59,278 bases of DNA from an uncultured Lachnospiraceae bacterium (lineage in GTDB: Bacteria; Bacillota; Clostridia; Lachnospirales; Lachnospiraceae). Both the position numbers and the translations under genes were made by a program. Location of the stretch: the NCBI GenBank assembly GCA_947179245.1, contig CAMXBD010000002.1:1-59278 (forward strand). The letters are read 5' to 3'. This document shows, in pieces, positions 1 to 59,278 of this stretch. The notes under the pieces are model-generated. The model searched no databases. It saw nothing but the letters and a program-made list of their open reading frames with translations, and was not told the origin of the DNA. The first letter of the stretch is position 1. Each line of letters starts with the position of its first letter.

Positions 1-1116
1 GTCATAGTGATCGTGGCGGTGCTTGCGGCGGTGATCATGCTGGCTTATGCGGTAGGCGCGAAGCTTGTTCAGGAAGGAATCAGTTTTGCCAATGAACTTC
101 CGACGATGTGGGAAGGCATCATGGATGAATTTAGTCAGATAGGCGAGAATCTGGAAGGTGTGTATAACAGGCTGCCGGCGGATATGCAGGATACGCTGGA
201 TAATATCGGCACCCAGATGGGAGAATATTTTGGAACGGTCATGGAAGGAGCCGGGACACCTACTTTTGAGGCAGTCGGAAATGTTGCAAAACAGCTGCCG
301 GATATTTTCTTAGGAGTTGTGATGTGTATTTTGTCTGCATATTTCTTTGTGGCGGATAAGAGTTATATGTCAAATATCATGAAAAAATATGTGCCGGATT
401 CTATCAGATACCGGTTTGATCTGATACGCAGAAGTTTTCGCAACGCGGTAGGAGGATATTTTAAAGCGCAGTTTAAGATTGAATGCTGGGTCTATCTATT
501 GCTGGTGGTCGGACTGCTGGCATTACATGTACGGTACGCGCTGCTTGTTGCGTTAGGAATAGCCTTTTTGGATTTTCTTCCTGTATTCGGAACGGGTACG
601 GTCATGATTCCGTGGGCGATTGTTGAGATACTCAGCAAAGACTATAGGATGGCGATAGGTCTGCTGATCATCTGGTGCGTGGGTCAGCTTGTCCGTCAGA
701 TGATACAGCCTAAGATCGTGGGCGATTCCATAGGAATGGATGCAATCCCGACACTTTTTTTGCTGTTCATAGGGTATAAAGCCGCGGGCGTGCTGGGAAT
801 GATCCTAGCAGTTCCCATTGGTATCATAGTTGTAAATTTGTATGAAGAAGGCGTTTTTGACACCACCAAGCAGAGTATCCGGATACTGGTGGCTGGTTTT
901 AACAAGTTCCGCCGGATCCGTCCTGAGGATACGGCAGTCGTCGATGCATATGAGAAAGAAGTGGAAAAGAGCTACCAGAGGGAATTGAAGTCTGTTCAGG
1001 AGGGAGAACGGGAAATGGAGCAGGCGTCTCAGATCAAGATAGAAGAACCTCTGATCATTAAGAAGATTATATCCAAAAAATCTGAAAAAGACGATGGCAG
1101 GGGTGAAGATAAATAG
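1..1116 (+). CDS. AI-2E family transporter (PerM/UPF0118), 5' end outside window
   Basis: Polytopic membrane protein of the AI-2E exporter/PerM family; the substrate cannot be told from sequence. The frame is open from the first base, so the N-terminus is missing. Visible are a hydrophobic start, a hydrophilic region (about residues 30-95), then several membrane segments. The stretch FLDFLPVFGTG and the later GxxxGxxLAVP region are typical of the family's conserved C-terminal half. The tail is charged and lysine-rich (KKIISKKSEKDD), probably cytoplasmic. The next gene follows after 26 bp without a terminator, so co-transcription is likely. Family call is firm; the role is unknown. Confidence 0.85.
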   Translation, partial: VIVIVAVLAAVIMLAYAVGAKLVQEGISFANELPTMWEGIMDEFSQIGENLEGVYNRLPADMQDTLDNIGTQMGEYFGTVMEGAGTPTFEAVGNVAKQLPDIFLGVVMCILSAYFFVADKSYMSNIMKKYVPDSIRYRFDLIRRSFRNAVGGYFKAQFKIECWVYLLLVVGLLALHVRYALLVALGIAFLDFLPVFGTGTVMIPWAIVEILSKDYRMAIGLLIIWCVGQLVRQMIQPKIVGDSIGMDAIPTLFLLFIGYKAAGVLGMILAVPIGIIVVNLYEEGVFDTTKQSIRILVAGFNKFRRIRPEDTAVVDAYEKEVEKSYQRELKSVQEGEREMEQASQIKIEEPLIIKKIISKKSEKDDGRGEDK

Positions 1117-1142
1117 AGTGCAGACAGAAAGAGGGAACTAAT

Positions 1143-2126
1143 ATGCAGGTTATGGTATATAATTGCAGGGCATTTGATGAAAAAGATTTGTTTACGGAAT
1201 ATGCAAAGGAACTAGGGATAGATTTAGTATTGTGTGCGGATGCGCCGGATATGAATAACGTATCTTTGTGCAAAGGCAGCCGCTGTGTCGATGTGATTAC
1301 ATCCAAGATTGATGCTGAACTTATGCAGGCATTTAAGGACAATGGAATAGAATACATTACGACCAGAACGATTGGTTACGATCATATTGACTTAGAAGCG
1401 GCAGGAAAATGTGGTATCAAGGTAGGAAATGCGCCTTACGGACCACATGGTGTAGCGGATTATACGGTCATGCTGATTCTGATGTCCATCCGTAAGATGG
1501 GAGCGATTCTCGGCAGAACCGCATTGCAGGATTTTACGCTGGCTGGCTTAAACGGCAGGGAATTAAAAGATTTGACCGTAGGAGTCATTGGGACAGGAAG
1601 GATTGGCACTGCGGTTGTGAGCAGTCTGTCAGGTTTTGGGTGTCGTATTCTTGCATATGATCTTTATGAAAAAGAAGAGGTCAAGCAGCACGCAGAGTAT
1701 GTTCCACTTGCACAGATATGGAAAGATGCAGACGTAATCACGCTACATACACCATTAACAGAAGAGAATCATCACCTGATCAATGCGGAGACGATAGCAC
1801 AGATGAAGGACGGCGTGGTGATCATCAATACGGCAAGAGGTGCGCTCATTGATTCGGATGCTTTTATTGAAGCAATCGAGAACGGTAAAATCGGCGCTGC
1901 GGGTCTTGATGTTGTAGAAAATGAATTTAGTTTATACTATTATGACCACAAATCGGATATATTAAAGAATAGGGAACTTGCACTCCTTCGGAGTTTTCCG
2001 AATGTGACAGTGTCTCACCACATGGCTTTTTATACCAGAAATTATGTGGAAACTGTTGTCAAGGACTCTCTTATGAGCTGTAAATGCTACATGGAGGGCA
2101 AAGAAAATCCTTGGGAGATCAAGTAA
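1143..2126 (+). CDS. D-2-hydroxyacid dehydrogenase (D-lactate dehydrogenase type)
   Basis: NAD-dependent D-2-hydroxyacid dehydrogenase, probably pyruvate to D-lactate or a related 2-keto acid reduction in the cytoplasm. The Rossmann signature VGVIGTGRIG is near residue 147, followed by an acidic residue (AYD) typical of NAD use. INTARGALID and GAAGLDVVENE carry the catalytic Arg and Glu regions, and SHHMAFYT holds the likely catalytic His. At 327 residues it has the usual family length. A GAGGG-type ribosome site precedes the ATG. It is followed by a VanZ-like gene, but no VanA ligase or VanX peptidase gene is present, so a VanH role in glycopeptide resistance is not supported. Exact substrate uncertain. 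Confidence 0.88.
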   Translation: MQVMVYNCRAFDEKDLFTEYAKELGIDLVLCADAPDMNNVSLCKGSRCVDVITSKIDAELMQAFKDNGIEYITTRTIGYDHIDLEAAGKCGIKVGNAPYGPHGVADYTVMLILMSIRKMGAILGRTALQDFTLAGLNGRELKDLTVGVIGTGRIGTAVVSSLSGFGCRILAYDLYEKEEVKQHAEYVPLAQIWKDADVITLHTPLTEENHHLINAETIAQMKDGVVIINTARGALIDSDAFIEAIENGKIGAAGLDVVENEFSLYYYDHKSDILKNRELALLRSFPNVTVSHHMAFYTRNYVETVVKDSLMSCKCYMEGKENPWEIK

Positions 2127-2155
2127 TTGTATATAAGATATAAGGAGAATGCGTG

Positions 2156-2710
2156 ATGCAAAAAAGGAACCCGCGAAAGGTTTTATGGAGACTCCTTTTT
2201 GCTGTCTACATTTTGTTTGTTATCAAAGTCATCATTTTCAAGTATCCGATGGAACAGCTTCGCGCAATCGCGGCTACATGGCAGAAAAGCGTTATTTTAG
2301 AGGGGCTTGGAACAGCTAATTTCACACCGTTTAAAACGATTAAAATGTATATAGACTATGCCTATAAATTGAATAGCGTAGAAAATCTGGCAGGAAACAT
2401 TCTGGTTTTTGTGCCTTTGGGATTTTTACTTCCGATGCTGTCCAACGAGTGCCGGCAGTTTTATGCTGTAATGCTCAATGCCTTTACCTTTGTGGTTGGA
2501 ATTGAAGTATTTCAGCTTTTCAGCGCATTCGGCGCATTTGATGTGGATGATATCTTATTGAATTGTCTCGGAGCGGCGTTGGGCTACGGCTGTTACCGGA
2601 TATTATGTATTTTCCGAAAAGAACAGGAGTGTTCTGCGGATGAGGAAACAGAGTACGGCATAGGGAGAACGGTGATCAGAGGACAGATTATAGAAGATAT
2701 AGATGATTGA
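2156..2710 (+). CDS. VanZ-like family membrane protein
   Basis: Small integral membrane protein of the VanZ-like family. It opens with a hydrophobic helix (VLWRLLFAVYILFVIKVIIF). The family core follows: the NLAGNILVFVPLGFLLP segment, then GIEVFQLF and the FDVDDILLNCLGAALGY stretch, where the conserved acidic and Asn residues sit. The ATG at 2156 is chosen over the overlapping GTG at 2153 because the AAGGAG at 2142 is then 8 bases upstream. It sits 29 bp after the dehydrogenase, probably in one operon. VanZ in Tn1546 gives low teicoplanin resistance, but most chromosomal homologues have unknown function. Confidence 0.85.
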   Translation: MQKRNPRKVLWRLLFAVYILFVIKVIIFKYPMEQLRAIAATWQKSVILEGLGTANFTPFKTIKMYIDYAYKLNSVENLAGNILVFVPLGFLLPMLSNECRQFYAVMLNAFTFVVGIEVFQLFSAFGAFDVDDILLNCLGAALGYGCYRILCIFRKEQECSADEETEYGIGRTVIRGQIIEDIDD

Positions 2711-2775
2711 GATGGCAGGGATTGATTGAAGACACAAAAAGAGATACAATAGTGTAAAAGCGGGAGGGGATATGT

Positions 2776-3366
2776 ATGGGAAATGTGTTGAAAAAACTAA
2801 AGACAAATATCGTGATCTCGGCGGTATTGTGTATAGCGCTTGGCATTGTGCTGGTGGTATGGCCCGATATGTCCATGCAGATTGCGTGCGCCGCAATCGG
2901 GGTGGTCCTTCTGATAGGCGGTGTTGTGCGTCTGGTGCAGTATTTTGTGGTGAGAGACGGGAGCATGTATGCGCAGATGAATCTGATCATGGGGATCGTT
3001 CTTGCTGTGGTTGGCATCTGGATCGTATTAAAACCCGACAAGGTTCTGGCGATTATCCCAATTATTATAGGAATCGTAATCGTTTTGCATGGGCTTAACA
3101 ACTTACAGCAGGCAGTTACACTGTGCAAGGAGAAATATGATAAGTGGTGGGTTGCGCTGATTCTGGGGCTGCTTACCGTGGGATTCGGGATATTGTTGAT
3201 CTGCCGGCCTTTTGCGGCGCTTGATACGGTCGTTATGCTGATCGGTATTTTCTTAATCTATGACGGTCTGTCTGATCTCTGGATTGTTTCAAGAATCTAT
3301 CGGACGGCTAAGCAATTAAAACAGGAAGCTGAAGCGTTGGACGTGGAGGCGGAAGAAATTGAATAG
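2776..3366 (+). CDS. DUF308 (HdeD-like) membrane protein
   Basis: Membrane protein with about six hydrophobic helices arranged as repeated hairpins and glycine-rich turns (ALGIVLVVWP, GVVLLIGGVVRLVQYF, GLLTVGFGILLICRPF), the pattern of the DUF308/HdeD family. The end is acidic (EAEALDVEAEEIE). The ATG at 2776 is preferred over the out-of-frame ATG at 2772 because GGGAGGGG lies 6 bases upstream and only this frame is long. HdeD of E. coli is tied to acid resistance; for Firmicute members the role is unknown. Probably the last gene of the operon that begins before the window. Confidence 0.8.
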   Translation: MGNVLKKLKTNIVISAVLCIALGIVLVVWPDMSMQIACAAIGVVLLIGGVVRLVQYFVVRDGSMYAQMNLIMGIVLAVVGIWIVLKPDKVLAIIPIIIGIVIVLHGLNNLQQAVTLCKEKYDKWWVALILGLLTVGFGILLICRPFAALDTVVMLIGIFLIYDGLSDLWIVSRIYRTAKQLKQEAEALDVEAEEIE

Positions 3367-3484
3367 AATGTCAGCCCGGCAACATAAAATTTAAGAAAAT
3401 CAGGGTTGTATATTTTTAAAAGAAGTACTAAAATAAGGGCAGTAAGAATAAATTGTTTGTGATGTTAGAAAGAGGGAATATTGT

Positions 3485-3946
3485 ATGACAATCGGAGCTT
3501 TAGGCGCATATGGTTTTCAGCCATATGTTTATAACATGAACACTGTAAGTTCGGCAAGTATGAATAAGTTATCCAAGATATCGGATGATGTACTGGATAA
3601 GAAGATTGATTACAGTGAACTGGCTGATGAGAGCAAGAATGTAAATCCGCTTAAGAAGGGACAGACACTTGACTTTCAGGAGTTGCTTCAAATGCAGATG
3701 CAGCGTGGACAGAACAATGCGGCAAGGATTATGAAGCCGTCGGAGCAGACCAAAGAGGCAGAGGAAGATACAGCACAGGTTTCTGAGGCAGCTGTGGCAC
3801 AGTTCGATCAGGCAGTGGCACAGACAGCTGAGGTAGCAGCCAGTGAGGATGCGGCTGAAATGACAGGTGCAAATAGCGGCAATAGCAACATCAATTACCA
3901 GATGCAGCAGGCAATCAATGCGTACGAAATGTTTATGACAGCGTAA
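3485..3946 (+). CDS. Hypothetical small protein, low complexity
   Basis: Not recognised. A 153-residue soluble protein rich in Ala, Gln and Glu with no signal peptide or membrane helix. The N-terminus is GALGAYGFQPYVYNMN, the middle is polar (LDFQELLQMQMQRGQNN), and it ends in NYQMQQAINAYEMFMTA. The shape, with a conserved-looking start, disordered middle and short helical C-terminus, recalls small flagellum- or surface-associated proteins, but this is only a guess. An AGAGGGA ribosome site precedes the ATG and a strong terminator follows, so it is probably monocistronic and real. Confidence 0.6.
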   Translation: MTIGALGAYGFQPYVYNMNTVSSASMNKLSKISDDVLDKKIDYSELADESKNVNPLKKGQTLDFQELLQMQMQRGQNNAARIMKPSEQTKEAEEDTAQVSEAAVAQFDQAVAQTAEVAASEDAAEMTGANSGNSNINYQMQQAINAYEMFMTA

Positions 3947-3969
3947 GAGATTTAAGGAATAGCAAATAG

Positions 3970-4013
3970 AAACGGTGCAGGTATATCATAAAGATGTACT
4001 TTGCACCGTTTTT
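3970..4013 (+). terminator. Intrinsic terminator
   Basis: Ten-base perfect stem (AAACGGTGCA with TGCACCGTTT) around a 22-base loop, ending in a run of T. It closes the small gene at 3485 and separates it from the convergent thiT gene. Confidence 0.85.
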
Positions 4014-4051
4014 GCGTTACACTATTCTCCATGATTCCGCTTTGCGGGATC

Positions 4052-4774
4052 TTAAACCGGTGATAATGTCATCGCCTTGATTCGTCCCAGACCCTTTTGT
4101 ACAGCGGGAACACATAAAATCACAATGGTGACGGCGGCTTCCGCAAAAATGTAGATTCCGTTGTAGACGAGAGAGTAGGTAAGTGCGCCCCATCCTTCCC
4201 ATGCGTATGAGCCGAAGAAAATCCAGCCGGAGATAACGGCAAATATGTAGCGTCCGATGATTCCGGTCAGATAGCCTTTCACCAAGCCGTATTTTGAGTT
4301 AGAAAATAAGCCGGATAACCCTAAGGCGCCAAAGGCAAGAAAATAATCCACGACAAGCTGCATTGGAAATAGTACATACGGATCAATCAAAAGCTGTAGA
4401 ACACCGTATGCTGCACCTGCCATGAGGCCTGCTCCCAATCCGAAGAAATATCCCGGCAGGCAGATGACCAGCATGGATAACAGGGTGATGGAACCACCTG
4501 TAGGGAAGTGGAACAGTTTTATGTTGGAAAGAACGGTTCCGAGAGCAATCGCGGCGGCACAGAAAACAAGCTGTTTGACGCTTAAGCCTTTTTTGGGAGT
4601 TGTGGCGTCTTCAACATTGTCGGCGGCGGCAGCCTGCTTAACGGCATAATTGCGCGCGAATATGACCGCGATGGTCAATAGAATGATGATTACTGCAATG
4701 AGCAAAATATTGCCCAGAGTGGTGGGGACATAAGTGGTTTCGCCCCAATCGTTTACGATTACATCGTATAACAT
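4052..4774 (-). CDS. thiT: Thiamine ECF transporter substrate-binding subunit ThiT
   Basis: S-component of an energy-coupling factor transporter for thiamine; it works with a shared EcfA/A'/T module not present here. The ThiT core is clear: a helix with FPTGGSITLLSMLVICLPGYFFG, then GLGAGLMAGAAYGVLQLL, DPYVLFPMQLVVDYFLAFGA and a C-terminal membrane segment. At 240 residues it is about 50 longer than usual, because of an extra N-terminal membrane helix (NILLIAVIIILLTIAVIFA) and a hydrophilic linker before the core begins near residue 68. The specificity call is strongly supported by the TPP riboswitch in its 5' leader. Confidence 0.92.
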   Translation of the reverse strand: MLYDVIVNDWGETTYVPTTLGNILLIAVIIILLTIAVIFARNYAVKQAAAADNVEDATTPKKGLSVKQLVFCAAAIALGTVLSNIKLFHFPTGGSITLLSMLVICLPGYFFGLGAGLMAGAAYGVLQLLIDPYVLFPMQLVVDYFLAFGALGLSGLFSNSKYGLVKGYLTGIIGRYIFAVISGWIFFGSYAWEGWGALTYSLVYNGIYIFAEAAVTIVILCVPAVQKGLGRIKAMTLSPV

Positions 4775-4781
4775 AAAAAAT

Positions 4782-4812
4782 CCTCCTTTGTCTTTAGAAT
4801 ATACAAGGAGGG
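4782..4812 (-). promoter_or_regulatory. thiT: Ribosome-site-sequestering hairpin (TPP riboswitch expression platform)
   Basis: On the minus strand the RNA reads CCCTCCTTGT, then a 12-base spacer, then ACAAAGGAGG 7-8 bases before the thiT ATG. The two arms pair almost perfectly with one bulged A, hiding the Shine-Dalgarno sequence. No T-run follows, so control of translation is more likely than termination. The TPP-bound aptamer lies immediately upstream. Confidence 0.65.
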
Positions 4813-4883
4813 GAGATCATGGTGAAGATACGGACATAGGAATCAACCCATACAAAGGCTGACCGTAATCTTCGTATCTTACA

Positions 4884-4998
4884 TTCGCTTCCTTACGCCG
4901 GTATTAACCGGTTCAAGTTATGAGGGGTAGAGTAGGACATAAAACCGTATTCCGTATGTCGAGTACTCAGTCTCAGCTAAAGCTCCCCTAGCAAGTTA
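4884..4998 (-). ncRNA. TPP riboswitch (THI element)
   Basis: Reading the minus strand, the conserved THI-box parts appear in order: CTAGGGGAGC (P1/P2 side), GCTGAGACTGAG, a variable arm, ACCCCTCATAACTTGAACC, then CGGCGTAAGGAAGCGAATG. CTGAGA and ACTTGAACC are the diagnostic thiamine pyrophosphate aptamer motifs. It precedes thiT in the correct orientation, so high TPP should lower ThiT synthesis. Confidence 0.96.
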
Positions 4999-5094
4999 TT
5001 CGGTTGTACGGCAGATTCACAGGAACTGCCGCGACGGATATGTGATCCGCTGAATCTACTATAGGACGGAGCGGGGGAAATGTCAAGCACGGAA

Positions 5095-5123
5095 TTGAGA
5101 TTCACTTTGTCGTATGCTATAAT
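5095..5123 (+). promoter_or_regulatory. Sigma-A promoter of the MarR/HAD operon
   Basis: TTGAGA at 5095, a 17-base spacer, and an extended -10 TGCTATAAT ending at 5123. The -10 part belongs to a repeat also found near 11255. The predicted transcription start is about 5130, almost on top of an in-frame ATG at 5131. Confidence 0.8.
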
Positions 5124-5180
5124 AACAGAAATGGCTCCAGAGGGAGCCCTTTCTGTAGAAGTGTCTCCAAGAGGGAGCCA
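5113..5180 (+). repeat. Promoter-borne repeat, copy A
   Basis: Begins TATGCTATAATAACAGAA and carries two degenerate units of about 30 bases. The first unit contains GGCTCCAGAGGGAGCC, a perfect 6-bp hairpin. The second unit is GAAGTGTCTCC-AAGAGGGAGCC with one extra A. Copy B at 11255 is nearly the same. The repeat is in frame with the MarR gene and reads M-A-P-E-G-A-L-S-V-E-V-S-P. Confidence 0.8.
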
Positions 5181-5208
5181 TTTTATGCGGACGATGGAGG
5201 CGGTAAGG

Positions 5209-5676
5209 ATGGATGAAACAAAGGGAGGTTTCCTGATTTCTCAAATTAAACAGATTCAAGGACGCATTTTCAGCAGACTGCTGACTGATGCGGGAATCGA
5301 GGAATTTAACGGTGCACAGGGGCGTATTCTTTATGTGCTGTGGCAGGAGGACAATTTACCCATTGTGGAACTTTCAAGGAGGACGGGACTTGCCAAGACT
5401 ACGTTGACAAGTATGCTTGACCGGATGGAGAATAAGGGGCACGTCGTAAGGTGCTATGATTTAAACGACAGAAGGCAGATCCGCATCCGGCTTACGGATC
5501 ATGCGAGGGGACTTGAAAGGAAATATCAGGAAGTCTCTGAGGATATGAGCCGTATTTTTTATAAAGGATTTACAGAGGAAGAAATCAAGGAATTTGATGC
5601 GGGATTGGAGAGGGTTTTGAGGAATCTGGAGGAGGAAGGAGTTTCCAATGCAAAAACCACAAATGATCATTTTTGA
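5209..5676 (+). CDS. MarR family transcriptional regulator
   Basis: Winged-helix DNA-binding regulator of 155 residues, the normal MarR length. The recognition-helix region is VELSRRTGLAKTTLTSMLDRMENKGHVVR, followed by the wing with the conserved D-x-R-R (DLNDRRQIRIRLT). The ATG at 5209 is chosen because GGAGG lies 8 bases upstream and the family fold begins here; the frame remains open to 5080 through the promoter-borne repeat. It overlaps the next gene by 29 bases, which suggests translational coupling. The ligand and targets are unknown; control of its own operon is likely for this family. Confidence 0.88.
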   Translation: MDETKGGFLISQIKQIQGRIFSRLLTDAGIEEFNGAQGRILYVLWQEDNLPIVELSRRTGLAKTTLTSMLDRMENKGHVVRCYDLNDRRQIRIRLTDHARGLERKYQEVSEDMSRIFYKGFTEEEIKEFDAGLERVLRNLEEEGVSNAKTTNDHF

Positions 5677-6394
5677 TTACGGTCACACGCTGCTCTATGA
5701 GCCGGGATTTAATGCCATGCGGTGCGAAGAAGCAGCTTATCCATATATTGTTAAAAATCCGATGAATCTTACGACCGAACAGATTTATGGGGAAGTGCAG
5801 AAAATGTTTCGGCATTTTAACGAGCAGAGAAAAAAGGGTATTGAGATTCATGAGTGGCAGTTTATGCGTCTGGTTTATGAGCATCTTGGCATTCAGTTCA
5901 GTATTTCTTATGAAGAACTTGAAGAAATCGAGTGGTGTGCTGCATCGGAAGGCGCTGTGATGCCATATGCGGAGCAGATGTTAAACTATCTGAATGAGAA
6001 TGGTATACGTACGGCGGTGATCAGCAACATCGGCTGGTCAGGTCAGGCGCTGACCAATCGTATTAACAGACTCCTTCCTGATAACAGATTTGAGTTTGTT
6101 ATTGCATCCAGTGAATATGCAATCAGAAAGCCGGATAAAATGCTGTTTGAAGTCGCTTTACGAAAGGCAGGACTAAGGCCGGAGCAGGTCTGGTATTGCG
6201 GCGACAGTATAGAAAATGACGTGATAGGAGCACATGGAGCAGGAATTTATCCTGTTTTGTATGAAGGTGATACGCCCGATGAAGTTAATCCTTTCTTACA
6301 CCAGAATGATGGGATAGAGGTTGATTTTGATTATTTACATATCCATGACTGGCGTGAGATGGTGGAGATACTGGAAGAGAGCTATGCTGGATAA
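5648..6394 (+). CDS. HAD-superfamily hydrolase lacking the second motif I Asp
   Basis: HAD-like hydrolase of 248 residues with a helical cap. Motif I is FDYGHTLL: the nucleophile Asp is present, but the Asp two residues on, the general acid/base in phosphatases, is Gly. Motif II is VISNIGWSG, motif III is the Lys in IRKPDKMLF, and motif IV is WYCGDSIENDVIG, with acidic residues retained. Loss of the second Asp is known in non-phosphatase HADs such as phosphonatases and dehalogenases, so ordinary phosphatase activity should not be assumed. It overlaps the MarR gene and is probably controlled with it. Confidence 0.85.
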   Translation: MQKPQMIIFDYGHTLLYEPGFNAMRCEEAAYPYIVKNPMNLTTEQIYGEVQKMFRHFNEQRKKGIEIHEWQFMRLVYEHLGIQFSISYEELEEIEWCAASEGAVMPYAEQMLNYLNENGIRTAVISNIGWSGQALTNRINRLLPDNRFEFVIASSEYAIRKPDKMLFEVALRKAGLRPEQVWYCGDSIENDVIGAHGAGIYPVLYEGDTPDEVNPFLHQNDGIEVDFDYLHIHDWREMVEILEESYAG

Positions 6395-6408
6395 AGAAAG
6401 GGTATCGT

Positions 6409-7194
6409 ATGTATAAGCATCATGAAGAATCAATAGAGAACATGAAGAAGTATTTTGAAAATATGGGGGCAATCGCACTCATTCTTGGCGGCTCTGTCGC
6501 GAAAGGCAAAGCACGCCCTGATTCTGATCTGGATGGAATGGTGATTTTATCCGAGGAAGATTACGCCGAGAGAGAAAAAAGAAATGCAACAACGGAAGTG
6601 GTTGAGGGACACTGTACTTATGAGGGAGGCTATTTCGATGTTAAATATATGACTAAGCAATACATTACAGAACTTGCCGAGAAGGGCAGCGAACCTGCGC
6701 GGAATGGATTTCTGGGCGCTAAGATACTCTTTTCTCATGATTCAGAAATAGAGAAGATTATAGCAGACATTCCGGTGTTTCAGATAAAAGAGAAGGATGA
6801 GAAAATGTTGTCATTCTATTCTGATTTCTGGCTTAACTATCACTATTTTTTGAAAAGCTGTAATATTGATGGTTATATGAGAATGAGGACGATTGCAGAA
6901 ATTATATATGATGTGTACAGGATGATTCTTCAAGAGCAGGAAATACTCTTTGATTGCAACAGACGGTTGGAAAGCCAAGTGGAATCTATCAATACAGATA
7001 CGAAGAGGCTGGCAGAATATGCCCATCAGTTGGAAAAAACTCAGTCAGAGGAAGACGCGGATCAATTTGTGAAATTTTTCTTAGGGATAACGAACTATGA
7101 GCCGCCAAAGGATATGGCTGTTATTTTCACCACGTATTCTAAGAACTTTCAAGAGTGGTGGAGAGAATACCGTCCAAATATTAACGAATGGTGA
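6409..7194 (+). CDS. Nucleotidyltransferase-fold protein (Pol beta/aminoglycoside type)
   Basis: The N-terminal domain carries the DNA polymerase beta-type signature LGGSVAKGKARPDSDLDGMVI (near residue 26), that is GGS plus DSDLD, which binds the metal-nucleotide. A third acidic residue probably lies in FDVKYM. The C-terminal half (about 120-261) is helical with no recognised motif, as in aminoglycoside or streptothricin-type nucleotidyltransferases and related uncharacterised enzymes. It starts 14 bp after the HAD gene and is probably co-transcribed. Substrate unknown; a resistance role is possible but not shown. Confidence 0.78.
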   Translation: MYKHHEESIENMKKYFENMGAIALILGGSVAKGKARPDSDLDGMVILSEEDYAEREKRNATTEVVEGHCTYEGGYFDVKYMTKQYITELAEKGSEPARNGFLGAKILFSHDSEIEKIIADIPVFQIKEKDEKMLSFYSDFWLNYHYFLKSCNIDGYMRMRTIAEIIYDVYRMILQEQEILFDCNRRLESQVESINTDTKRLAEYAHQLEKTQSEEDADQFVKFFLGITNYEPPKDMAVIFTTYSKNFQEWWREYRPNINEW

Positions 7195-7218
7195 TGATGT
7201 CCGAAGGGTAAGAAAAAC

Positions 7219-7248
7219 TTGAAAAAAGGATATCTCCTTGTGTATAAT
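7219..7248 (+). promoter_or_regulatory. Strong sigma-A promoter
   Basis: TTGAAA, an 18-base spacer and a perfect TATAAT. It starts a leader of about 145 bases before the HAD hydrolase ATG at 7401. Confidence 0.8.
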
Positions 7249-7254
7249 GTATTT

Positions 7255-7352
7255 AACAAGAGAGTCGAAAGCTAGATAAGCCTAGCCGCCGGCAGTTTGG
7301 TTTACAAAAAGTAGTGCTTCAACTTACCGGGTCGAGAGCGCTACTTTTTGTG
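7255..7352 (+). ncRNA. Structured leader / candidate attenuator
   Basis: Starts with GAGTCGAAAGCTAGATAAGCCTAG; GCTAG and CTAGC (7271-7286) form a short hairpin, followed by CCGCCGGCAG. A second hairpin of about 15 bp pairs ACAAAAAGTAGTGCT (7304) with AGCGCTACTTTTTGT (7337-7351). Its T-rich 3' arm resembles a terminator. The loop contains ACCGGGT, whose CCGG could pair with GCCGGC upstream. It matches no riboswitch class I can name. Confidence 0.5.
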
Positions 7353-7400
7353 TCTGTTATTGGCAACAAGCGTTCTTTTTACCATGAAAGGAAAATAAAA

Positions 7401-8063
7401 ATGTACGATTACATACTATTTGATTTAGACGGCACGCTGACCGATCCCAAGGAAGGAATTACAAGCTGTGTGCAGCATGCGCTTGATAAGCTTGGAATCG
7501 TGGAACCCAACCGGGACAAATTAGAGCCATTTATCGGACCGCCGTTGTCGGACAGTTTTCGTGAGTTTTACGGATTTGATGATGCTAAGGCAAAGCAGGC
7601 GGTTATATATTACAGAGAGCGGTTTTCTACGATCGGCCTATTTGAAAATGAGGTTTATCCCGGAATCCCGCAGATGCTTGAAGAACTGCAAAAGGCGGGG
7701 CGGCATCTGGCGGTGGCATCCAGTAAGCCCGGTGTATTCGTAACACAGATTCTGGAACACTTCGGAATACTTCCATACTTTGAGGTGATTGTGGGAAGTG
7801 AGCTTGACGGGACGCGGGTGAAGAAAGAGGAAGTAGTGGAGGAGGCTTTACGGCAGCTTTTGCATGGAGATACTGTGGATAAACGACAGGATATCGTCAT
7901 GGTAGGCGACAGGAAATATGATATCGAGGGCGCGAAAGCGCACGGGACAGCATCTATCGGCGTGGCATACGGATATGCGGCGGAAGGAGAATTAGAAGAA
8001 GCAGGCGCCGATATGATCGTGAAGACGGTGGAAGAACTTAAAAAGGTATTGACAACCCAATAA
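7401..8063 (+). CDS. HAD hydrolase, phosphoglycolate phosphatase type
   Basis: HAD phosphatase with intact motifs: motif I FDLDGTLTD (both Asp present), motif II AVASSKPG, a motif III Lys region (RVKKEEVVEE), and motif IV MVGDRKYDIEGA. The cap starts with GITSCVQHALDKLGI, as in the Gph/PGP group. The start is set at 7401, where AAAGGA lies 8 bases upstream and the fold begins; the frame is open further upstream through the leader structure. The probable substrate is a small phosphorylated metabolite. It ends inside the stem of a long palindromic terminator. Confidence 0.88.
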   Translation: MYDYILFDLDGTLTDPKEGITSCVQHALDKLGIVEPNRDKLEPFIGPPLSDSFREFYGFDDAKAKQAVIYYRERFSTIGLFENEVYPGIPQMLEELQKAGRHLAVASSKPGVFVTQILEHFGILPYFEVIVGSELDGTRVKKEEVVEEALRQLLHGDTVDKRQDIVMVGDRKYDIEGAKAHGTASIGVAYGYAAEGELEEAGADMIVKTVEELKKVLTTQ

Positions 8064-8107
8064 GACTGTAGTAGTCTGTAAACAACAAGCAGACTACTAC
8101 AGTCTTA
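8061..8107. terminator. Long palindrome / terminator, possible BlaI operator
   Basis: An 18-bp perfect inverted repeat (TAAGACTGTAGTAGTCTG with its complement) around an 11-base loop. The stop codon of the upstream gene is in the stem. Each arm also contains GACT-n5-AGTC. It lies 45 bp before the BlaI-type repressor gene, so it may double as an operator; the usual TACAnnTGTA box is not seen. Confidence 0.6.
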
Positions 8108-8151
8108 TTACGTCGCGGCAAAGTAAGACAGAAGAAAGGACGGGAATAAAA

Positions 8152-8520
8152 ATGGAGCAGGAAACCACAAAATTATTTGATTCTGAATTAAAAGTCATGG
8201 GGATTATCTGGAATGAAGGAGATGTTTCGGCAAAATATATAGCTGATCAATTGACAAAGGAGCTTGGCTGGAATAAAAATACGACTTACACATTGATCAA
8301 ACGCTGTATTAAGAAGGGAGCAATTGAGCGTTCGGAGCCGAATTTCATGTGTCATGCATTGATTCCGAAGGAGGAGGTTCAGGAAGCGGAGACGAATGAG
8401 CTGATTAATAAAGTCTACGACGGGTCAGCAGATAAGTTGTTTGCGGCATTGCTTGGCAGAAAAAAATTGTCTGCCGAACAGATTGAGAAACTGAAGCAGA
8501 TTGTAGGGGAACTTGAGTGA
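8152..8520 (+). CDS. BlaI/MecI/CopY family repressor
   Basis: A 122-residue winged-helix repressor. The N-terminal domain has the family pattern LFDSELKVMGIIWNEGDVSAKYIADQL, then GWNKNTTYTLIKRCIKKGAIER (recognition helix and wing). The C-terminal dimerisation helix region follows (ELINKVYDGSADKLFAALL). In the Bla/Mec systems such a repressor is cut after its partner BlaR1 senses a beta-lactam. Here the stop overlaps the region before the BlaR1-like gene, fixing the pair as one operon. No beta-lactamase gene is nearby. Confidence 0.9.
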   Translation: MEQETTKLFDSELKVMGIIWNEGDVSAKYIADQLTKELGWNKNTTYTLIKRCIKKGAIERSEPNFMCHALIPKEEVQEAETNELINKVYDGSADKLFAALLGRKKLSAEQIEKLKQIVGELE

Positions 8521-8534
8521 AAGAGGTGATGAGT

Positions 8535-11162
8535 ATGAGTTTAGCGCAAATGAGTTTTTACGGCGCTGTTTTGACTATTGTAGTCATGATAGTGAGGGCT
8601 TTAGCGATTAACAGACTGCCTAAGAGAACGTTCATTGTATTGTGGAGCGTCGTGCTGATCAGGCTGCTGGTTCCTTTTGAAATCACGTCGTCATATAGTA
8701 TATATTCATTTGTCGGGCATGAGATAGGGGATAAGCTTTCAGCAGGACAGCCAATATCTTTGCAGCAGGGCGCGGAATCGACAGAAGTGTCAGGAATATC
8801 TGAAGTGAAAGCATCGCCATATGCAGTCAAAACAGCAGATATTGGAGCATTGACACAACTGTCAGAAGAGTCGGGCACTGAAATAACCAATATAGTCAAT
8901 AAGGCAGAAGGAAAGGCAAATAGCTGGATATGGACGATCATCTGGGGAATTGGAGCAGCGCTGAGTGGATTATTTTTTACGACAACCTATGTGCGCTGCA
9001 TCAGAGAGTTCAGAATGTCGATGCCGATCTGCAATGACTATATAAGTCAATGGGTGGCAAAATGCGGACGACATGTAAATGTAAGAGTATCAGACAGAAT
9101 CGATGCACCACTGACATATGGAGTTCTACGTCCTGTAATTCTGCTGCCCAAGAAGACAGAATGGGAAAAGACAGGACAGTTGGAATATGTGCTTTGGCAT
9201 GAATATATGCATATCCATTATGGTGATAATGTGTTGAAACTGGTTATGGTCGCCACACTCTGCATTCATTGGTTTAATCCTTTCGTGTGGGCGGTGTATT
9301 TTCTGCTCAACCGGGATGTTGAACTTGCCTGTGATGAGAGTGTCGTGCGCAGATGCGGCGTCAGCAGCAAGTCCACTTATGCGAATATGTTGATCAGCAT
9401 GGAGGCAAAGAGAAGCGGACTCGTGCCGTTATGCAATAATTTCAGTCAGAATGCGATAGAGGAAAGGGTACGGGCAATTATGAAAATTAAGAAAATCTCA
9501 CTGGCGGCGGTTATCTTTGCGGCAGGACTGGTAGTGGGTATAACCACTACATTTGCCACTTCCGCGACAGAGAAAACGGCTCAAACGGCAGAGACAGGGA
9601 TATCCGATACAGGTTTTACACAGGAAGAGTACGATAAGCTTATGGCTCTTAAGTTTGAAGACTACGAGGCTATGACTGTAGCAGAATTTCAAGAGAAAGT
9701 ATGGAAATTGACTGACACGGTCGAATACAGAGAATTGTTAGAACGCTTTTCTCAAAGTACTTCATTCTATGAGAAACAGGATGTTGATGATAGGGCATCT
9801 TTTATGTTTAATGTGCTTGATCCTCTGACCGCAGAGAACTGGCAGAGGCGTGATTTCGGCGGTTATGTGTCTGCGGGTGGGTCAAATCCGGAGGAAAGTG
9901 TTGTACAGGATATGGCTACATTGGAATATGTGGTGACTTTGACTATATTGGACGCTGACAAGTTGACCGTAGGGGAATACATTGCTGCGAGATCAGGAAT
10001 GTCAGATTCGATAGAGCAGATTTTCACAACAGGCTACACTGCCGGGGAAATGGCGGACGAGGAATATATGCATACAGCAATTGACAGTACGATGAGTGAG
10101 CTGGCAGAAGCATTCGGTACGGATGCCTTAAAGCTGGATGTGGAGTATGTGTATCAGCCGTTGGATTCCTTGATTGAATATATCAATGATGCTTATGTAG
10201 ATGAGGAATTTAAAGAAGAGGTCCGCGAACAGTGGGATGCATTACTGAAACCTTATACACCTTTCGGACTTACCTATGAGTATGATGCACGGACATACGA
10301 GTGCAGAATGCTTTTTCAAGGGAAAGATGTACGAGGGATAATGGATGAATATCAGAATACATGGATCACGGCTCATGCCGGAATCGGTTATGCGGAAGAT
10401 GCCATAGAGGTGTACGCTGTTTACGAGGATGGACAGCTTACAGGACTGCGGGCAGCGACGGCAGAAGAGCAGGAGGAGTGGACGCTGAGACGTAAGGAGA
10501 CGACAGGAAGTCGATACAATTCCAATGAGGAAGTCAGGGAGTTTTTAGCCGGTACGCAGGAGGATTATCAGTCTATTCTTTCTCTAAAGAAGTCAGACTA
10601 TGAACAGATGTCACTGGCAGATTTCAACAGCGCTTTGCTCGAATGGGGCAATGAACATTATGATAGTTATGACAGAATCAACTGCGACGTGATATGGGAT
10701 GATTTTCGTGTGAATCTATCTGGTGAGGATAAGGAGTTTATCGTCCGCACTGTGTCGCTGTCCGGTAATGAGAATGCCATGGCTGTCAGAAGCAGCTATA
10801 CGGGCAGACCGGAGGAAGATGTCTCATTAGGATATGATCTGACGAAGACGCCGGAAGGTGATGAAGCGCAGTATGTATGGTGCCGTATGTATTGTCAGTT
10901 CAGTTACCATGTCTCAGATAAGGAGAAAGTGACGGTCGGAGAGCGTGACCGTTCGGTGGGCGGTATGTCAGCCGGCATACAGGAATTCTGGGAACAGACG
11001 GATATTGAGGACATCCTTAAGATGGATAAAGGCGATATCATCAAGAAACTGAACGAACTCGCAGAAGAACACAGTACAGAGAATATCACCATCACGATTG
11101 GAGCAGAGGACCAGATCGGATTTGAGCGCATGGACGAACGGTCATTGATGCAGGAAAAATAG
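8535..11162 (+). CDS. BlaR1-like M56 metallopeptidase with a duplicated unknown extracellular region
   Basis: N-terminal membrane peptidase domain (M56): membrane helices at about 5-25, 35-55 and 135-155, and the zinc motif WHEYMHIHYGDN (HExxH at about 222-226), with the third ligand region in NRDVELACDESVV. A further membrane helix follows at about 318-340 (SLAAVIFAAGLVVGITTTF). The remaining 530 residues should be outside the cell. They contain two related blocks, starting near 365 (MALKFEDYEAMTVAEFQEKV) and near 676 (LSLKKSDYEQMSLADFNSAL). The penicillin-binding SxxK/KTG motifs of true BlaR1 are not visible, so a different signal is likely. The ATG at 8535 is chosen for the AGAGGTG 6 bases upstream. 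Confidence 0.82.
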   Translation: MSLAQMSFYGAVLTIVVMIVRALAINRLPKRTFIVLWSVVLIRLLVPFEITSSYSIYSFVGHEIGDKLSAGQPISLQQGAESTEVSGISEVKASPYAVKTADIGALTQLSEESGTEITNIVNKAEGKANSWIWTIIWGIGAALSGLFFTTTYVRCIREFRMSMPICNDYISQWVAKCGRHVNVRVSDRIDAPLTYGVLRPVILLPKKTEWEKTGQLEYVLWHEYMHIHYGDNVLKLVMVATLCIHWFNPFVWAVYFLLNRDVELACDESVVRRCGVSSKSTYANMLISMEAKRSGLVPLCNNFSQNAIEERVRAIMKIKKISLAAVIFAAGLVVGITTTFATSATEKTAQTAETGISDTGFTQEEYDKLMALKFEDYEAMTVAEFQEKVWKLTDTVEYRELLERFSQSTSFYEKQDVDDRASFMFNVLDPLTAENWQRRDFGGYVSAGGSNPEESVVQDMATLEYVVTLTILDADKLTVGEYIAARSGMSDSIEQIFTTGYTAGEMADEEYMHTAIDSTMSELAEAFGTDALKLDVEYVYQPLDSLIEYINDAYVDEEFKEEVREQWDALLKPYTPFGLTYEYDARTYECRMLFQGKDVRGIMDEYQNTWITAHAGIGYAEDAIEVYAVYEDGQLTGLRAATAEEQEEWTLRRKETTGSRYNSNEEVREFLAGTQEDYQSILSLKKSDYEQMSLADFNSALLEWGNEHYDSYDRINCDVIWDDFRVNLSGEDKEFIVRTVSLSGNENAMAVRSSYTGRPEEDVSLGYDLTKTPEGDEAQYVWCRMYCQFSYHVSDKEKVTVGERDRSVGGMSAGIQEFWEQTDIEDILKMDKGDIIKKLNELAEEHSTENITITIGAEDQIGFERMDERSLMQEK

Positions 11163-11192
11163 AGAGCTTTGTAACAATTGTAATTGATTCGG

Positions 11193-11234
11193 AAAAGCAT
11201 TGATTAGAAAATGATACACTAATCAATGCTTTTT
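11193..11234 (+). terminator. Intrinsic terminator
   Basis: AAAAGCATTGATTA pairs with TAATCAATGCTTTT around a 13-base loop, with a T-rich end. It closes the blaI-blaR1-like operon just before the second copy of the promoter-borne repeat. Confidence 0.8.
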
Positions 11235-11254
11235 GTGTGCCAAAAGGATGTGTG

Positions 11255-11329
11255 TATGCTATAATAACAGAAGTGTCTCCAGAGGGAGCCACATCTGTAG
11301 AAGTGTCTCCAGAGGGAGCCACATCTGTG
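11255..11329 (+). repeat. Promoter-borne repeat, copy B
   Basis: TATGCTATAATAACAGAA is identical to copy A at 5113, and is followed by two near-exact 30-base units, GAAGTGTCTCCAGAGGGAGCC plus ACATCTGT. The extended -10 TGCTATAAT ends at 11265. A GTG begins exactly 7 bases later, at the expected transcription start. In frame it reads V-S-P-E-G-A-T-S-V twice and runs on into the downstream gene. Confidence 0.82.
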
Positions 11330-11371
11330 CAAAAGAAAAAAAGCGGCAGTAAAGCACAAGGGGAGAATGTG

Positions 11372-12055
11372 ATGGGAGACTTCAAAGGAATGGCAGACAA
11401 GCGCAAATTCAAAGAAAATAAATATGTAATGGAGGCTGGTAAGCTTAAAATAGGAAAAGGAATGATATCCTATGATGAAAATATACTGATACCGCTTAGC
11501 GCGATTTCTTTAGTGGAAATACCGGAACAGGAGAAAAACGGACAAGATGTTCACGAACTGAAAATCCAGAACCATGCAGGAACATGCTTTTATATAACGG
11601 CATCAGACTTGGATTTTATCAGAGAAGTACGCAGTGCCCTGATGATCTGCATGAATGATAAGAACGCAGTATACAGTGGGACAGAGAGAGTCGTTGTAAA
11701 CGAGGAAAATAAAATTTACGGAGACAAAATTGCGGCTGCGGGGGAGATACATATTGACAGGAACAGACATTCGGGAGCTGCCGCATCCGGAAATAGAAGT
11801 ACCAGCAGTGCCGCTGCCATAACGATATTAGATGATGAATGGAAGACCCTAGAGGATTATGCGTTAAAAAGAATGAAGGATTTCTCACAGAAGGAGAGAA
11901 ATTATACCATATGTGAGGCGCTGGCAAAGTCCGCAGAGCTTAAAAACAGAGAAAAATGCAAAAGGATACTGGAAGTGTCAGGCAATAACGCATTAGACAT
12001 GATCATATCGGGGGCGCCGATTGCGGTAAAAGCAATTATAAATAAGCTTATGTAG
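11372..12055 (+). CDS. Hypothetical protein with PH-like N-terminal domain
   Basis: Not assignable to a named family. Residues 1-95 are beta-rich (KLKIGKGMISYDENILIPLSAISLVEIP, then LKIQNHAGTCFYITASD, then a helix FIREVRSALMICMN), a pattern like bacterial PH-type domains. A Gly/Ser/Ala-rich linker follows (about 128-150), then a helical C-terminal part rich in charge (YALKRMKDFSQKERNYTICEALAKSAELKNREKCKRILEV, quoted in pieces of the sequence only as a guide to its helical character is avoided here beyond this region near 155-205). The ATG at 11372 has AAGGGGAG 5 bases upstream; the frame is also open back through the repeat at 11255. No signal peptide or membrane helix. Confidence 0.6.
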   Translation: MGDFKGMADKRKFKENKYVMEAGKLKIGKGMISYDENILIPLSAISLVEIPEQEKNGQDVHELKIQNHAGTCFYITASDLDFIREVRSALMICMNDKNAVYSGTERVVVNEENKIYGDKIAAAGEIHIDRNRHSGAAASGNRSTSSAAAITILDDEWKTLEDYALKRMKDFSQKERNYTICEALAKSAELKNREKCKRILEVSGNNALDMIISGAPIAVKAIINKLM

Positions 12056-12086
12056 CGGAAAATGAACGGTTTAGAGCTGATTTTGG

Positions 12087-12115
12087 TTGCAAAATACAAT
12101 TTTACGTGTTAGCAT
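12087..12115 (+). promoter_or_regulatory. Probable promoter of the MFS leader
   Basis: TTGCAA, a 17-base spacer and TAGCAT. The predicted start is near 12122, giving a leader of about 190 bases before the MFS gene. Confidence 0.5.
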
Positions 12116-12147
12116 GTAAGACAGATAGTTTGTAAGAGGTTACATTT

Positions 12148-12240
12148 ATGATTTGGAAAATGATAAATCTACAACTGCAAAAAGGTTCAATTTTTTCCCT
12201 TTACGGGGATAGTGCGCCTTTTTTTAGTAAGATTTATTAG
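12148..12240 (+). CDS. Leader peptide of the MFS gene (30 residues)
   Basis: A short ORF that starts MIWKMINLQLQKGS and ends SAPFFSKIY, with an AGAGGT ribosome site 7 bases upstream. It is too short for a usual gene call. Its second half overlaps the first hairpin of the attenuator, as expected for a regulatory leader peptide whose translation controls a downstream resistance or efflux gene. No function as a stable protein is claimed. Confidence 0.55.
   Translation: MIWKMINLQLQKGSIFSLYGDSAPFFSKIY
12179..12225 (+). terminator. Attenuator hairpin inside the leader ORF
   Basis: AAAAAGG (12179) pairs with CCTTTTT (12217), with an internal TCCC-TTTACG-GGGA hairpin, followed by seven T. It overlaps codons 11-26 of the leader peptide, so ribosome position would decide whether it forms. 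Confidence 0.6.
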
Positions 12241-12268
12241 AAAACAGATCTTATAGAACAGGTACATT

Positions 12269-12310
12269 ATCTCCTTAGCGATTCTAAATTATTGTTAAGG
12301 AGATTTTTTT
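12269..12310 (+). promoter_or_regulatory. Second leader hairpin hiding the ribosome site
   Basis: ATCTCCTTA pairs perfectly with TAAGGAGAT around an 18-base loop and is followed by seven T and then the ATG at 12311. The 3' arm contains the AAGGAG ribosome site, so the hairpin can act as a terminator or block translation. Confidence 0.7.
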
Positions 12311-13417
12311 ATGTTTAATATTAAAAAACAAATATTGGGATTATACTTATCAGCCGTGATTGGGAATCTATCTCTGACAGGAGCATGGGTGGCAATTCTT
12401 GCGGCGAGAGGTTACAGTCTGGTGGAAATCGGTTTTGCAGAGACGGTTTTTCATATAACCAGCCTGATTTTCGAGATTCCGTCAGGCGTTTTTGCCGACG
12501 TATTCGGAAGAAGAAATATGCTGATCGTCAGCACTGTTATGAGAATGATCGGCAATATCATCATGATATTTTCCGGCAATATATTCATGGTATGTGCGTC
12601 TCTTGCGTTCTATGCGCTGAGTTATAATTTCTCGTCGGGTTCAGGGGATGCGCTTGCCTACGATTCACTTAAGATGGTCAGTCGTGAGGCGCACTACGAA
12701 AAGTACGCTTCTAATCAGATGATCATCTATCGTCTTTGCAGCGGTATATCGACTATGTGTGCCGGATTTGCGCTTTTGATCGGTTATAAAGCGGCATACA
12801 GTACGGATATTCTGACGGCTATCATACAAATAGGAATCCTTGTGTCAATACATGAAATACGCATAGGCAGTGATCATGCGGATCACACAAAGGATGTGAT
12901 CGGCTCCATCAGAAAGGAACTTGTCTCATGTTTTATGGAAAGTCTTTCCTTCCTGCAAAAAGCAAAAAAGGCTGTACTTTTGATGTTTTGCAATTCTCTT
13001 GTTGGAGCAGTTGACACTTTACTTCTATTTTTCCTACAGGCAAAACTGCCGCAGGCCGGTATGCCGGGGTGGGCACTTGGATTCGCGCTGTTTTTCATGG
13101 AAATGGGAGGTATACTCGGCGCGAAAATCATACTCAGGTGCAGGAAACTGCGGTATCGAAGCGTATTTGCAATAGCGGCGTTACTCGTACTTGCGGGCGT
13201 CTTAGTCGAGCATTCCGGGCTGTATCTGGTCATGGCAGCAGGCGGGTTTATTGCGGCATTCAGTGATGATGCGCTTCAGGTAAGAACGAATACGATCCTT
13301 CAGGACATGTTTCCCTCAGAGCAGAGGGCAACACTGATCTCCATGGAATCATTTACGTTTTCCATGATTATGATCGTCATGTCTCCGCTTGCCGGAATTT
13401 TATTTTTACATTGGTAA
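12311..13417 (+). CDS. MFS efflux transporter, probably drug-inducible
   Basis: Major facilitator protein of 368 residues with about eleven to twelve hydrophobic helices. After helix 2 comes IFEIPSGVFADVFGRRNMLIV, the loop 2-3 signature G-x-x-x-D-x-x-G-R-R of drug/proton antiporters. SSGSGDALAYDSL in helix 5 resembles the antiporter motif region of related tetracycline- and macrolide-type pumps. The exact substrate is not known. Its leader with a peptide and two hairpins points to induction by a ribosome-acting compound. It is slightly shorter than the usual 400 residues, with the last helix near the stop. A strong terminator follows. Confidence 0.8.
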   Translation: MFNIKKQILGLYLSAVIGNLSLTGAWVAILAARGYSLVEIGFAETVFHITSLIFEIPSGVFADVFGRRNMLIVSTVMRMIGNIIMIFSGNIFMVCASLAFYALSYNFSSGSGDALAYDSLKMVSREAHYEKYASNQMIIYRLCSGISTMCAGFALLIGYKAAYSTDILTAIIQIGILVSIHEIRIGSDHADHTKDVIGSIRKELVSCFMESLSFLQKAKKAVLLMFCNSLVGAVDTLLLFFLQAKLPQAGMPGWALGFALFFMEMGGILGAKIILRCRKLRYRSVFAIAALLVLAGVLVEHSGLYLVMAAGGFIAAFSDDALQVRTNTILQDMFPSEQRATLISMESFTFSMIMIVMSPLAGILFLHW

Positions 13418-13447
13418 TCATAAGATTATCTGTGAACAGTAAACTTA

Positions 13448-13497
13448 AGCGGCTGTTTTCTGCATATGGACAGATTCCATTGACAGAAACAGCCGCT
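13448..13497. terminator. Intrinsic terminator
   Basis: AGCGGCTGTTTTCTG pairs with CAGAAACAGCCGCT with one bulged T and a 21-base loop. It separates the MFS gene from the two-component system. The end is AT-rich rather than a pure T run. Confidence 0.7.
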
Positions 13498-13564
13498 CTA
13501 ATATAATAAAATTAACGATAGAATCATTTAAATGCTGTACTGGGAGAAAGGTATAGGTATCAGA

Positions 13565-15154
13565 ATGGAACTGCTGACATTATTGCTGGTTGATGATGAA
13601 CCGATTATTTTAAAAGGGCTGAGCGAGACTTATCATTGGTCGGGCATGGGATTTCAGGTGATCGGGGCGGTCAGGGACGGTGATGCGGCGTTGGAGATCA
13701 TTGCGGAGAAACAGCCGGATGTGGTGCTGACGGATGTCCGCATGAAAAAGATGGACGGTCTGACACTGATTGAGAAGGCGAAGGAACACGGATGGAAGAC
13801 TAATTTCGTGGTGATCAGCGCCTACAGGGATTTTGAATATGCGCGGAAAGCTTGTCAGAATGGAGCGCTTTCCTATCTTGTCAAGCCGATCAATGACGAA
13901 GAACTTGAGCGTACCATGGCACAGGTTTATGAGACCTGCACGGAGAAGAAGTACAAGGAGAAAAATTATACGCTGTGGGAGAAGATGCTCGTGGAAGACC
14001 GAGAGAATTTTCTAAGCCATATGCTGGGCAGGTATCTGGATGATGGTATTGAGGAAGAGGAAATTAAGGATTTATTTATCAGCCTTTCAAGGCAGATGGA
14101 ATTAGAGCATTACTTTGTGGTTGTGGCGGCAGGAATTGACATCGCACAGCAGGTGGTGGATCAGAAAGAGTTTGACATGAAACAGTATCTTCTGGACACC
14201 GGATTATACAGGAAGTTAAAAGAAAAATATCAGGTATGGGCGCGGAAAAGTTCTGACGTGTCGTGCTACATTGTGGATCTGGGAGATTCGCCGCGGACGG
14301 AGGAGATTAAAAGGATCTTAACCAATCAGCGTCTTGAGATGGAGTCAGGGCTTGTATCCGCGTTGTCCAGTCCGGGCAGAGGAATTGCTGGGATGAAAGA
14401 TGCATACCGGCATGCCTTGCAGTTATACGAATTGGCGGGTGAGGCAGGAGCCGGACTGCTGGTGGCGAAGGAGCAGAAAGAGGACTGCGTCAGAAACCAG
14501 TACTCTTTGGATGTGGAGACACAGATTCTGGCAGCCGTGCGGAAAAATGCGGATGGGCAGCTTAAAAAGGCGTATGAGAAGTTTATCTATACGCTTCCCA
14601 GTGATGAGACGGCGGCTAAGACTTATCTGCACCGCCTTGCGGTACGGGTCGAGTTTGCCTTGGAGGACACCTACGGGCTGACCAAAGAGATGCAGCAAAG
14701 TTTTCTGAACTTTTATCATACTTTGGAGCAGGTCTCACTGCTAAAAATGGTCGATATCTTGTACCAGCTTTTTATGGCAGTGATCGAGCGTCGTCTGGAG
14801 ATGGAGTCCACGCCGTCGGATGAATATTTTAAGGACTATATTCCCATGGCAGTGGAGTATATCCATGAGCATCTTCAGGACGAGTCGCTTTCTATCACCG
14901 GTGTTTCCGAGAGTGTTTTTATCAATCCGGTATATTTTGGGCGGATATTTAAGAAAGTGATGAACATGCCTTTTAAGCGGTATGTGCAGAATGCCAGAAT
15001 GGAGAAGGCAAAAGAACTGCTTCTGGAAGGTAAAGAGAGCATTGCCGATATCTGCGTGAAGGTAGGCATCTATAATCCGTCTTATTTTTCACAATTATTT
15101 AAACAAAGTACGGGTATGCTTCCCAGTGAATATAAAAGGAGCCTTGAGCAATGA
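13565..15154 (+). CDS. YesN-type response regulator (REC + AraC HTH)
   Basis: Response regulator of 529 residues. The REC domain (1-125) has acidic D10/D11, phosphoacceptor D57 (VVLTDVRMKKMDG), S85 and K107 (YLVKP). The middle region (130-410) is the variable linker of this family. The C-terminal AraC/XylS domain has two HTH units: SLSITGVSESVFINPVYFGRIFKK and SIADICVKVGIYNPSYFSQLFK, then TGMLPSEYK. The ATG at 13565 is preferred because the REC domain starts right there; an upstream ATG at 13532 lacks a ribosome site. It overlaps the kinase gene by ATGA. It very likely activates the sugar transport genes downstream. Confidence 0.92.
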   Translation: MELLTLLLVDDEPIILKGLSETYHWSGMGFQVIGAVRDGDAALEIIAEKQPDVVLTDVRMKKMDGLTLIEKAKEHGWKTNFVVISAYRDFEYARKACQNGALSYLVKPINDEELERTMAQVYETCTEKKYKEKNYTLWEKMLVEDRENFLSHMLGRYLDDGIEEEEIKDLFISLSRQMELEHYFVVVAAGIDIAQQVVDQKEFDMKQYLLDTGLYRKLKEKYQVWARKSSDVSCYIVDLGDSPRTEEIKRILTNQRLEMESGLVSALSSPGRGIAGMKDAYRHALQLYELAGEAGAGLLVAKEQKEDCVRNQYSLDVETQILAAVRKNADGQLKKAYEKFIYTLPSDETAAKTYLHRLAVRVEFALEDTYGLTKEMQQSFLNFYHTLEQVSLLKMVDILYQLFMAVIERRLEMESTPSDEYFKDYIPMAVEYIHEHLQDESLSITGVSESVFINPVYFGRIFKKVMNMPFKRYVQNARMEKAKELLLEGKESIADICVKVGIYNPSYFSQLFKQSTGMLPSEYKRSLEQ

Positions 15155-16941
15155 GCATGAGAAACTGCCGGCAATACTTTTATGGAATCCAGAAGAAAAT
15201 ACTTCTGACAGTCACGTTGATTCTCAGTATACTTTTTGTTGTGACATACGCGGGCATTAACCAGATTGTGAAGGCGAATACCTATGAATCGTTATCGGGA
15301 CAGTATGCCTACTTAAACGACAGGATACTCATGTCCTTTGAGAAGATTCAGGATGATTTAGACCAGCTTACCTCGGATTTTATTCTAAATGCTTATGTGC
15401 AGAAATCACTGACTAATCAGCCTTTTACGGCATCGGATGTGGAGATGATGAAAAAGAGCCTTGCCTTTTTGAACCGTAGCTTTCTGGATTACTATGTGAT
15501 TCTTGATAATAAGGGCAATATGTATTCTCCACGGAACATATCTCTTGACCTTAATACCTTTCAGAACAGTACGATTTGCAAAAGTCTGGGAGAAGAATAC
15601 TCTAAAACAAAATTATTATGGACAAGAGATGTGATATTCGGAACCAATGAGATGAGTTTCTTTGTGGTACGTTATATCCATGAGATGAATTCACCTCATG
15701 ATCCGGGGCTTTTGATCCTAAAGCTGAATGACAGCATATTGGATGACATCAAAGAAAGTATTACAGATGAGAGACTGATGTATTTCATGCTGGACGGGAA
15801 TGAGGAAGTCTGCTTCGGGCAGCTGCCGGGCGGTGCCAAATGGGATCCGGAAGATGAGCGGAACCGTGAAATACTCTGGCAGGAGATTATGGTGCAGGGA
15901 GAGTACAGCGGACAGCTGGAAAAGGGAATTTCAAGAACGGCCTATCATGAGGGAACACAGTTTACGATTATAACATATGCTCCGGAAGAGGTATCCAATG
16001 AGGTGGTCAGGGAGATTCAGTTTATGATGGGCATTGTATTTATTGCGACCTACAGTCTGGCGGTTGTCAGTGTGATTGTTTTTGCACATAAGTTTACCAG
16101 ACCGATCAAATATGTGAGCGATACGATGAGCAGTTTTGATGAGAGCCGCTTAGAATCCAGAATCGACTTAAATACGAACACCGAGTTAGACCACATTGGA
16201 CAGGCCTACAACAGTATGGTGAAAGAAGTCAGGTCTCTGATGGAGAATGTGAAGAAAAAGGAGCAGGAATTGTGGGAGAGCGAACTGCAATCCCTGATTT
16301 ATCAGATCAGACCGCATTTTCTTTATAATACACTGGACACGATCTATATGTTAGCAAGGATTCAGAAGGAAGAGACGATCATGAAAATGATAGAGTCGCT
16401 TTCCTGCTTTTTCAGGATCAATTTAAGCAATGGCAAGCAGGAAATTCCGGTGGAAAAAGAATTGGAGCATGTCAGCGCTTATCTGGAAATACAGAAGATC
16501 CGCAATGCAGAGCTGTTCACGTATGAGATTGATCTGGAGGAGTCTGTGTCATCCCTCATGGTCATGAAGATGATCCTTCAGCCTGTGGCGGAGAACTGCA
16601 TCAAATATGGGTTTCAGGATATTTATGAGGGCGGTGTGATCCGCATACGGGCATATCAGGAAGATGGTTATCTCAGTTTTTCCGTAGAGAATAACGGGAA
16701 ACCTATTGAACAGGAACAACTGGATAAGTTAAATAAGCTGGAGACAATTTCCATCGAGGAAATCGATCAGGTCATCCGCAGGAAAAACGGCGGGTATGGG
16801 ATCTGTAATGTGGTAAAAAGATTACGCGTCAGGTATCATGACAAGATACGTTTCTATTATGTAAGAAAAGAGAGCGGGACGGAGTGCATCATTCAAATAG
16901 AGCTGGATCAGGCAAAAGAATCGGAGAAAGGGACTGTATGA
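15151..16941 (+). CDS. YesM-type sensor histidine kinase
   Basis: Membrane kinase of 596 residues: first membrane helix about 14-36 (ILLTVTLILSILFVVTYAG), a large extracellular sensor region to about 290, second helix about 292-312, then HAMP (FTRPIKYVSDTMSSFDESRLESRIDL). The His_kinase domain has LIYQIRPHFLYNTLDTIYMLA, with the phospho-His in PHFLYN, and a HATPase domain follows with QPVAENCIKYGF (N box) and NGGYGICNVVKRL (G box). The start overlaps the stop of the regulator gene, a tight pair. It probably senses a glucan fragment or the neighbouring binding protein. Confidence 0.92.
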   Translation: MSMRNCRQYFYGIQKKILLTVTLILSILFVVTYAGINQIVKANTYESLSGQYAYLNDRILMSFEKIQDDLDQLTSDFILNAYVQKSLTNQPFTASDVEMMKKSLAFLNRSFLDYYVILDNKGNMYSPRNISLDLNTFQNSTICKSLGEEYSKTKLLWTRDVIFGTNEMSFFVVRYIHEMNSPHDPGLLILKLNDSILDDIKESITDERLMYFMLDGNEEVCFGQLPGGAKWDPEDERNREILWQEIMVQGEYSGQLEKGISRTAYHEGTQFTIITYAPEEVSNEVVREIQFMMGIVFIATYSLAVVSVIVFAHKFTRPIKYVSDTMSSFDESRLESRIDLNTNTELDHIGQAYNSMVKEVRSLMENVKKKEQELWESELQSLIYQIRPHFLYNTLDTIYMLARIQKEETIMKMIESLSCFFRINLSNGKQEIPVEKELEHVSAYLEIQKIRNAELFTYEIDLEESVSSLMVMKMILQPVAENCIKYGFQDIYEGGVIRIRAYQEDGYLSFSVENNGKPIEQEQLDKLNKLETISIEEIDQVIRRKNGGYGICNVVKRLRVRYHDKIRFYYVRKESGTECIIQIELDQAKESEKGTV

Positions 16942-18227
16942 AGACAATAATAAAAAGCGGATTGCGGATTGTTGGTTTAATCGCAGTGCTGGGCGTGATT
17001 AATTTGACGGGCTGTTCTGAGCAGGAAGAAGCGTCAGTGACACAGGAAGTTGAAAGTGAGGTCGTGATTCCGGTCATATTCAGAGTGGATCCTGAAACGA
17101 ATGTTAGCGACAACAAGGCGTTTGCGGACGAGTTTAATCAGGAATATGAAGGGACATACCGGATAGAAGTGGAATGGCTGACAGAAAGCGCCGCAGGATA
17201 CAGAAATAAGATTAAACAGTGGAATGTTCTGGATAAAATGCCTGCCGTTGTGGTAGATGCAGGGTTTGACAATGATTTTTATCAGGTTATGGTAGAAAAT
17301 GACCGGCTGGTTGATCTGCGTCCCTATATGGAGCAGTCAGATTTCTGGCTGGATGCCATGAACCCGGATATTCTGAGGGACAGCACAGAGGCTGACGGGA
17401 GCGTGTACCTTTCCCCGCTTGGCAGCAGTGTGTACTCCTATGCTGGATTGATCTACAATGAAGAACTTTTAAGGAGGGCGGGATATGAGAAGATCCCAGA
17501 GACATGGGAAGAGTTTTTACAATGTCTGGATGCGCTTAAGGAGGAAGGAATCACCCCGCTTGCACTTCATGGTTCAGGTTCGTACTGGGTGCCGATGCTG
17601 ATTGGGACGGCTTATATGGAAAGAACACAGGAGGGAAGGGACTTTCTCAGTGAGGATTTTCCGGACAGTTTTCAGAATCAGAATATGCAGGATATGTTAG
17701 AGATGCTGAAACTGTTATATCAGTATAGCTATGAAGATGCAGTAGAAATTGATTATGAGCAGGCGGCAAACCGATTCTTAAATGACGAGGTGGCGATTAT
17801 AGCCAACGGTTATTGGATGTTTGACACTATGACAGACGAGATGAAAGAAAAGATGCGGTTCACATATTTTCCGGAAGGCGTCCTGATGAATTCACCCCGG
17901 ATGGGCGCGTGGGCAGTGAGTTCGGGATATGATGAGGATGTGATCGAGGGTGCAGTCAAAGTTCTGGAATACAGGATTGCGAGTGAGCAGCCGGATTTGG
18001 ATGAACTGCTAAACGGTGCCGCAGACAGTACGCTGGAAGCTTCTTATGCGGAGGCGGTAAAAGCAGTAAGGACGGTCATGCCCAATTATCAGATGAAATG
18101 GGAACAGGAGATTCAGAACGAGTTTTTTACCGAATATATGCCGGAATTGTTGGCGGGAGAGATAGAAACGGAGGAGTTTTTGCAGTTGATGGATGAGCGC
18201 AATGCTGCCATCAGACAGAGAAAATAG
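16938..18227 (+). CDS. Extracellular solute-binding lipoprotein co-transcribed with YesMN
   Basis: Sugar-type ABC solute-binding protein of 429 residues. The signal peptide ends in the lipobox LTGC (Cys near 27). Family features include the AGLIYNEELLRRAGYEKIPETWEEF region and a C-terminal helical lobe. It overlaps the kinase stop by ATGA and has no permease directly attached; the transporter genes start 130 bp later behind their own promoter with a second binding protein. This placement suggests a sensory or accessory role for the kinase, which is inference. The ATG at 16938 is chosen over an upstream start because the signal peptide begins there. Confidence 0.85.
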   Translation: MKTIIKSGLRIVGLIAVLGVINLTGCSEQEEASVTQEVESEVVIPVIFRVDPETNVSDNKAFADEFNQEYEGTYRIEVEWLTESAAGYRNKIKQWNVLDKMPAVVVDAGFDNDFYQVMVENDRLVDLRPYMEQSDFWLDAMNPDILRDSTEADGSVYLSPLGSSVYSYAGLIYNEELLRRAGYEKIPETWEEFLQCLDALKEEGITPLALHGSGSYWVPMLIGTAYMERTQEGRDFLSEDFPDSFQNQNMQDMLEMLKLLYQYSYEDAVEIDYEQAANRFLNDEVAIIANGYWMFDTMTDEMKEKMRFTYFPEGVLMNSPRMGAWAVSSGYDEDVIEGAVKVLEYRIASEQPDLDELLNGAADSTLEASYAEAVKAVRTVMPNYQMKWEQEIQNEFFTEYMPELLAGEIETEEFLQLMDERNAAIRQRK

Positions 18228-18285
18228 AAAGTTTAAAAATTGATATTTCAGGTTTAGTTATTTGTACATGGCGCATTTTTTCTCA

Positions 18286-18294
18286 TGCTATAAT
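18286..18294 (+). promoter_or_regulatory. Extended -10 promoter of the malEFG-pulA operon
   Basis: TGCTATAAT; the nearest -35-like element, TTGTAC at 18262, gives a 21-base spacer, so the promoter is probably weak without an activator such as the YesN-type regulator. The predicted leader is about 60 bases. Confidence 0.6.
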
Positions 18295-18360
18295 TCTATT
18301 CGTACATAGAAAGTGTGTTCGGAATCACACAATTATAAATACGAGAAAGGAGTTATTTCA

Positions 18361-19668
18361 ATGAGAAGGAAAATAACAGCAACAATATTGGCGGCAGTGA
18401 TGACCGCGTCATTATTAGCAGGATGTGGTTCAGGCGGCGGAGCACAGTCAGGGACACAGGCAGGAGCAGACAGCTCACAATCCGGACAGGAGTCAGCAGG
18501 TGCTGCGCAGTCAGGTGAAGCAGGTGATGTCAGTCTCAAAGTCTGGGGCTCACAGGAAGATCAGGAGATGTTGAATGACATTATTGACAACTTTAAAGAA
18601 GACTATCCGGAGGCGGCAGGCTGGAATATTGAGACAGCAGTAGTAAGCTCGGCAGATGCCAAGACAGAGGTGTTAAAAGACCCTTCAGTGGCAGCAGATA
18701 TTTTTGAGTTCGCTTCTGACCAGTTAGCAGAGTTACAGTCAGCAGGCGTGTTATATCGTATCACTAAGAATAAAGAAGAAATCATAGCAAACAACTTACC
18801 AAATTCAGTAGACGCCGCAACAATTGACGGCGAGATGTATGGATATCCGAATACATCTAATTCATTTTTCATGTATTATGACAAGAGCAAGTATACGGAG
18901 GATGAGGTTAAGAGCTTGGATACCATGCTTGCCAAAGAGCTTGAATCAGGAGTGACAAACTTCTCCATGGATCTTGATAACGGCTGGTATACGGCGGCAT
19001 TCTTCTTTGGAGCAGGATGTACCTTGTTCGGCGAGGACGGTGCAGATCCGACACAGTGTGACTTCAACAATGAGAAAGGTGTTCTGGTAGGGGATTATCT
19101 GCTTGATCTTGCAACAAACCCGAAAGTAAAGAATCATGACGACGCGCTTCTTCTTGCGGCTTTTGCAGAGGGAACTCTGGGAGCAAGCCTGACAGGAACA
19201 TGGAATGCAGCGGCAATTAAGGAATCTTTGGGAGAAAACTTCGGTGTGACGACCGTGCCTTCTATTACATTGGAAGACGGAACAGAGATTTCTCCGAGTA
19301 CAATCGTTAACTTTAACCTTTATGGCGTTAACGCGCAGACAAAGCACCCGGTAGAGGCAATGCAGTTTGCAGAATATTTAAGTAATGAAAAGTGCCAGAG
19401 AATCCGTTTTGAAGTAAGAAATTCTTCACCTACGAACTTAAATCTGGTAAATGATACAGAACTGCTCAGCACGAGTCCCGCAGTTGCAACTCTTTCAGAG
19501 CAGGTTAAAACTTCAACCGTACAGCCCTCTATTCCTCAGATCGGTAACTTCTGGAGCCCGATGGAGGCATTCGGACAGGATTGTATCGCTAAGGCAGTGA
19601 CCAAAGAGAATATGCAGGAGAAACTGGACACCATGGTTCAAGGTATTCTGGCAAAACTCGGCGAGTAG
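18361..19668 (+). CDS. Maltose/maltodextrin-type ABC solute-binding lipoprotein
   Basis: Binding protein of 435 residues. The signal peptide ends LLAGC (lipobox, Cys near 21), then comes a Gly/Ser/Gln/Ala-rich linker (to about 57), then a two-lobe SBP_bac_1 domain. Typical elements include MYGYPNTSNSFFMYYDKSKYT (substrate cleft) and GTWNAAAIKESLG. It is followed by two permease genes and a pullulanase, so the likely substrate is a maltodextrin or pullulan fragment. The ATG at 18361 has AAAGGAG 8 bases upstream. No ATPase gene is in the cluster; a shared MsmX-type ATPase elsewhere is expected for Firmicutes. Confidence 0.9.
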   Translation: MRRKITATILAAVMTASLLAGCGSGGGAQSGTQAGADSSQSGQESAGAAQSGEAGDVSLKVWGSQEDQEMLNDIIDNFKEDYPEAAGWNIETAVVSSADAKTEVLKDPSVAADIFEFASDQLAELQSAGVLYRITKNKEEIIANNLPNSVDAATIDGEMYGYPNTSNSFFMYYDKSKYTEDEVKSLDTMLAKELESGVTNFSMDLDNGWYTAAFFFGAGCTLFGEDGADPTQCDFNNEKGVLVGDYLLDLATNPKVKNHDDALLLAAFAEGTLGASLTGTWNAAAIKESLGENFGVTTVPSITLEDGTEISPSTIVNFNLYGVNAQTKHPVEAMQFAEYLSNEKCQRIRFEVRNSSPTNLNLVNDTELLSTSPAVATLSEQVKTSTVQPSIPQIGNFWSPMEAFGQDCIAKAVTKENMQEKLDTMVQGILAKLGE

Positions 19669-19701
19669 GAGATGAAACTGCAATAAGCGAGGAGGGACGT
19701 T

Positions 19702-21078
19702 ATGGGTAAGGGAAAAAAGAAAAAAAGTATCAATGACGGTTCTGTTGTCGTACAGGTCATCCAAAAAGGGGATGTTTGGGCGAAACTCTCCATGGTCATT
19801 ATGGGATTTGCCAATCTGCGCAGGAAACAGATCGTTAAAGGATTGATTTTTCTTCTGATAGAAGCATCGTTTATTTACTATATGGTACAAACCGGGGTAA
19901 ATGCCCTGAAAAACATGATCACGCTCGGCACACAGACGCAGGGGTGGGTCTATGATGAAGAACTTGGAATCGATGTACTGGCGCAGGGCGATAACTCTAT
20001 GCTTCTACTGTTGTACGGTGTACTTTGTCTTTTCATTATCACGGCATTTGTGCTTGCATGGAGGGCTAATTTAAAGTCAGCTATGGAAGTGCAGATGCTT
20101 GAAGCAAAAGGAAGGCCGGTTCCGGGATTTATAGACGATGTAAAGATTTATATGGATCAGAAGTTCAACAGAACCCTGTTGACATTGCCGATGATTGGTG
20201 TGCTTGCCTTTACGGTGCTTCCGCTGGCGTACATGATCCTTGCGGCTTTCACGAACTATGATAATGCTCATCAGCCGCCCGGAAATCTGTTTACATGGAT
20301 CGGACTCGATAACTTCGGGACGATCCTAGGTTCCGGCAGTACGATTGGCAAGACTTTCTGGCCGATTCTTGCATGGACGATCATATGGGCGTTCTTTGCA
20401 ACATTTTTAAATTATATCGGTGGAATCCTGCTTGCGCTTCTGATCAACCGGAAAAGTGTGAAGTTTAAGAGTCTTTGGAGAACCATTTTTGTAATGTCGA
20501 TTGCGATTCCGTCTTTTGTATCACTTCTTGTCATGAGAACGATGTTACAGCCGGACGGTGCGGTCAATGTTTTGTTAAAGAGCTGGGGATTGATCGAAGA
20601 GAGTCTTCCGTTCTGGACAAATGCGACCTTTGCAAGAGTATCGGTCATTGTCGTCAACCTCTGGGTAGGTGTTCCGTATACGATGCTGATCACGTCGGGA
20701 ATTTTACTGAATATACCGGAAGAACTGTTTGAGGCGGCTTCCATTGACGGCGCTAATGCAGCAGTCATGTTCCGCAAGATCACGATGCCATATGTTGTTT
20801 TCGTAACGACACCGTATCTGATCACGCAGTTTGTCGGAAACATTAATAACTTTAATATTATTTATCTACTTTCAGGCGGTGGACCGAGTACACTTGATTA
20901 TTATCAGGCAGGAAAGACGGATCTGCTTGTTACATGGCTCTATAAACTGACGGTCAACAGCAAGGATTACTGCTATGCATCAGCGATAGGTATTATCATA
21001 TTTGTGATTTCGGCGGTGGCATCCTTACTTACATACCGTAAGACATCAGCATACAATAATGAGGAGGCGTTCCAATAA
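19702..21078 (+). CDS. MalF-type sugar ABC permease
   Basis: Membrane permease of 458 residues. An N-terminal extension with two extra helices (GLIFLLIEASFIYYMV near 53 and LLLYGVLCLFIITAFVLAW near 97) precedes the six-helix core, as in MalF-like proteins. The EAA loop is EAASIDGANAAVMFRKITMP (near 347), which contacts the ATPase. GGGPSTLDYYQ near 393 is also typical of the family. It overlaps malG by one base. It imports the sugar captured by the preceding lipoprotein. Confidence 0.92.
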   Translation: MGKGKKKKSINDGSVVVQVIQKGDVWAKLSMVIMGFANLRRKQIVKGLIFLLIEASFIYYMVQTGVNALKNMITLGTQTQGWVYDEELGIDVLAQGDNSMLLLLYGVLCLFIITAFVLAWRANLKSAMEVQMLEAKGRPVPGFIDDVKIYMDQKFNRTLLTLPMIGVLAFTVLPLAYMILAAFTNYDNAHQPPGNLFTWIGLDNFGTILGSGSTIGKTFWPILAWTIIWAFFATFLNYIGGILLALLINRKSVKFKSLWRTIFVMSIAIPSFVSLLVMRTMLQPDGAVNVLLKSWGLIEESLPFWTNATFARVSVIVVNLWVGVPYTMLITSGILLNIPEELFEAASIDGANAAVMFRKITMPYVVFVTTPYLITQFVGNINNFNIIYLLSGGGPSTLDYYQAGKTDLLVTWLYKLTVNSKDYCYASAIGIIIFVISAVASLLTYRKTSAYNNEEAFQ

Positions 21079-21938
21079 TGAATAAGACAAGATCTATGTC
21101 AAGACATAAAAGAATGAAAGACATTGCATCCTATGTTGCCCTCATCGTATTGTCTATTATCTGGCTGGTTCCGATATTTTGGGTAGTTATGACGTCTTTT
21201 AGGGAAGAGCCGGGCTCTTATACGTCATATTTCTTCCCGAAAAGCCTGACGATAAACAATTATGTAAACTTGTTAACAGACAATACACAGTTCTATTTTA
21301 TGAAGTGGTTTGGAAACACCTTCTTTGTGGCAGTATGCAGCTGTGTGATTTCTACATTTTTTGTACTGGCAGTGTCCTATACGATGTCAAGGATGCGCTT
21401 TAAGATGAGAAAACCATTGATGAATATTGCGATGATTCTGGGGATGTTTCCGGGCTTTATGTCCATGATTGCCGTATACTATATCTTGAAAGGACTGGGA
21501 ATTACGCAGTCGCTGTTAGCGCTTATCATGGTGTATTCCGGCGGCGCAGGTCTGGGATTCTTTGTGGCAAAAGGTTTCTTTGATACATTACCGAAGGCGC
21601 TTGACGAGGCGGCGCTCATAGATGGGGCAACAAGATTGCAGATTTTTACCAAAATTACGATACCGCTGTCAAAGCCAATCATTGTGTACACTGTGCTGAC
21701 TTCGTTCTTAGGACCTTGGATGGACTTCATTTTTGCCAGTGTAATCATGGGTGATAATTACGATAACTATACGGTAGCGCTCGGACTGTTCAAGATGCTG
21801 GAGAGAGAGTTTATCAATGACTACTATACACAGTTTGCGGCAGGGTGCGTATTGGTATCTATTCCGATTGCGGCATTGTTTATCAGTATGCAGAAGTATT
21901 ATGTGGAAGGCGTGTCTGGCGGCGCGGTGAAAGGATAA
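21078..21938 (+). CDS. MalG-type sugar ABC permease
   Basis: Membrane permease of 286 residues with six helices. The opening helix region is LIVLSIIWLVPIFWVVMTSF, and the EAA loop is DEAALIDGATRLQIFTKITI (near 175). The C-terminus ends YVEGVSGGAVKG, typical of the MalG group. It pairs with the MalF-type permease whose stop overlaps its start. The pullulanase gene follows 4 bp later, so uptake and debranching are one unit. Confidence 0.93.
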   Translation: MNKTRSMSRHKRMKDIASYVALIVLSIIWLVPIFWVVMTSFREEPGSYTSYFFPKSLTINNYVNLLTDNTQFYFMKWFGNTFFVAVCSCVISTFFVLAVSYTMSRMRFKMRKPLMNIAMILGMFPGFMSMIAVYYILKGLGITQSLLALIMVYSGGAGLGFFVAKGFFDTLPKALDEAALIDGATRLQIFTKITIPLSKPIIVYTVLTSFLGPWMDFIFASVIMGDNYDNYTVALGLFKMLEREFINDYYTQFAAGCVLVSIPIAALFISMQKYYVEGVSGGAVKG

Positions 21939-21942
21939 GATA

Positions 21943-23922
21943 ATGAGTATGCGTTCTCCTTTAGAGTGGAAGCGGTTCTTTGAATCGGAAGAGTTTGATA
22001 AAGAATATGAATATACCGGAGATAATCTGGGCGTTGTTTTGGGAGAAAAAGAAACGACGTTCCGGATATGGGCTCCGACTGCGGAATCCGTATCTTTAAA
22101 TTTGTATGAGAGCGGGGACAGCGGGGCGGACGACGGAACAGGTATAATTCCGATGCAGAGAACCGACAAGGGTGTCTGGATGGTATCGGTTGAGAATAAT
22201 CTGAAAAACACTTATTATACATATACGGTCACAGCGAATGGAGAGACGCATGAAACGCAGGATGTGTACGCGAAAGCGTGCGGTGTAAACGGGCGGCGGA
22301 GTATGGTAGTAGATTTAAGAGATACCGATCCGGATGGATGGCAGAAGGATGAGTACACATATGACGCCGCATCCCTTCCTGTAATCTATGAAGTACATAT
22401 CAAAGATTTCTCCTATGCGGAGAGTTCCGGTATTCCGAAAGAATACCGGGGGAAATACAGGGCGTTTACCATAGAAGGTTCCACATTATATGGTAAAGGG
22501 GAAAAGAGTACCTGCATTTCCTATTTAAAAGAACTTGGTATTACCCACGTACATCTGCTGCCCTGTTTTGATTTCGGGTCTGTGGATGAGGCGGGGGATT
22601 TTGATACTCAGTTTAACTGGGGATATGATCCTGTTAATTACAACATACCAGAAGGCAGCTACGCGACGAACGCGCAGGACGGCAGGGTTCGTATCAGGGA
22701 ATTTAAAGAGATGGTCATGGCGCTCCATCAGGCAGGAATCGGTGTTATTATGGATGTTGTCTATAATCATACGTTTGCTTTGGATTCCTGCTTTCAAAGG
22801 ACAGTACCATACTATTACTATCGCGTCAGGGAAGACGGAACCATGTCAAACGGCTCCGCATGCGGAAACGATACGGCGAGTGAACGCGCGATGTTCAGAA
22901 GATATATGACGGAGTCTGTCTGCTATTGGGCGAAAGAATATCATATTGACGGTTTCCGCTTTGACCTGATGGGACTCCATGATGTGGAGACGATGAACGC
23001 GATCCGCAAGGCGCTGGATGAGATGCCTGACGGGAAGCATATTCTGATGTATGGAGAGCCCTGGGCGGCAGCCGATACAGCCATGAAGAAAGGCGCGGTT
23101 CCTGCATTGAAGAAAAACGTGGAATTGCTGGATGAGAGAATCGCAATTTTTAATGATGATACCCGCGATACTGTAAAAGGGGATATTCAAGATGCAAAAC
23201 TACCCGGATTTGTCAATGGCGGAGAGGGACTGGAAGATAAAATATGTTCTGCAGTTCTGGCATGGTGTGATGGAAAAGGCGGTTATCAGCCCCATAATCC
23301 CGGTCAGACAATCACTTACGTGTCGGCGCATGATAATTGGACATTATGGGATAAACTGTGTTATACGCTTCAAACAGAACCTGATTTTAACTGCAAGGAT
23401 GAGCGGGTGGTACAGGCAAATAAGTTTGCAGCCGGAGTTGTTATGACTTCGCTTGGCACAGTATTTATGCAGGCAGGTGAAGAAGCCGCAAGGACAAAGA
23501 GAGGAATCGGGGACAGCTATAATTCTCCGGCAGCGCTAAATGCGCTTGACTGGGAGAGAATGTACCGGTTTGAAGATTTACTGGCATATTATAAAGGAAT
23601 GCTGGCGATCCGCAAAAGCTGTCCGGGATATTGGCACCGTGATAAGAAAGTTCTTGAAAAAATTCAGTTCCACCATTGTGAGCAGGGATGTATCGCTTTT
23701 GCATTCAATGCGCAGAGCAGTCATGATAAATGGAAACGGCTGTGGGTGGTGTATTCTACCCGGAAAGAACCTTACAGGCTGTCTCTTCCGAAAGCGGACA
23801 GAGTGCTGTTAGCGGATGGAGCAAGGGTATTGTCTCAGCCGGCAGAGTTGGAAGAGAAGGAGTATGTTCAGATTGAGACGATGGGTGTGTCTGTGTTTGG
23901 AGAGCCCCTAAGTCCATTTTAA
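21943..23922 (+). CDS. pulA: Type I pullulanase (GH13), intracellular
   Basis: Debranching enzyme that cuts alpha-1,6 bonds in pullulan and branched maltodextrins. An N-terminal CBM48-like domain (about 20-110) has FRIWAPTAESVSLNLY. The type I pullulanase signature FNWGYDPVNYN is near 225, close to the usual YNWGYDP. GH13 regions: I DVVYNH, II GFRFDLMG (nucleophile Asp), III MYGEPW (acid Glu), IV SAHDN. There is no signal peptide, so it acts inside the cell on imported oligosaccharides. Length 659 fits the family. It is the last gene of the malEFG operon. Confidence 0.95.
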   Translation: MSMRSPLEWKRFFESEEFDKEYEYTGDNLGVVLGEKETTFRIWAPTAESVSLNLYESGDSGADDGTGIIPMQRTDKGVWMVSVENNLKNTYYTYTVTANGETHETQDVYAKACGVNGRRSMVVDLRDTDPDGWQKDEYTYDAASLPVIYEVHIKDFSYAESSGIPKEYRGKYRAFTIEGSTLYGKGEKSTCISYLKELGITHVHLLPCFDFGSVDEAGDFDTQFNWGYDPVNYNIPEGSYATNAQDGRVRIREFKEMVMALHQAGIGVIMDVVYNHTFALDSCFQRTVPYYYYRVREDGTMSNGSACGNDTASERAMFRRYMTESVCYWAKEYHIDGFRFDLMGLHDVETMNAIRKALDEMPDGKHILMYGEPWAAADTAMKKGAVPALKKNVELLDERIAIFNDDTRDTVKGDIQDAKLPGFVNGGEGLEDKICSAVLAWCDGKGGYQPHNPGQTITYVSAHDNWTLWDKLCYTLQTEPDFNCKDERVVQANKFAAGVVMTSLGTVFMQAGEEAARTKRGIGDSYNSPAALNALDWERMYRFEDLLAYYKGMLAIRKSCPGYWHRDKKVLEKIQFHHCEQGCIAFAFNAQSSHDKWKRLWVVYSTRKEPYRLSLPKADRVLLADGARVLSQPAELEEKEYVQIETMGVSVFGEPLSPF

Positions 23923-23925
23923 TTG

Positions 23926-23954
23926 TTGAAAAGAAAAAAGCAGTATGCTATATT
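23926..23954 (+). promoter_or_regulatory. Promoter of the CPBP protease gene
   Basis: TTGAAA, a 17-base spacer and an extended -10 TGCTATATT. The predicted start is about 23961, only 12 bases before a terminator hairpin. Confidence 0.75.
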
Positions 23955-23972
23955 ATAACCATCAAAGGAATG

Positions 23973-23996
23973 ACCGCCCATGCAAGGGTGGTTTTT
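23973..23996 (+). terminator. Promoter-proximal terminator / attenuator
   Basis: ACCGCCC pairs with GGGTGGT around ATGCAA, followed by five T. It may end the pullulanase operon, but it lies just downstream of the CPBP promoter, so it would also stop most transcripts from that promoter. Confidence 0.65.
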
Positions 23997-24026
23997 CTAT
24001 GTAAATCTGCATACAATGGAGTAATT

Positions 24027-24890
24027 ATGAACAACAATCATTATTTCAATAAAATATGGGATGTCTTTAAACCCTTCATAATATACTATGTTCTCTACAG
24101 TGTGGTATTTATCCTGATTATTTCTTTATGCCGGACAATCGCACAAGGCTTAGGAGACGAATATATGGTATATCTGACAGAACATGCCGAGACAGTGACC
24201 GGATTGGTCAGTGGACTGTCCATGATGATCAGTGTCCTGCCGCTTATTCCGATGCTGAGACACGAGTTGGCTGAACATAAATTTTCTGTGAGCGATACGG
24301 TGTATGACGGCAGTTCGGCAGCAAAGAAGCAGAACGGCGCTAAGAGCGGAAAAAACGGCATAGCGGTAACGCAGGCAGCTCTCACGATTCTGCTTGCAGC
24401 ATCTTCTTCTCTGGGACTTAATGTTCTATTGGCATTGACCGGATTAGTCGAGTCTTCTGCTGGCTACCAAGATGTGGCGAGGCAGCAGTACAGCGTCGTA
24501 TTTGGGGCAGGCATGATCTTGTTTGGCTTGATTTCACCAATCACGGAGGAAATCGTTTTTCGCGGTCTGGTCTTTAACCGTATGAGACGTTATTTTCCTC
24601 ATGTGGCAGCAGTGGCCGCATCTGGTGTGCTGTTCGGCATCTATCACGGTAATCTGGTGCAGGGGTTATACGGTGGGTGCATGGGTATGTTAATGGCATA
24701 TCTGTACGAGCGGATGCACAGTTTCTTAATTCCATGTCTTTTTCATGCGGCGGCTAACCTTGTGGTGTATGTGGTTGCACAGAATATGGCGCTGCAGGGA
24801 AAACTTTTTACATTGACCGGCTGCGTGGCGCTGCTTGGTGTTTCAGCAATTTGTATTGTTATCGTAGAATTAGGAAAACCAAATCATTAA
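24027..24890 (+). CDS. CPBP family intramembrane metalloprotease
   Basis: Membrane protein of 287 residues of the CAAX protease/bacteriocin-processing (Abi, Rce1-like) family. The motifs are in order: EE-x-x-x-R in PITEEIVFRGLVF, F-x-x-x-H in LFGIYHGN, and H-x-x-x-N in LFHAAANLVVYV. About eight hydrophobic helices are visible, with a Lys-rich loop near 95-115. The ATG at 24027 is chosen for the GGAG 6 bases upstream; an upstream ATG at 23970 would start inside the terminator. Such proteins are linked to bacteriocin immunity or peptide processing; no partner gene is nearby. Confidence 0.87.
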   Translation: MNNNHYFNKIWDVFKPFIIYYVLYSVVFILIISLCRTIAQGLGDEYMVYLTEHAETVTGLVSGLSMMISVLPLIPMLRHELAEHKFSVSDTVYDGSSAAKKQNGAKSGKNGIAVTQAALTILLAASSSLGLNVLLALTGLVESSAGYQDVARQQYSVVFGAGMILFGLISPITEEIVFRGLVFNRMRRYFPHVAAVAASGVLFGIYHGNLVQGLYGGCMGMLMAYLYERMHSFLIPCLFHAAANLVVYVVAQNMALQGKLFTLTGCVALLGVSAICIVIVELGKPNH

Positions 24891-24901
24891 TTTGTTACTT
24901 G

Positions 24902-24930
24902 TTGACACACAGGAAAGAACAATTTATAAT
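24902..24930 (+). promoter_or_regulatory. Consensus sigma-A promoter of the hydrogenase-like sensor gene
   Basis: Perfect TTGACA, a 17-base spacer and perfect TATAAT. It gives a leader of about 85 bases. Strong constitutive transcription is expected unless a regulator intervenes. Confidence 0.88.
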
Positions 24931-25023
24931 TTAGTTATGTATTTTGTACTAAAAAGCTGCTCCGTCAAACGGAAATTGAGCAAAATTTATTAAAAATAAA
25001 TTTAAAGCGCGAAGGAGAAACTT

Positions 25024-26952
25024 ATGAGTATCATTAATGTGGATGTTGACAATTGTGTTGGATGTAATGCCTGTGTGCGTGCGTGCCCGATTGGGGATGC
25101 CAATATTGCCCGGATGGATGATGAAGGACACTTAAAGATTTTCATAGATGACGAGAAATGTATCAAGTGCGGTGCCTGTATCAAAGCGTGTTCACATGAT
25201 GCAAGATCATATGTCGATGACACAGAGCGGTTTTTGGAGGATCTGCGCAGGGGACAGGAGATTGCGCTGATTGCGGCACCTGCTATCAAAATAGCATTCG
25301 ATGGGAACTGGCGGCATGCACTCCAGTGGCTGTCAGATCATGGTATTAAGAAGATATATGACGTAAGTTTCGGAGCAGATATTTGTACGTGGGCACATCT
25401 GCGTTATCTGGAGAGGAATCCGGGTAAGAAATTAATTTCACAGCCTTGTGCGGCAGTGGTGAATTATGTGCAGAGGCATAAACCGGAACTCTATTCCAAC
25501 CTCTCACCGATACACAGTCCCATGCTTTGCCTTGCGACTTATATGAAAAAGGTGCTGGGTTATAAGGGTAAGATTGCGGCGATTTCTCCGTGTATTGCCA
25601 AAATTGAGGAGTTCCGGGAAACGGGGCTTGTGGATTATAACGTGACAATGGAACATTTGAGGCAGTTTTTTGCGGATAATAACGTAAGACTGCCAGAAGT
25701 TAAGATATACAGCGAATTTGAGTTTGATGGAAGTCAGGGATTAGAGGGCGCGATTTATCCGAAACCGGGCGGGCTGATGAGTAATATCCTGACTCATGCG
25801 CCAAACCTGAATGTGATTACCTCCGAAGGAACAGAGATGCTTTATCATGATATGGAAACATACAGTCAGCTCAAAGAGTCGGAGAAACCGGATCTTTTTG
25901 ATGTGCTCAACTGTGGTGACGGCTGTAATGGCGGTCCTGCAACGGGCGTGCATTATCAGCGGTTTGCCATGAACAACATCATGCATGATGTAGAACAGCA
26001 TGCGAAGAAGGTGCGCAAGGCGAATACAACCAAGAAGGGTATAGACCAGCAGTTTGCCGAGTTTGACAGAACGCTCAACTTAGATGATTATGTGCGTACA
26101 TACAAACGTTATGATATTCATAAGACAGATGTTTCGGAAAGAGAGATTGAGAATGCATTTGTACAGCTCGGCAAGCGTACGAAGGATGAAAAGAACTTTG
26201 ACTGTCACTCCTGCGGATATCAGTCATGCCGTGAGATGGCGATTGCAGTTGCACGCGGTTTAAATACTCCGGAAAACTGCCATGAATTTATGATGCAGTC
26301 TATCAAGGAAGAGCGGCAGAAGGTAAATGAAGTGAACACAAGAGTTCTGGATATGAATAATGAGCTGATGCGTGTATTCGGAAATCTCTTTGAAAATCTT
26401 GAAATGGTGAAACAGGAAGCTGAACAGATACAGGCAGAGAGTGGCAAGAGCTCGCGGGAAATGACAAATGTGTCAACACAGATGGAAGAGCTGAACCGGA
26501 TGAATCAGCAGATTACGCAGGCAATGCTGGCAATCAACCAGAGTGTTGCAAAGTATAATGAGATGACACAGAATGTTGAAAAGATTGCGGGCAAGATTAA
26601 TTTGCTTTCCTTAAATGCTGCAATCGAGGCGGCAAGAGCCGGTGAGGCTGGACGAGGGTTTGCGGTTGTGGCGACCAATATCCGGGATCTTTCAGATAAT
26701 TCCAAGGCGTCCGTGGGCAATGCAAGGGAAAGCGACGGAGAAGTCAGAAGTGCAATAGATAACGTCAATCATATCATAGAAAACTTTGATGATACTGTTC
26801 AAAAGCTGATCAGCGCAACAAACGGTGCAATCGAAGGCGTTAAATCGACCTCCGACAACAGTTCGAGTATCAAGAAGTCGATGGAGGAATTAGAGCAGCT
26901 TGCTAAAGATGTAGAGGCTATGATCGTTGAGACGAACAAAGTATTGCAATAG
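25024..26952 (+). CDS. H-cluster (FeFe-hydrogenase-like) sensor fused to a chemoreceptor signalling domain
   Basis: A soluble multi-domain protein of 642 residues. Residues 1-60 form a 2x[4Fe-4S] ferredoxin ([12 protein letters not shown] and [12 protein letters not shown]). Residues 75-370 are an [FeFe]-hydrogenase C-terminal domain with the H-cluster loops altered: L1 is SQPCAAV instead of TSCCPAW, L2 is SPCIAKI, L3 is [13 protein letters not shown]. All four cluster Cys appear kept, but the proton-transfer Cys is Pro. A further FeS motif is CHSCGYQSC plus a later Cys near 418. Residues 430-642 are a methyl-accepting signalling hairpin ([24 protein letters not shown]). It has no membrane helix and no HAMP or PAS domain. 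It is likely a sensor of hydrogen or redox state, not a catalytic hydrogenase. Confidence 0.9.
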
Positions 26953-26983
26953 AGATATCAGAAACAGAAATAGAAGTCTTAAG

Positions 26984-27016
26984 GCGGTCAATCCGATAAT
27001 GGAATGACCGCTTTTT
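26984..27016 (+). terminator. Intrinsic terminator
   Basis: GCGGTCA pairs with TGACCGC, extended by an imperfect inner stem, and is followed by five T. It ends the sensor gene. Confidence 0.8.
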
Positions 27017-27096
27017 CTTTCTAAATCCAATAGAGTTGTGATATGATAGCAATATATTAAGGATACAGTAAAAGCGCAGAAAAGGGAGCAGAGAAA

Positions 27097-27903
27097 ATGT
27101 ATATTGCAATACTGATGGAAGATACATACGGCAGCCCGCAGTGCGAGTGCGAACATGGGCTGAGTCTTTATATAGAGACAAAGCACCACAGGATTCTCAT
27201 GGATACAGGTGCCACCAATAAGACATGGGAAAATGCACGCAGGTTAGGAGTTGACTTATCTGTGATAGATACAGTAGTGTTAAGCCATGGGCATTACGAC
27301 CATTCCGGGGGTATGACTGCTTTGCGTAAGATCAACCGGGATGCTGTTATCTATATTCAAAAGACAGCTCTTTTAGATTATTATCATGGGGAACGCTATA
27401 TTGGAATTGATAAGGAAATCGGGGAACTGCCGAATGTGCAATTGTTATCCGGCGATAGGAAGATTGATGGAGAGATTTCTCTTTTCACAGGCATAACAGG
27501 AAGAAAATTCTGGCCGCAGAGTAATCTCGGATTGTCAATGCGGGTAGACGGGGTGGATAAACAGGACGAATTTGCCCATGAACAGTGCCTTGTTATACAG
27601 GAAGATAAGAAGATATTAGTCTCCGGCTGTGCACATAACGGTATTCTGAACATTCTCGACAGATATCAGGAAATATATGGAGATTCGCCTGATATGGTGA
27701 TCAGCGGATTTCATATGATGAAGAAAAGCAGTTATACGGAGGAGGAAAAAGAAACTATCCGGAAGACTGCTGAGGAATTGAAGGAAAGAGATACAATTTT
27801 TTACACAGGGCATTGTACGGGGCAGATGGCGATTGACCTGATGAAACCGATTATGCAGGATAAGCTGATACAGATGCATTGCGGTATGGAGATACGGATA
27901 TAA
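27097..27903 (+). CDS. MBL-fold metallo-hydrolase
   Basis: Metallo-beta-lactamase fold enzyme of 268 residues. The metal motif is VLSHGHYDHSGGM (H-x-H-x-D-H) near 67; later ligands are in VSGCAHNGIL and HCTGQMA, and an Asp in the first strand region (ILMDTGATNKTW). This subgroup is often named 7,8-dihydropterin-6-methyl-4-(ribofuranosyl)aminobenzene-5-phosphate synthase-like, after an archaeal enzyme. In bacteria the substrate is unknown. The nearby EEP-family gene starts 19 bp downstream, so the two may be co-expressed. Confidence 0.85.
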   Translation: MYIAILMEDTYGSPQCECEHGLSLYIETKHHRILMDTGATNKTWENARRLGVDLSVIDTVVLSHGHYDHSGGMTALRKINRDAVIYIQKTALLDYYHGERYIGIDKEIGELPNVQLLSGDRKIDGEISLFTGITGRKFWPQSNLGLSMRVDGVDKQDEFAHEQCLVIQEDKKILVSGCAHNGILNILDRYQEIYGDSPDMVISGFHMMKKSSYTEEEKETIRKTAEELKERDTIFYTGHCTGQMAIDLMKPIMQDKLIQMHCGMEIRI

Positions 27904-27922
27904 ATGATGGGAGGGCAGAATA

Positions 27923-29011
27923 TTGAAAAAGGGAAAGAAGATAGGGAAAGTTGTTTTGATCATACTGGCGGTTCTTGTTCTGGTCACAGGCATTTACTGT
28001 GCATATGTGCTGATTGACTATGACCGTCTGCCAGATAAATTGACTCTTGAAGTCAACAGAAGCGGCTCTGATGCCGATTTTGACGAGGAATTTCAGGTGA
28101 AAGAAGGTGGGGAATATCTGGTCATGACATACAATATCGGTTTTGGCGCTTACACGAAAGATTACAGTTTCTTCATGGATGGGGGAAAATATTCGTGGGC
28201 AGAAGACGAGGAGAGCGTCTTATCGGGTGTTTCTGCAATGGGCATGGCAATCAGCGATATCGATCCGGATTTTATTCTTGTTCAGGAAGTTGACCGAGAT
28301 GGTACCAGAAGCTATCATATAGATGAGTTGGAGATTCTCAATCAATTCATCAAAGGCTATTATTATGACTTTGCACAAAATTATGATTCACCATTCCTTT
28401 TTTTCCCGCCATGGCAGCCGCATGGGGCTAATGTAGCCGGAATGGTGACATATTCAAGAGGTGAGATTACGGATACAATACGAAGGAGTTTTCCGATTTC
28501 AGAATCCCTCAGTAAATTTGTAGATCTGGACAGATGCTATTCCATCTCACGGATTCCCACAGAGAACGGCAAGTTTCTGTGCATTTATAATGTGCATTTG
28601 TCAGCTTACGGTAGTAATGATGAGATCAGGGAAGGACAGCTATCCATGCTGTTTGAAGACATGGAGGCGGATTATGAGCAGGGTAATTATGTGATTTGTG
28701 GTGGTGATTATAATCATAACGTGAAAGAAGAAACTACGGAGAATGCACCGGAATGGGCGTATCTGTTCCCGCGGGAAGAGCTTCCGATTGGTTTTCACAT
28801 GGCGATCGACGATGCCAAGACTCCCGAAGATGTGGCACATGAGACATGCAGGAGCGCAGACCAGCCCTATGAGGAGGGCGTGACCTATACGGTTACACTG
28901 GATGGATTTATTGTGTCGGATAATGTGATCGTTAAGGAGTATCAGAATGTGGACTACGGGTATGAATATTCGGATCATGATCCGGTGCTTATGAAGTTTG
29001 GGATTGAGTGA
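27923..29011 (+). CDS. Endonuclease/exonuclease/phosphatase (EEP) family protein, membrane anchored
   Basis: Protein of 362 residues starting with TTG (GGGAGGG ribosome site upstream). A Lys-rich start and one membrane helix (VVLIILAVLVLVTGIYCAYVL) place the rest outside the cell. The EEP/DNase I-like fold has MTYNIGFG (first strand and metal Asn), LVQEVD (metal Glu), a central YNVHLSAYG (catalytic His), GGDYNHN (Asp and Asn) and EYSDHDPVLMKF (final Asp-His). Possible roles are phosphodiesterase, nuclease or lipid phosphatase; none can be chosen from sequence. Confidence 0.83.
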   Translation: MKKGKKIGKVVLIILAVLVLVTGIYCAYVLIDYDRLPDKLTLEVNRSGSDADFDEEFQVKEGGEYLVMTYNIGFGAYTKDYSFFMDGGKYSWAEDEESVLSGVSAMGMAISDIDPDFILVQEVDRDGTRSYHIDELEILNQFIKGYYYDFAQNYDSPFLFFPPWQPHGANVAGMVTYSRGEITDTIRRSFPISESLSKFVDLDRCYSISRIPTENGKFLCIYNVHLSAYGSNDEIREGQLSMLFEDMEADYEQGNYVICGGDYNHNVKEETTENAPEWAYLFPREELPIGFHMAIDDAKTPEDVAHETCRSADQPYEEGVTYTVTLDGFIVSDNVIVKEYQNVDYGYEYSDHDPVLMKFGIE

Positions 29012-29063
29012 GCGTTGGGATTTGGATGCGGGAAAAAGAGAGGGGTAATGGGTGAGGTGGGAC

Positions 29064-29292
29064 GGCAAATTACGCAGGAGTGACTCTTGCGCCGGGCTAC
29101 GGGGAATGGATTTTCTGGGATATTCCGGTGAGAGAGGCTGTGGGACCAGACACGACCGCCCTCTACGCGCATCCATGCGCGGTTCGGGCTTTCCGGGGCA
29201 TCCGTGCCCCGGAATCGTTGTTTCATGACGGAATATCAAGAAAACCTCATTTCCCTTCGCAAGCCACATGAGTCGCTCCTGCGTAATTTGCC
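29064..29292. mobile_element. MITE-like palindromic element
   Basis: A 229-bp element with 23-bp terminal inverted repeats, GGCAAATTACGCAGGAG plus (T/C)GACTC, that differ at one base. Inner inverted blocks also match (GATATTCC and its complement, with GGGGAATG versus GGGAAATGAG), so the whole element can fold back. Two perfect hairpins lie inside: CGCGCAT-CC-ATGCGCG and GGGGCA-TCCG-TGCCCC. No transposase ORF and no clear target duplication were found. GC-rich against its AT-rich flanks. Confidence 0.75.
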
Positions 29293-29447
29293 TGTGCAGC
29301 CGTACTATTGCCAGTGCTCTTTTTCTGAGCATCCGAATTGGGATGTATATGTATATAGTATGTTGGCGGGTAGCAGAAAAATCGAGACAATAATCTTTAA
29401 AAAATAAAATGCCAGACAATAACAACACAAATACACGAATTGGCGAA

Positions 29448-29467
29448 TTATCTGACAATTCAGATAA
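29448..29467. promoter_or_regulatory. Dyad operator upstream of gltB, LysR-type
   Basis: TTATCTGA-CAAT-TCAGATAA is a perfect 8-bp dyad 10 bp upstream of the -35. Its core ATCT-n8-AGAT has the T-n11-A form bound by LysR-type regulators such as GltC of Bacillus. No LysR gene lies in this window. Confidence 0.6.
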
Positions 29468-29476
29468 AAGTCTCTA

Positions 29477-29505
29477 TTTACAACGCCGCAAAAGTGTTGT
29501 ATATT
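29477..29505 (+). promoter_or_regulatory. gltBD promoter
   Basis: TTTACA, a 17-base spacer and TATATT. The predicted start is about 29512, giving a leader of about 140 bases. Confidence 0.75.
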
Positions 29506-29514
29506 AAACATGCA

Positions 29515-29557
29515 GGTCGCAAAGGAGCGCAATGTGTTTCCTTTGCGACCCTTTTTT
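29515..29557 (+). terminator. Terminator in the gltB leader
   Basis: A 12-bp perfect stem (GGTCGCAAAGGA with TCCTTTGCGACC), a 12-base loop and six T. It begins within a few bases of the predicted transcription start. A second GC-rich stem follows (GCGCGG at 29567 with CCGCGC at 29595, enclosing GCAG-CTGC). Confidence 0.85.
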
Positions 29558-29651
29558 GTTGCGAGAGCGCGGCGACGCAGGAATATTCTTCTGCCCGCGC
29601 GGACGTATGCCTATACAACCAAAGGGACATTTTTTAAAGAGGAGAAAATCT

Positions 29652-32600
29652 ATGTTTGATGTAAAACCAACAGTTCCCACATCCCCGCTTCACCGCATGG
29701 AATTTGAGCATGACAACTGCGGAATCGGCGCATGCGTGAACATCAAAGGGCTAAAAAGCCGCGTCATTGTCGAGAATGCACTTAAGATCGTGGAAAACTT
29801 AGAGCACAGAGCAGGTAAAGACGCAGAAGGAAAAACAGGTGATGGTGTCGGTATTCTGACACAGATGCCTCACAAATTTATGGTCAAGGTGACGAAAGAG
29901 CTGGGCTTTGACATTGGCGGAGAGAGAGAATATGGTGTCGGTATGTTCTTTTTCCCACAGGATGAATTGCAGCGTAATCAGGCGAAAAAGATGCTTGAGA
30001 TCATCGCTGAGAAAGAAGGGTTACAGTTCTTGGGCTGGCGTACAGTGCCGACAGTGTCCACAGTGCTGGGACACAAAGCGGTGGAATGTATGCCCTGCAT
30101 CATGCAGGCATTTATTAAGAAACCTGCAAACATAGCAAAAGGGCTTGACTTTGATAGAAAACTGTACATACTTCGGAGAACTTTTGAGCAATCCACGGAT
30201 GTGACTTATGTGGTCAGCCTGTCTAGCAGAACGATTGTATATAAGGGTATGTTCTTAGTGGGACAGCTTCGCACATTTTTCTCTGATCTTCAGGATAAAG
30301 ATTATGAGTCGGCGATTGCCATGGTACATTCACGTTTCTCCACAAACACAAACCCCAGCTGGGAACGTGCCCATCCGAACAGATTTATTGTGCATAATGG
30401 AGAGATCAATACAATCCGCGGGAACGCAGATAAGATGCAGGCACGTGAGGAGAATATGGAGTCCGAGCATTTACAGGGGCAGATGCATAAGATACTGCCC
30501 GCTATCAATGCCTCCGGTTCCGATTCCGCTATGCTGGATAACACGCTGGAGTTTCTCGTGATGAGTGGGATGCCGCTGCCGCTTGCGGTGATGATTACGA
30601 TTCCGGAGCCGTGGGAGAACAATAAGACCATGACCCAGAAGAAAAAGGACTTCTATCAGTACTATGCGACAATGATGGAGCCTTGGGACGGACCTGCGTC
30701 TATTCTTTTCTCGGACGGAGATATTATGGGTGCAGTACTTGACCGGAATGGTCTACGCCCTTCACGTTACATGATTACAGATGATGATACGTTGATCCTG
30801 TCCTCGGAAGTGGGTGTGCTTGACATCGATCCTGCCAAGATCGTGATGAAGGAGAGACTGCATCCCGGGAAGATGCTTCTTGTGGACACTGTTCAGGGCA
30901 GAGTCATCGATGATGATGAGGTAAAAGAAAAATATGCGTCGGCACGTCCTTACGGTGAGTGGCTGGATAATAAGCTGGTGGCGCTCAAGGATTTGAGGAT
31001 TCCGAATCAGCGTGTGCCGGAGTATACCAATGAAGAAAGACAGCGTATGCAGAAGGCATTCGGCTACACTTACGAGGAACTAAAGACAAGCATTCTGCCT
31101 ATGGCGAGGAACGGTGCAGAGGCGATCGCCGCTATGGGGGTGGATACGCCGATTCCGGTGTTGTCTAAGGCGCACCATCCGCTGTTCCACTATTTCAAAC
31201 AGCTTTTTGCACAGGTTACTAATCCGCCTATCGATGCAATCCGTGAAGAAGTGGTAACTTCTACTACGGTATATCTGGGCAGGGACGGCAATTTGCTGGA
31301 GGAAGTACCGGAGAACTGCAATATGTTAAAAGTACATAATCCGATTCTGACGAACACAGATCTGCTCAAAATCAAGAATATGAAGTCAGACGGGTTTAAG
31401 GTCGAGGTCGTTCCGATTACTTACTATAAGAATACAAGTCTGGAAAAAGCAATAGACAGACTGTTTGTGGAGGTAGACAGGGCTTATCGTGACGGTGTCA
31501 ATATTTTGATTTTGTCCGATAGGGGTGTGGATGAGAACCGGGTGGCGATTCCTTCCCTGTTAGCAGTATCCGCCTTACAACAGCATCTTGTCAGCACGAA
31601 GAAAAGAACAAGCGTGGATATTATCTTAGAGTCCGCGGAACCTCGTGAGGTGCATCACTTTGCGACATTGCTTGGCTTCGGCGCCTCTGCAATCAACCCT
31701 TATCTGGCGCAGGAAAGCATCAAAGAACTGATTGAGAACCACATGTTAGATAAGGATTACTACGCGGCGGTGAATGATTATAACGATGCTGTACTGCATG
31801 GGATTGTGAAGATTGCTTCCAAGATGGGAATCTCCACGATACAGTCCTATCAGGGTTCCAAGATATTTGAAGCAATCGGCATTGACAAAGAAGTAATTAA
31901 TAAATACTTTACCAATACAGTGTGTCGTGTGGGTGGTATTACATTAAAAGATATTGAGAAAGAGGCTGATACGCTTCACTCCATGGCTTTTGACCCACTT
32001 GGTCTATCAACAGACCTGACGCTTGATAACCCCGGACATCACCAGATGCGCAGTGGTGCTGATGAACACTTATACAATCCGGAGACAATCCATTTACTGC
32101 AAGAGTCAACAAGACGTGGTGATTATGAAATATTCAAACAATATACCGCAGCAGTCAATAATGAAGAGAGTATTAAGAATTTAAGAGGTCTGATGGACTT
32201 CAATTATGCGAAGAAACCCGTGCCAATAGAGGAAGTTGAGGCAGTTGACACGATTGTCACAAGATTTAAAACGGGTGCTATGTCCTACGGTTCCATTTCC
32301 AAGGAGGCGCATGAGACGATGGCGATTGCCATGAACAGACTTCATGGTAAATCCAATTCCGGTGAAGGCGGAGAGGATGACGACAGACTGACGGCAGGTG
32401 CGGACGGTTTGAACAGATGCTCTGCTATAAAGCAGGTAGCATCGGGACGATTCGGTGTGACCAGCAAATATTTAAACAGCGCACAGGAGATTCAGATCAA
32501 GATGGCGCAGGGAGCAAAACCCGGCGAAGGCGGACATCTGCCCGGCGGCAAAGTATATCCGTGGATTGCTAAGACGAGACATTCAACGCCCGGTGTAGGG

Positions 32601-34196
32601 TTAATCTCTCCGCCGCCGCACCATGATATCTATTCTATAGAAGATTTAGCACAGTTGATCTACGACTTAAAGAATGCCAATACAAGGGCACGCATCTCTG
32701 TAAAACTAGTGTCCGAGGCAGGTGTGGGCACAGTCGCCGCAGGTGTTGCCAAGGCAGGCGCGCAGGTTATCCTTGTGTCCGGCTATGACGGCGGTACGGG
32801 TGCGGCACCCCGCAACTCCATCCACAATGCAGGACTTCCGTGGGAATTAGGTCTTGCCGAGACGCATCAGACATTGATTCAGAATGGTCTGCGCAATAAA
32901 GTGCGCATCGAGACAGATGGCAAGCTGATGAGCGGTCGTGACGTGGCGATCGCGGCAATCCTCGGCGCAGAGGAATTTGGTTTTGCCACAGCGCCCCTTG
33001 TAACGATGGGATGTGTCATGATGAGAGTATGTAATCTGGATACCTGCCCCGTGGGCGTGGCGACACAGAATCCGGAGTTGCGCAAACGCTTTGCGGGTAA
33101 ACCGGAGTATGTGGAGAATTTCATGAGATTTATCGCACAGGAAATGCGCGAGTATATGGCGAAGCTGGGTGTCCGCACGGTGGATGAACTGGTGGGACGG
33201 ACTGATCTTTTGAAAGTAAAAGAAAATCTGACAGAACGCCAGAAACAGATAGATTTGAGCTTGATTTTAAGAAATCCTTACGAGGGCAGTAAGGAGAAGT
33301 GTATCTTTGACCCGAAGCAGGTATATGATTTCGGGCTGGAGAAGACTATGGATGAGAAAGTGCTGTTAAAACAGATGTCTAAAGCCCTAGAGACAGGGCA
33401 GAAGAGAAGTCTGGAGGTGGATGTGACGAACACTGACCGTACTTTTGGTACGATTTTCGGCTCTGAGATTACCAGAAGATTCGGCGATACGCTTGCAGAG
33501 GATACTTACCGTATTTTGTGTAACGGTTCCGGTGGTCAGAGTTTTGGCGCTTTTATCCCTAAAGGACTTACTTTGGAACTGGTGGGTGATTCCAACGATT
33601 ATTTCGGAAAAGGATTGTCCGGCGGTAAGCTGATCGTGTACCCGCCGAAAGGGTCTAAATTCAAGCAGGACGAGAATATCATCATTGGTAATGTGGCGCT
33701 TTACGGCGCGACATCCGGCAAAGCGTTTGTAGGCGGTGTGGCTGGTGAGCGCTTCTGCGTGCGCAACTCCGGTGCGATTGCGGTCGTGGAAGGTGTGGGA
33801 GACCATGGCTGCGAGTATATGACCGGCGGACGTGTTGTTGTGCTTGGTTCTGTGGGCAAGAATTTTGCCGCAGGTATGAGCGGAGGCATTACATACGTAC
33901 TGGATGAGAATAACGATTTGTATACTAAAACAAACAAGGAAATGGTTTCTTCTTATGAGATTACTTCCAAATATGATGTTCTTGAGTTAAAAGAGATGAT
34001 CAAAGAGCATGTTGCTTATACAAATTCCGCCAAAGGAAAAGAGATTCTGGACAATTTCGGAGAGTATCTGCCGAAGTTTAAGAAGATTATTCCCCACGAT
34101 TATGAGAAGATGCTGAAACTCATCGTGCAGATGGAAGAAAAAGGCTTGAGTGCGGAACAGGCGCAGATTGAAGCATTCTACGCCGCTAAGAAATAG
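29652..34196 (+). CDS. gltB: Glutamate synthase large subunit
   Basis: Makes two glutamates from glutamine and 2-oxoglutarate; the core enzyme of nitrogen assimilation with GltD. Cys23 in HDNCGIGACVN becomes the N-terminal glutaminase nucleophile after removal of a 22-residue propeptide. Glutaminase domain to about 430 (FSTNTNPSWERAHPNRF), central domain 450-750, FMN domain 800-1200 (GYDGGTGAAPRNS), [3Fe-4S] cysteines in CVMMRVCNLDTCPVG, and the C-terminal GXGXG helix domain (SGGKLIVYPP, GGRVVVLGSVGKNFAAGMSGG). The ATG at 29652 has AGAGGAG upstream; the longer open frame to 29532 runs through the leader structures and is not used. Length 1514 is normal. Confidence 0.97.
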   Translation: MFDVKPTVPTSPLHRMEFEHDNCGIGACVNIKGLKSRVIVENALKIVENLEHRAGKDAEGKTGDGVGILTQMPHKFMVKVTKELGFDIGGEREYGVGMFFFPQDELQRNQAKKMLEIIAEKEGLQFLGWRTVPTVSTVLGHKAVECMPCIMQAFIKKPANIAKGLDFDRKLYILRRTFEQSTDVTYVVSLSSRTIVYKGMFLVGQLRTFFSDLQDKDYESAIAMVHSRFSTNTNPSWERAHPNRFIVHNGEINTIRGNADKMQAREENMESEHLQGQMHKILPAINASGSDSAMLDNTLEFLVMSGMPLPLAVMITIPEPWENNKTMTQKKKDFYQYYATMMEPWDGPASILFSDGDIMGAVLDRNGLRPSRYMITDDDTLILSSEVGVLDIDPAKIVMKERLHPGKMLLVDTVQGRVIDDDEVKEKYASARPYGEWLDNKLVALKDLRIPNQRVPEYTNEERQRMQKAFGYTYEELKTSILPMARNGAEAIAAMGVDTPIPVLSKAHHPLFHYFKQLFAQVTNPPIDAIREEVVTSTTVYLGRDGNLLEEVPENCNMLKVHNPILTNTDLLKIKNMKSDGFKVEVVPITYYKNTSLEKAIDRLFVEVDRAYRDGVNILILSDRGVDENRVAIPSLLAVSALQQHLVSTKKRTSVDIILESAEPREVHHFATLLGFGASAINPYLAQESIKELIENHMLDKDYYAAVNDYNDAVLHGIVKIASKMGISTIQSYQGSKIFEAIGIDKEVINKYFTNTVCRVGGITLKDIEKEADTLHSMAFDPLGLSTDLTLDNPGHHQMRSGADEHLYNPETIHLLQESTRRGDYEIFKQYTAAVNNEESIKNLRGLMDFNYAKKPVPIEEVEAVDTIVTRFKTGAMSYGSISKEAHETMAIAMNRLHGKSNSGEGGEDDDRLTAGADGLNRCSAIKQVASGRFGVTSKYLNSAQEIQIKMAQGAKPGEGGHLPGGKVYPWIAKTRHSTPGVGLISPPPHHDIYSIEDLAQLIYDLKNANTRARISVKLVSEAGVGTVAAGVAKAGAQVILVSGYDGGTGAAPRNSIHNAGLPWELGLAETHQTLIQNGLRNKVRIETDGKLMSGRDVAIAAILGAEEFGFATAPLVTMGCVMMRVCNLDTCPVGVATQNPELRKRFAGKPEYVENFMRFIAQEMREYMAKLGVRTVDELVGRTDLLKVKENLTERQKQIDLSLILRNPYEGSKEKCIFDPKQVYDFGLEKTMDEKVLLKQMSKALETGQKRSLEVDVTNTDRTFGTIFGSEITRRFGDTLAEDTYRILCNGSGGQSFGAFIPKGLTLELVGDSNDYFGKGLSGGKLIVYPPKGSKFKQDENIIIGNVALYGATSGKAFVGGVAGERFCVRNSGAIAVVEGVGDHGCEYMTGGRVVVLGSVGKNFAAGMSGGITYVLDENNDLYTKTNKEMVSSYEITSKYDVLELKEMIKEHVAYTNSAKGKEILDNFGEYLPKFKKIIPHDYEKMLKLIVQMEEKGLSAEQAQIEAFYAAKK

Positions 34197-34208
34197 GAGG
34201 AGCATATC

Positions 34209-35702
34209 ATGGGAAAACCAACCGGATTTATAGATTATGAGCGCAAAGTTTCAGCGGATGTGAGTCCGAAACAGCGCATTAAGAATTTTAATGAATTTCA
34301 TGAACATCTATCGATGGAGGAACAGCAGTTACAGGGCGCGCGGTGCATGGACTGCGGCGTGCCGTTCTGTCAGTCGGGCATGACGCTGTGCGGTATGACT
34401 TCCGGCTGTCCACTGCACAATCTTGTGCCGGAGTGGAATGATCTCGTTTATACCGGTAACTGGGAACAGGCGTATCTGCGTCTGCATAAGACCAACAATT
34501 TTCCGGAGTTTACTTCGAGAGTATGTCCCGCACTGTGTGAGGCGGCATGTACCTGCGGGCTGAACGATGAACCTGTTTCTACAAAAGAAAACGAGTACGC
34601 CATTATCGAGAATGCCTATGCGAAAGGATATGCCGTACCCAAGCCGCCTAAGGTGAGAACAGGTAAGAGCGTGGCTGTGGTGGGAAGCGGACCGTCGGGG
34701 CTTGCCGTTGCAGACCAGCTTAACAAGAGAGGGCATTCCGTGACTGTATTTGAACGGTCAGATAGAATCGGTGGATTATTAATGTACGGTATTCCGAATA
34801 TGAAGCTGGAAAAACATATTATAGACCGTAAAGTAAAGGTGATGGAAGAAGAAGGCGTTACTTTTGTGACAGGGACGGATATCGGTAAGGATATGAAGGC
34901 AGAGAAGCTTTTGAAAGATTATGACCGCGTCGTGCTGTGCTGTGGTTCTTCCCAGCCCAGAGATATCACTGCACCCGGCAGAGATGCTAACGGAATCTAT
35001 TTTGCGGTAGATTTTCTGACGAGGAATACGAAGAGCCTGTTGGATTCTGATTTTCAGGATAAAAAGTATGTGGATACTAAGGATAAGCATGTGGTGATCA
35101 TTGGCGGCGGCGACACCGGCAATGACTGTGTGGGCACTGCAATCCGTCATGGAGCGAAATCGGTGACCCAGATAGAGATGATGCCCAAGGCGCCCGATAA
35201 ACGTGCAGACAATAATCCGTGGCCGCAGTGGCCCAAGGTGTGCAAGACCGATTACGGTCAGGAGGAGGCAATTGCTGTCTTCGGGCATGATCCGCGTATC
35301 TATGAGTCCACCGTGAAAGAGTTCATCAAAGATAAAAGTGGTAATTTGAAAGCTGTCAAAATCGTCTCCCTGACATGGGAGAAAGACTTAAAGACCGGAC
35401 GCATGAACATGAAAGAGGTCGAGGGCAGCGGGAAGACGCTGGAGGCACAGATCGTACTTATTGCCGCAGGATTTCTGGGAAGCCAGAAGTATGTGACGGA
35501 TGCCTTTAAGGTGGCTTTGGACGGCAGAACGAATGTGAAGACAGACAGCGGCAGATTCGCTGCGAGTGTTGACAGAGTTTTTACGGCAGGCGATATGCAT
35601 ACGGGGCAGTCTCTCGTTGTCAAGGCGATCAGACAGGGACGAGAATGCGCAAAAGAGGTGGATGAGAGCCTGATGGGATATACGAATATGTATGTGCAGT
35701 AG
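34209..35702 (+). CDS. gltD: Glutamate synthase small subunit
   Basis: FAD- and NAD(P)H-binding subunit that passes electrons to GltB. N-terminal cysteines for two [4Fe-4S] clusters: RCMDCGVPFC, SGCPLHN and VCPALCEAACTCG. FAD-binding VAVVGSGPSGLAVADQL is near 153, NAD(P)-binding VVIIGGGDTGNDCVG near 297, and the FAD C-terminal motif VFTAGDMHTGQSLVVKAI near 459. At 497 residues the length is normal. It follows gltB by 12 bp with a GGAGGA ribosome site. A terminator follows. Confidence 0.97.
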   Translation: MGKPTGFIDYERKVSADVSPKQRIKNFNEFHEHLSMEEQQLQGARCMDCGVPFCQSGMTLCGMTSGCPLHNLVPEWNDLVYTGNWEQAYLRLHKTNNFPEFTSRVCPALCEAACTCGLNDEPVSTKENEYAIIENAYAKGYAVPKPPKVRTGKSVAVVGSGPSGLAVADQLNKRGHSVTVFERSDRIGGLLMYGIPNMKLEKHIIDRKVKVMEEEGVTFVTGTDIGKDMKAEKLLKDYDRVVLCCGSSQPRDITAPGRDANGIYFAVDFLTRNTKSLLDSDFQDKKYVDTKDKHVVIIGGGDTGNDCVGTAIRHGAKSVTQIEMMPKAPDKRADNNPWPQWPKVCKTDYGQEEAIAVFGHDPRIYESTVKEFIKDKSGNLKAVKIVSLTWEKDLKTGRMNMKEVEGSGKTLEAQIVLIAAGFLGSQKYVTDAFKVALDGRTNVKTDSGRFAASVDRVFTAGDMHTGQSLVVKAIRQGRECAKEVDESLMGYTNMYVQ

Positions 35703-35727
35703 AGAAAATAAAGAATCGCAAAATGAT

Positions 35728-35765
35728 AAAACCTTGTGGTTGTTTCGGCAATCGCAGGGTTTTTT
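35728..35765 (+). terminator. Intrinsic terminator of gltBD
   Basis: AAAACCTT pairs with AGGGTTTT (one G-T pair), enclosing an inner TTG-CAA stem, then a run of T. Confidence 0.75.
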
Positions 35766-35823
35766 CGTGGCTTCAGAATATGGTTGGATTGCATATGGGG
35801 AAAACTAATTAATCTTTAAATGA

Positions 35824-35852
35824 ATGACAACAGCATTTTCAGAGTGTATAAT
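35824..35852 (+). promoter_or_regulatory. Promoter of the PIN-domain module
   Basis: ATGACA, a 17-base spacer and perfect TATAAT, giving a leader of about 60 bases. Confidence 0.7.
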
Positions 35853-35919
35853 ACAATTATATATAGATATTGCATTTGAGGTTATTTTGAAGAAGGGCAG
35901 AATTAAGGAGTGATGCTAT

Positions 35920-36396
35920 ATGCGGAAGTTAAAAGTATATTTAGACACATCTGTGGTTAGTCATTTATTGCAAGAGGATGTACCTGAAAAGATGGCAGAC
36001 ACAAGGCGGTTATGGGAGATGTTCAAAGATGGAAAATATGATGTGTATTTATCTACGGTTACGTTAAAGGAGATACAAAAGTGTCCGGAACCGAAGAGAA
36101 CACAGCTTATTGATTTTTTGAATGAGATACATTTCACGACACTGGACATTACAGAAGATGTCACAAATGTTGCAGAAAAAATCATTGAAATGGGAATACT
36201 GACACAGAAAAGTTTTGATGATTGCCAGCATATAGGAGTAGCAGTTATAAACGAATGTGATTGCATTATCTCATGGAATTTTAAGCACATTGTAAATGTA
36301 AAAACAATCAGAGGAGTAAGGGCAATTACAAATTTAGAAGGATATAAGATGATTGAAATATGGAATCCGTCTGTTTTGTTGGAAAGCGAGGAATGA
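35920..36396 (+). CDS. PIN-domain protein (VapC-like ribonuclease)
   Basis: A 158-residue PIN-fold protein. It opens with VYLDTSVVSHLL (first Asp of the metal site). Further acidic positions are the Glu in STVTLKEI, the Asp in SFDDCQHIGVAVINECD and the final region WNFKHI in place of the usual W-D-x-D-F. The DDCQHIGVA stretch resembles PIN proteins with a D-x-x-H-x-A helix. The partner gene downstream is small and overlaps or abuts the stop, which fits a toxin-antitoxin pair with the toxin first, an order less common for VapBC. RNase activity is inferred from fold. Confidence 0.78.
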   Translation: MRKLKVYLDTSVVSHLLQEDVPEKMADTRRLWEMFKDGKYDVYLSTVTLKEIQKCPEPKRTQLIDFLNEIHFTTLDITEDVTNVAEKIIEMGILTQKSFDDCQHIGVAVINECDCIISWNFKHIVNVKTIRGVRAITNLEGYKMIEIWNPSVLLESEE

Positions 36397-36398
36397 TT

Positions 36399-36575
36399 AT
36401 GATTGCAAAGCCGGTTATTAGTTCGGATTTTACGATTGAGGATATTCACAAGATACGAGAGTATCATTATGAGATTACCAAGGATATGACAACGCAGGAA
36501 AGAATAAATTTCTATAATGAAGGTGGAAGAGCCTTTTTGAAAGAGATGGAGGAAAGAAAGCTGCAGAAAATATAG
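36399..36575 (+). CDS. Small protein, putative partner of the PIN protein
   Basis: A 58-residue protein, IAKPVISSDFTIEDIHKIR then YHYEITKDMTTQERINFYNEGG. It may start at 36393 (ATGA overlap with the PIN gene) or at 36399; the latter has GCGAGG at a better distance. The C-terminal helix with ER-I-FYNEGG is similar in style to small antitoxins or ribosome-associated helper peptides encoded beside PIN genes, but no DNA-binding fold is evident. Naming it an antitoxin is inference from position. Confidence 0.55.
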   Translation: MIAKPVISSDFTIEDIHKIREYHYEITKDMTTQERINFYNEGGRAFLKEMEERKLQKI

Positions 36576-36715
36576 AAATAAAGAGTATAATGGCATCAAT
36601 AAAGTGAATTGATAGGGGATGAGTATATTAAACATCAAAGAATACACTTGTGAAGATTCAATGAGAGTGAGTGACAGAAGTAGAGAGCGCAAGAAGACTC
36701 GGAACGGAGGAAGCA

Positions 36716-37087
36716 ATGGAATTAAACCAATTTTTTAAGAGTATTATAGATCAGGACCGGTGTGCAGTTGTAATCTGTAATTTAGACCATGAGATCATCT
36801 ACATGAATCCTGCGGCAACAGCAAGATATGCGAGGCGCGGCGGTGCCAAACTGACAGGGCGCAGTCTTTTGGACTGCCATAATGAGAAGTCTGGGGAAAT
36901 CATCAAAAAAGTAATTGCGTGGTTTGCGGAAAGTACAGATCACAATATCATCTTTACATCTCACAATAAAAAAGAAAACAAGGATGTATACATGGTAGCT
37001 TTGCGTGATGAGAATGGAGCTTTGATAGGGTATTATGAGAAGCATGAATACCGGAACAAAGAGACCGATGAGTTGTATCATTTCTAA
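36716..37087 (+). CDS. PAS domain protein
   Basis: A stand-alone PAS domain of 123 residues. It shows the PAS pattern ICNLDHEIIYMNPAATARY, then GRSLLDCHNEKSGEIIKKVIAWF, close in style to the PAS domain at the end of DUF438 proteins, then a C-terminal sheet (KDVYMVALRDENGALIGYYEKHEY). No output domain, membrane segment or signal peptide. The ATG at 36716 has GGAGG 7 bases upstream. It may bind a small ligand or cofactor such as haem; the CH in DCHNEK is a possible contact but this is untested. Confidence 0.8.
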   Translation: MELNQFFKSIIDQDRCAVVICNLDHEIIYMNPAATARYARRGGAKLTGRSLLDCHNEKSGEIIKKVIAWFAESTDHNIIFTSHNKKENKDVYMVALRDENGALIGYYEKHEYRNKETDELYHF

Positions 37088-37107
37088 ATGTATGATTGGG
37101 TTTGATT

Positions 37108-37141
37108 CTGCGGGCAGAAAATGCGTCTGTCCGCAGTTTTT
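37108..37141 (+). terminator. Intrinsic terminator
   Basis: CTGCGGGCAGA pairs with TCTGTCCGCAG (one G-T pair), a 7-base loop and five T. It ends the PAS gene and faces the convergent Uma2 gene. Confidence 0.85.
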
Positions 37142-37163
37142 GGCTGTGCGAGAATGTTTGCAT

Positions 37164-37742
37164 TCACATAAACTGACTAAGATCGAGATATAAATCCTCG
37201 TAGATTCTTACCTTTACCGGTTCAAAAAAAGGATGCACTATAGGTCCTTCTTCGTGCTCAAAGTCATATACTGTAACGAATTTCTGTTTTGGATCGACAA
37301 TCCAGTATTCCCGAACGCCTTTAGCCTGATATAACATGAGTTTTCGACCATAATCCATGTATTTATTGGATGGCGAGGTGATTTCGATCAACCAGTCCGG
37401 TGCGCCGTGACAGCCTCTTTCATCCAGCTTATCCAGCTTGCAGATTACGGAAATATCAGGTTCCACATAATTGAGTGTATCGTCCGCTATATATACTCCG
37501 AATGGTGCCAGAAATACTTCACATGTACCCTTTTTTTCCTTGATATGCATGTAAATCTGCACATGAAGTTCACCGAGGATCTTCTGATGCGTCCTTGACG
37601 GTGATTCCATGACAAACATTTCACCGTCGATCAGCTCAGCTCGTTCTCCGTCGGGAAGTGCTTCAATATCCGCAGTCGTGTAGGATTTACCTCCTTCAAT
37701 AATCATAAACTGTTCCTCTCTTTCCACTAATGCATGTTCCAT
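37164..37742 (-). CDS. Uma2 family nuclease-fold protein (DUF820)
   Basis: A 192-residue protein of the Uma2/DUF820 family with a restriction-endonuclease-like fold. Diagnostic parts: LPDGERAELIDGEMFVMESPS, then VEPDISVICKLDKLDERGCHGAPDWLIEITSPSN (metal Asp and Glu) and the Lys in YQAKGVREYWIVDP. AAGGAGGG lies before the ATG. The family is common in cyanobacteria and some Firmicutes and has no clear function. It is a single gene here with its own -10-like TATAAT on the minus strand near 37876. Confidence 0.85.
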   Translation of the reverse strand: MEHALVEREEQFMIIEGGKSYTTADIEALPDGERAELIDGEMFVMESPSRTHQKILGELHVQIYMHIKEKKGTCEVFLAPFGVYIADDTLNYVEPDISVICKLDKLDERGCHGAPDWLIEITSPSNKYMDYGRKLMLYQAKGVREYWIVDPKQKFVTVYDFEHEEGPIVHPFFEPVKVRIYEDLYLDLSQFM

Positions 37743-37944
37743 ACTATTACCCTCCTTTTCGACAGAAGGTTCATATGGATAACCCCTGCCGCTATTCAGT
37801 TATAATTGTGAGTAAAGCGGCAGAAGTTGCCTGAATGTGCGAATGCACGGTTCATTGATTACTCTTGTTGAACTTATTATACATTATTGACAAGAGAATG
37901 TAAAGCGTAAAATAAATTATTCGTAAACGATATTTCGTTAATTA

Positions 37945-38955
37945 CTACAATAACTGTATTCCATTTGCCAAGGCCTCTTTTGTCACCTCTTCCGGCCAAA
38001 GTGAGGACTGTACCTCGCCGATATGGGCTTTTCGTAAGAAAAACATACAGATACGGGACTGACCAATACCGCCGCCGATGGTGAAAGGCAGTTCCTCATC
38101 AAGAATCGCCTTCTGGAAAGGAAGCTTAGCTCTCTCAGGGCAGCCTGCTTTGTCTAACTGTTTAAGCAGGGAATCTCTGTCTACGCGGATACCCATAGAG
38201 GATATTTCCAGAGCGATATCTAGTACAGGGTAATAAACTAAAATGTCAGCATTTAATGCCCAGTCGTCATAGTCTGGGGCGCGTCCGTCATGTTTGACAC
38301 CGGATTCTAACAGATCACCAATCTGCATAACGCAGACAGCGCCTTTTGCTTTAGTTATGTAATATTCCCGCTCCTTCGGTGTATAATCCGGGAACATATT
38401 TTCCAATTCCTGTGTAGTGATAAAAAAGATATCATGGGGTAATATCTCGTGAATATAATCATAACGTATTGCCATGTATTTTTCGGTTTTGCGGAGTACT
38501 TTGTAGACGGATTTGACCGTTTCCTGCAAGTAATCCAACGTACGTTCCTCACGGGAGATGATCTTCTCCCAATCCCACTGATCAACATAAATGGAGTGGA
38601 TATTGTCAGTCGCCTCGTCCCTGCGGATGGCGCTCATGTCGGTATAGAGTCCCTCTCCATGTGAAAAGCCATATTTCTGCAAAGCCATGCGTTTCCATTT
38701 GGCAAGGGAATGTACGATTTCAGCCTGCGCATCGTTCTGCTCTTTGATGCCGAAGGAGACCGGGCGCTCCACACCATTTAGGTTGTCGTTAAGTCCGGAA
38801 GCAGGATCGACGAACAGCGGTGCAGATACACGCAGAAGATGAAGTTCTTCTGCCAGCAGAACCTGAAAAAAATCCTTGACAGTCTTGATACCTATCTGTG
38901 TGTCGTGCAGATTCAGCGCAGACTTGTAATCTTTGGGGATCATTAAATTATCCAT
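37945..38955 (-). CDS. asnA: Aspartate-ammonia ligase
   Basis: Makes asparagine from aspartate, ammonia and ATP (AsnA type, related to class II aminoacyl-tRNA synthetases). Class II-like features include LRVSAPLFVDPASGLNDNLNGVERPVSF near 40-70, LAKWKRMAL, the motif YTDMSAIRRDE, HSIYVDQWDWEKII, and the motif 3-like GGGIGQSRICMFFL near the end with the ATP-binding Arg. At 336 residues it has the usual length. The start at 38955 (MDNLMIPKDY) is chosen because AGTGAGG on the minus strand is then 6 bases upstream; the GTG at 38967 lies on the ribosome site. Links with gltBD in nitrogen metabolism. Confidence 0.95.
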   Translation of the reverse strand: MDNLMIPKDYKSALNLHDTQIGIKTVKDFFQVLLAEELHLLRVSAPLFVDPASGLNDNLNGVERPVSFGIKEQNDAQAEIVHSLAKWKRMALQKYGFSHGEGLYTDMSAIRRDEATDNIHSIYVDQWDWEKIISREERTLDYLQETVKSVYKVLRKTEKYMAIRYDYIHEILPHDIFFITTQELENMFPDYTPKEREYYITKAKGAVCVMQIGDLLESGVKHDGRAPDYDDWALNADILVYYPVLDIALEISSMGIRVDRDSLLKQLDKAGCPERAKLPFQKAILDEELPFTIGGGIGQSRICMFFLRKAHIGEVQSSLWPEEVTKEALANGIQLL

Positions 38956-39218
38956 ATAAAACCTCACTTTATAAAAAAATTTAGATGACCGAGCTTGCGA
39001 CGCAATACTCGTAAAGCAAATTTACTTCTATTTAACCGCGTTTTGGGGTAGAAATCAAGGGGAATGGAGAGAAATAGTTACAGTTCATACATTATTTATA
39101 ATGGACGCTCCGAGGAACGACAATATCTTCGTTACAATGCTTTCGCTCCGCATCGGGTATAACAGATAGAAAATTCATCTATTAATCAGAATAAGAAAGG
39201 GTGGAAAATAGAAGAATA

Positions 39219-39230
39219 GAACAAATGTTC
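39219..39230. promoter_or_regulatory. LexA (SOS) box 1
   Basis: GAACAAATGTTC, a perfect match to the Firmicute SOS box GAAC-n4-GTTC, inside a longer dyad AGAACA-AA-TGTTCT. It ends 10 bp upstream of the -35 hexamer. Confidence 0.88.
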
Positions 39231-39240
39231 TAAAAAGGGC

Positions 39241-39269
39241 TTGCAATATATTTTGTGGTGTGGTAAGAT
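39241..39269 (+). promoter_or_regulatory. SOS-controlled promoter
   Basis: TTGCAA, a 17-base spacer and TAAGAT, with a predicted start near 39276. It is enclosed by two identical LexA boxes. Confidence 0.75.
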
Positions 39270-39282
39270 GGACACATAAACA

Positions 39283-39294
39283 GAACAAATGTTC
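39283..39294. promoter_or_regulatory. LexA (SOS) box 2
   Basis: An identical GAACAAATGTTC about 7 bases after the predicted start. It is 64 bp from box 1, about six helical turns, so both boxes face the same side of the DNA. Confidence 0.88.
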
Positions 39295-39361
39295 TGATTT
39301 AGGGATGGTCTGTCAATAGAAGAGACGGAGAGTAGAAATAGCGCGAGTCGTGTAAAGAGTT

Positions 39362-39511
39362 GCAGGCAGCGGTAATGTGAGCAATGCAAAGAGTGCAGGC
39401 AGTGGTAACGTGAGCAATACAAATAGTGTAGACAATGTGAGCAATGTGAGCAATGTGAGCAATGTAGGCGGTGTAAGCAATATAAACAACGCAGGGAATG
39501 CAAGGATGAAG
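39362..39511. repeat. Degenerate 9-bp tandem repeat in the SOS leader
   Basis: Units close to AATGTGAGC repeat through the leader, with three exact copies in a row near 39437-39465 and degraded copies on both sides (GGTGTAAGC, AATGCAAAG). One frame reads as S-N-V repeats up to a stop at 39512, but it has no good start or ribosome site, so no gene is called. Confidence 0.7.
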
Positions 39512-39542
39512 TGAAAGAATAAGTAAAGGGATTTACAGTGTT

Positions 39543-40895
39543 ATGGAAGTCAGGGTTTCGCCGCAGATGTCGATTATGGATAAACTTAAGATTCTTGCGG
39601 ATGCCGCGAAGTATGATGTGTCGTGCAGTTCCAGCGGAGTAAACCGTGGAAATGATGGTACAGGTATCGGCAATGCAGTGGCGGCGGGACTGTGCCACAG
39701 CTTTGCCGCAGACGGCAGATGCATTTCTTTGTTAAAGATATTGTTTACGAATGAATGCATCTATGATTGCAGATACTGCATCAACAGGAAGTCTAATGAT
39801 GTGCCGCGTGCATCTTTTACACCGGACGAAGTCTGCGAATTGACCATGGAATTTTACAGGCGTAATTATATAGAAGGACTTTTCTTAAGCTCCGGCATTT
39901 TGTATAGTCCGAATTATACAATGGAGTTGATTTGTGAGACGGTTCATAAACTGCGCACGGTACACCGATTTCAAGGTTATATCCATCTGAAAGCGATTCC
40001 GGGAGCGGATCCTATGCTGATACAGAAGGCGGGATATCTGGCGGATCGAATGAGCGTGAATTTGGAGATGGCGACAGCGGAAGGCCTACGGGAGATGGCA
40101 CCGAACAAGCACCGTAAGAATATACTGAAACCGATGAGGCAGATTCAGAACGGGATCACGGAGAATAAGAACGAACTAACTTTATATAAACATGCGCCTC
40201 ATTTCTGTGAGGCGGGGCAGTCTACCCAGATGGTGGTGGGTGCGCTGCCGGAGAGTGATTACCAGATTATGTCGGTGGCAGAGAATTTATATGATAAGTT
40301 CTCTTTAAAAAGGGTGTATTATTCTGCTTTTGTGAATGTGAATGAAGATAAGGAACTGCCCGCTTTGACCGGAGGACCACCTCTCTTGCGTGAACACAGG
40401 CTGTATCAGGCGGACTGGCTGTTGAGATTCTATGATTTTAAGGTGGATGAACTGCTGACTGAGAACCGCCCGAATTTTAATATGGCAATCGATCCGAAAG
40501 CAGATTGGGCAGTGAGACATCTGGAAGTATTTCCGGTTGAAATCAATCGTGCAGACTACAAGATATTGCTGCGTATTCCCGGTATTGGTGTCAAGAGCGC
40601 AAAACGAATTATCGCTGCCAGACGGTTCGGACCGTTGACATTTGAAGATTTAAAGAAGATAGGCGTAGTTTTGAAACGTGCGCTGTATTTTATTACATGT
40701 AATGGCAGGATGATGTATCCGACCAAAATCGAAGAGGAGTATATTGTGCGGAATCTGACTTATCAAAATCAGATGGGGAGAGGGGAGAGACTTCCCTTTA
40801 TGCCGGATGGTACGACGTATCGCCAGACTACTTTGTTTGATGATGGAATGATTCTTGGAGCGCAGAGTTACAGGAGTATTTTGCATGGAAGATAA
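39543..40895 (+). CDS. Putative DNA modification/repair radical SAM protein (TIGR03916 type)
   Basis: Radical SAM enzyme of 450 residues. The [4Fe-4S] motif is C72-x3-C76-x2-C79 (ECIYDCRYC), preceded by a conserved start (KLKILADAAKYDVSCSSSG) with extra Cys at 28, 51 and 60. The barrel region runs to about 300. Near 342 is a helix-hairpin-helix element (LLRIPGIGVKSAKRIIAARR), a DNA-binding fold. It overlaps its partner gene by 11 bases. The family has been named by its steady link with a uracil-DNA-glycosylase-like partner; the reaction is not known. The two LexA boxes upstream support a DNA-damage role. Confidence 0.9.
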   Translation: MEVRVSPQMSIMDKLKILADAAKYDVSCSSSGVNRGNDGTGIGNAVAAGLCHSFAADGRCISLLKILFTNECIYDCRYCINRKSNDVPRASFTPDEVCELTMEFYRRNYIEGLFLSSGILYSPNYTMELICETVHKLRTVHRFQGYIHLKAIPGADPMLIQKAGYLADRMSVNLEMATAEGLREMAPNKHRKNILKPMRQIQNGITENKNELTLYKHAPHFCEAGQSTQMVVGALPESDYQIMSVAENLYDKFSLKRVYYSAFVNVNEDKELPALTGGPPLLREHRLYQADWLLRFYDFKVDELLTENRPNFNMAIDPKADWAVRHLEVFPVEINRADYKILLRIPGIGVKSAKRIIAARRFGPLTFEDLKKIGVVLKRALYFITCNGRMMYPTKIEEEYIVRNLTYQNQMGRGERLPFMPDGTTYRQTTLFDDGMILGAQSYRSILHGR

Positions 40896-41658
40896 ATATA
40901 TCATCTGTGAAGACTCGTTGGAGGGAATCCTCACGGCAGTCTATGATGCCTATGCCTTAAGGGAGGGGCATGAGCATCTTCATGTGCAGATAGGAGAAGA
41001 AGAAAATTATAGATTATTTGCAGAATATGTGTATAGTCAGCCCGATTCAGTCAAAACTGATAAGGTGATCCGTACTCTTAAGGAACGTCTGGGACCGGAG
41101 GTGTATGCCGGAATCTGTCGTGCAGCAGCTTCCTATGATAAGGAGAAGGGAGAGGCAATTTACCGCACAGTGGTAGATGGAATCACTGCGGGAAGCGGCA
41201 GGCGGACAATGGAGAATCTGCGTAACCCGTATGTGCGTAAGACATTTGAACTTGCCAGACGCACTGCCAATGAAGCACATCATGAAGTGGAATTTATAAG
41301 ATTTCAAGAACTGGAGTCGGGTATTTTATACTCCAAGATAGGGCCGGAGAACAATGTAGTGCCGTTTGTGATGCCGCATTTTGCCGACAGACTGGCACCG
41401 GAGAATTTTATGATTCATGATGTGAATCGGGATTTATACGGAGTGCATCCGGCTAAAGAAGACTGGTATCTTGTATCGGGCGTGAAAGAAATCGGAAAAG
41501 AGTTGCTGATATGGTCGGATAAAGAATTTAAGTATCAGGAATTATTTACCATTTTCCATCAGACGATTGCGATACAAGAACGTAAGAACAACCGGTTGCA
41601 ACAGCAAATGCTGCCGCTTAGGTTCCAAGATTTTATGGTCGAATTTAATCAAAAGTGA
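40885..41658 (+). CDS. DUF4130 / TIGR03915-type DNA metabolism protein, partner of the radical SAM protein
   Basis: A 257-residue protein of the family always found beside the radical SAM gene. Features include an N-terminal EDSLEGILTAVYDAYALREGH, a middle RNPYVRKTFELARRTANEAHHEVEFIRF, and a DUF4130 C-terminal part (FADRLAPENFMIHDVNRDLYGVH, QTIAIQERKNNRLQQQMLP). Some family members carry a uracil-DNA-glycosylase domain as a fusion; none is seen here. The start at 40885 has AGGAG 9 bases upstream inside the preceding gene. It probably works with the radical SAM enzyme on damaged or modified DNA. Confidence 0.88.
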   Translation: MEDKYIICEDSLEGILTAVYDAYALREGHEHLHVQIGEEENYRLFAEYVYSQPDSVKTDKVIRTLKERLGPEVYAGICRAAASYDKEKGEAIYRTVVDGITAGSGRRTMENLRNPYVRKTFELARRTANEAHHEVEFIRFQELESGILYSKIGPENNVVPFVMPHFADRLAPENFMIHDVNRDLYGVHPAKEDWYLVSGVKEIGKELLIWSDKEFKYQELFTIFHQTIAIQERKNNRLQQQMLPLRFQDFMVEFNQK

Positions 41659-41795
41659 GAAAATTTTAGCTGAAAAGTCATCTGGAACGTGAGATAATAG
41701 ACAGAATTCACAAAAATTATTTTGATGCTCAAAATATCTTGGTGAGGTTGTCATAAAATCCCAAAATTGTTTTTTAATAGGAACAAAATAGGCTC

Positions 41796-41823
41796 TTTAC
41801 AAATACTGACAAAGGAGTATAAT
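41796..41823 (+). promoter_or_regulatory. Promoter of the HPr-like gene
   Basis: TTTACA, a 16-base spacer and perfect TATAAT. The predicted leader is about 75 bases. No LexA box is seen here. Confidence 0.7.
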
Positions 41824-41903
41824 CAACTCAACTGAGGAGAAAGTAAACAAATTTTTCTATGTGTGCCTTTTGCATACATAAATGGAAAAGGAAGGTGAAT
41901 GTA

Positions 41904-42128
41904 ATGCAACACAGAATTAAATTAAGACCGGATGAAGTGAAGGACTTTGTTAGCGCTGCAACAAAATGCATCTTTGACGTAGACATCTCCTACAATAGTT
42001 TTATAGTAGATGCGAAATCGATCATAGGTGTGCTGGGACTCAATTTTAATCAGGTTCTGACCGTTTCATGTAATGGATATGATGCTGATTTCGAGAAATA
42101 TCTCAGTAAATTTGCAGTAGCATGTTAA
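41904..42128 (+). CDS. HPr-like protein without the active-site histidine
   Basis: A 74-residue HPr-fold protein. KSIIGVLGL matches the HPr region around regulatory Ser46, and the last helix (YDADFEKYLSKFAVAC) fits the fold. The usual GxHARPA segment with His15 is missing; the N-terminal segment reads LRPDEVKDFVSAAT. It cannot act as a normal PTS phosphocarrier. A role as a Ser-phosphorylated regulator, like Crh of Bacillus, is possible. The ATG at 41904 has GAAGGTG upstream; the longer frame to 41859 is not needed. Confidence 0.8.
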   Translation: MQHRIKLRPDEVKDFVSAATKCIFDVDISYNSFIVDAKSIIGVLGLNFNQVLTVSCNGYDADFEKYLSKFAVAC

Positions 42129-42160
42129 TGATATAATCCGGAACAAACACGACGCATTGA

Positions 42161-42203
42161 CTCCTTATTTAAGATAGCGTAATATCTTAAATAGGGAGTT
42201 TTT
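42161..42203 (+). terminator. Intrinsic terminator
   Basis: CTCCTTATTTAAGATA pairs with TATCTTAAATAGGGAG (one mismatch), a 6-base loop and five T. It separates the HPr-like gene from the helicase gene. Confidence 0.85.
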
Positions 42204-42229
42204 GTGATTTGCGGAAGGGAAAAGAGTGT

Positions 42230-44641
42230 ATGGAAATTCGCATTTCTGTCAGGAGTCTCGTGGAATTTATTCTGCGTTCCGGCGATATTGACAATAGAAG
42301 AACGGCATCTCCTGAAAATGCGATGCAGGAGGGCAGCCGGATACATCGTATGATACAGCGGCGCATGGGACCGGAGTATCAGGCGGAGGTAGGACTTAAG
42401 TATGTCTATGATTCAGGAGAATATGAGATCATTGTGGAGGGACGCGCTGATGGTATCATTACACAAGCGGCCATGGAGACACAAAAGGTCACAGTCACCA
42501 TAGATGAGATCAAGGGAGTTTTCCGGGATATCAAGAAAATGAAGGACTCCGTACCGGTGCATCTGGCGCAGGCGAAATGTTATGCCTATATTTATGCGCA
42601 GCAGAAAGCATTAAAGGAAATCCGTGTGCGGATGACGTATTGTCATATAGAAACAGAGGAAATCCGCTATTTTCATTATGACTTTACTTTTGAGGAACTG
42701 CAGGACTGGTTCATGGATGTTATGGGGCAGTACCGCAAGTGGGCGGACTATTCTTTTGCGTGGCAAGGGATTAGACAGGATTCTATCAAGAAGCTTCAAT
42801 TTCCTTTTGTATACAGAGAGGGACAGAAGGAGCTGGCTACTTACGTTTATCAGACGATCTACCACAAGAGAAAGCTATTTATTGAAGCGCCTACCGGCGT
42901 GGGAAAGACGATTTCCACGGTTTTTCCCGCAGTGAAAGCTATGGGCGAAGGAATGTGTGAGAGGATATTCTACCTGACGGCGAAGACGATTACACGCACG
43001 GTAGCCGATAACACTTTTTCCCTATTGAGGGAGCATGGATTAAAGTTTAAGAGTGTCGTACTGACGGCGAAGGACAAGATTTGTTTTATGGAGGAGACAG
43101 AGTGTAATCCGGAGCATTGCCCTTATGCCAAAGGACATTATGACAGGATTAATGACGCTATGTACGATCTGCTTACTAATGAGGATGTGTATAGCAGAGA
43201 TATGATAGAGGAATATGCGAAAAAGCATAGCGTGTGCCCGTTCGAGATGTGTCTTGATATGAGTCTGTTTTCCGATGCGGTTATCTGTGATTATAATTAT
43301 GTCTTTGATCCGCATGTATATTTGAGAAGGTTTTTCACAGAAGGGATTCAGGGAGAGTATATTTTTCTTATAGATGAGGCGCATAATCTGGTGGAGCGAG
43401 GCAGAGACATGTACAGTGCGGTACTGTGCAAGGAAGATTTTCTGGAATTAAAGCGGACGGTCAAGGCATATGATGAGCGGATTGCGAAAAATCTGGATAA
43501 ATGCAATAAGGAACTGCTTGTACTAAAGCGGGAATGTGAAAACTACAGGATAGAGGAGTATATAGATCCTTTTGTGCGTGCGCTTACAAGGCTTAGTGCG
43601 GCAATTGATGATTATCTGGAGGATCACGAGGACAGCCCGGTGCGCAAGGATGTATTGGAATTTTATTTTGAAGTATCGCATTTTCTGGAAATGTACGAGC
43701 TGGTGGATGAGAATTACGTGACATATTCGGAGATGGAATCGGATGGCAGTTTTATCTTGAAGCTCTTCTGCGTCAACCCGGCGAAAAATCTGCGGGAATG
43801 TATGATGCGGGGCAGGAGTACGATTTTGTTCTCGGCAACGCTTCTGCCAATACAATATTATAAGAAGCTTCTCGGAGCGGATGAGGGTGACTATGAAGTG
43901 TATGCCAAGTCTGTTTTTCGTCCGGAAAAGATGGGGCTCTACATCGGCAGTGATGTGACCAGCAAGTATACGCGCAGGAGCGATGAGGAATATTATCGCA
44001 TTGCTTCTTATATTAATGAGGTGGTACAGAAAAGACACGGCAATTACATGCTGTTCTTTCCATCCCATGCTTTCCTCCGGCAGACATATGATATCTATAT
44101 GCATTATTTCAATGCGGATGAGGCAGTAGAGTGTATTGTGCAAGAAGATTATATGAACGAGCAGGCAAGGGAGGAATTCCTAAGCAGGTTTACAGGAAAT
44201 GAAGACTGTGACCTAAATGCCATGATACAGATGGAGATAGAGATTGAGGAAGAACGAAGTCTGCTGGGATTCTGCGTGATGGGCGGAATTTTCAGCGAAG
44301 GGATAGATTTGAAGAATGACAGCCTGATCGGGGCAGTCATTATCGGCACAGGGCTTCCGCAGGTATGCAATGAGAGAGAACTGTTGAAACAATACTTCGA
44401 TGGATGGGGTGAGAACGGCTTTGATTATGCCTATCGTTATCCCGGCATGAATAAAGTACTGCAGGCGGCAGGAAGAGTCATCCGTACCGTAGATGATTTC
44501 GGTATCGTAGCGTTGCTGGATGAACGCTTCCTGACACCTGCATATCAGAGACTCTTCCCAAGAGAGTGGAATAACTGTGAGGTCGTGACTGTTGACCGTA
44601 TAGGTCATAAGATCGAACGCTTCTGGGATGAGTGGCTGTGA
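42230..44641 (+). CDS. Nuclease-helicase: Cas4/AddB-like N-terminus plus DinG/XPD helicase
   Basis: An 803-residue ATP-dependent DNA helicase. The N-terminal part (1-130) carries a PD-(D/E)xK-like nuclease pattern: VEGRADGI near 68 and IDEIKG near 95, like Cas4-type nucleases. The superfamily 2 XPD/DinG helicase follows: Walker A APTGVGKT near 221, DEAH in IDEAHN near 381, and an Fe-S cluster region with CFMEETECNPEHC near 284 and VCPFEMC near 335. C-terminal motifs: ILFSATLLP, FFPSHAFLRQ, GGIFSEGID and QAAGRVIRT. It probably repairs or unwinds damaged DNA. The ATG at 42230 has GGAAGGGA upstream. Confidence 0.9.
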   Translation: MEIRISVRSLVEFILRSGDIDNRRTASPENAMQEGSRIHRMIQRRMGPEYQAEVGLKYVYDSGEYEIIVEGRADGIITQAAMETQKVTVTIDEIKGVFRDIKKMKDSVPVHLAQAKCYAYIYAQQKALKEIRVRMTYCHIETEEIRYFHYDFTFEELQDWFMDVMGQYRKWADYSFAWQGIRQDSIKKLQFPFVYREGQKELATYVYQTIYHKRKLFIEAPTGVGKTISTVFPAVKAMGEGMCERIFYLTAKTITRTVADNTFSLLREHGLKFKSVVLTAKDKICFMEETECNPEHCPYAKGHYDRINDAMYDLLTNEDVYSRDMIEEYAKKHSVCPFEMCLDMSLFSDAVICDYNYVFDPHVYLRRFFTEGIQGEYIFLIDEAHNLVERGRDMYSAVLCKEDFLELKRTVKAYDERIAKNLDKCNKELLVLKRECENYRIEEYIDPFVRALTRLSAAIDDYLEDHEDSPVRKDVLEFYFEVSHFLEMYELVDENYVTYSEMESDGSFILKLFCVNPAKNLRECMMRGRSTILFSATLLPIQYYKKLLGADEGDYEVYAKSVFRPEKMGLYIGSDVTSKYTRRSDEEYYRIASYINEVVQKRHGNYMLFFPSHAFLRQTYDIYMHYFNADEAVECIVQEDYMNEQAREEFLSRFTGNEDCDLNAMIQMEIEIEEERSLLGFCVMGGIFSEGIDLKNDSLIGAVIIGTGLPQVCNERELLKQYFDGWGENGFDYAYRYPGMNKVLQAAGRVIRTVDDFGIVALLDERFLTPAYQRLFPREWNNCEVVTVDRIGHKIERFWDEWL

Positions 44642-44647
44642 AGCTTC

Positions 44648-45511
44648 TTATGACTGCCGCAGAAGTGCGATTTCCTCCTTATAGGGAGCAACCTTCTTGT
44701 CTGAATTAGTCAATGATGGAATATAAGGCGTCTCCAATATCTTAGGTAAGCTTATGAAGTCGGGGTGATGGACAATATAGCGTAAAGCATCCGTGCCAAT
44801 GGTTCCATCGCCAATATTAGCGTGCCGGTCTTTACTGGCGCCGCGTTCATTCTTACTGTCGTTAATGTGAAATAACGCAATCTGGTCTTTTCCGATTAAT
44901 TGATCAAATTGGTCAATCACTCCGTCGAAGTCGTGAACGATATCATAACCAGCATCATTTAAATGGCATGTGTCCATACAGACGCGCAGTTTGTCACTGT
45001 GGGTGACTTTGTCATAGATAGCGGCAAGTTCCTCGAAGTTTCGTCCAATCTCGGAACCTTTACCCGCCATAGTCTCTAAGGCAATATAGCAGTCCTGCTC
45101 TTTCGACAGCACTTCATTCAATCCTTGAGCAATTCGGTCAATACCTATATCGACACCTGCTCCTACATGTGAGCCGGGGTGCAGGATCAGGATATGGGAG
45201 CCCATAGCAATCGTGCGCTCAATCTCCAGTGCGAGAAATTCTACCGCAATTTCATAAGTGGACGGATTGACCGTGTTAGCCAGATTAATAATATAGGGTG
45301 CGTGGACTACGAAATCATCAATATTATTGGCACGCATATACTCCCATGCGGGAGCAATGTTCAGTTCAGAGATATCCTTACGTTTTGTATTCTGCGGAGC
45401 GCCTGTGTATAACATGAACGTATCGGCATCATAGGAGACGGCTTCTTTCACGGAACCAAGCATCATCTCTTTGCCGCTCATACCTACATGAGAACCTAAT
45501 TTGGGATTCAT
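44648..45511 (-). CDS. nfo: Deoxyribonuclease IV (AP endonuclease)
   Basis: Endonuclease IV family enzyme that cuts DNA at abasic sites, using a TIM barrel with three metal ions. It starts [14 protein letters not shown], then [53 protein letters not shown] and [23 protein letters not shown], all typical metal-ligand regions. At 287 residues it matches the family. It is convergent with the helicase gene, with 6 bp between stops. With the radical SAM pair and helicase it makes a repair neighbourhood. Confidence 0.96.
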
Positions 45512-45643
45512 AATAATCCTCCATTCTTTCTCAGCCTGTGCGCAGGCTGGTTTCGGTTAGTGGGTTTACTCTACAAAATATGGATTGACTTATTGCGTCA
45601 AGCCACAAAATGTACTGACTGAGTCGAAAATATTATACAACAT

Positions 45644-45928
45644 TTATCGACAACTTTCACTAGGGAAAAATGGATAATTTACAAAAAAATGATAGAAAAT
45701 TCCGAGAATGACATTCATTTTTTGACAAAAAAGGAAGTAGAGTCACCATAATATGACATAAATGTCAATGTGGATAACTATGTGGAAATTGGGGATTTCT
45801 TTGGCAATTCTCATGGATTTTTATAAAATAATGGATAAAAAGCTGTGGAAAAGTCGAGAAACGGATTTTAGTTTATAAAAATTAATACTCATATGGTCAA
45901 TGAAAACGTGTTTTGCAAATTATACACA
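45644..45928. other. AT-rich spacer with several DnaA-box-like sites
   Basis: A spacer of about 490 bp without a gene. It holds a perfect DnaA box on the minus strand (TGTGGATAA, 45769), TTATCGACA (45644, one mismatch), TGTGGAAAA (45843, one mismatch) and TTATACACA (45920, fits TTATnCACA). The region is very AT-rich. No dnaA or dnaN gene is next to it. Confidence 0.5.
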
Positions 45929-46002
45929 ACAGTGATAAAATAGAAAACGTGAAAAATAAAAGTTGGCATGAGGAATCATGTGTAAGAGGAGGAATACATA
46001 TT

Positions 46003-47313
46003 ATGTGGGCTTTTGAAAGTGTTTTTTATCAGATCTATCCGTTAGGATTCTGCGGAGCGCCTTTTGAGAATGACGGGCAGTTGGAACATCGTATCCTGAA
46101 AGTGAACGATTGGATTCCGCATATGAAGAAACTGGGAATCAATGCGGTTTACTTTTCTCCCGTGTTTGAGTCAGATACGCATGGCTATAATACGAGAGAC
46201 TACCATAAGATTGACTGCAGGCTTGGAACCAACGAGGACTTTAAGGAAGTGTGTCAGAATCTGCATGACAACGGCATTAAAGTAGTGCTGGACGGTGTCT
46301 TTAACCATGTGGGAAGAGGTTTCTGGGCGTTTCAGGATGTTTTAAGGAATCGTGAAAATTCCCCTTACCTTAGCTGGTTCAATGTTAATCTAGGCGGCAA
46401 CTCCAACTATAATGACGGTCTGTGGTATGAAGGATGGGAAGGAAATTATGATCTGGTGAAGATCAACCTGAGGCATGAAGATGTCATTAACCATATTTTT
46501 GACAGCATCAAAGGATGGGTGGAAGAGTTTGATATCGACGGACTTCGTCTGGATGTGGCGTATTGCTTGGACCATGATTTTGTCAGAAGACTGCGTGGAT
46601 TTACTGACAGCTTGAAGCCGGATTTCTATCTGCTCGGTGAGATGCTGCACGGAGACTACAATCAGATGGTCAATGACCAGATGCTCCATTCAGCAACCAA
46701 CTATGAATGTTATAAAGGACTATTTTCCAGCTTTAACAGCATGAATATGTTTGAGATCAATCATTCCCTGCTGCGCCAGTTCGGTCCCGAAAACTGGACG
46801 TTGTATAAGGGTAAACATATGCTCTCCTTTGTAGATAATCACGATGTGACGAGAATTGCAAGCAACCTGACGAACGAGAAACATCTTCCGCTCATCTACG
46901 TGCTTTGTTTCGGTATGCCGGGAATCCCTTGCGTGTACTATGGCAGCGAGTGGGGTGCAAAAGCCCATAAGAGTGAAGGCGACCCTGCACTGCGGGCATG
47001 TTTCGCTGAGCCGGAGTGGAATGATCTGTGTGAGTGGATTGCGAAGCTTGCCGAGGCAAAAAAGGAATCGAAGGCGCTAAACTATGGTGCGTTCCGTTCC
47101 GTGGTTCTGACGAATAAGCAGTGTATCTTCGAGCGTAAGTGCGACGATGAGAGAGTGCTGGTGGCAATCAATGCGGATAGTGAGAGCTACACGGCTCATT
47201 TTGATGCAGGATGCGGTATGGCAGAGGACTTGATCAGCGGTGAGATGCATGACTTCGGCGGCGGAAGCGAGCTGCCTCCGTATAGTGCGTACTTTTGGAA
47301 GATGGAAAGGTAG
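46003..47313 (+). CDS. Alpha-amylase family enzyme (GH13), intracellular
   Basis: A 436-residue GH13 enzyme without a signal peptide. It starts MWAFESVFYQIYPLGFCG. GH13 regions: I DGVFNH, II GLRLDVAY (nucleophile Asp), III LLGEMLHG (acid Glu), IV FVDNHD. The barrel begins at about 10 and the C-terminal beta domain at about 365. It lacks the N-terminal domain of neopullulanases. Likely a cyclomaltodextrinase- or maltogenic-type enzyme that splits imported maltodextrins; exact bond specificity is not clear. The start has AGGAGG 8 bases upstream. Confidence 0.88.
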   Translation: MWAFESVFYQIYPLGFCGAPFENDGQLEHRILKVNDWIPHMKKLGINAVYFSPVFESDTHGYNTRDYHKIDCRLGTNEDFKEVCQNLHDNGIKVVLDGVFNHVGRGFWAFQDVLRNRENSPYLSWFNVNLGGNSNYNDGLWYEGWEGNYDLVKINLRHEDVINHIFDSIKGWVEEFDIDGLRLDVAYCLDHDFVRRLRGFTDSLKPDFYLLGEMLHGDYNQMVNDQMLHSATNYECYKGLFSSFNSMNMFEINHSLLRQFGPENWTLYKGKHMLSFVDNHDVTRIASNLTNEKHLPLIYVLCFGMPGIPCVYYGSEWGAKAHKSEGDPALRACFAEPEWNDLCEWIAKLAEAKKESKALNYGAFRSVVLTNKQCIFERKCDDERVLVAINADSESYTAHFDAGCGMAEDLISGEMHDFGGGSELPPYSAYFWKMER

Positions 47314-47358
47314 CAGTGTATAAATCAAAAGGGAAAAAGGAAAATTAACAAAAAACTA

Positions 47359-47387
47359 TTGACAAAATTGTAGAATTTGACTATGAT
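47359..47387 (+). promoter_or_regulatory. Promoter of the liv operon
   Basis: Perfect TTGACA, a 17-base spacer and TATGAT. The predicted start is about 47394, followed within 13 bases by a terminator. Confidence 0.85.
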
Positions 47388-47406
47388 TTTTCTAAGTTTC
47401 AAAGGT

Positions 47407-47441
47407 GGGACTTCTTATTATTATATAGGAGTCCCTTTTTT
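47407..47441 (+). terminator. Promoter-proximal terminator in the livK leader
   Basis: GGGACTTCT pairs with AGGAGTCCC (one G-T pair) around an 11-base AT loop, then six T. It lies between the promoter and the livK start, so it should act as an attenuator. Confidence 0.82.
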
Positions 47442-47474
47442 GAAGCTTTCTAGTCATTAAAGGAGGAGAGAATT

Positions 47475-48767
47475 ATGAAGAAAAAAATGTTAAGCCTTGT
47501 GCTTGCAGGTGCTATGACAGCCGCTTTACTGACAGGCTGTGGTTCTACAGGCGCAGATTCCACCAGCACAGCTGACGGAACGACCAACGAAGCAGCCGCT
47601 GAGGATGCGGGTGCAGACAATGCAGATGCAGCTACGGATAACGCAGATGCTTCTGACGCTGCTACAGACGCCGCAGAGGATACAGGTGCAGCAGCCGGTG
47701 CAAACGGCACTTTCAAGATCGGTGGTATCGGACCTCTGACAGGTGGTGCGGCAGTATACGGTATCGCTGCCATGAACGGTTCACAGATTGCAGTTGATGA
47801 GATCAATGCGGCAGGCGGTATCAATGGTATGACTGTTGAGTTGAACTTTCAGGATGATGAGTTAGACTCCGAGAAATCTGTCAATGCATACAATACATTG
47901 AAGGATTGGGGCGTACAGGTAATTGACGGCTGTGTAACCAGTGCATGTTCCATCGCAGTAGCAGCTAAGACGGCAGAGGACAATATCTTCCAGCTGACAC
48001 CTTCAGGTTCCGCGGTAGAGTGTGTTACTAATCCTAACTCTTTCCGCGTATGCTTCTCTGATCCTAATCAGGGTGCGGCATCTGCACAGTATATCGGCGA
48101 GCACAACCTTGCAACAAAGATAGCAGTGATCTACGACAGCTCTGACGTATATTCTTCCGGTATCTATGAGAAGTTTGTGTCAGAAGCGGCAAACCAGTCT
48201 TTTGAGATTGTGACAGCAGGTGCATTCACGGCTGACAACAAGACAGACTTTTCCGTACAGTTACAGCAGGCAAAAGATGCAGGTGCAGATCTTGTATTCC
48301 TTCCCATCTACTACAATGAGGCAGCCTTGATCTTAAAGCAGGCTTCCGATATGGGATTTGATGTGCAGTTCTTCGGCTGTGATGGCTTGGATGGTATCTT
48401 GGGCGTTGATAATTTTGATGCTTCTTTAGCTGAGGGTGTTATGTTATTAACTCCTTTCGCGGCAGACGCAACAGATGATCTGACAGTGAAGTTTGTTACA
48501 ACATACAATGAGAAATTCGGTGAGACTCCGAACCAGTTTGCGGCAGACGGTTACGATGCAATTTATACGATCAAGGCAGCAGCTGAGAAGGCAGGTATCA
48601 CAGCAGATATGTCCAATGAGGAAATCTGTACGGCATTATCAGCAGCCATGACAGAGATTCAGGTAGACGGACTTACAGGTCTGGGCATCACTTGGGATGC
48701 TTCCGGAGAACCTACCAAAGAACCTAAAGCAGTAGTAATCAAGGATGGCGTTTATACAGCCATGTAA
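47475..48767 (+). CDS. livK: Branched-chain amino acid ABC binding lipoprotein
   Basis: Solute-binding protein of 430 residues. The signal peptide ends LLTGC (lipobox, Cys near 22). An Ala/Asp/Thr-rich low-complexity linker (25-75) follows, then a Leu/Ile/Val-binding domain: IGGIGPLTGGAAVYGIAAMNGSQ, then LNFQDDELDSEKSVNAYN, and LTPSGSAVEC. The gene heads a complete five-gene liv transporter. AAGGAGGAG precedes the ATG. Ligand preference among branched-chain or other amino acids is not fixed by sequence. Confidence 0.93.
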   Translation: MKKKMLSLVLAGAMTAALLTGCGSTGADSTSTADGTTNEAAAEDAGADNADAATDNADASDAATDAAEDTGAAAGANGTFKIGGIGPLTGGAAVYGIAAMNGSQIAVDEINAAGGINGMTVELNFQDDELDSEKSVNAYNTLKDWGVQVIDGCVTSACSIAVAAKTAEDNIFQLTPSGSAVECVTNPNSFRVCFSDPNQGAASAQYIGEHNLATKIAVIYDSSDVYSSGIYEKFVSEAANQSFEIVTAGAFTADNKTDFSVQLQQAKDAGADLVFLPIYYNEAALILKQASDMGFDVQFFGCDGLDGILGVDNFDASLAEGVMLLTPFAADATDDLTVKFVTTYNEKFGETPNQFAADGYDAIYTIKAAAEKAGITADMSNEEICTALSAAMTEIQVDGLTGLGITWDASGEPTKEPKAVVIKDGVYTAM

Positions 48768-48769
48768 TA

Positions 48770-48853
48770 AAACATGGAGTTCTGCTAAGGCACCGGAATA
48801 CGGTGCCTAAGTAGAACTAGACCATGTTTGGAAGAATCTCAGGCGATTCTTCC
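48770..48853 (+). ncRNA. Repeated structured RNA, copy A (livK-livH gap)
   Basis: The first helix has outer AAACATGG/CCATGTTT and an inner 18-position helix (AGTTCTGCTAAGGCACCG with its complement; one G-T pair, one A-A mismatch). The second hairpin is GGAAGAATC-TCAGGC-GATTCTTCC. No T run follows, so it is not an ordinary terminator. Copy B at 51657 has the same layout with different but still pairing bases. Confidence 0.7.
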
Positions 48854-48928
48854 CGTAGTTGTGTTTTACAGCGGTAAATATGTATCTTATATTATCTTAC
48901 ATAGCAATAAAGAAACAGAGGTGTAACT

Positions 48929-49810
48929 ATGAGTTTTGTAGCCCATTTGATAAACGGAATAAGCTTAGGAAGTGTATATGCGCTGATCGCGCTTGGTTAT
49001 ACCATGGTATACGGAATTGCCAAGATGCTGAATTTCGCCCACGGCGATGTCATTATGATTGGCGGATATGTGGTGTTTGTGACAGTCAGCGGCATGGGAC
49101 TGAATCCCCTTGCGGCGATTATCATATCCATGGCAGCATGTACCATACTAGGCGTGGTTATCGAAAGGGTTGCATACAGACCTCTACGGGGCGCATCCCC
49201 GCTTGCCGTACTGATTACGGCGATCGGCGTCAGCTATTTGTTACAGAATGTGGCGCTTCTCGTGTTCGGTTCGGATACGAAGGCATTTACCAACGTGGTG
49301 CCATTTCCGAATCTGGAACTGTTTGACGGTCAGCTAGTCATCAAGAGCGTGACGATTGTGACTGTCATTGTAAATGTCATTATTATGGTGGGTCTTACCC
49401 TTTTCGTGAAAAAGACCAAGATCGGGCGTGCCATGACGGCTGTGTCTGAAGACAAAGGCGCCGCACAGCTTATGGGTATTAATGTAAATGGTACTATAGC
49501 AATCACTTTTGCCATCGGTTCCTCGCTGGCAGCTATCGCGGGCGTTCTTTTGTGTTCCGCGTATCCGGCGCTCACGCCTTACACTGGTTCTATGCCGGGT
49601 ATTAAGGCTTTTGTGGCGGCGGTATTTGGTGGGATCGGTTCGATTCCCGGCGCTTTTATCGGCGGTATTTTACTGGGCGTGATCGAGAATCTGAGCAAGG
49701 CTTATATTTCGTCTCAGCTTTCCGATGCGATCGTATTCAGTATCCTGATTATCGTGCTTCTGGTGAAACCTACGGGACTTCTCGGTAAGAAAGTTCAAGA
49801 GAAGGTTTAG
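48929..49810 (+). CDS. livH: Branched-chain amino acid ABC permease LivH
   Basis: Membrane permease of 293 residues with about eight helices. The LivH signature GSVYALIALGYTMVYGIAKMLNFAHGD is near 12 and AVSEDKGAAQLMGINV near 170; GIGSIPGAFIGGILLGVIENL is near 240. It is the first of two permeases and follows the binding-protein gene after a structured gap. AGAGGTG precedes the ATG. Confidence 0.95.
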   Translation: MSFVAHLINGISLGSVYALIALGYTMVYGIAKMLNFAHGDVIMIGGYVVFVTVSGMGLNPLAAIIISMAACTILGVVIERVAYRPLRGASPLAVLITAIGVSYLLQNVALLVFGSDTKAFTNVVPFPNLELFDGQLVIKSVTIVTVIVNVIIMVGLTLFVKKTKIGRAMTAVSEDKGAAQLMGINVNGTIAITFAIGSSLAAIAGVLLCSAYPALTPYTGSMPGIKAFVAAVFGGIGSIPGAFIGGILLGVIENLSKAYISSQLSDAIVFSILIIVLLVKPTGLLGKKVQEKV

Positions 49811-49824
49811 GAGGGGAGTCAAGG

Positions 49825-50895
49825 ATGAAAAAATTGAGAATAAACAAAACAACTAAGAATGATATGATCACCTATGCGATGGTGATCCTTGCATATATCG
49901 TGGTACAGGTTCTCGTATCTACGGGGCATGTATCCAGCTTGATACAGGGACTTCTTGTTCCTTTCTGTACTTATGTGATCGTAGCGATTGCGTTAAACCT
50001 GACGGTAGGTATCTTGGGAGAGCTCAGTCTTGGGCATGCGGGATTTATGTGTGTAGGCGCTTTTTCCAGCGCGGTCTTTTCCCTTGCATGTAAGGATGCT
50101 ATGCCGGGCGGGCTGAGGTTTTTTCTGGCAATACTTATCGGTGCGGCTGCGGCTGCTTTGGTAGGATTTCTGGTGGGTATTCCGGTACTGCGGCTTCGTG
50201 GAGATTATCTGGCGATCGTAACGCTTGCATTCGGTGAGATCATCAAAAACATTATTAATGCGTTGTATCTGGGAGTGGACAGCAATGGTGTTCATTTTTC
50301 CATGAAAGATGCATTGTCTCTTAATATGGAAGAAGATGGGCTGATGCTGATCAAAGGAGCGCAGGGTGTAACGGGAACACCGAACGACTCCAATTTTACA
50401 ATCGGCGTGGTACTCATACTTATTACTTTGATTATTGTACTTAACTTTATTCATTCCAGAACGGGACGTGCGGTTATGTCCATTCGTGACAACAGGATTG
50501 CCGCTGAATCCATAGGAATCAATGTGACGAAATATAAGCTGATCGCGTTTACGCTTTCGGCATCGTTAGCCGGTGTGGCAGGCGTGCTTTACGCACACAA
50601 CCTTTCTACGCTGAATGCTTTGCCGAAGAATTTTGGATATAATATGTCTATTTTGATTCTGGTGTTTGTTGTACTGGGCGGAATCGGTAATATGCGCGGT
50701 TCCATCATTGCTGCGGTGCTGCTGACTCTGCTTCCGGAGGTCTTGAGAGGGCTGAGTGATTATCGTATGCTGATCTACGCTATCGTGCTGATCGCTATGA
50801 TGATATTTAACTGGAGTCCCAACGCGATCTTCTTCAGGAAGCGGCTGAAACAGCGCATCACGGCAGGGAAACAACCTAAGAAGGAGGAGGCGTAA
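49825..50895 (+). CDS. livM: Branched-chain amino acid ABC permease LivM
   Basis: Membrane permease of 356 residues with about ten helices. The LivM signature VGILGELSLGHAGFMCVGAF is near 60, then RLRGDYLAIVTLAFGEIIKN and SIRDNRIAAESIGINVTKYKL. It pairs with LivH. The C-terminus is Lys-rich (KQPKKEEA). It is 14 bp after livH and 3 bp before livG, clearly one operon. Confidence 0.95.
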   Translation: MKKLRINKTTKNDMITYAMVILAYIVVQVLVSTGHVSSLIQGLLVPFCTYVIVAIALNLTVGILGELSLGHAGFMCVGAFSSAVFSLACKDAMPGGLRFFLAILIGAAAAALVGFLVGIPVLRLRGDYLAIVTLAFGEIIKNIINALYLGVDSNGVHFSMKDALSLNMEEDGLMLIKGAQGVTGTPNDSNFTIGVVLILITLIIVLNFIHSRTGRAVMSIRDNRIAAESIGINVTKYKLIAFTLSASLAGVAGVLYAHNLSTLNALPKNFGYNMSILILVFVVLGGIGNMRGSIIAAVLLTLLPEVLRGLSDYRMLIYAIVLIAMMIFNWSPNAIFFRKRLKQRITAGKQPKKEEA

Positions 50896-50898
50896 AAG

Positions 50899-51657
50899 AT
50901 GGCACTGTTAGAAACAAAAAACTTGGGAATCTCCTTCGGCGGACTGCGCGCGGTCAACGCAGTTGATATTTCGGTGGAAAAAGGGCAGTTGTATGGATTG
51001 ATCGGGCCCAACGGAGCGGGTAAAACGACGATTTTTAACCTGCTGACAGGCGTATATCAGCCTGACGAAGGCGCAATTTTATTAGATGGCGTAAATCTGA
51101 CGGGCAAGAAGACGATTGATATCTGTAAGGCAGGTATCGCAAGAACTTTTCAGAATATAAGACTGTTCGGTGATATGACGGTACTGGACAATGTTAAGAC
51201 CGGACTGCATAACCACTATTCTTATTCTACAGTGGAGGGAATCTTACGGCTGCCACGTTATCATAAAGTGGAAAAAGAGATGAACGAGAAGGCGATGGAA
51301 TTGCTGAAGGTGTTCGGGCTGGAAGAGTATGCGGACTACAAGGCGGAGAATCTTCCCTACGGACAGCAGAGAAAGCTGGAGATTGCAAGGGCTATGGCGA
51401 CAGCGCCCAAACTTCTTCTGTTAGACGAGCCGGCGGCGGGAATGAACCCTAATGAGACGAAGGAACTGATGGACACGATTGGCTTCGTGAGAGATCATTT
51501 TGACATGACCATCCTTTTGATAGAGCATGATATGAAACTGGTGTCCGGTATCTGTGAGAAGCTGACGGTATTGAATTTCGGTGAGGTGCTTGCACAGGGT
51601 GACACGCAGGAAGTATTGAACAATCCGGAGGTTATTACGGCGTATCTGGGTGAATAA
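50899..51657 (+). CDS. livG: Branched-chain amino acid ABC ATPase LivG
   Basis: ABC ATPase of 252 residues. Walker A GPNGAGKTT near 34; the Q-loop region is ARTFQNIRLFG; signature LPYGQQRKLEIARA; Walker B LLLLDEPAAGMN; switch His in LIEHDM. The Pro-Ala-Ala-Gly after Walker B and the long insertion between Q-loop and signature are typical of LivG. Its stop codon lies next to the start of the second copy of the repeated RNA. Confidence 0.95.
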   Translation: MALLETKNLGISFGGLRAVNAVDISVEKGQLYGLIGPNGAGKTTIFNLLTGVYQPDEGAILLDGVNLTGKKTIDICKAGIARTFQNIRLFGDMTVLDNVKTGLHNHYSYSTVEGILRLPRYHKVEKEMNEKAMELLKVFGLEEYADYKAENLPYGQQRKLEIARAMATAPKLLLLDEPAAGMNPNETKELMDTIGFVRDHFDMTILLIEHDMKLVSGICEKLTVLNFGEVLAQGDTQEVLNNPEVITAYLGE

Positions 51658-51748
51658 GACAAGAAGTTCCACTTGGGCTGCAAAGAACGCAGCCCAAGTA
51701 GAACTAAATCATGTCTGGAAGAATGCCGCTTGCAGCGAACATTCTTCC
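51657..51748 (+). ncRNA. Repeated structured RNA, copy B (livG-livF gap)
   Basis: The first helix has outer AGACA/TGTCT and an inner 17-position helix (AGTTCCACTTGGGCTGC with its complement, one C-A mismatch). The second hairpin is GGAAGAATG/CATTCTTCC with an inner CGCT/AGCG. It shares AAGTAGAACTA and GGAAGAAT with copy A, while the variable stem parts differ and still pair. Confidence 0.7.
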
Positions 51749-51780
51749 GGGCTAAGAAGCCAGAAAGGAAAATGTATATT

Positions 51781-52491
51781 ATGGCAATGTTGGAAGTAAA
51801 GGATCTTCATGTCCATTATGGTGTGATAGAAGCGATTAAAGGAATCAGTTTCGAGGTTGAGAAGGGCGAAGTAATTGCGCTGATTGGTGCAAACGGAGCG
51901 GGTAAGACAACGACACTGCACACGATCACGGGATTGATCAAGCCTACGAGCGGAAGCATCATCTTTGAGGGCAAAGATATCACGAAGACGCCGGGGTATA
52001 AGATCGTACCTATGGGTATGGCGCATGTACCGGAGGGAAGACGTGTTTTTGCACAGCTGTCAGTTTATGACAATCTGATGATGGGCGCCTATACGAGAAA
52101 AGATAAAAACGAGATCAAGGAGACTCTGCACATGGTGTATGAGCGTTTTCCGAGACTGGAAGAACGTAAAACACAGATGGCGGGAACCCTGAGCGGCGGT
52201 GAACAGCAGATGCTTGCCATGGGGCGGGCGCTTATGAGCCAGCCAAGTATTATTCTGATGGATGAGCCGTCAATGGGACTTTCTCCAATTTTTGTTAATG
52301 AGATTTTTGATATTATCAAGCGCGTCAGTGAGTCAGGAACCACCGTATTATTGGTGGAACAGAATGCAAAGAAAGCATTGGCTATCGCTGACAGGGCATA
52401 TGTACTTGAGACGGGAAATATTTCACTGTCGGGAAATGCTGATGAGCTGATGCATAATGAGGCTGTGAAGAAAGCGTACTTAGGGGAATAG
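51781..52491 (+). CDS. livF: Branched-chain amino acid ABC ATPase LivF
   Basis: ABC ATPase of 236 residues. Walker A GANGAGKTT near 35; LivF-type VPEGRRVFAQLSVYDNLMMGAY; signature LSGGEQQMLAMGRAL; Walker B IILMDEPSMGLSP; switch VEQNAKKAL. The start at 51781 (MAMLEV) is chosen because the domain begins there and AAAGGA lies upstream; ATG 51772 in the same frame is too near that site. It ends the liv operon. Confidence 0.94.
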   Translation: MAMLEVKDLHVHYGVIEAIKGISFEVEKGEVIALIGANGAGKTTTLHTITGLIKPTSGSIIFEGKDITKTPGYKIVPMGMAHVPEGRRVFAQLSVYDNLMMGAYTRKDKNEIKETLHMVYERFPRLEERKTQMAGTLSGGEQQMLAMGRALMSQPSIILMDEPSMGLSPIFVNEIFDIIKRVSESGTTVLLVEQNAKKALAIADRAYVLETGNISLSGNADELMHNEAVKKAYLGE

Positions 52492-52546
52492 GGCAGGCAA
52501 TTCTTCCCGCGGCAAATATAATTTGATATTATATTTATTTAAATAT

Positions 52547-52582
52547 TTAGCTGGCTAAATTTAACAAAAATTAGCCAGCTAA
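52547..52582. promoter_or_regulatory. Paired LacI-type operators before the regulator gene
   Basis: TTAGCTGGCTAA (52547) and TTAGCCAGCTAA (52571) are each palindromic with a 2-base centre and are reverse complements of each other, 24 bp apart. They could be LacI-family operators for self-control, or form a 12-bp hairpin ending the liv operon. Half-sites TTAGCT (53790) and GGCTAA (53829) recur before the mannanase gene. Confidence 0.6.
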
Positions 52583-52658
52583 TTTGTTTGTATTATGCAT
52601 ATATTAATTTACTTTTTTTTATTATAATGTAAAATGACTAATTATATTGGAGGAGAGT

Positions 52659-53678
52659 ATGGCTAAGACAGTTAGATTGGCAGATATTGCACAGAAAGTA
52701 GGCGTGAGTACCGTAACAGTCTCCAAGGCGCTGGCGGGACAGAAGGGTGTCAGCGAGGAAATGAGGGAGAAGATCAAGCAGTTGGCGGATGAGATGGGCT
52801 ATGTACAGTCTTCCAAGACCAAGCGGGCAGTGATGCGCAAGAGCTACAATATTGGGTTACTAATTGAAGAGAGTTATCTGGATAAATACGATTCATTCTA
52901 TTGGCAGATGTATCAGCAGATTGCGACAAAAGCCATGGCGTGGGGATGCTTTACACTGATGGAGGTAGTAGGCGGACAGAAGGAAGAGACCCCTGAACTG
53001 CCGAAACTGCTTAAGGAACAGAAAGTGGACGGAGTGATTGTTCTTGGCAAGATGCCGGACTTTTTTCTGGCGATGCTCAAGAGAAGTTCTTCCATCCCCA
53101 TTGTGTATATGGATTTTACAGATGAAGCACAGGATGTGGACTCTGTTGTGTCGGACAGCTTTTATGGCACGTATCAGTTGACGAATTATCTTTTCAGTAT
53201 GGGACATGAGAAGATTGCATATGTGGGAACTCTGCTTGCTACCAGCTCTATTACGGACCGTTATCTGGGCTATGTGAAAGCTATGTTAGAGCACGGCGCC
53301 GAGCTGAGGGATGATTGGCGCATTGATGACAGGGATATACACAGCGGATATATTGATGAGGTAAATCTTTTAAATATTCCAAAAGACATGCCTACTGCAT
53401 TTGTGTGTAACTGCGATCTGTCGGCAGGGATGCTGATCAATAAGCTTAGACAAAATGATTACCGCGTGCCGGAGGACGTTTCGGTAGTGGGGTATGATAA
53501 CTATATCTATCCGGGTATCTGCGATATAGGGATTACGACATATGAGGTGGATCTGGGTGAGATGGCGAAGAGAACGGTCGGTGTACTGCTTGACAAACTT
53601 CAGGATCAGGCGACGGTGCCGAGCACACATATCGTGGAAGGACACTTGGTGATCAAGGACAGTGTTCGACGCATATAA
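52659..53678 (+). CDS. LacI family transcriptional regulator
   Basis: A 339-residue regulator. The N-terminal HTH and hinge helix are RLADIAQKVGVSTVTVSKALAGQKGVS, then a periplasmic-binding-protein-like sensor domain (NIGLLIEESYLDKYDSFYWQMY, DSVVSDSFYGTYQLTNYL, EDVSVVGYDNYIYPGI). The ATG at 52659 has GGAGGAG upstream. Position next to a GH26 mannanase and sugar uptake genes suggests it responds to mannan-derived sugars; this is inference. Confidence 0.92.
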   Translation: MAKTVRLADIAQKVGVSTVTVSKALAGQKGVSEEMREKIKQLADEMGYVQSSKTKRAVMRKSYNIGLLIEESYLDKYDSFYWQMYQQIATKAMAWGCFTLMEVVGGQKEETPELPKLLKEQKVDGVIVLGKMPDFFLAMLKRSSSIPIVYMDFTDEAQDVDSVVSDSFYGTYQLTNYLFSMGHEKIAYVGTLLATSSITDRYLGYVKAMLEHGAELRDDWRIDDRDIHSGYIDEVNLLNIPKDMPTAFVCNCDLSAGMLINKLRQNDYRVPEDVSVVGYDNYIYPGICDIGITTYEVDLGEMAKRTVGVLLDKLQDQATVPSTHIVEGHLVIKDSVRRI

Positions 53679-53873
53679 ACATTGATTTAGTAATAATAGA
53701 TAAAAAATAAATAATTAAATCGGTATAATCTACCAAAATGACAAGAAGTGAGGTAAAAAGGTTGAAGTTGAGCTGAAGTTGAGTTAAAATTAGCTTATAA
53801 TTTAAGTGGGTTAAATGGTTAAATAAGAGGCTAATTAACTTAAACAAACAGGTGATTTACAGAGGAAATGTAC

Positions 53874-55385
53874 ATGGGGAATGGAAAGTGTATGGCTGGT
53901 CTCGCAGCCGCCATAATGATATGTAATCTTACAGGATGCGGGACAGCAGCAGATACAGATCGTCAGACTGTTGAAGAAGAGGAAAAGTTTCTTCCGGAGA
54001 CAGTGGGGACATATGAGGCTGAGGAAGCCGAACTGATCGGAAACGTACACCGGGAAAGTAATGCCTCCGGCTATAGTGGCGAAGGGTATGCCACCGGGTT
54101 CGAGGAAGATACGGATATGTGCGTTTTTCACGTCGAAATATCTGAAGCAGGATTCTATGATTTAAATTTCTACAGTGCAAGCAGCGATTATAAAGAAAAT
54201 TATGTGAGTGTGGACGGAGATTCCATGGGTACGTTCGTGACTGAAACGAAGGAATTTGGGGTTTCAGCGCTGTCGAGGGTGTATCTGGAAGCAGGAGAAC
54301 ATGAGGTCTCGGTTGCCAAGTATTGGGGGTGGATCGATCTGGATAAACTTGATGTCGTGACGGCGGCGCCTATCGATCCGGCGATTTATCAGGTGTCAGC
54401 TAAGTTGTGTAATGAGAACGCCACGGATCAGACAAAGCGTCTCATGAGTTACCTGTGTGACAATTACGGCACGAAGATACTGTCTGGACAATATTGTGAT
54501 ACCGGTGCATTCGGTAAAGAGTTTCAGGTAGTTAAGAAGGTTACGGGTAAGACACCGGCTGTACTGGGACTGGATTTTATAGAATACTCTCCTTCGAGAG
54601 TGGAGAATGGCAGTACCAGTAAGGCGACGGAGTTTGCAATCCAGCATTGGGAGAATGGCGGGATCGTCACGTTCTGCTGGCACTGGAATGCACCGTCTAA
54701 ATATCTGACAGGACAGTGGTACAGCGGATTTTATAAAGAGTATACAAACATTGATCTTGCGAAGATCATGAACGGAGAAGATGAAGAAGGATATGACCTT
54801 TTGATGAAGGATATCGATGCCATCGCCGAACAGCTGTTGATTTTACAGGATGCGGGTGTGCCTGTGTTGTGGAGACCTCTTCACGAAGCGGCGGGAGGCT
54901 GGTTCTGGTGGGGAGATGCCGGGGCGGATGCCTACAAGAAATTATACATATGCCTGTATGAGAAGCTGACAGACGAATACGGGTTAAACAATCTGATATG
55001 GGTGTGGAACGGACAGGACGCGGACTGGTATCCGGGAGATGAATATGTGGATATTATCGGCGAGGATATCTATCCGGGAGAACGTGTTTACACTTCACAG
55101 ATCAACAAATATATGGAAGCGGTAAATTATACCAATCCTCCTAAAATGGTTGTGCTTTCAGAGAACGGCTGTGTTTTTGATCCCGATCTTGCAGTCCGTG
55201 ACGGCGCTATGTGGGGATTCTGGTGTACATGGGGATCTGAGTTTGTGGCGAAGAATACGTCGATCTTCTCCTATAGTGACCAGTATACGGAAGAAGATGC
55301 ACTCAAGCGGTTTTATGAGAATGAGGCAGTCATCACATTGGATGACATTCCTGATTTGGGCGACTATCCGATCAGGGAAGAGTAG
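53874..55385 (+). CDS. GH26 beta-mannanase lipoprotein with N-terminal CBM
   Basis: A 503-residue surface enzyme. Lipobox LTGC near 22, then an acidic linker. A beta-sandwich carbohydrate-binding module (about 43-165; YEAEEAELIG to YWGWIDLDKLDVV, CBM35/6-like) is followed by a GH26 barrel (about 180-490). The acid/base Glu is in LWRPLHEAAGGWFWWG and the nucleophile Glu in MVVLSENG; both are present. It would cut beta-1,4-mannan at the cell surface. The ATG at 53874 is preferred over 53868 because AGAGGA is then 7 bases away. Confidence 0.9.
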   Translation: MGNGKCMAGLAAAIMICNLTGCGTAADTDRQTVEEEEKFLPETVGTYEAEEAELIGNVHRESNASGYSGEGYATGFEEDTDMCVFHVEISEAGFYDLNFYSASSDYKENYVSVDGDSMGTFVTETKEFGVSALSRVYLEAGEHEVSVAKYWGWIDLDKLDVVTAAPIDPAIYQVSAKLCNENATDQTKRLMSYLCDNYGTKILSGQYCDTGAFGKEFQVVKKVTGKTPAVLGLDFIEYSPSRVENGSTSKATEFAIQHWENGGIVTFCWHWNAPSKYLTGQWYSGFYKEYTNIDLAKIMNGEDEEGYDLLMKDIDAIAEQLLILQDAGVPVLWRPLHEAAGGWFWWGDAGADAYKKLYICLYEKLTDEYGLNNLIWVWNGQDADWYPGDEYVDIIGEDIYPGERVYTSQINKYMEAVNYTNPPKMVVLSENGCVFDPDLAVRDGAMWGFWCTWGSEFVAKNTSIFSYSDQYTEEDALKRFYENEAVITLDDIPDLGDYPIREE

Positions 55386-55400
55386 CAGAAGGGATAAAAC

Positions 55401-56072
55401 GTGCTTCAGAGATTCTTTGACTACGATGGGAAGCTGGTAGGTTTCCTTAATAAAACAGGAGAGATTATTCTGGTCAATATCGTATTCCTGTTATGCTGCA
55501 TTCCGGTCGTTACTATTGGACCGGCAATGACATCGCTCTACTACGCGACGATGAAGAGCATACGGCGTGAGCGGGGCGGACCTGTGAAAGAATTTTTTCA
55601 CTCTATGAAAAGAACGCTTGGCAAGGGGACTCTGCTCACTATCGGCATTTTGTTATGGTCAGCATCGTTGTGGTACGGCAGGCAGATGGTGCGTGCGGGT
55701 ACGGAGCAGGCAGTCACGTTTCCGTTAATCCTGTACGATGCCGCGATAGTGATGAGCGTTTGTATATTAATTTATTTATTTCCGGTTTTTTCCAGATTCG
55801 AGATGAAGGTGACAAAAATGATTCAGCTATCTTTTGTCATGAGTATCCGTTTTCTGCCGGTCACAGTGATCGTGGCGGCAGGAAGTATGCTAGTGGGCTG
55901 GCTGGTGGCTTTCAGACTGCCGATCGCATGTATTCTGGTTGTTCCGGGTGTCTGGTGTTATCTGGTGACTTTTCTGATGGAAAAGGCGCTTCTCCACTAC
56001 ATGCCGGAGGCGAGACCGGGTGAGGAACAGTGGTACGACCGCGAAAAGCGGAAGGAAGATAAGAACGAGTGA
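55401..56072 (+). CDS. YesL family (DUF624) membrane protein
   Basis: A 223-residue protein with about five membrane helices. It starts with GTG and has GAAGGGA upstream. The DUF624 pattern is FDYDGKLVGFLNKTGEIILVNIVFLLCCIPVVTIGPAMTSLYYATMKSIRRE. YesL proteins sit in sugar-uptake clusters beside YesMN systems and binding proteins; their job is not known. It lies between the mannanase and the large binding-protein gene, probably in one operon. Confidence 0.88.
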   Translation: MLQRFFDYDGKLVGFLNKTGEIILVNIVFLLCCIPVVTIGPAMTSLYYATMKSIRRERGGPVKEFFHSMKRTLGKGTLLTIGILLWSASLWYGRQMVRAGTEQAVTFPLILYDAAIVMSVCILIYLFPVFSRFEMKVTKMIQLSFVMSIRFLPVTVIVAAGSMLVGWLVAFRLPIACILVVPGVWCYLVTFLMEKALLHYMPEARPGEEQWYDREKRKEDKNE

Positions 56073-56161
56073 AAGCAATGCTCCGTGGCAGGCAGGCGGC
56101 GCGGAAGAAGAATAGAATTGTAAATAGCATACAAACGTGGTATGCGGGAAAGAGGTAGAAG

Positions 56162-59155
56162 ATGAGACACACTGACAGGGGTAAAAGAGTGACGGCGGTT
56201 GTCCTGACGGCAGCGATGACATTGATGACATTGTACTCTTCGGGAATCGCGTCTCATGCACAGACAAATCTGAGCATGGATGATTTTGACGACATCATAA
56301 GCTCTTACTCAATCGATGACTCGATTCCGGATTACAGGGATTATGTGGCGCAGTTTGATGCGGTTTATCCGGATGCCGAGATCAGAGTGGGTGCGGAGGC
56401 GAGCGTGCGCTACAATGAAGGCGACATGGCGGTTGAGCCTATAATCTACACGAATTACGAGGGAATGAGCGGTGACAGCATCTACACGAGCGAAGATTCC
56501 TTGACGGAATTTACGGTGAATGTGGAGGAAGAAGGCTTCTATAATCTGTCCTTGGAATATTTTCCGGTGGCTGGAAAGAACTCCGACATCGAGCGAAGCA
56601 TTTTTATCGATGGCGAACTGCCTTACAGCGAGATGGCGCTTGTCGATTTCTACCGTATCTGGAAATTTGATGTCCAGACGGCAGATCAGACTGTGAACGG
56701 TTCGGTGCAGTATCTTTGGGAAAAAGATAATCAGGGTAACGACAATAAACCGGGCATGGTGGAGGCGCCGGAGTGGGTCACAAGCTATACCTATGACAGT
56801 GAGGGACATATCACCACACCGCTCTCCATATATCTGACAAAGGGCGAGCATACAATTTCCCTGCTTTCATTAAAAGAGCCTATGGTTATCCATCAGCTGA
56901 TTCTGGGAAAAGCCGAACAGACTAAAACATATGCGGAAGTCAAGGCAGAATGGGATGCGGCAGGAGCCAAGGCAACGACGGGTCAGAATATCTGCATTGA
57001 GGGTGAGAATGCAGTCAGAACATCTTCCCAGATGTTATATCCGATACAGGATCAGTCTTCCCCGGCGGTTTCTCCTTCCAGCGCGAAAGAACTGCTCAAT
57101 AATACTATCGGCGGCAATTCATGGCGGTTGGTAGGACAGTGGATCGAATGGGAGTTTGATGTGGAAGAATCGGGATATTACAATATTTCTCTCTATGACT
57201 GCCAGAATTATGTGAGAGGTATTTATGTATCCAGAAGAATTTTTATAGATGATGTAGTGCCGTTTCAGGAGATGGAAGATTACGGTTTCCACTATGCGCA
57301 GAGCTGGCGCGAAGATGTGCTGTCTGACGAGGCGGGAACACCTTACTCCTTCTATTTTGAAAAAGGACACCACACACTCCGCATGGAGGCAGTGCTGGGC
57401 GACTTTGCAGATATTGTCAGCGAAGTTCAGGACAGTGTACAGCAGCTTAACTCAATCTATCGTGAAGTAATCAAGATTACCGGTGTAGATCCGGATACAT
57501 ACAGAGATTATCAGCTTGCAAGTTCCCTGCCGAATCTGCATGGCGAGCTGGTTGCAGTGCGTGATCAGTTGAGTGATGCAATCAGTGACATGGAAGCCTT
57601 GACGGGTAAAAACTCCGACAAGCTGACAGTTCTTTTGACGATGCGTGATCAGTTGAACGATCTTATTGACGACGAAGAATATTTTGTAAGAGTCATAGGT
57701 TCATACAAGATCAATGTCCGTGCCTGCGGTAACTGGGTCAGCACGATCGTGTCACAGCCGCTTGCAGTGGACCGTATCAATATTACTTCCGCGGATGTGG
57801 ATGTGGAATATGCCAATGATTCTTTCTTTAGTAAGGTAGGATATGAGTGTAAGAGACTGTTCTATTCCTTCATTATAGATTATAACCAGATCGGTAACGT
57901 AATTGCCGAAGGCGATGACAGTGCGACCCTCACACTCTGGATTGGTTCCGGACGTGATCAGGCGAATGTTATTAAAGCCATGATTGATGAGGACTTTACC
58001 AACAATTATGGTGTTAACGTCAACGTACAGCTGGTAGACATGAACACACTGCTTCGTGCTGAACTGGCGGGAGAAGGACCGGATGTGGCGATTCAGGTGG
58101 CAAATACCAACGGTATCGCAGGACAGGTATTGAATACGGGAAATGACACACCTGTCAATTATGGTATCCGTAATGCGGTGCTGGATCTAAGCCGGTTTGA
58201 CGATTTGGAAGAAGTGACAGAAAGATTTGCGGATGCGGCGATGGTGCCGTTCCAGTTCGACGGTGCGACTTATGCGCTGCCGGAGACGACGACATTCCCG
58301 GTTATGTTCTACCGCAGGGATATTCTGGCGGAACTTGACATGGAAGTGCCGGAGACTTGGGACGACGTGAAGGTAGCCATGGCAGTGCTTTCCAAGAACC
58401 AGATGGAATTTGGTATGCTGCCGAGTGAACAGGTATTTGCGATGTTCTTATACCAGAATGGCGGTTCTTACTATACCGAGGACGGTTCCAGATCAGACTT
58501 GGATTCTGATATCGCAATCAATACATTTAAAGAATACTGTGAATATTACACGGATTACAAACTGGATAAAGAGACGAGCGTGGAAGAACGTTTCCGTACC
58601 GGTGAGTGTCCGATCATCATAGCTGACTACACGATTTACAACAACTTAGTCGTATCCGCACCGGATATTGCAGGACTGTGGAGTTTCGCTCCCGTACCCG
58701 GCACGGTTCAGGAGGACGGCACGGTAGACCATAGTACGGGTTGTACTGGTCTGGCAAGTATCATCATGGCGGACACAGAGTATCCGGATGAGTGCTGGGA
58801 GTTCTTAAAATGGTGGAACTCAGCCGATGTGCAGACGAGATACGGCCGTGAGATGGAGAGTCTTATGGGTTCCGCGGCGCGTGTGCCTACAGCTAACCTA
58901 GAGGCATTCAACAATATGCCTTGGCCGGTCAATGACCATGAGGCGCTTCGGGATGCATTTGAGTGGGCGAGAGGTATTCCTCAGGTTCCGGGCGGTTACT
59001 ATTCATGGCGTAACATTAACAATGCTTTCTATACTGTGACTACCGAGACTGACACTGCTTCACCGAGAGAGGAACTTACTGATAAAGTAATCTATATCAA
59101 CGCAGAAATTGATTATAAGCGGCAGGAGTTAGGTTTGCCGCTGGCAGAAGATTAG
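56162..59155 (+). CDS. Giant solute-binding protein with two N-terminal CBM-like domains
   Basis: A 997-residue exported protein. The N-terminal signal (RVTAVVLTAAMTLMTLYSSGIASHAQ) has no lipobox Cys. Two related beta-sandwich blocks follow: about 60-260 (FTVNVEEEGFYNLSLEYFPV, then SIFIDGELPY) and about 275-430 (WEFDVEESGYYNISLYDCQN, then RIFIDDVVPF). A helical linker (435-520) follows, and the C-terminal 600-997 is an extracellular solute-binding domain (TLTLWIGSGRDQANVIKAMID, DVAIQVANTNGIAGQ, ALPETTTFPVMFYRRDIL). Ordinary sugar SBPs have about 430 residues. It probably captures mannan fragments for the permease encoded next. Confidence 0.85.
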   Translation: MRHTDRGKRVTAVVLTAAMTLMTLYSSGIASHAQTNLSMDDFDDIISSYSIDDSIPDYRDYVAQFDAVYPDAEIRVGAEASVRYNEGDMAVEPIIYTNYEGMSGDSIYTSEDSLTEFTVNVEEEGFYNLSLEYFPVAGKNSDIERSIFIDGELPYSEMALVDFYRIWKFDVQTADQTVNGSVQYLWEKDNQGNDNKPGMVEAPEWVTSYTYDSEGHITTPLSIYLTKGEHTISLLSLKEPMVIHQLILGKAEQTKTYAEVKAEWDAAGAKATTGQNICIEGENAVRTSSQMLYPIQDQSSPAVSPSSAKELLNNTIGGNSWRLVGQWIEWEFDVEESGYYNISLYDCQNYVRGIYVSRRIFIDDVVPFQEMEDYGFHYAQSWREDVLSDEAGTPYSFYFEKGHHTLRMEAVLGDFADIVSEVQDSVQQLNSIYREVIKITGVDPDTYRDYQLASSLPNLHGELVAVRDQLSDAISDMEALTGKNSDKLTVLLTMRDQLNDLIDDEEYFVRVIGSYKINVRACGNWVSTIVSQPLAVDRINITSADVDVEYANDSFFSKVGYECKRLFYSFIIDYNQIGNVIAEGDDSATLTLWIGSGRDQANVIKAMIDEDFTNNYGVNVNVQLVDMNTLLRAELAGEGPDVAIQVANTNGIAGQVLNTGNDTPVNYGIRNAVLDLSRFDDLEEVTERFADAAMVPFQFDGATYALPETTTFPVMFYRRDILAELDMEVPETWDDVKVAMAVLSKNQMEFGMLPSEQVFAMFLYQNGGSYYTEDGSRSDLDSDIAINTFKEYCEYYTDYKLDKETSVEERFRTGECPIIIADYTIYNNLVVSAPDIAGLWSFAPVPGTVQEDGTVDHSTGCTGLASIIMADTEYPDECWEFLKWWNSADVQTRYGREMESLMGSAARVPTANLEAFNNMPWPVNDHEALRDAFEWARGIPQVPGGYYSWRNINNAFYTVTTETDTASPREELTDKVIYINAEIDYKRQELGLPLAED

Positions 59156-59171
59156 GAAAGGAGGAATTGAG

Positions 59172-59278
59172 ATGAGTCAAACAAATACAAACACAGCAGG
59201 GTCTGCTGAGCTTCTGGAGATCAATATGAAACAGAAGAAGCTGGGCTATCAGATTAAGCGTAACAAAGAAATCTATCT
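59172..59278 (+). CDS. Start of a downstream gene, probably the ABC permease (3' end outside window)
   Basis: An ATG with AAAGGAGG 8 bases upstream begins a frame open to the window end. It reads MSQTNTNTAGSAELLEINMK and then a Lys/Arg-rich run (QKKLGYQIKRNKEI). Basic N-termini of this kind precede the first membrane helix of LplB-type sugar permeases, and a permease is expected after the binding protein. The visible 35 residues do not prove this. Confidence 0.6.
   Translation, partial: MSQTNTNTAGSAELLEINMKQKKLGYQIKRNKEIY

Follow-up and report, generated by a model that had tools for sequence, protein, structure and literature searches.

A radical SAM/DUF4130 gene pair with a LexA-box-flanked promoter and a clamp-type enzyme tail in an uncultured Lachnospiraceae bacterium: a predicted SOS-induced DNA-damage module

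Introduction

The closest described relatives of the gene pair examined here have already been linked to the SOS response by prediction. In 2013, the clostridial pair CAC3343-CAC3344 of Clostridium acetobutylicum was predicted to be regulated by LexA (PMC3828012), while in 2021 SOS control was predicted for a COG1573-COG4277 operon in Bacteroidetes, in a report that also cites earlier accounts of this SOS operon for Verrucomicrobia and Alphaproteobacteria (PMC8565304). SplB has likewise been predicted to be SOS-regulated in Alpha- and Betaproteobacteria (PMC3323433). The present locus lies on contig CAMXBD010000002.1 of an uncultured Lachnospiraceae bacterium, within a stretch of 59,278 nucleotides that was analyzed as a whole and is referred to below as the window. 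A preliminary description had put the pair forward as its best candidate for an undescribed system, which does not hold, because both protein families are curated and LexA control was predicted in both 2013 and 2021. In our view, there is a probability of roughly 60% that the pair constitutes an SOS-induced DNA-damage module, in which a clamp-recruited radical SAM enzyme would act upon damaged bases together with a DUF4130 partner.

Results

The boxes, promoter, gene pair, domains, and tail motif considered here were all shown by comparing sequences. The first gene of the pair (39543..40895, forward strand) encodes a 450 aa protein scoring 686.8 bits against TIGR03916 (rSAM_link_UDG; curated cut-off 343.5), which also matches the Radical_SAM domain. 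Its CX3CX2C cluster motif, C72-x3-C76-x2-C79 (codons 39756..39779, forward strand), has all three cysteines invariant in alignments A1 (59), A3 (81), and A6 (15), and further conserved cysteines are found at C28, C51, and C60, alongside H52. A helix-hairpin-helix of the PF12836 family (28.2 bits, cut-off 27) follows in the C-terminal portion, its core IPGIGVKSAKRIIAAR (40575..40622, forward strand) being located by the profile match and alignment. The enzyme agrees with the earlier description of a radical SAM protein with a C-terminal helix-hairpin-helix. Among solved structures, its only matches were weak and local, and involved helix-hairpin-helix proteins and the cores of radical SAM enzymes.

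Such an enzyme could conceivably belong, like SplB, to the spore photoproduct lyases and reverse thymine photoproducts directly, and DUF4130 has in fact been grouped with SplB-like radical SAM photolyases (PMC3765255). However, the window enzyme has no match to the spore photoproduct lyase family in Pfam and NCBIfam (E<=0.001), and UV would poorly explain a near-universal presence in a genus with many gut or faecal assemblies among its named relatives (habitat inferred from names), which makes this scenario very unlikely. A role in DNA modification rather than repair, with the enzyme modifying bases in the course of the SOS response, is left open by the NCBIfam name, and radical SAM chemistry is able to install groups. 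Nonetheless, TIGR03916 is present in 57 of the 60 genomes of the genus, unlike a mobile modification system, PADLOC models match neither protein (E<=0.01), and the differing LexA-type boxes in several phyla (see below) are a better fit for repair; we consider a modification role unlikely. A defense system was rejected as well, given the same absence of PADLOC matches for the pair (E<=0.01).

The second gene (40885..41658, forward strand), which begins before the radical SAM gene has ended, encodes a protein of 257 aa that scores 205.7 bits against TIGR03915 (cut-off 112.25) and 145.9 bits against PF13566 (cut-off 27), in agreement with the TIGR03915-type partner named previously. In 148 of 157 loci, DUF4130 is encoded downstream in the same orientation, and for 144 of these 148 its open frame begins no more than 400 bp from the profile match. 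In both of the proteobacterial partners scanned, DUF4130 is fused to a C-terminal TIGR03914/UDG domain, and seven TIGR03914/UDG-type domains share a stretch, G[KR][RK]R[IL]H, that we take to resemble the KRRIH loop of UdgX. The window genome itself contains two open frames, of 255 and 168 aa, with a UDG-superfamily match above cut-off. These observations, along with the designation of the COG1573-COG4277 operon as a putative base excision repair system (PMC8565304), lend themselves to the view that the pair acts first in a base-excision pathway for uracil or for a related base that has been deaminated or oxidised: the enzyme would render the lesion glycosylase-removable and DUF4130 would hand it to a UDG, either fused (Proteobacteria) or separate (Clostridia). 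On the other hand, the window partner consists of DUF4130 only and has no UDG-superfamily domain, the 75 partners in A4 likewise match TIGR03915 and no UDG model, and the Parabacteroides partner is DUF4130 alone. A UDG would thus appear to be dispensable for the core function, and we regard the excision scenario as rather doubtful. The possibility of DUF4130 itself being a hidden UDG was unsupported (hhalign probability 0.1%), and its comparison with solved structures produced two chance-level matches only, with no detectable relation.

Upstream of the pair, two identical, perfect copies of the putative LexA (SOS) box GAACAAATGTTC are located at 39219..39230 and 39283..39294 (neither assigned to a strand), and a pattern scan of the whole window for GAACNNNNGTTC returned these two sites only. 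The boxes flank a forward-strand promoter composed of a -35 element, TTGCAA (39241..39246), and a -10 element, TAAGAT (39264..39269), separated by a 17 bp spacer, with a TG one base 5' of the latter (extended -10). To this extent, the arrangement ahead of the two-gene pair is as first described. By manual count, the promoter is a weak consensus match (8/12 positions) and it is absent from a consensus promoter scan with a threshold of 9/12; our promoter call is based upon the recurrence of a TTGnnn-16/18-TAnnnT pair between the two boxes in 49 of the 57 genus loci. Among those 49 loci, the box-to-box spacing varies from 53 to 66 bp, with 58 as the most frequent value; the 64-bp spacing of the window is not conserved, and the proposal that it places both boxes on the same face of the DNA was rejected.

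By itself, the bare box pattern is not significant at the scale of the window, as shuffled windows contain a mean of 0.58 per shuffle and at least two in 10 of 100 shuffles. Nor is the bare dyad enriched across the whole draft genome (38 places vs 45 for a reversed control). The significance of the boxes derives from their placement, as an identical pair 64 bp apart around a promoter, and from their conservation in relatives. Taken in isolation, the rarity figures would be compatible with boxes that bind another repressor, or with a conservation that mirrors close kinship only, and it is the comparative evidence that speaks to both.

The search for GAAC-n4-GTTC upstream of TIGR03916 homologues that the preliminary description had proposed was run. 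Within 400 bp upstream, the exact pattern occurs in 56 of the 57 genus homologues (window locus included), and each of 11 permuted half-sites scored 0 in the same scan. Outside the genus, 82 of 100 class loci have it with at most one mismatch, vs 2-14 for permuted half-sites, and the top palindrome of a de novo search, AACA-n2-TGTT, was recovered from 68 of the 100 (1.1 expected). These 100 loci include the sub-cut-off relatives L179 and L180, which are left out of both the LexA co-occurrence comparison (98 loci) and the test for a box plus a -10 element; the class sample excludes other sub-cut-off places and a split match in G077. A stricter box rule with restricted center bases, which drops one exact site (L080), was applied to the LexA co-occurrence and to 80 named loci. 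Boxes are present in 54 of these 80, at a density of 3.1 per kb upstream vs 0.04 per kb elsewhere. With a strong LexA in the genome, 74 of 90 class loci have the box, vs 3 of 8 otherwise, although the p value of 0.011 (Fisher) is exploratory, because the stricter rule was fixed after the class-wide mismatch scan had been seen. The box is missing from 18 of the 100 class loci when one mismatch is allowed and, under the stricter rule, from 26 of the 80 named loci and 21 of the 98 class loci, 16 of the latter in genomes with a strong LexA. A GTTTGA reading applies to only 30 of the 63 sites in the test for a box plus a -10 element, which demands only TT at -35, a dinucleotide supplied by the box itself by definition.

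Further support comes from the company that the box keeps. Five of the six lexA loci of the genus bear a box of the same type, three of them identical, and in the window genome the same type precedes genes that we assigned by visual inspection to recA and uvrB. A search of this draft genome, the completeness of which is 87.6%, did not find lexA. Eight proteobacterial loci have boxes of other LexA types, namely GAAC-n7-GAAC in 6/6 alphaproteobacterial loci and CTGT-n8-ACAG in 2/2 betaproteobacterial loci (one by pattern, one read by eye). An orthologue is present in Phaeobacter inhibens, and a TIGR03916 match, above or below cut-off, is reported for Caulobacter vibrioides. An operator conserved before orthologues and shared with lexA is what we would expect of a LexA regulon, and both features were found. 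The sharing of the box with lexA, recA, and uvrB, the class-wide de novo recovery, and the other LexA-type operators of other phyla argue against another repressor or mere kinship, such that this explanation seems exceedingly improbable. An absence of conserved LexA boxes before homologues, named beforehand as fatal to the SOS reading, was not encountered, and that reading survived. SOS (LexA) control of the gene pair is strongly supported by these comparisons. A conserved operator is predictive evidence of LexA control, not direct evidence, and the earlier claim of "direct regulatory evidence" for a role in the damage response stands as regards the SOS assignment, but not as regards directness.

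The boxes are separated from the enzyme gene by a leader (39295..39542, forward strand) containing tandem repeats at 39354-39489; a coding role was considered for this leader, as one reading frame yields an N/S/V-rich stretch, but was not retained. None of the other loci, among 30 compared, has so great a distance between its last box and the gene. As for the extent of the operon, a longer version reaching a helicase gene was considered and rejected: a promoter-like site (41796-41823) and a terminator-like hairpin (42159-42200) speak against it, sites of a kind that also arise in shuffled sequence, and the helicase is next in only 17 of the 80 named loci, in which close relatives are over-represented, since these were the best 80 of 592.

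The tail of the radical SAM enzyme contains a further conserved element. The consensus for β-clamp binding is QL[S/D]LF or QxxLF (PMC12309361). In alignments and motif counts, residues Q428-T-T-L-F432 (codons 40824..40838, forward strand) emerge as a variant of QL[S/D]LF, deviating from it at 2/5 positions and fitting only QxxLF. A broad clamp motif, defined by a pattern that was widened after inspecting the alignment, is present in the tails of 215 of 233 TIGR03916 proteins and missing from 18, vs 13.2 in shuffled tails (maximum 23); among other ORFs it occurs in 19 of 608. The 233 are drawn from 237 proteins, without L177, L178, and L179 (short) and L180 (below cut-off). They are not independent, as some genomes possibly enter twice, and the count was repeated after thinning to less than 80% identity, giving 131 of 137 vs 7.3 in shuffled tails (maximum 16). 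The strict motif Q[LM][SD]LF is found in 112 of the 233 proteins and in 18 of 98 class proteins from beyond the genus. In the plasmid-record loci (10 of 158 records examined), QLx[LI] invariably lies close to or at the C-terminal end. By the broad pattern, most of the family thus exhibits a tail pentapeptide of the QL[S/D]LF or QxxLF kind, by which a candidate clamp client can be recognized, and the window copy does so in the QxxLF form only. A clamp motif alone does not prove clamp binding. The motif, which went unmentioned in the preliminary description, seems to be a new observation for TIGR03916; the listed matches of an open-access literature search on the clamp motif include no "radical SAM", which falls short of proving novelty.

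Discussion

For the SOS-induced damage module that we favor, we infer from the features described above that LexA binds, that the genes are induced, that the enzyme binds the clamp, that its substrate is DNA, and what reaction it carries out. In an undamaged cell, LexA would occupy both boxes around the promoter and keep transcription off. Upon DNA damage, LexA would be cleaved and both genes transcribed together. The C-terminal QxxLF-type tail may then recruit the radical SAM protein to the sliding clamp, where its helix-hairpin-helix would grip DNA. At the fork or behind it, a SAM-derived radical could then be used on a damaged base, most likely one derived from a pyrimidine. The DUF4130 protein, whose proteobacterial counterpart is fused to a UdgX-type domain that binds uracil-DNA, would presumably bind the lesion or complete its processing.

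A more specific version of this scheme, which we offer tentatively and consider possible rather than probable, is that TIGR03916 enzymes are replication-coupled, SOS-induced, and clamp-docked, and reverse or convert base lesions in place for fork passage, with C28, C51, and C60 plus H52 forming a second metal site. Under this same tentative proposal, they would be the direct-repair counterpart of clamp-bound translesion polymerases. Three kinds of LexA-type operator precede TIGR03916, a family known only by association, and the tail occurs in Bacillota, Bacteroidota, and Alpha- and Betaproteobacteria. The role of TIGR03916/TIGR03915 would accordingly be narrowed to induction by damage, binding to DnaN, and a base lesion encountered at forks. 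If true, the damage responses delivered by the clamp would comprise radical chemistry in addition to polymerases and mismatch repair.

When compared to known systems, the window locus is distinguished from CAC3343-CAC3344 by the two boxes that bracket the promoter in its genus, whereas 73 of the 77 boxed class loci outside the genus have a single one; the passages on that pair give neither a clamp motif nor a function (PMC3828012). SplB, too, is a radical SAM enzyme with a link to repair of DNA, but one belonging to a family that the window enzyme does not match. The COG1573-COG4277 operon shares with the window its predicted SOS control and, presumably, its enzyme, as we take COG4277 to be the same radical SAM/helix-hairpin-helix family as TIGR03916, yet the partner there is a UDG (COG1573) and in the window it is DUF4130 alone. 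The UdgX-type fusions (TIGR03914+TIGR03915) beside TIGR03916 in Proteobacteria have the same enzyme family, DUF4130, and local LexA-type boxes, and differ by an additional C-terminal UDG-superfamily domain that the window lacks. Clamp-bound SOS polymerases combine SOS induction with a QL[S/D]LF-type motif, and the likeness of the window protein to them, as a radical SAM enzyme rather than a polymerase, would lie in the way it is proposed to work and not in membership.

The locus and its genes

The promoter of the pair, TTGCAA-17-TAAGAT with a TG read one base 5' of the -10 element, is flanked by two identical LexA-type boxes found by pattern search for the dyad (GAACAAATGTTC, 39219-39230 and 39283-39294), just as the preliminary description had stated. 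These boxes are the only matches to GAACNNNNGTTC in the window, which upon shuffling yields a mean of 0.58 matches and at least two in 10 of 100 shuffles. The promoter itself was not listed by a consensus scan with a threshold of 9/12 matches. In profile searches, the first gene after the boxes (39543-40895, forward strand) matches TIGR03916 with 686.8 bits and the second (40885-41658, forward strand) matches TIGR03915 with 205.7 bits. The encoded Radical_SAM, helix-hairpin-helix, and DUF4130 domains likewise bear out the assignment of a radical SAM/helix-hairpin-helix enzyme followed by a TIGR03915-type partner.

Several further features surround the pair. Between box 2 and the first gene lies a leader of tandem repeats (39354-39489; units of 33, 9, and 18 bp) with one N/S/V-rich reading frame and an RNA fold z-score of -2.3; in the other 29 of 30 genus loci, the last box is nearer to the gene than in the window. 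Residues 4-105 of the DUF4130 protein (40894-41199) match the unnamed phage family phrog_6306 (2e-15). Downstream, a short HPr-like protein (41859-42128; PF00381, 23.2 bits with a cut-off of 23) precedes an XPD/DinG-like helicase identified by profile/domain search (42209-44641), which has a terminator-like hairpin on its 5' side. Among the named loci (the best 80 of 592 from genome contigs), the HPr-like gene recurs in 16 and a helicase downstream in the same direction in 17. The helicase scores 395 bits with the PADLOC type IV DinG model PDLC01439, probably as a general DinG relative. Adjoining it on the opposite strand is endonuclease IV (nfo, 44648-45511, profile search), which is found in 0 of the same 80 loci, most of which end before the nfo position.

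Conservation of the pair and its operators

Within the genus, 57 of 60 genomes contain TIGR03916, that of the window among them, and in the class a match exceeds the cut-off in 99 of 246 genomes. Of the 157 genus and class loci, 148 have a DUF4130 gene downstream in the same orientation, and in 144 of these no more than 400 bp separate the end of the radical SAM profile match from the start of the DUF4130 open frame. The nine loci lacking the gene comprise four whose downstream DNA is 105 bases or shorter and five with more than 1,100 bases of it. The named set (best 80 of 592) gives 77 of 80. No UDG domain was found in the 75 partners of one aligned partner set (A4), which suggests that the core unit consists of the radical SAM protein and DUF4130. 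Identity to the window protein runs from 43 to 70% for the well-conserved enzyme (alignment A1) and from 15 to 60% for the partner, which is not well conserved (A2). In all three enzyme alignments (A1, A3, and A6, with 59, 81, and 15 sequences), C72, C76, and C79 as well as C51, H52, and C60 are invariant, and C28 shows no variation in two of the alignments and almost none in the remaining one; the extra conserved residues (C51, H52, C60, and C28) hint at a second metal site.

Within the genus, the GAAC-n4-GTTC box sought upstream of TIGR03916 homologues occurs in exact form within 400 bp in 56 of 57 loci; none of the 57 contains any of 11 palindromes with permuted half-sites. For the first 30 loci, with up to 600 bp of upstream DNA available, 29 carry an exact box; the remaining locus has two boxes, each with one mismatch. 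Two boxes are found in 50 of the 57 loci and one box in the other seven, with a TTGnnn-16/18-TAnnnT pair between the boxes in 49. Box-to-box spacing ranges from 53 to 66 bp, and therefore helical phase is not kept, contrary to the proposal that the 64-bp spacing places both boxes on the same DNA face.

The class sample outside the genus comprised 100 loci, 98 above the cut-off and two below. Within 300 bp, an exact box occurs in 11 of the 100 and a box with at most one mismatch in 82, versus 2 to 14 for permuted palindromes, while a motif-free search returned AACA-n2-TGTT as the top palindrome (68/100, expected 1.1). A single box is present in 73 of 77 boxed loci, and in 63 of 98 the box ends in GTTT, not GTTC. 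At these GTTT-type loci, TAnnnT lies 16-18 bp after the hexamer starting at box position 11 in 53 of 63 (14% for random TT anchors) and an extended -10 in 50, with GTTTGA read in only 30. We infer that the altered last base serves an overlapping -35 element. In the class, the box is present in 74 of 90 loci from genomes whose LexA match is strong, versus 3 of 8 where that match is weak or absent (exploratory p=0.011). In the named set (best 80 of 592), 54 of 80 loci are boxed, at densities of 3.1 per kb upstream versus 0.04 elsewhere. Some class genomes also encode TIGR03916 relatives below the cut-off (about 306-325 bits), possibly a sister family; in two such loci (L179 and L180), neither an adjacent DUF4130 nor a box was found.

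LexA in the source genome and the genus

No lexA was found in the source draft genome (233 contigs, 87.6% complete). We read this as an assembly gap, since 51 of 60 genus genomes have lexA above the cut-off. Boxes of this type occur at five of six lexA loci examined in the genus, three being exactly GAACAAATGTTC; the sixth locus (L097), 2,150 bases long, shows no such box and, judging by its length, includes little upstream DNA. The bare dyad is not enriched in the draft, given 38 exact sites versus 45 for a reversed control. Sites with A/T-rich centres include one 5' of recA and one 5' of uvrB, both genes recognised by eye. Another candidate LexA target is a short gene, DUF1653-like by eye, that is preceded by GAACATATGTTC and, 27 bp away, by a second box with one mismatch (L047, at 1501 and 1528). 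Box-like sites with A/T-rich centres before short unnamed genes (GAACTAATGTTC in L007 at ~793; GAACAAATGTTC in L015 at ~238) mark further candidates.

Homologues in other phyla and in mobile elements

Of 158 homologue-bearing plasmid records, ten were examined: six from Alphaproteobacteria, two from Betaproteobacteria, and one each from Parabacteroides and Acetoanaerobium (Clostridia). In all six alphaproteobacterial loci, GAAC-n7-GAAC lies no more than 40 bp from the annotated start codon; 11 permuted repeats each scored 0/6, and 35 kb of other sequence gave one match. CTGT-n8-ACAG is present in both betaproteobacterial loci, by pattern search in Caballeronia and read from the sequence in Cupriavidus, whose true start codon is not annotated. 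We take these to be the LexA operators of Alphaproteobacteria and Betaproteobacteria, respectively. The Acetoanaerobium locus has a one-mismatch clostridial box, and in that of Parabacteroides GGA-n5-TCC was matched only at a distant upstream position (-211). In the seven proteobacterial records that carry annotation, the partner is called "UdgX family uracil-DNA binding protein", and two that were scanned contain TIGR03915 followed by TIGR03914/UDG; the Parabacteroides partner has DUF4130 without a further domain. Homologues in two viral contigs (L261, L262) and ten phage records (H41-H50), eight from human faecal samples, could be prophage cargo or contamination.

A clamp-type tail

After a variable linker, the tail of the enzyme contains a QLSLF-like sequence, its Q invariant in all three alignments. 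Strict Q[LM][SD]LF is found in 112 of 233 proteins and a broader form, widened after the alignment was inspected, in 215, compared with 0.085 and 13.2 (maximum 23) in shuffled tails and 0 and 19 in the tails of 608 other ORFs of the named loci. Broad/strict counts are 51/40 of 55 in the genus, 86/18 of 98 in the class outside it, 78/54 of 80 in the named set (best 80 of 592), and 131/62 of 137 after thinning to <80% identity (broad in shuffles 7.3, maximum 16). The ten plasmid-record tails read QLSLF, QLALF, QLTLF, QLSLL, QLSLI, QLALL, QLSIF, or QLILPF, only two being strict, and the motif is the exact protein end in all eight proteobacterial ones. A Hymenobacter tail (L256) is QLDLF, and that of the window, QTTLF, keeps the consensus at positions 1, 4, and 5 only. 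In the available portions of the sources, the clamp-binding consensus is QL[S/D]LF or QxxLF, with QLSLPL a tight binder (PMC12309361), or QLxLF (PMC4549789).

Relation to known SOS systems

Judged from sequence, the pair is a genuine SOS module that is well conserved and built from known families; the sequence shows LexA-type operators around the promoter, the gene order, the domains, and a conserved clamp-type tail. Presumably, LexA represses the pair until induction lifts repression; the radical SAM enzyme would then dock on the clamp and act on DNA bases, with DUF4130 as a putative lesion-recognition or processing partner. The tail turns an old question, the role of the pair, into testable claims.

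TIGR03916 and TIGR03915 are named nowhere in the open-access literature searched, and the accessible parts of PMC12700426 and PMC6120978 contain nothing on the pair. Among the literature matches listed, no description of a clamp tail on the TIGR03916 enzyme was found. The suggestion of an undescribed system does not hold: the families are known, and the accessible text of PMC3828012 already predicts LexA control in Clostridium. There, the target is CAC3343-CAC3344 of C. acetobutylicum, which pairs a radical SAM gene with an unknown one. As far as the available text of each source extends, DUF4130 is predicted to be an enzyme related to mutagenesis and is linked with SplB-like enzymes and uracil DNA glycosylases (PMC3765255), Streptomyces LexA targets include an unnamed radical SAM protein (PMC9380542), and SOS control is predicted for COG1573-COG4277 in Bacteroidetes, with earlier reports for Verrucomicrobia and Alphaproteobacteria cited (PMC8565304). 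Because LexA/SOS control was predicted in the portions available of PMC3828012 and PMC8565304, the SOS regulation described here is a confirmation and extension of published predictions.
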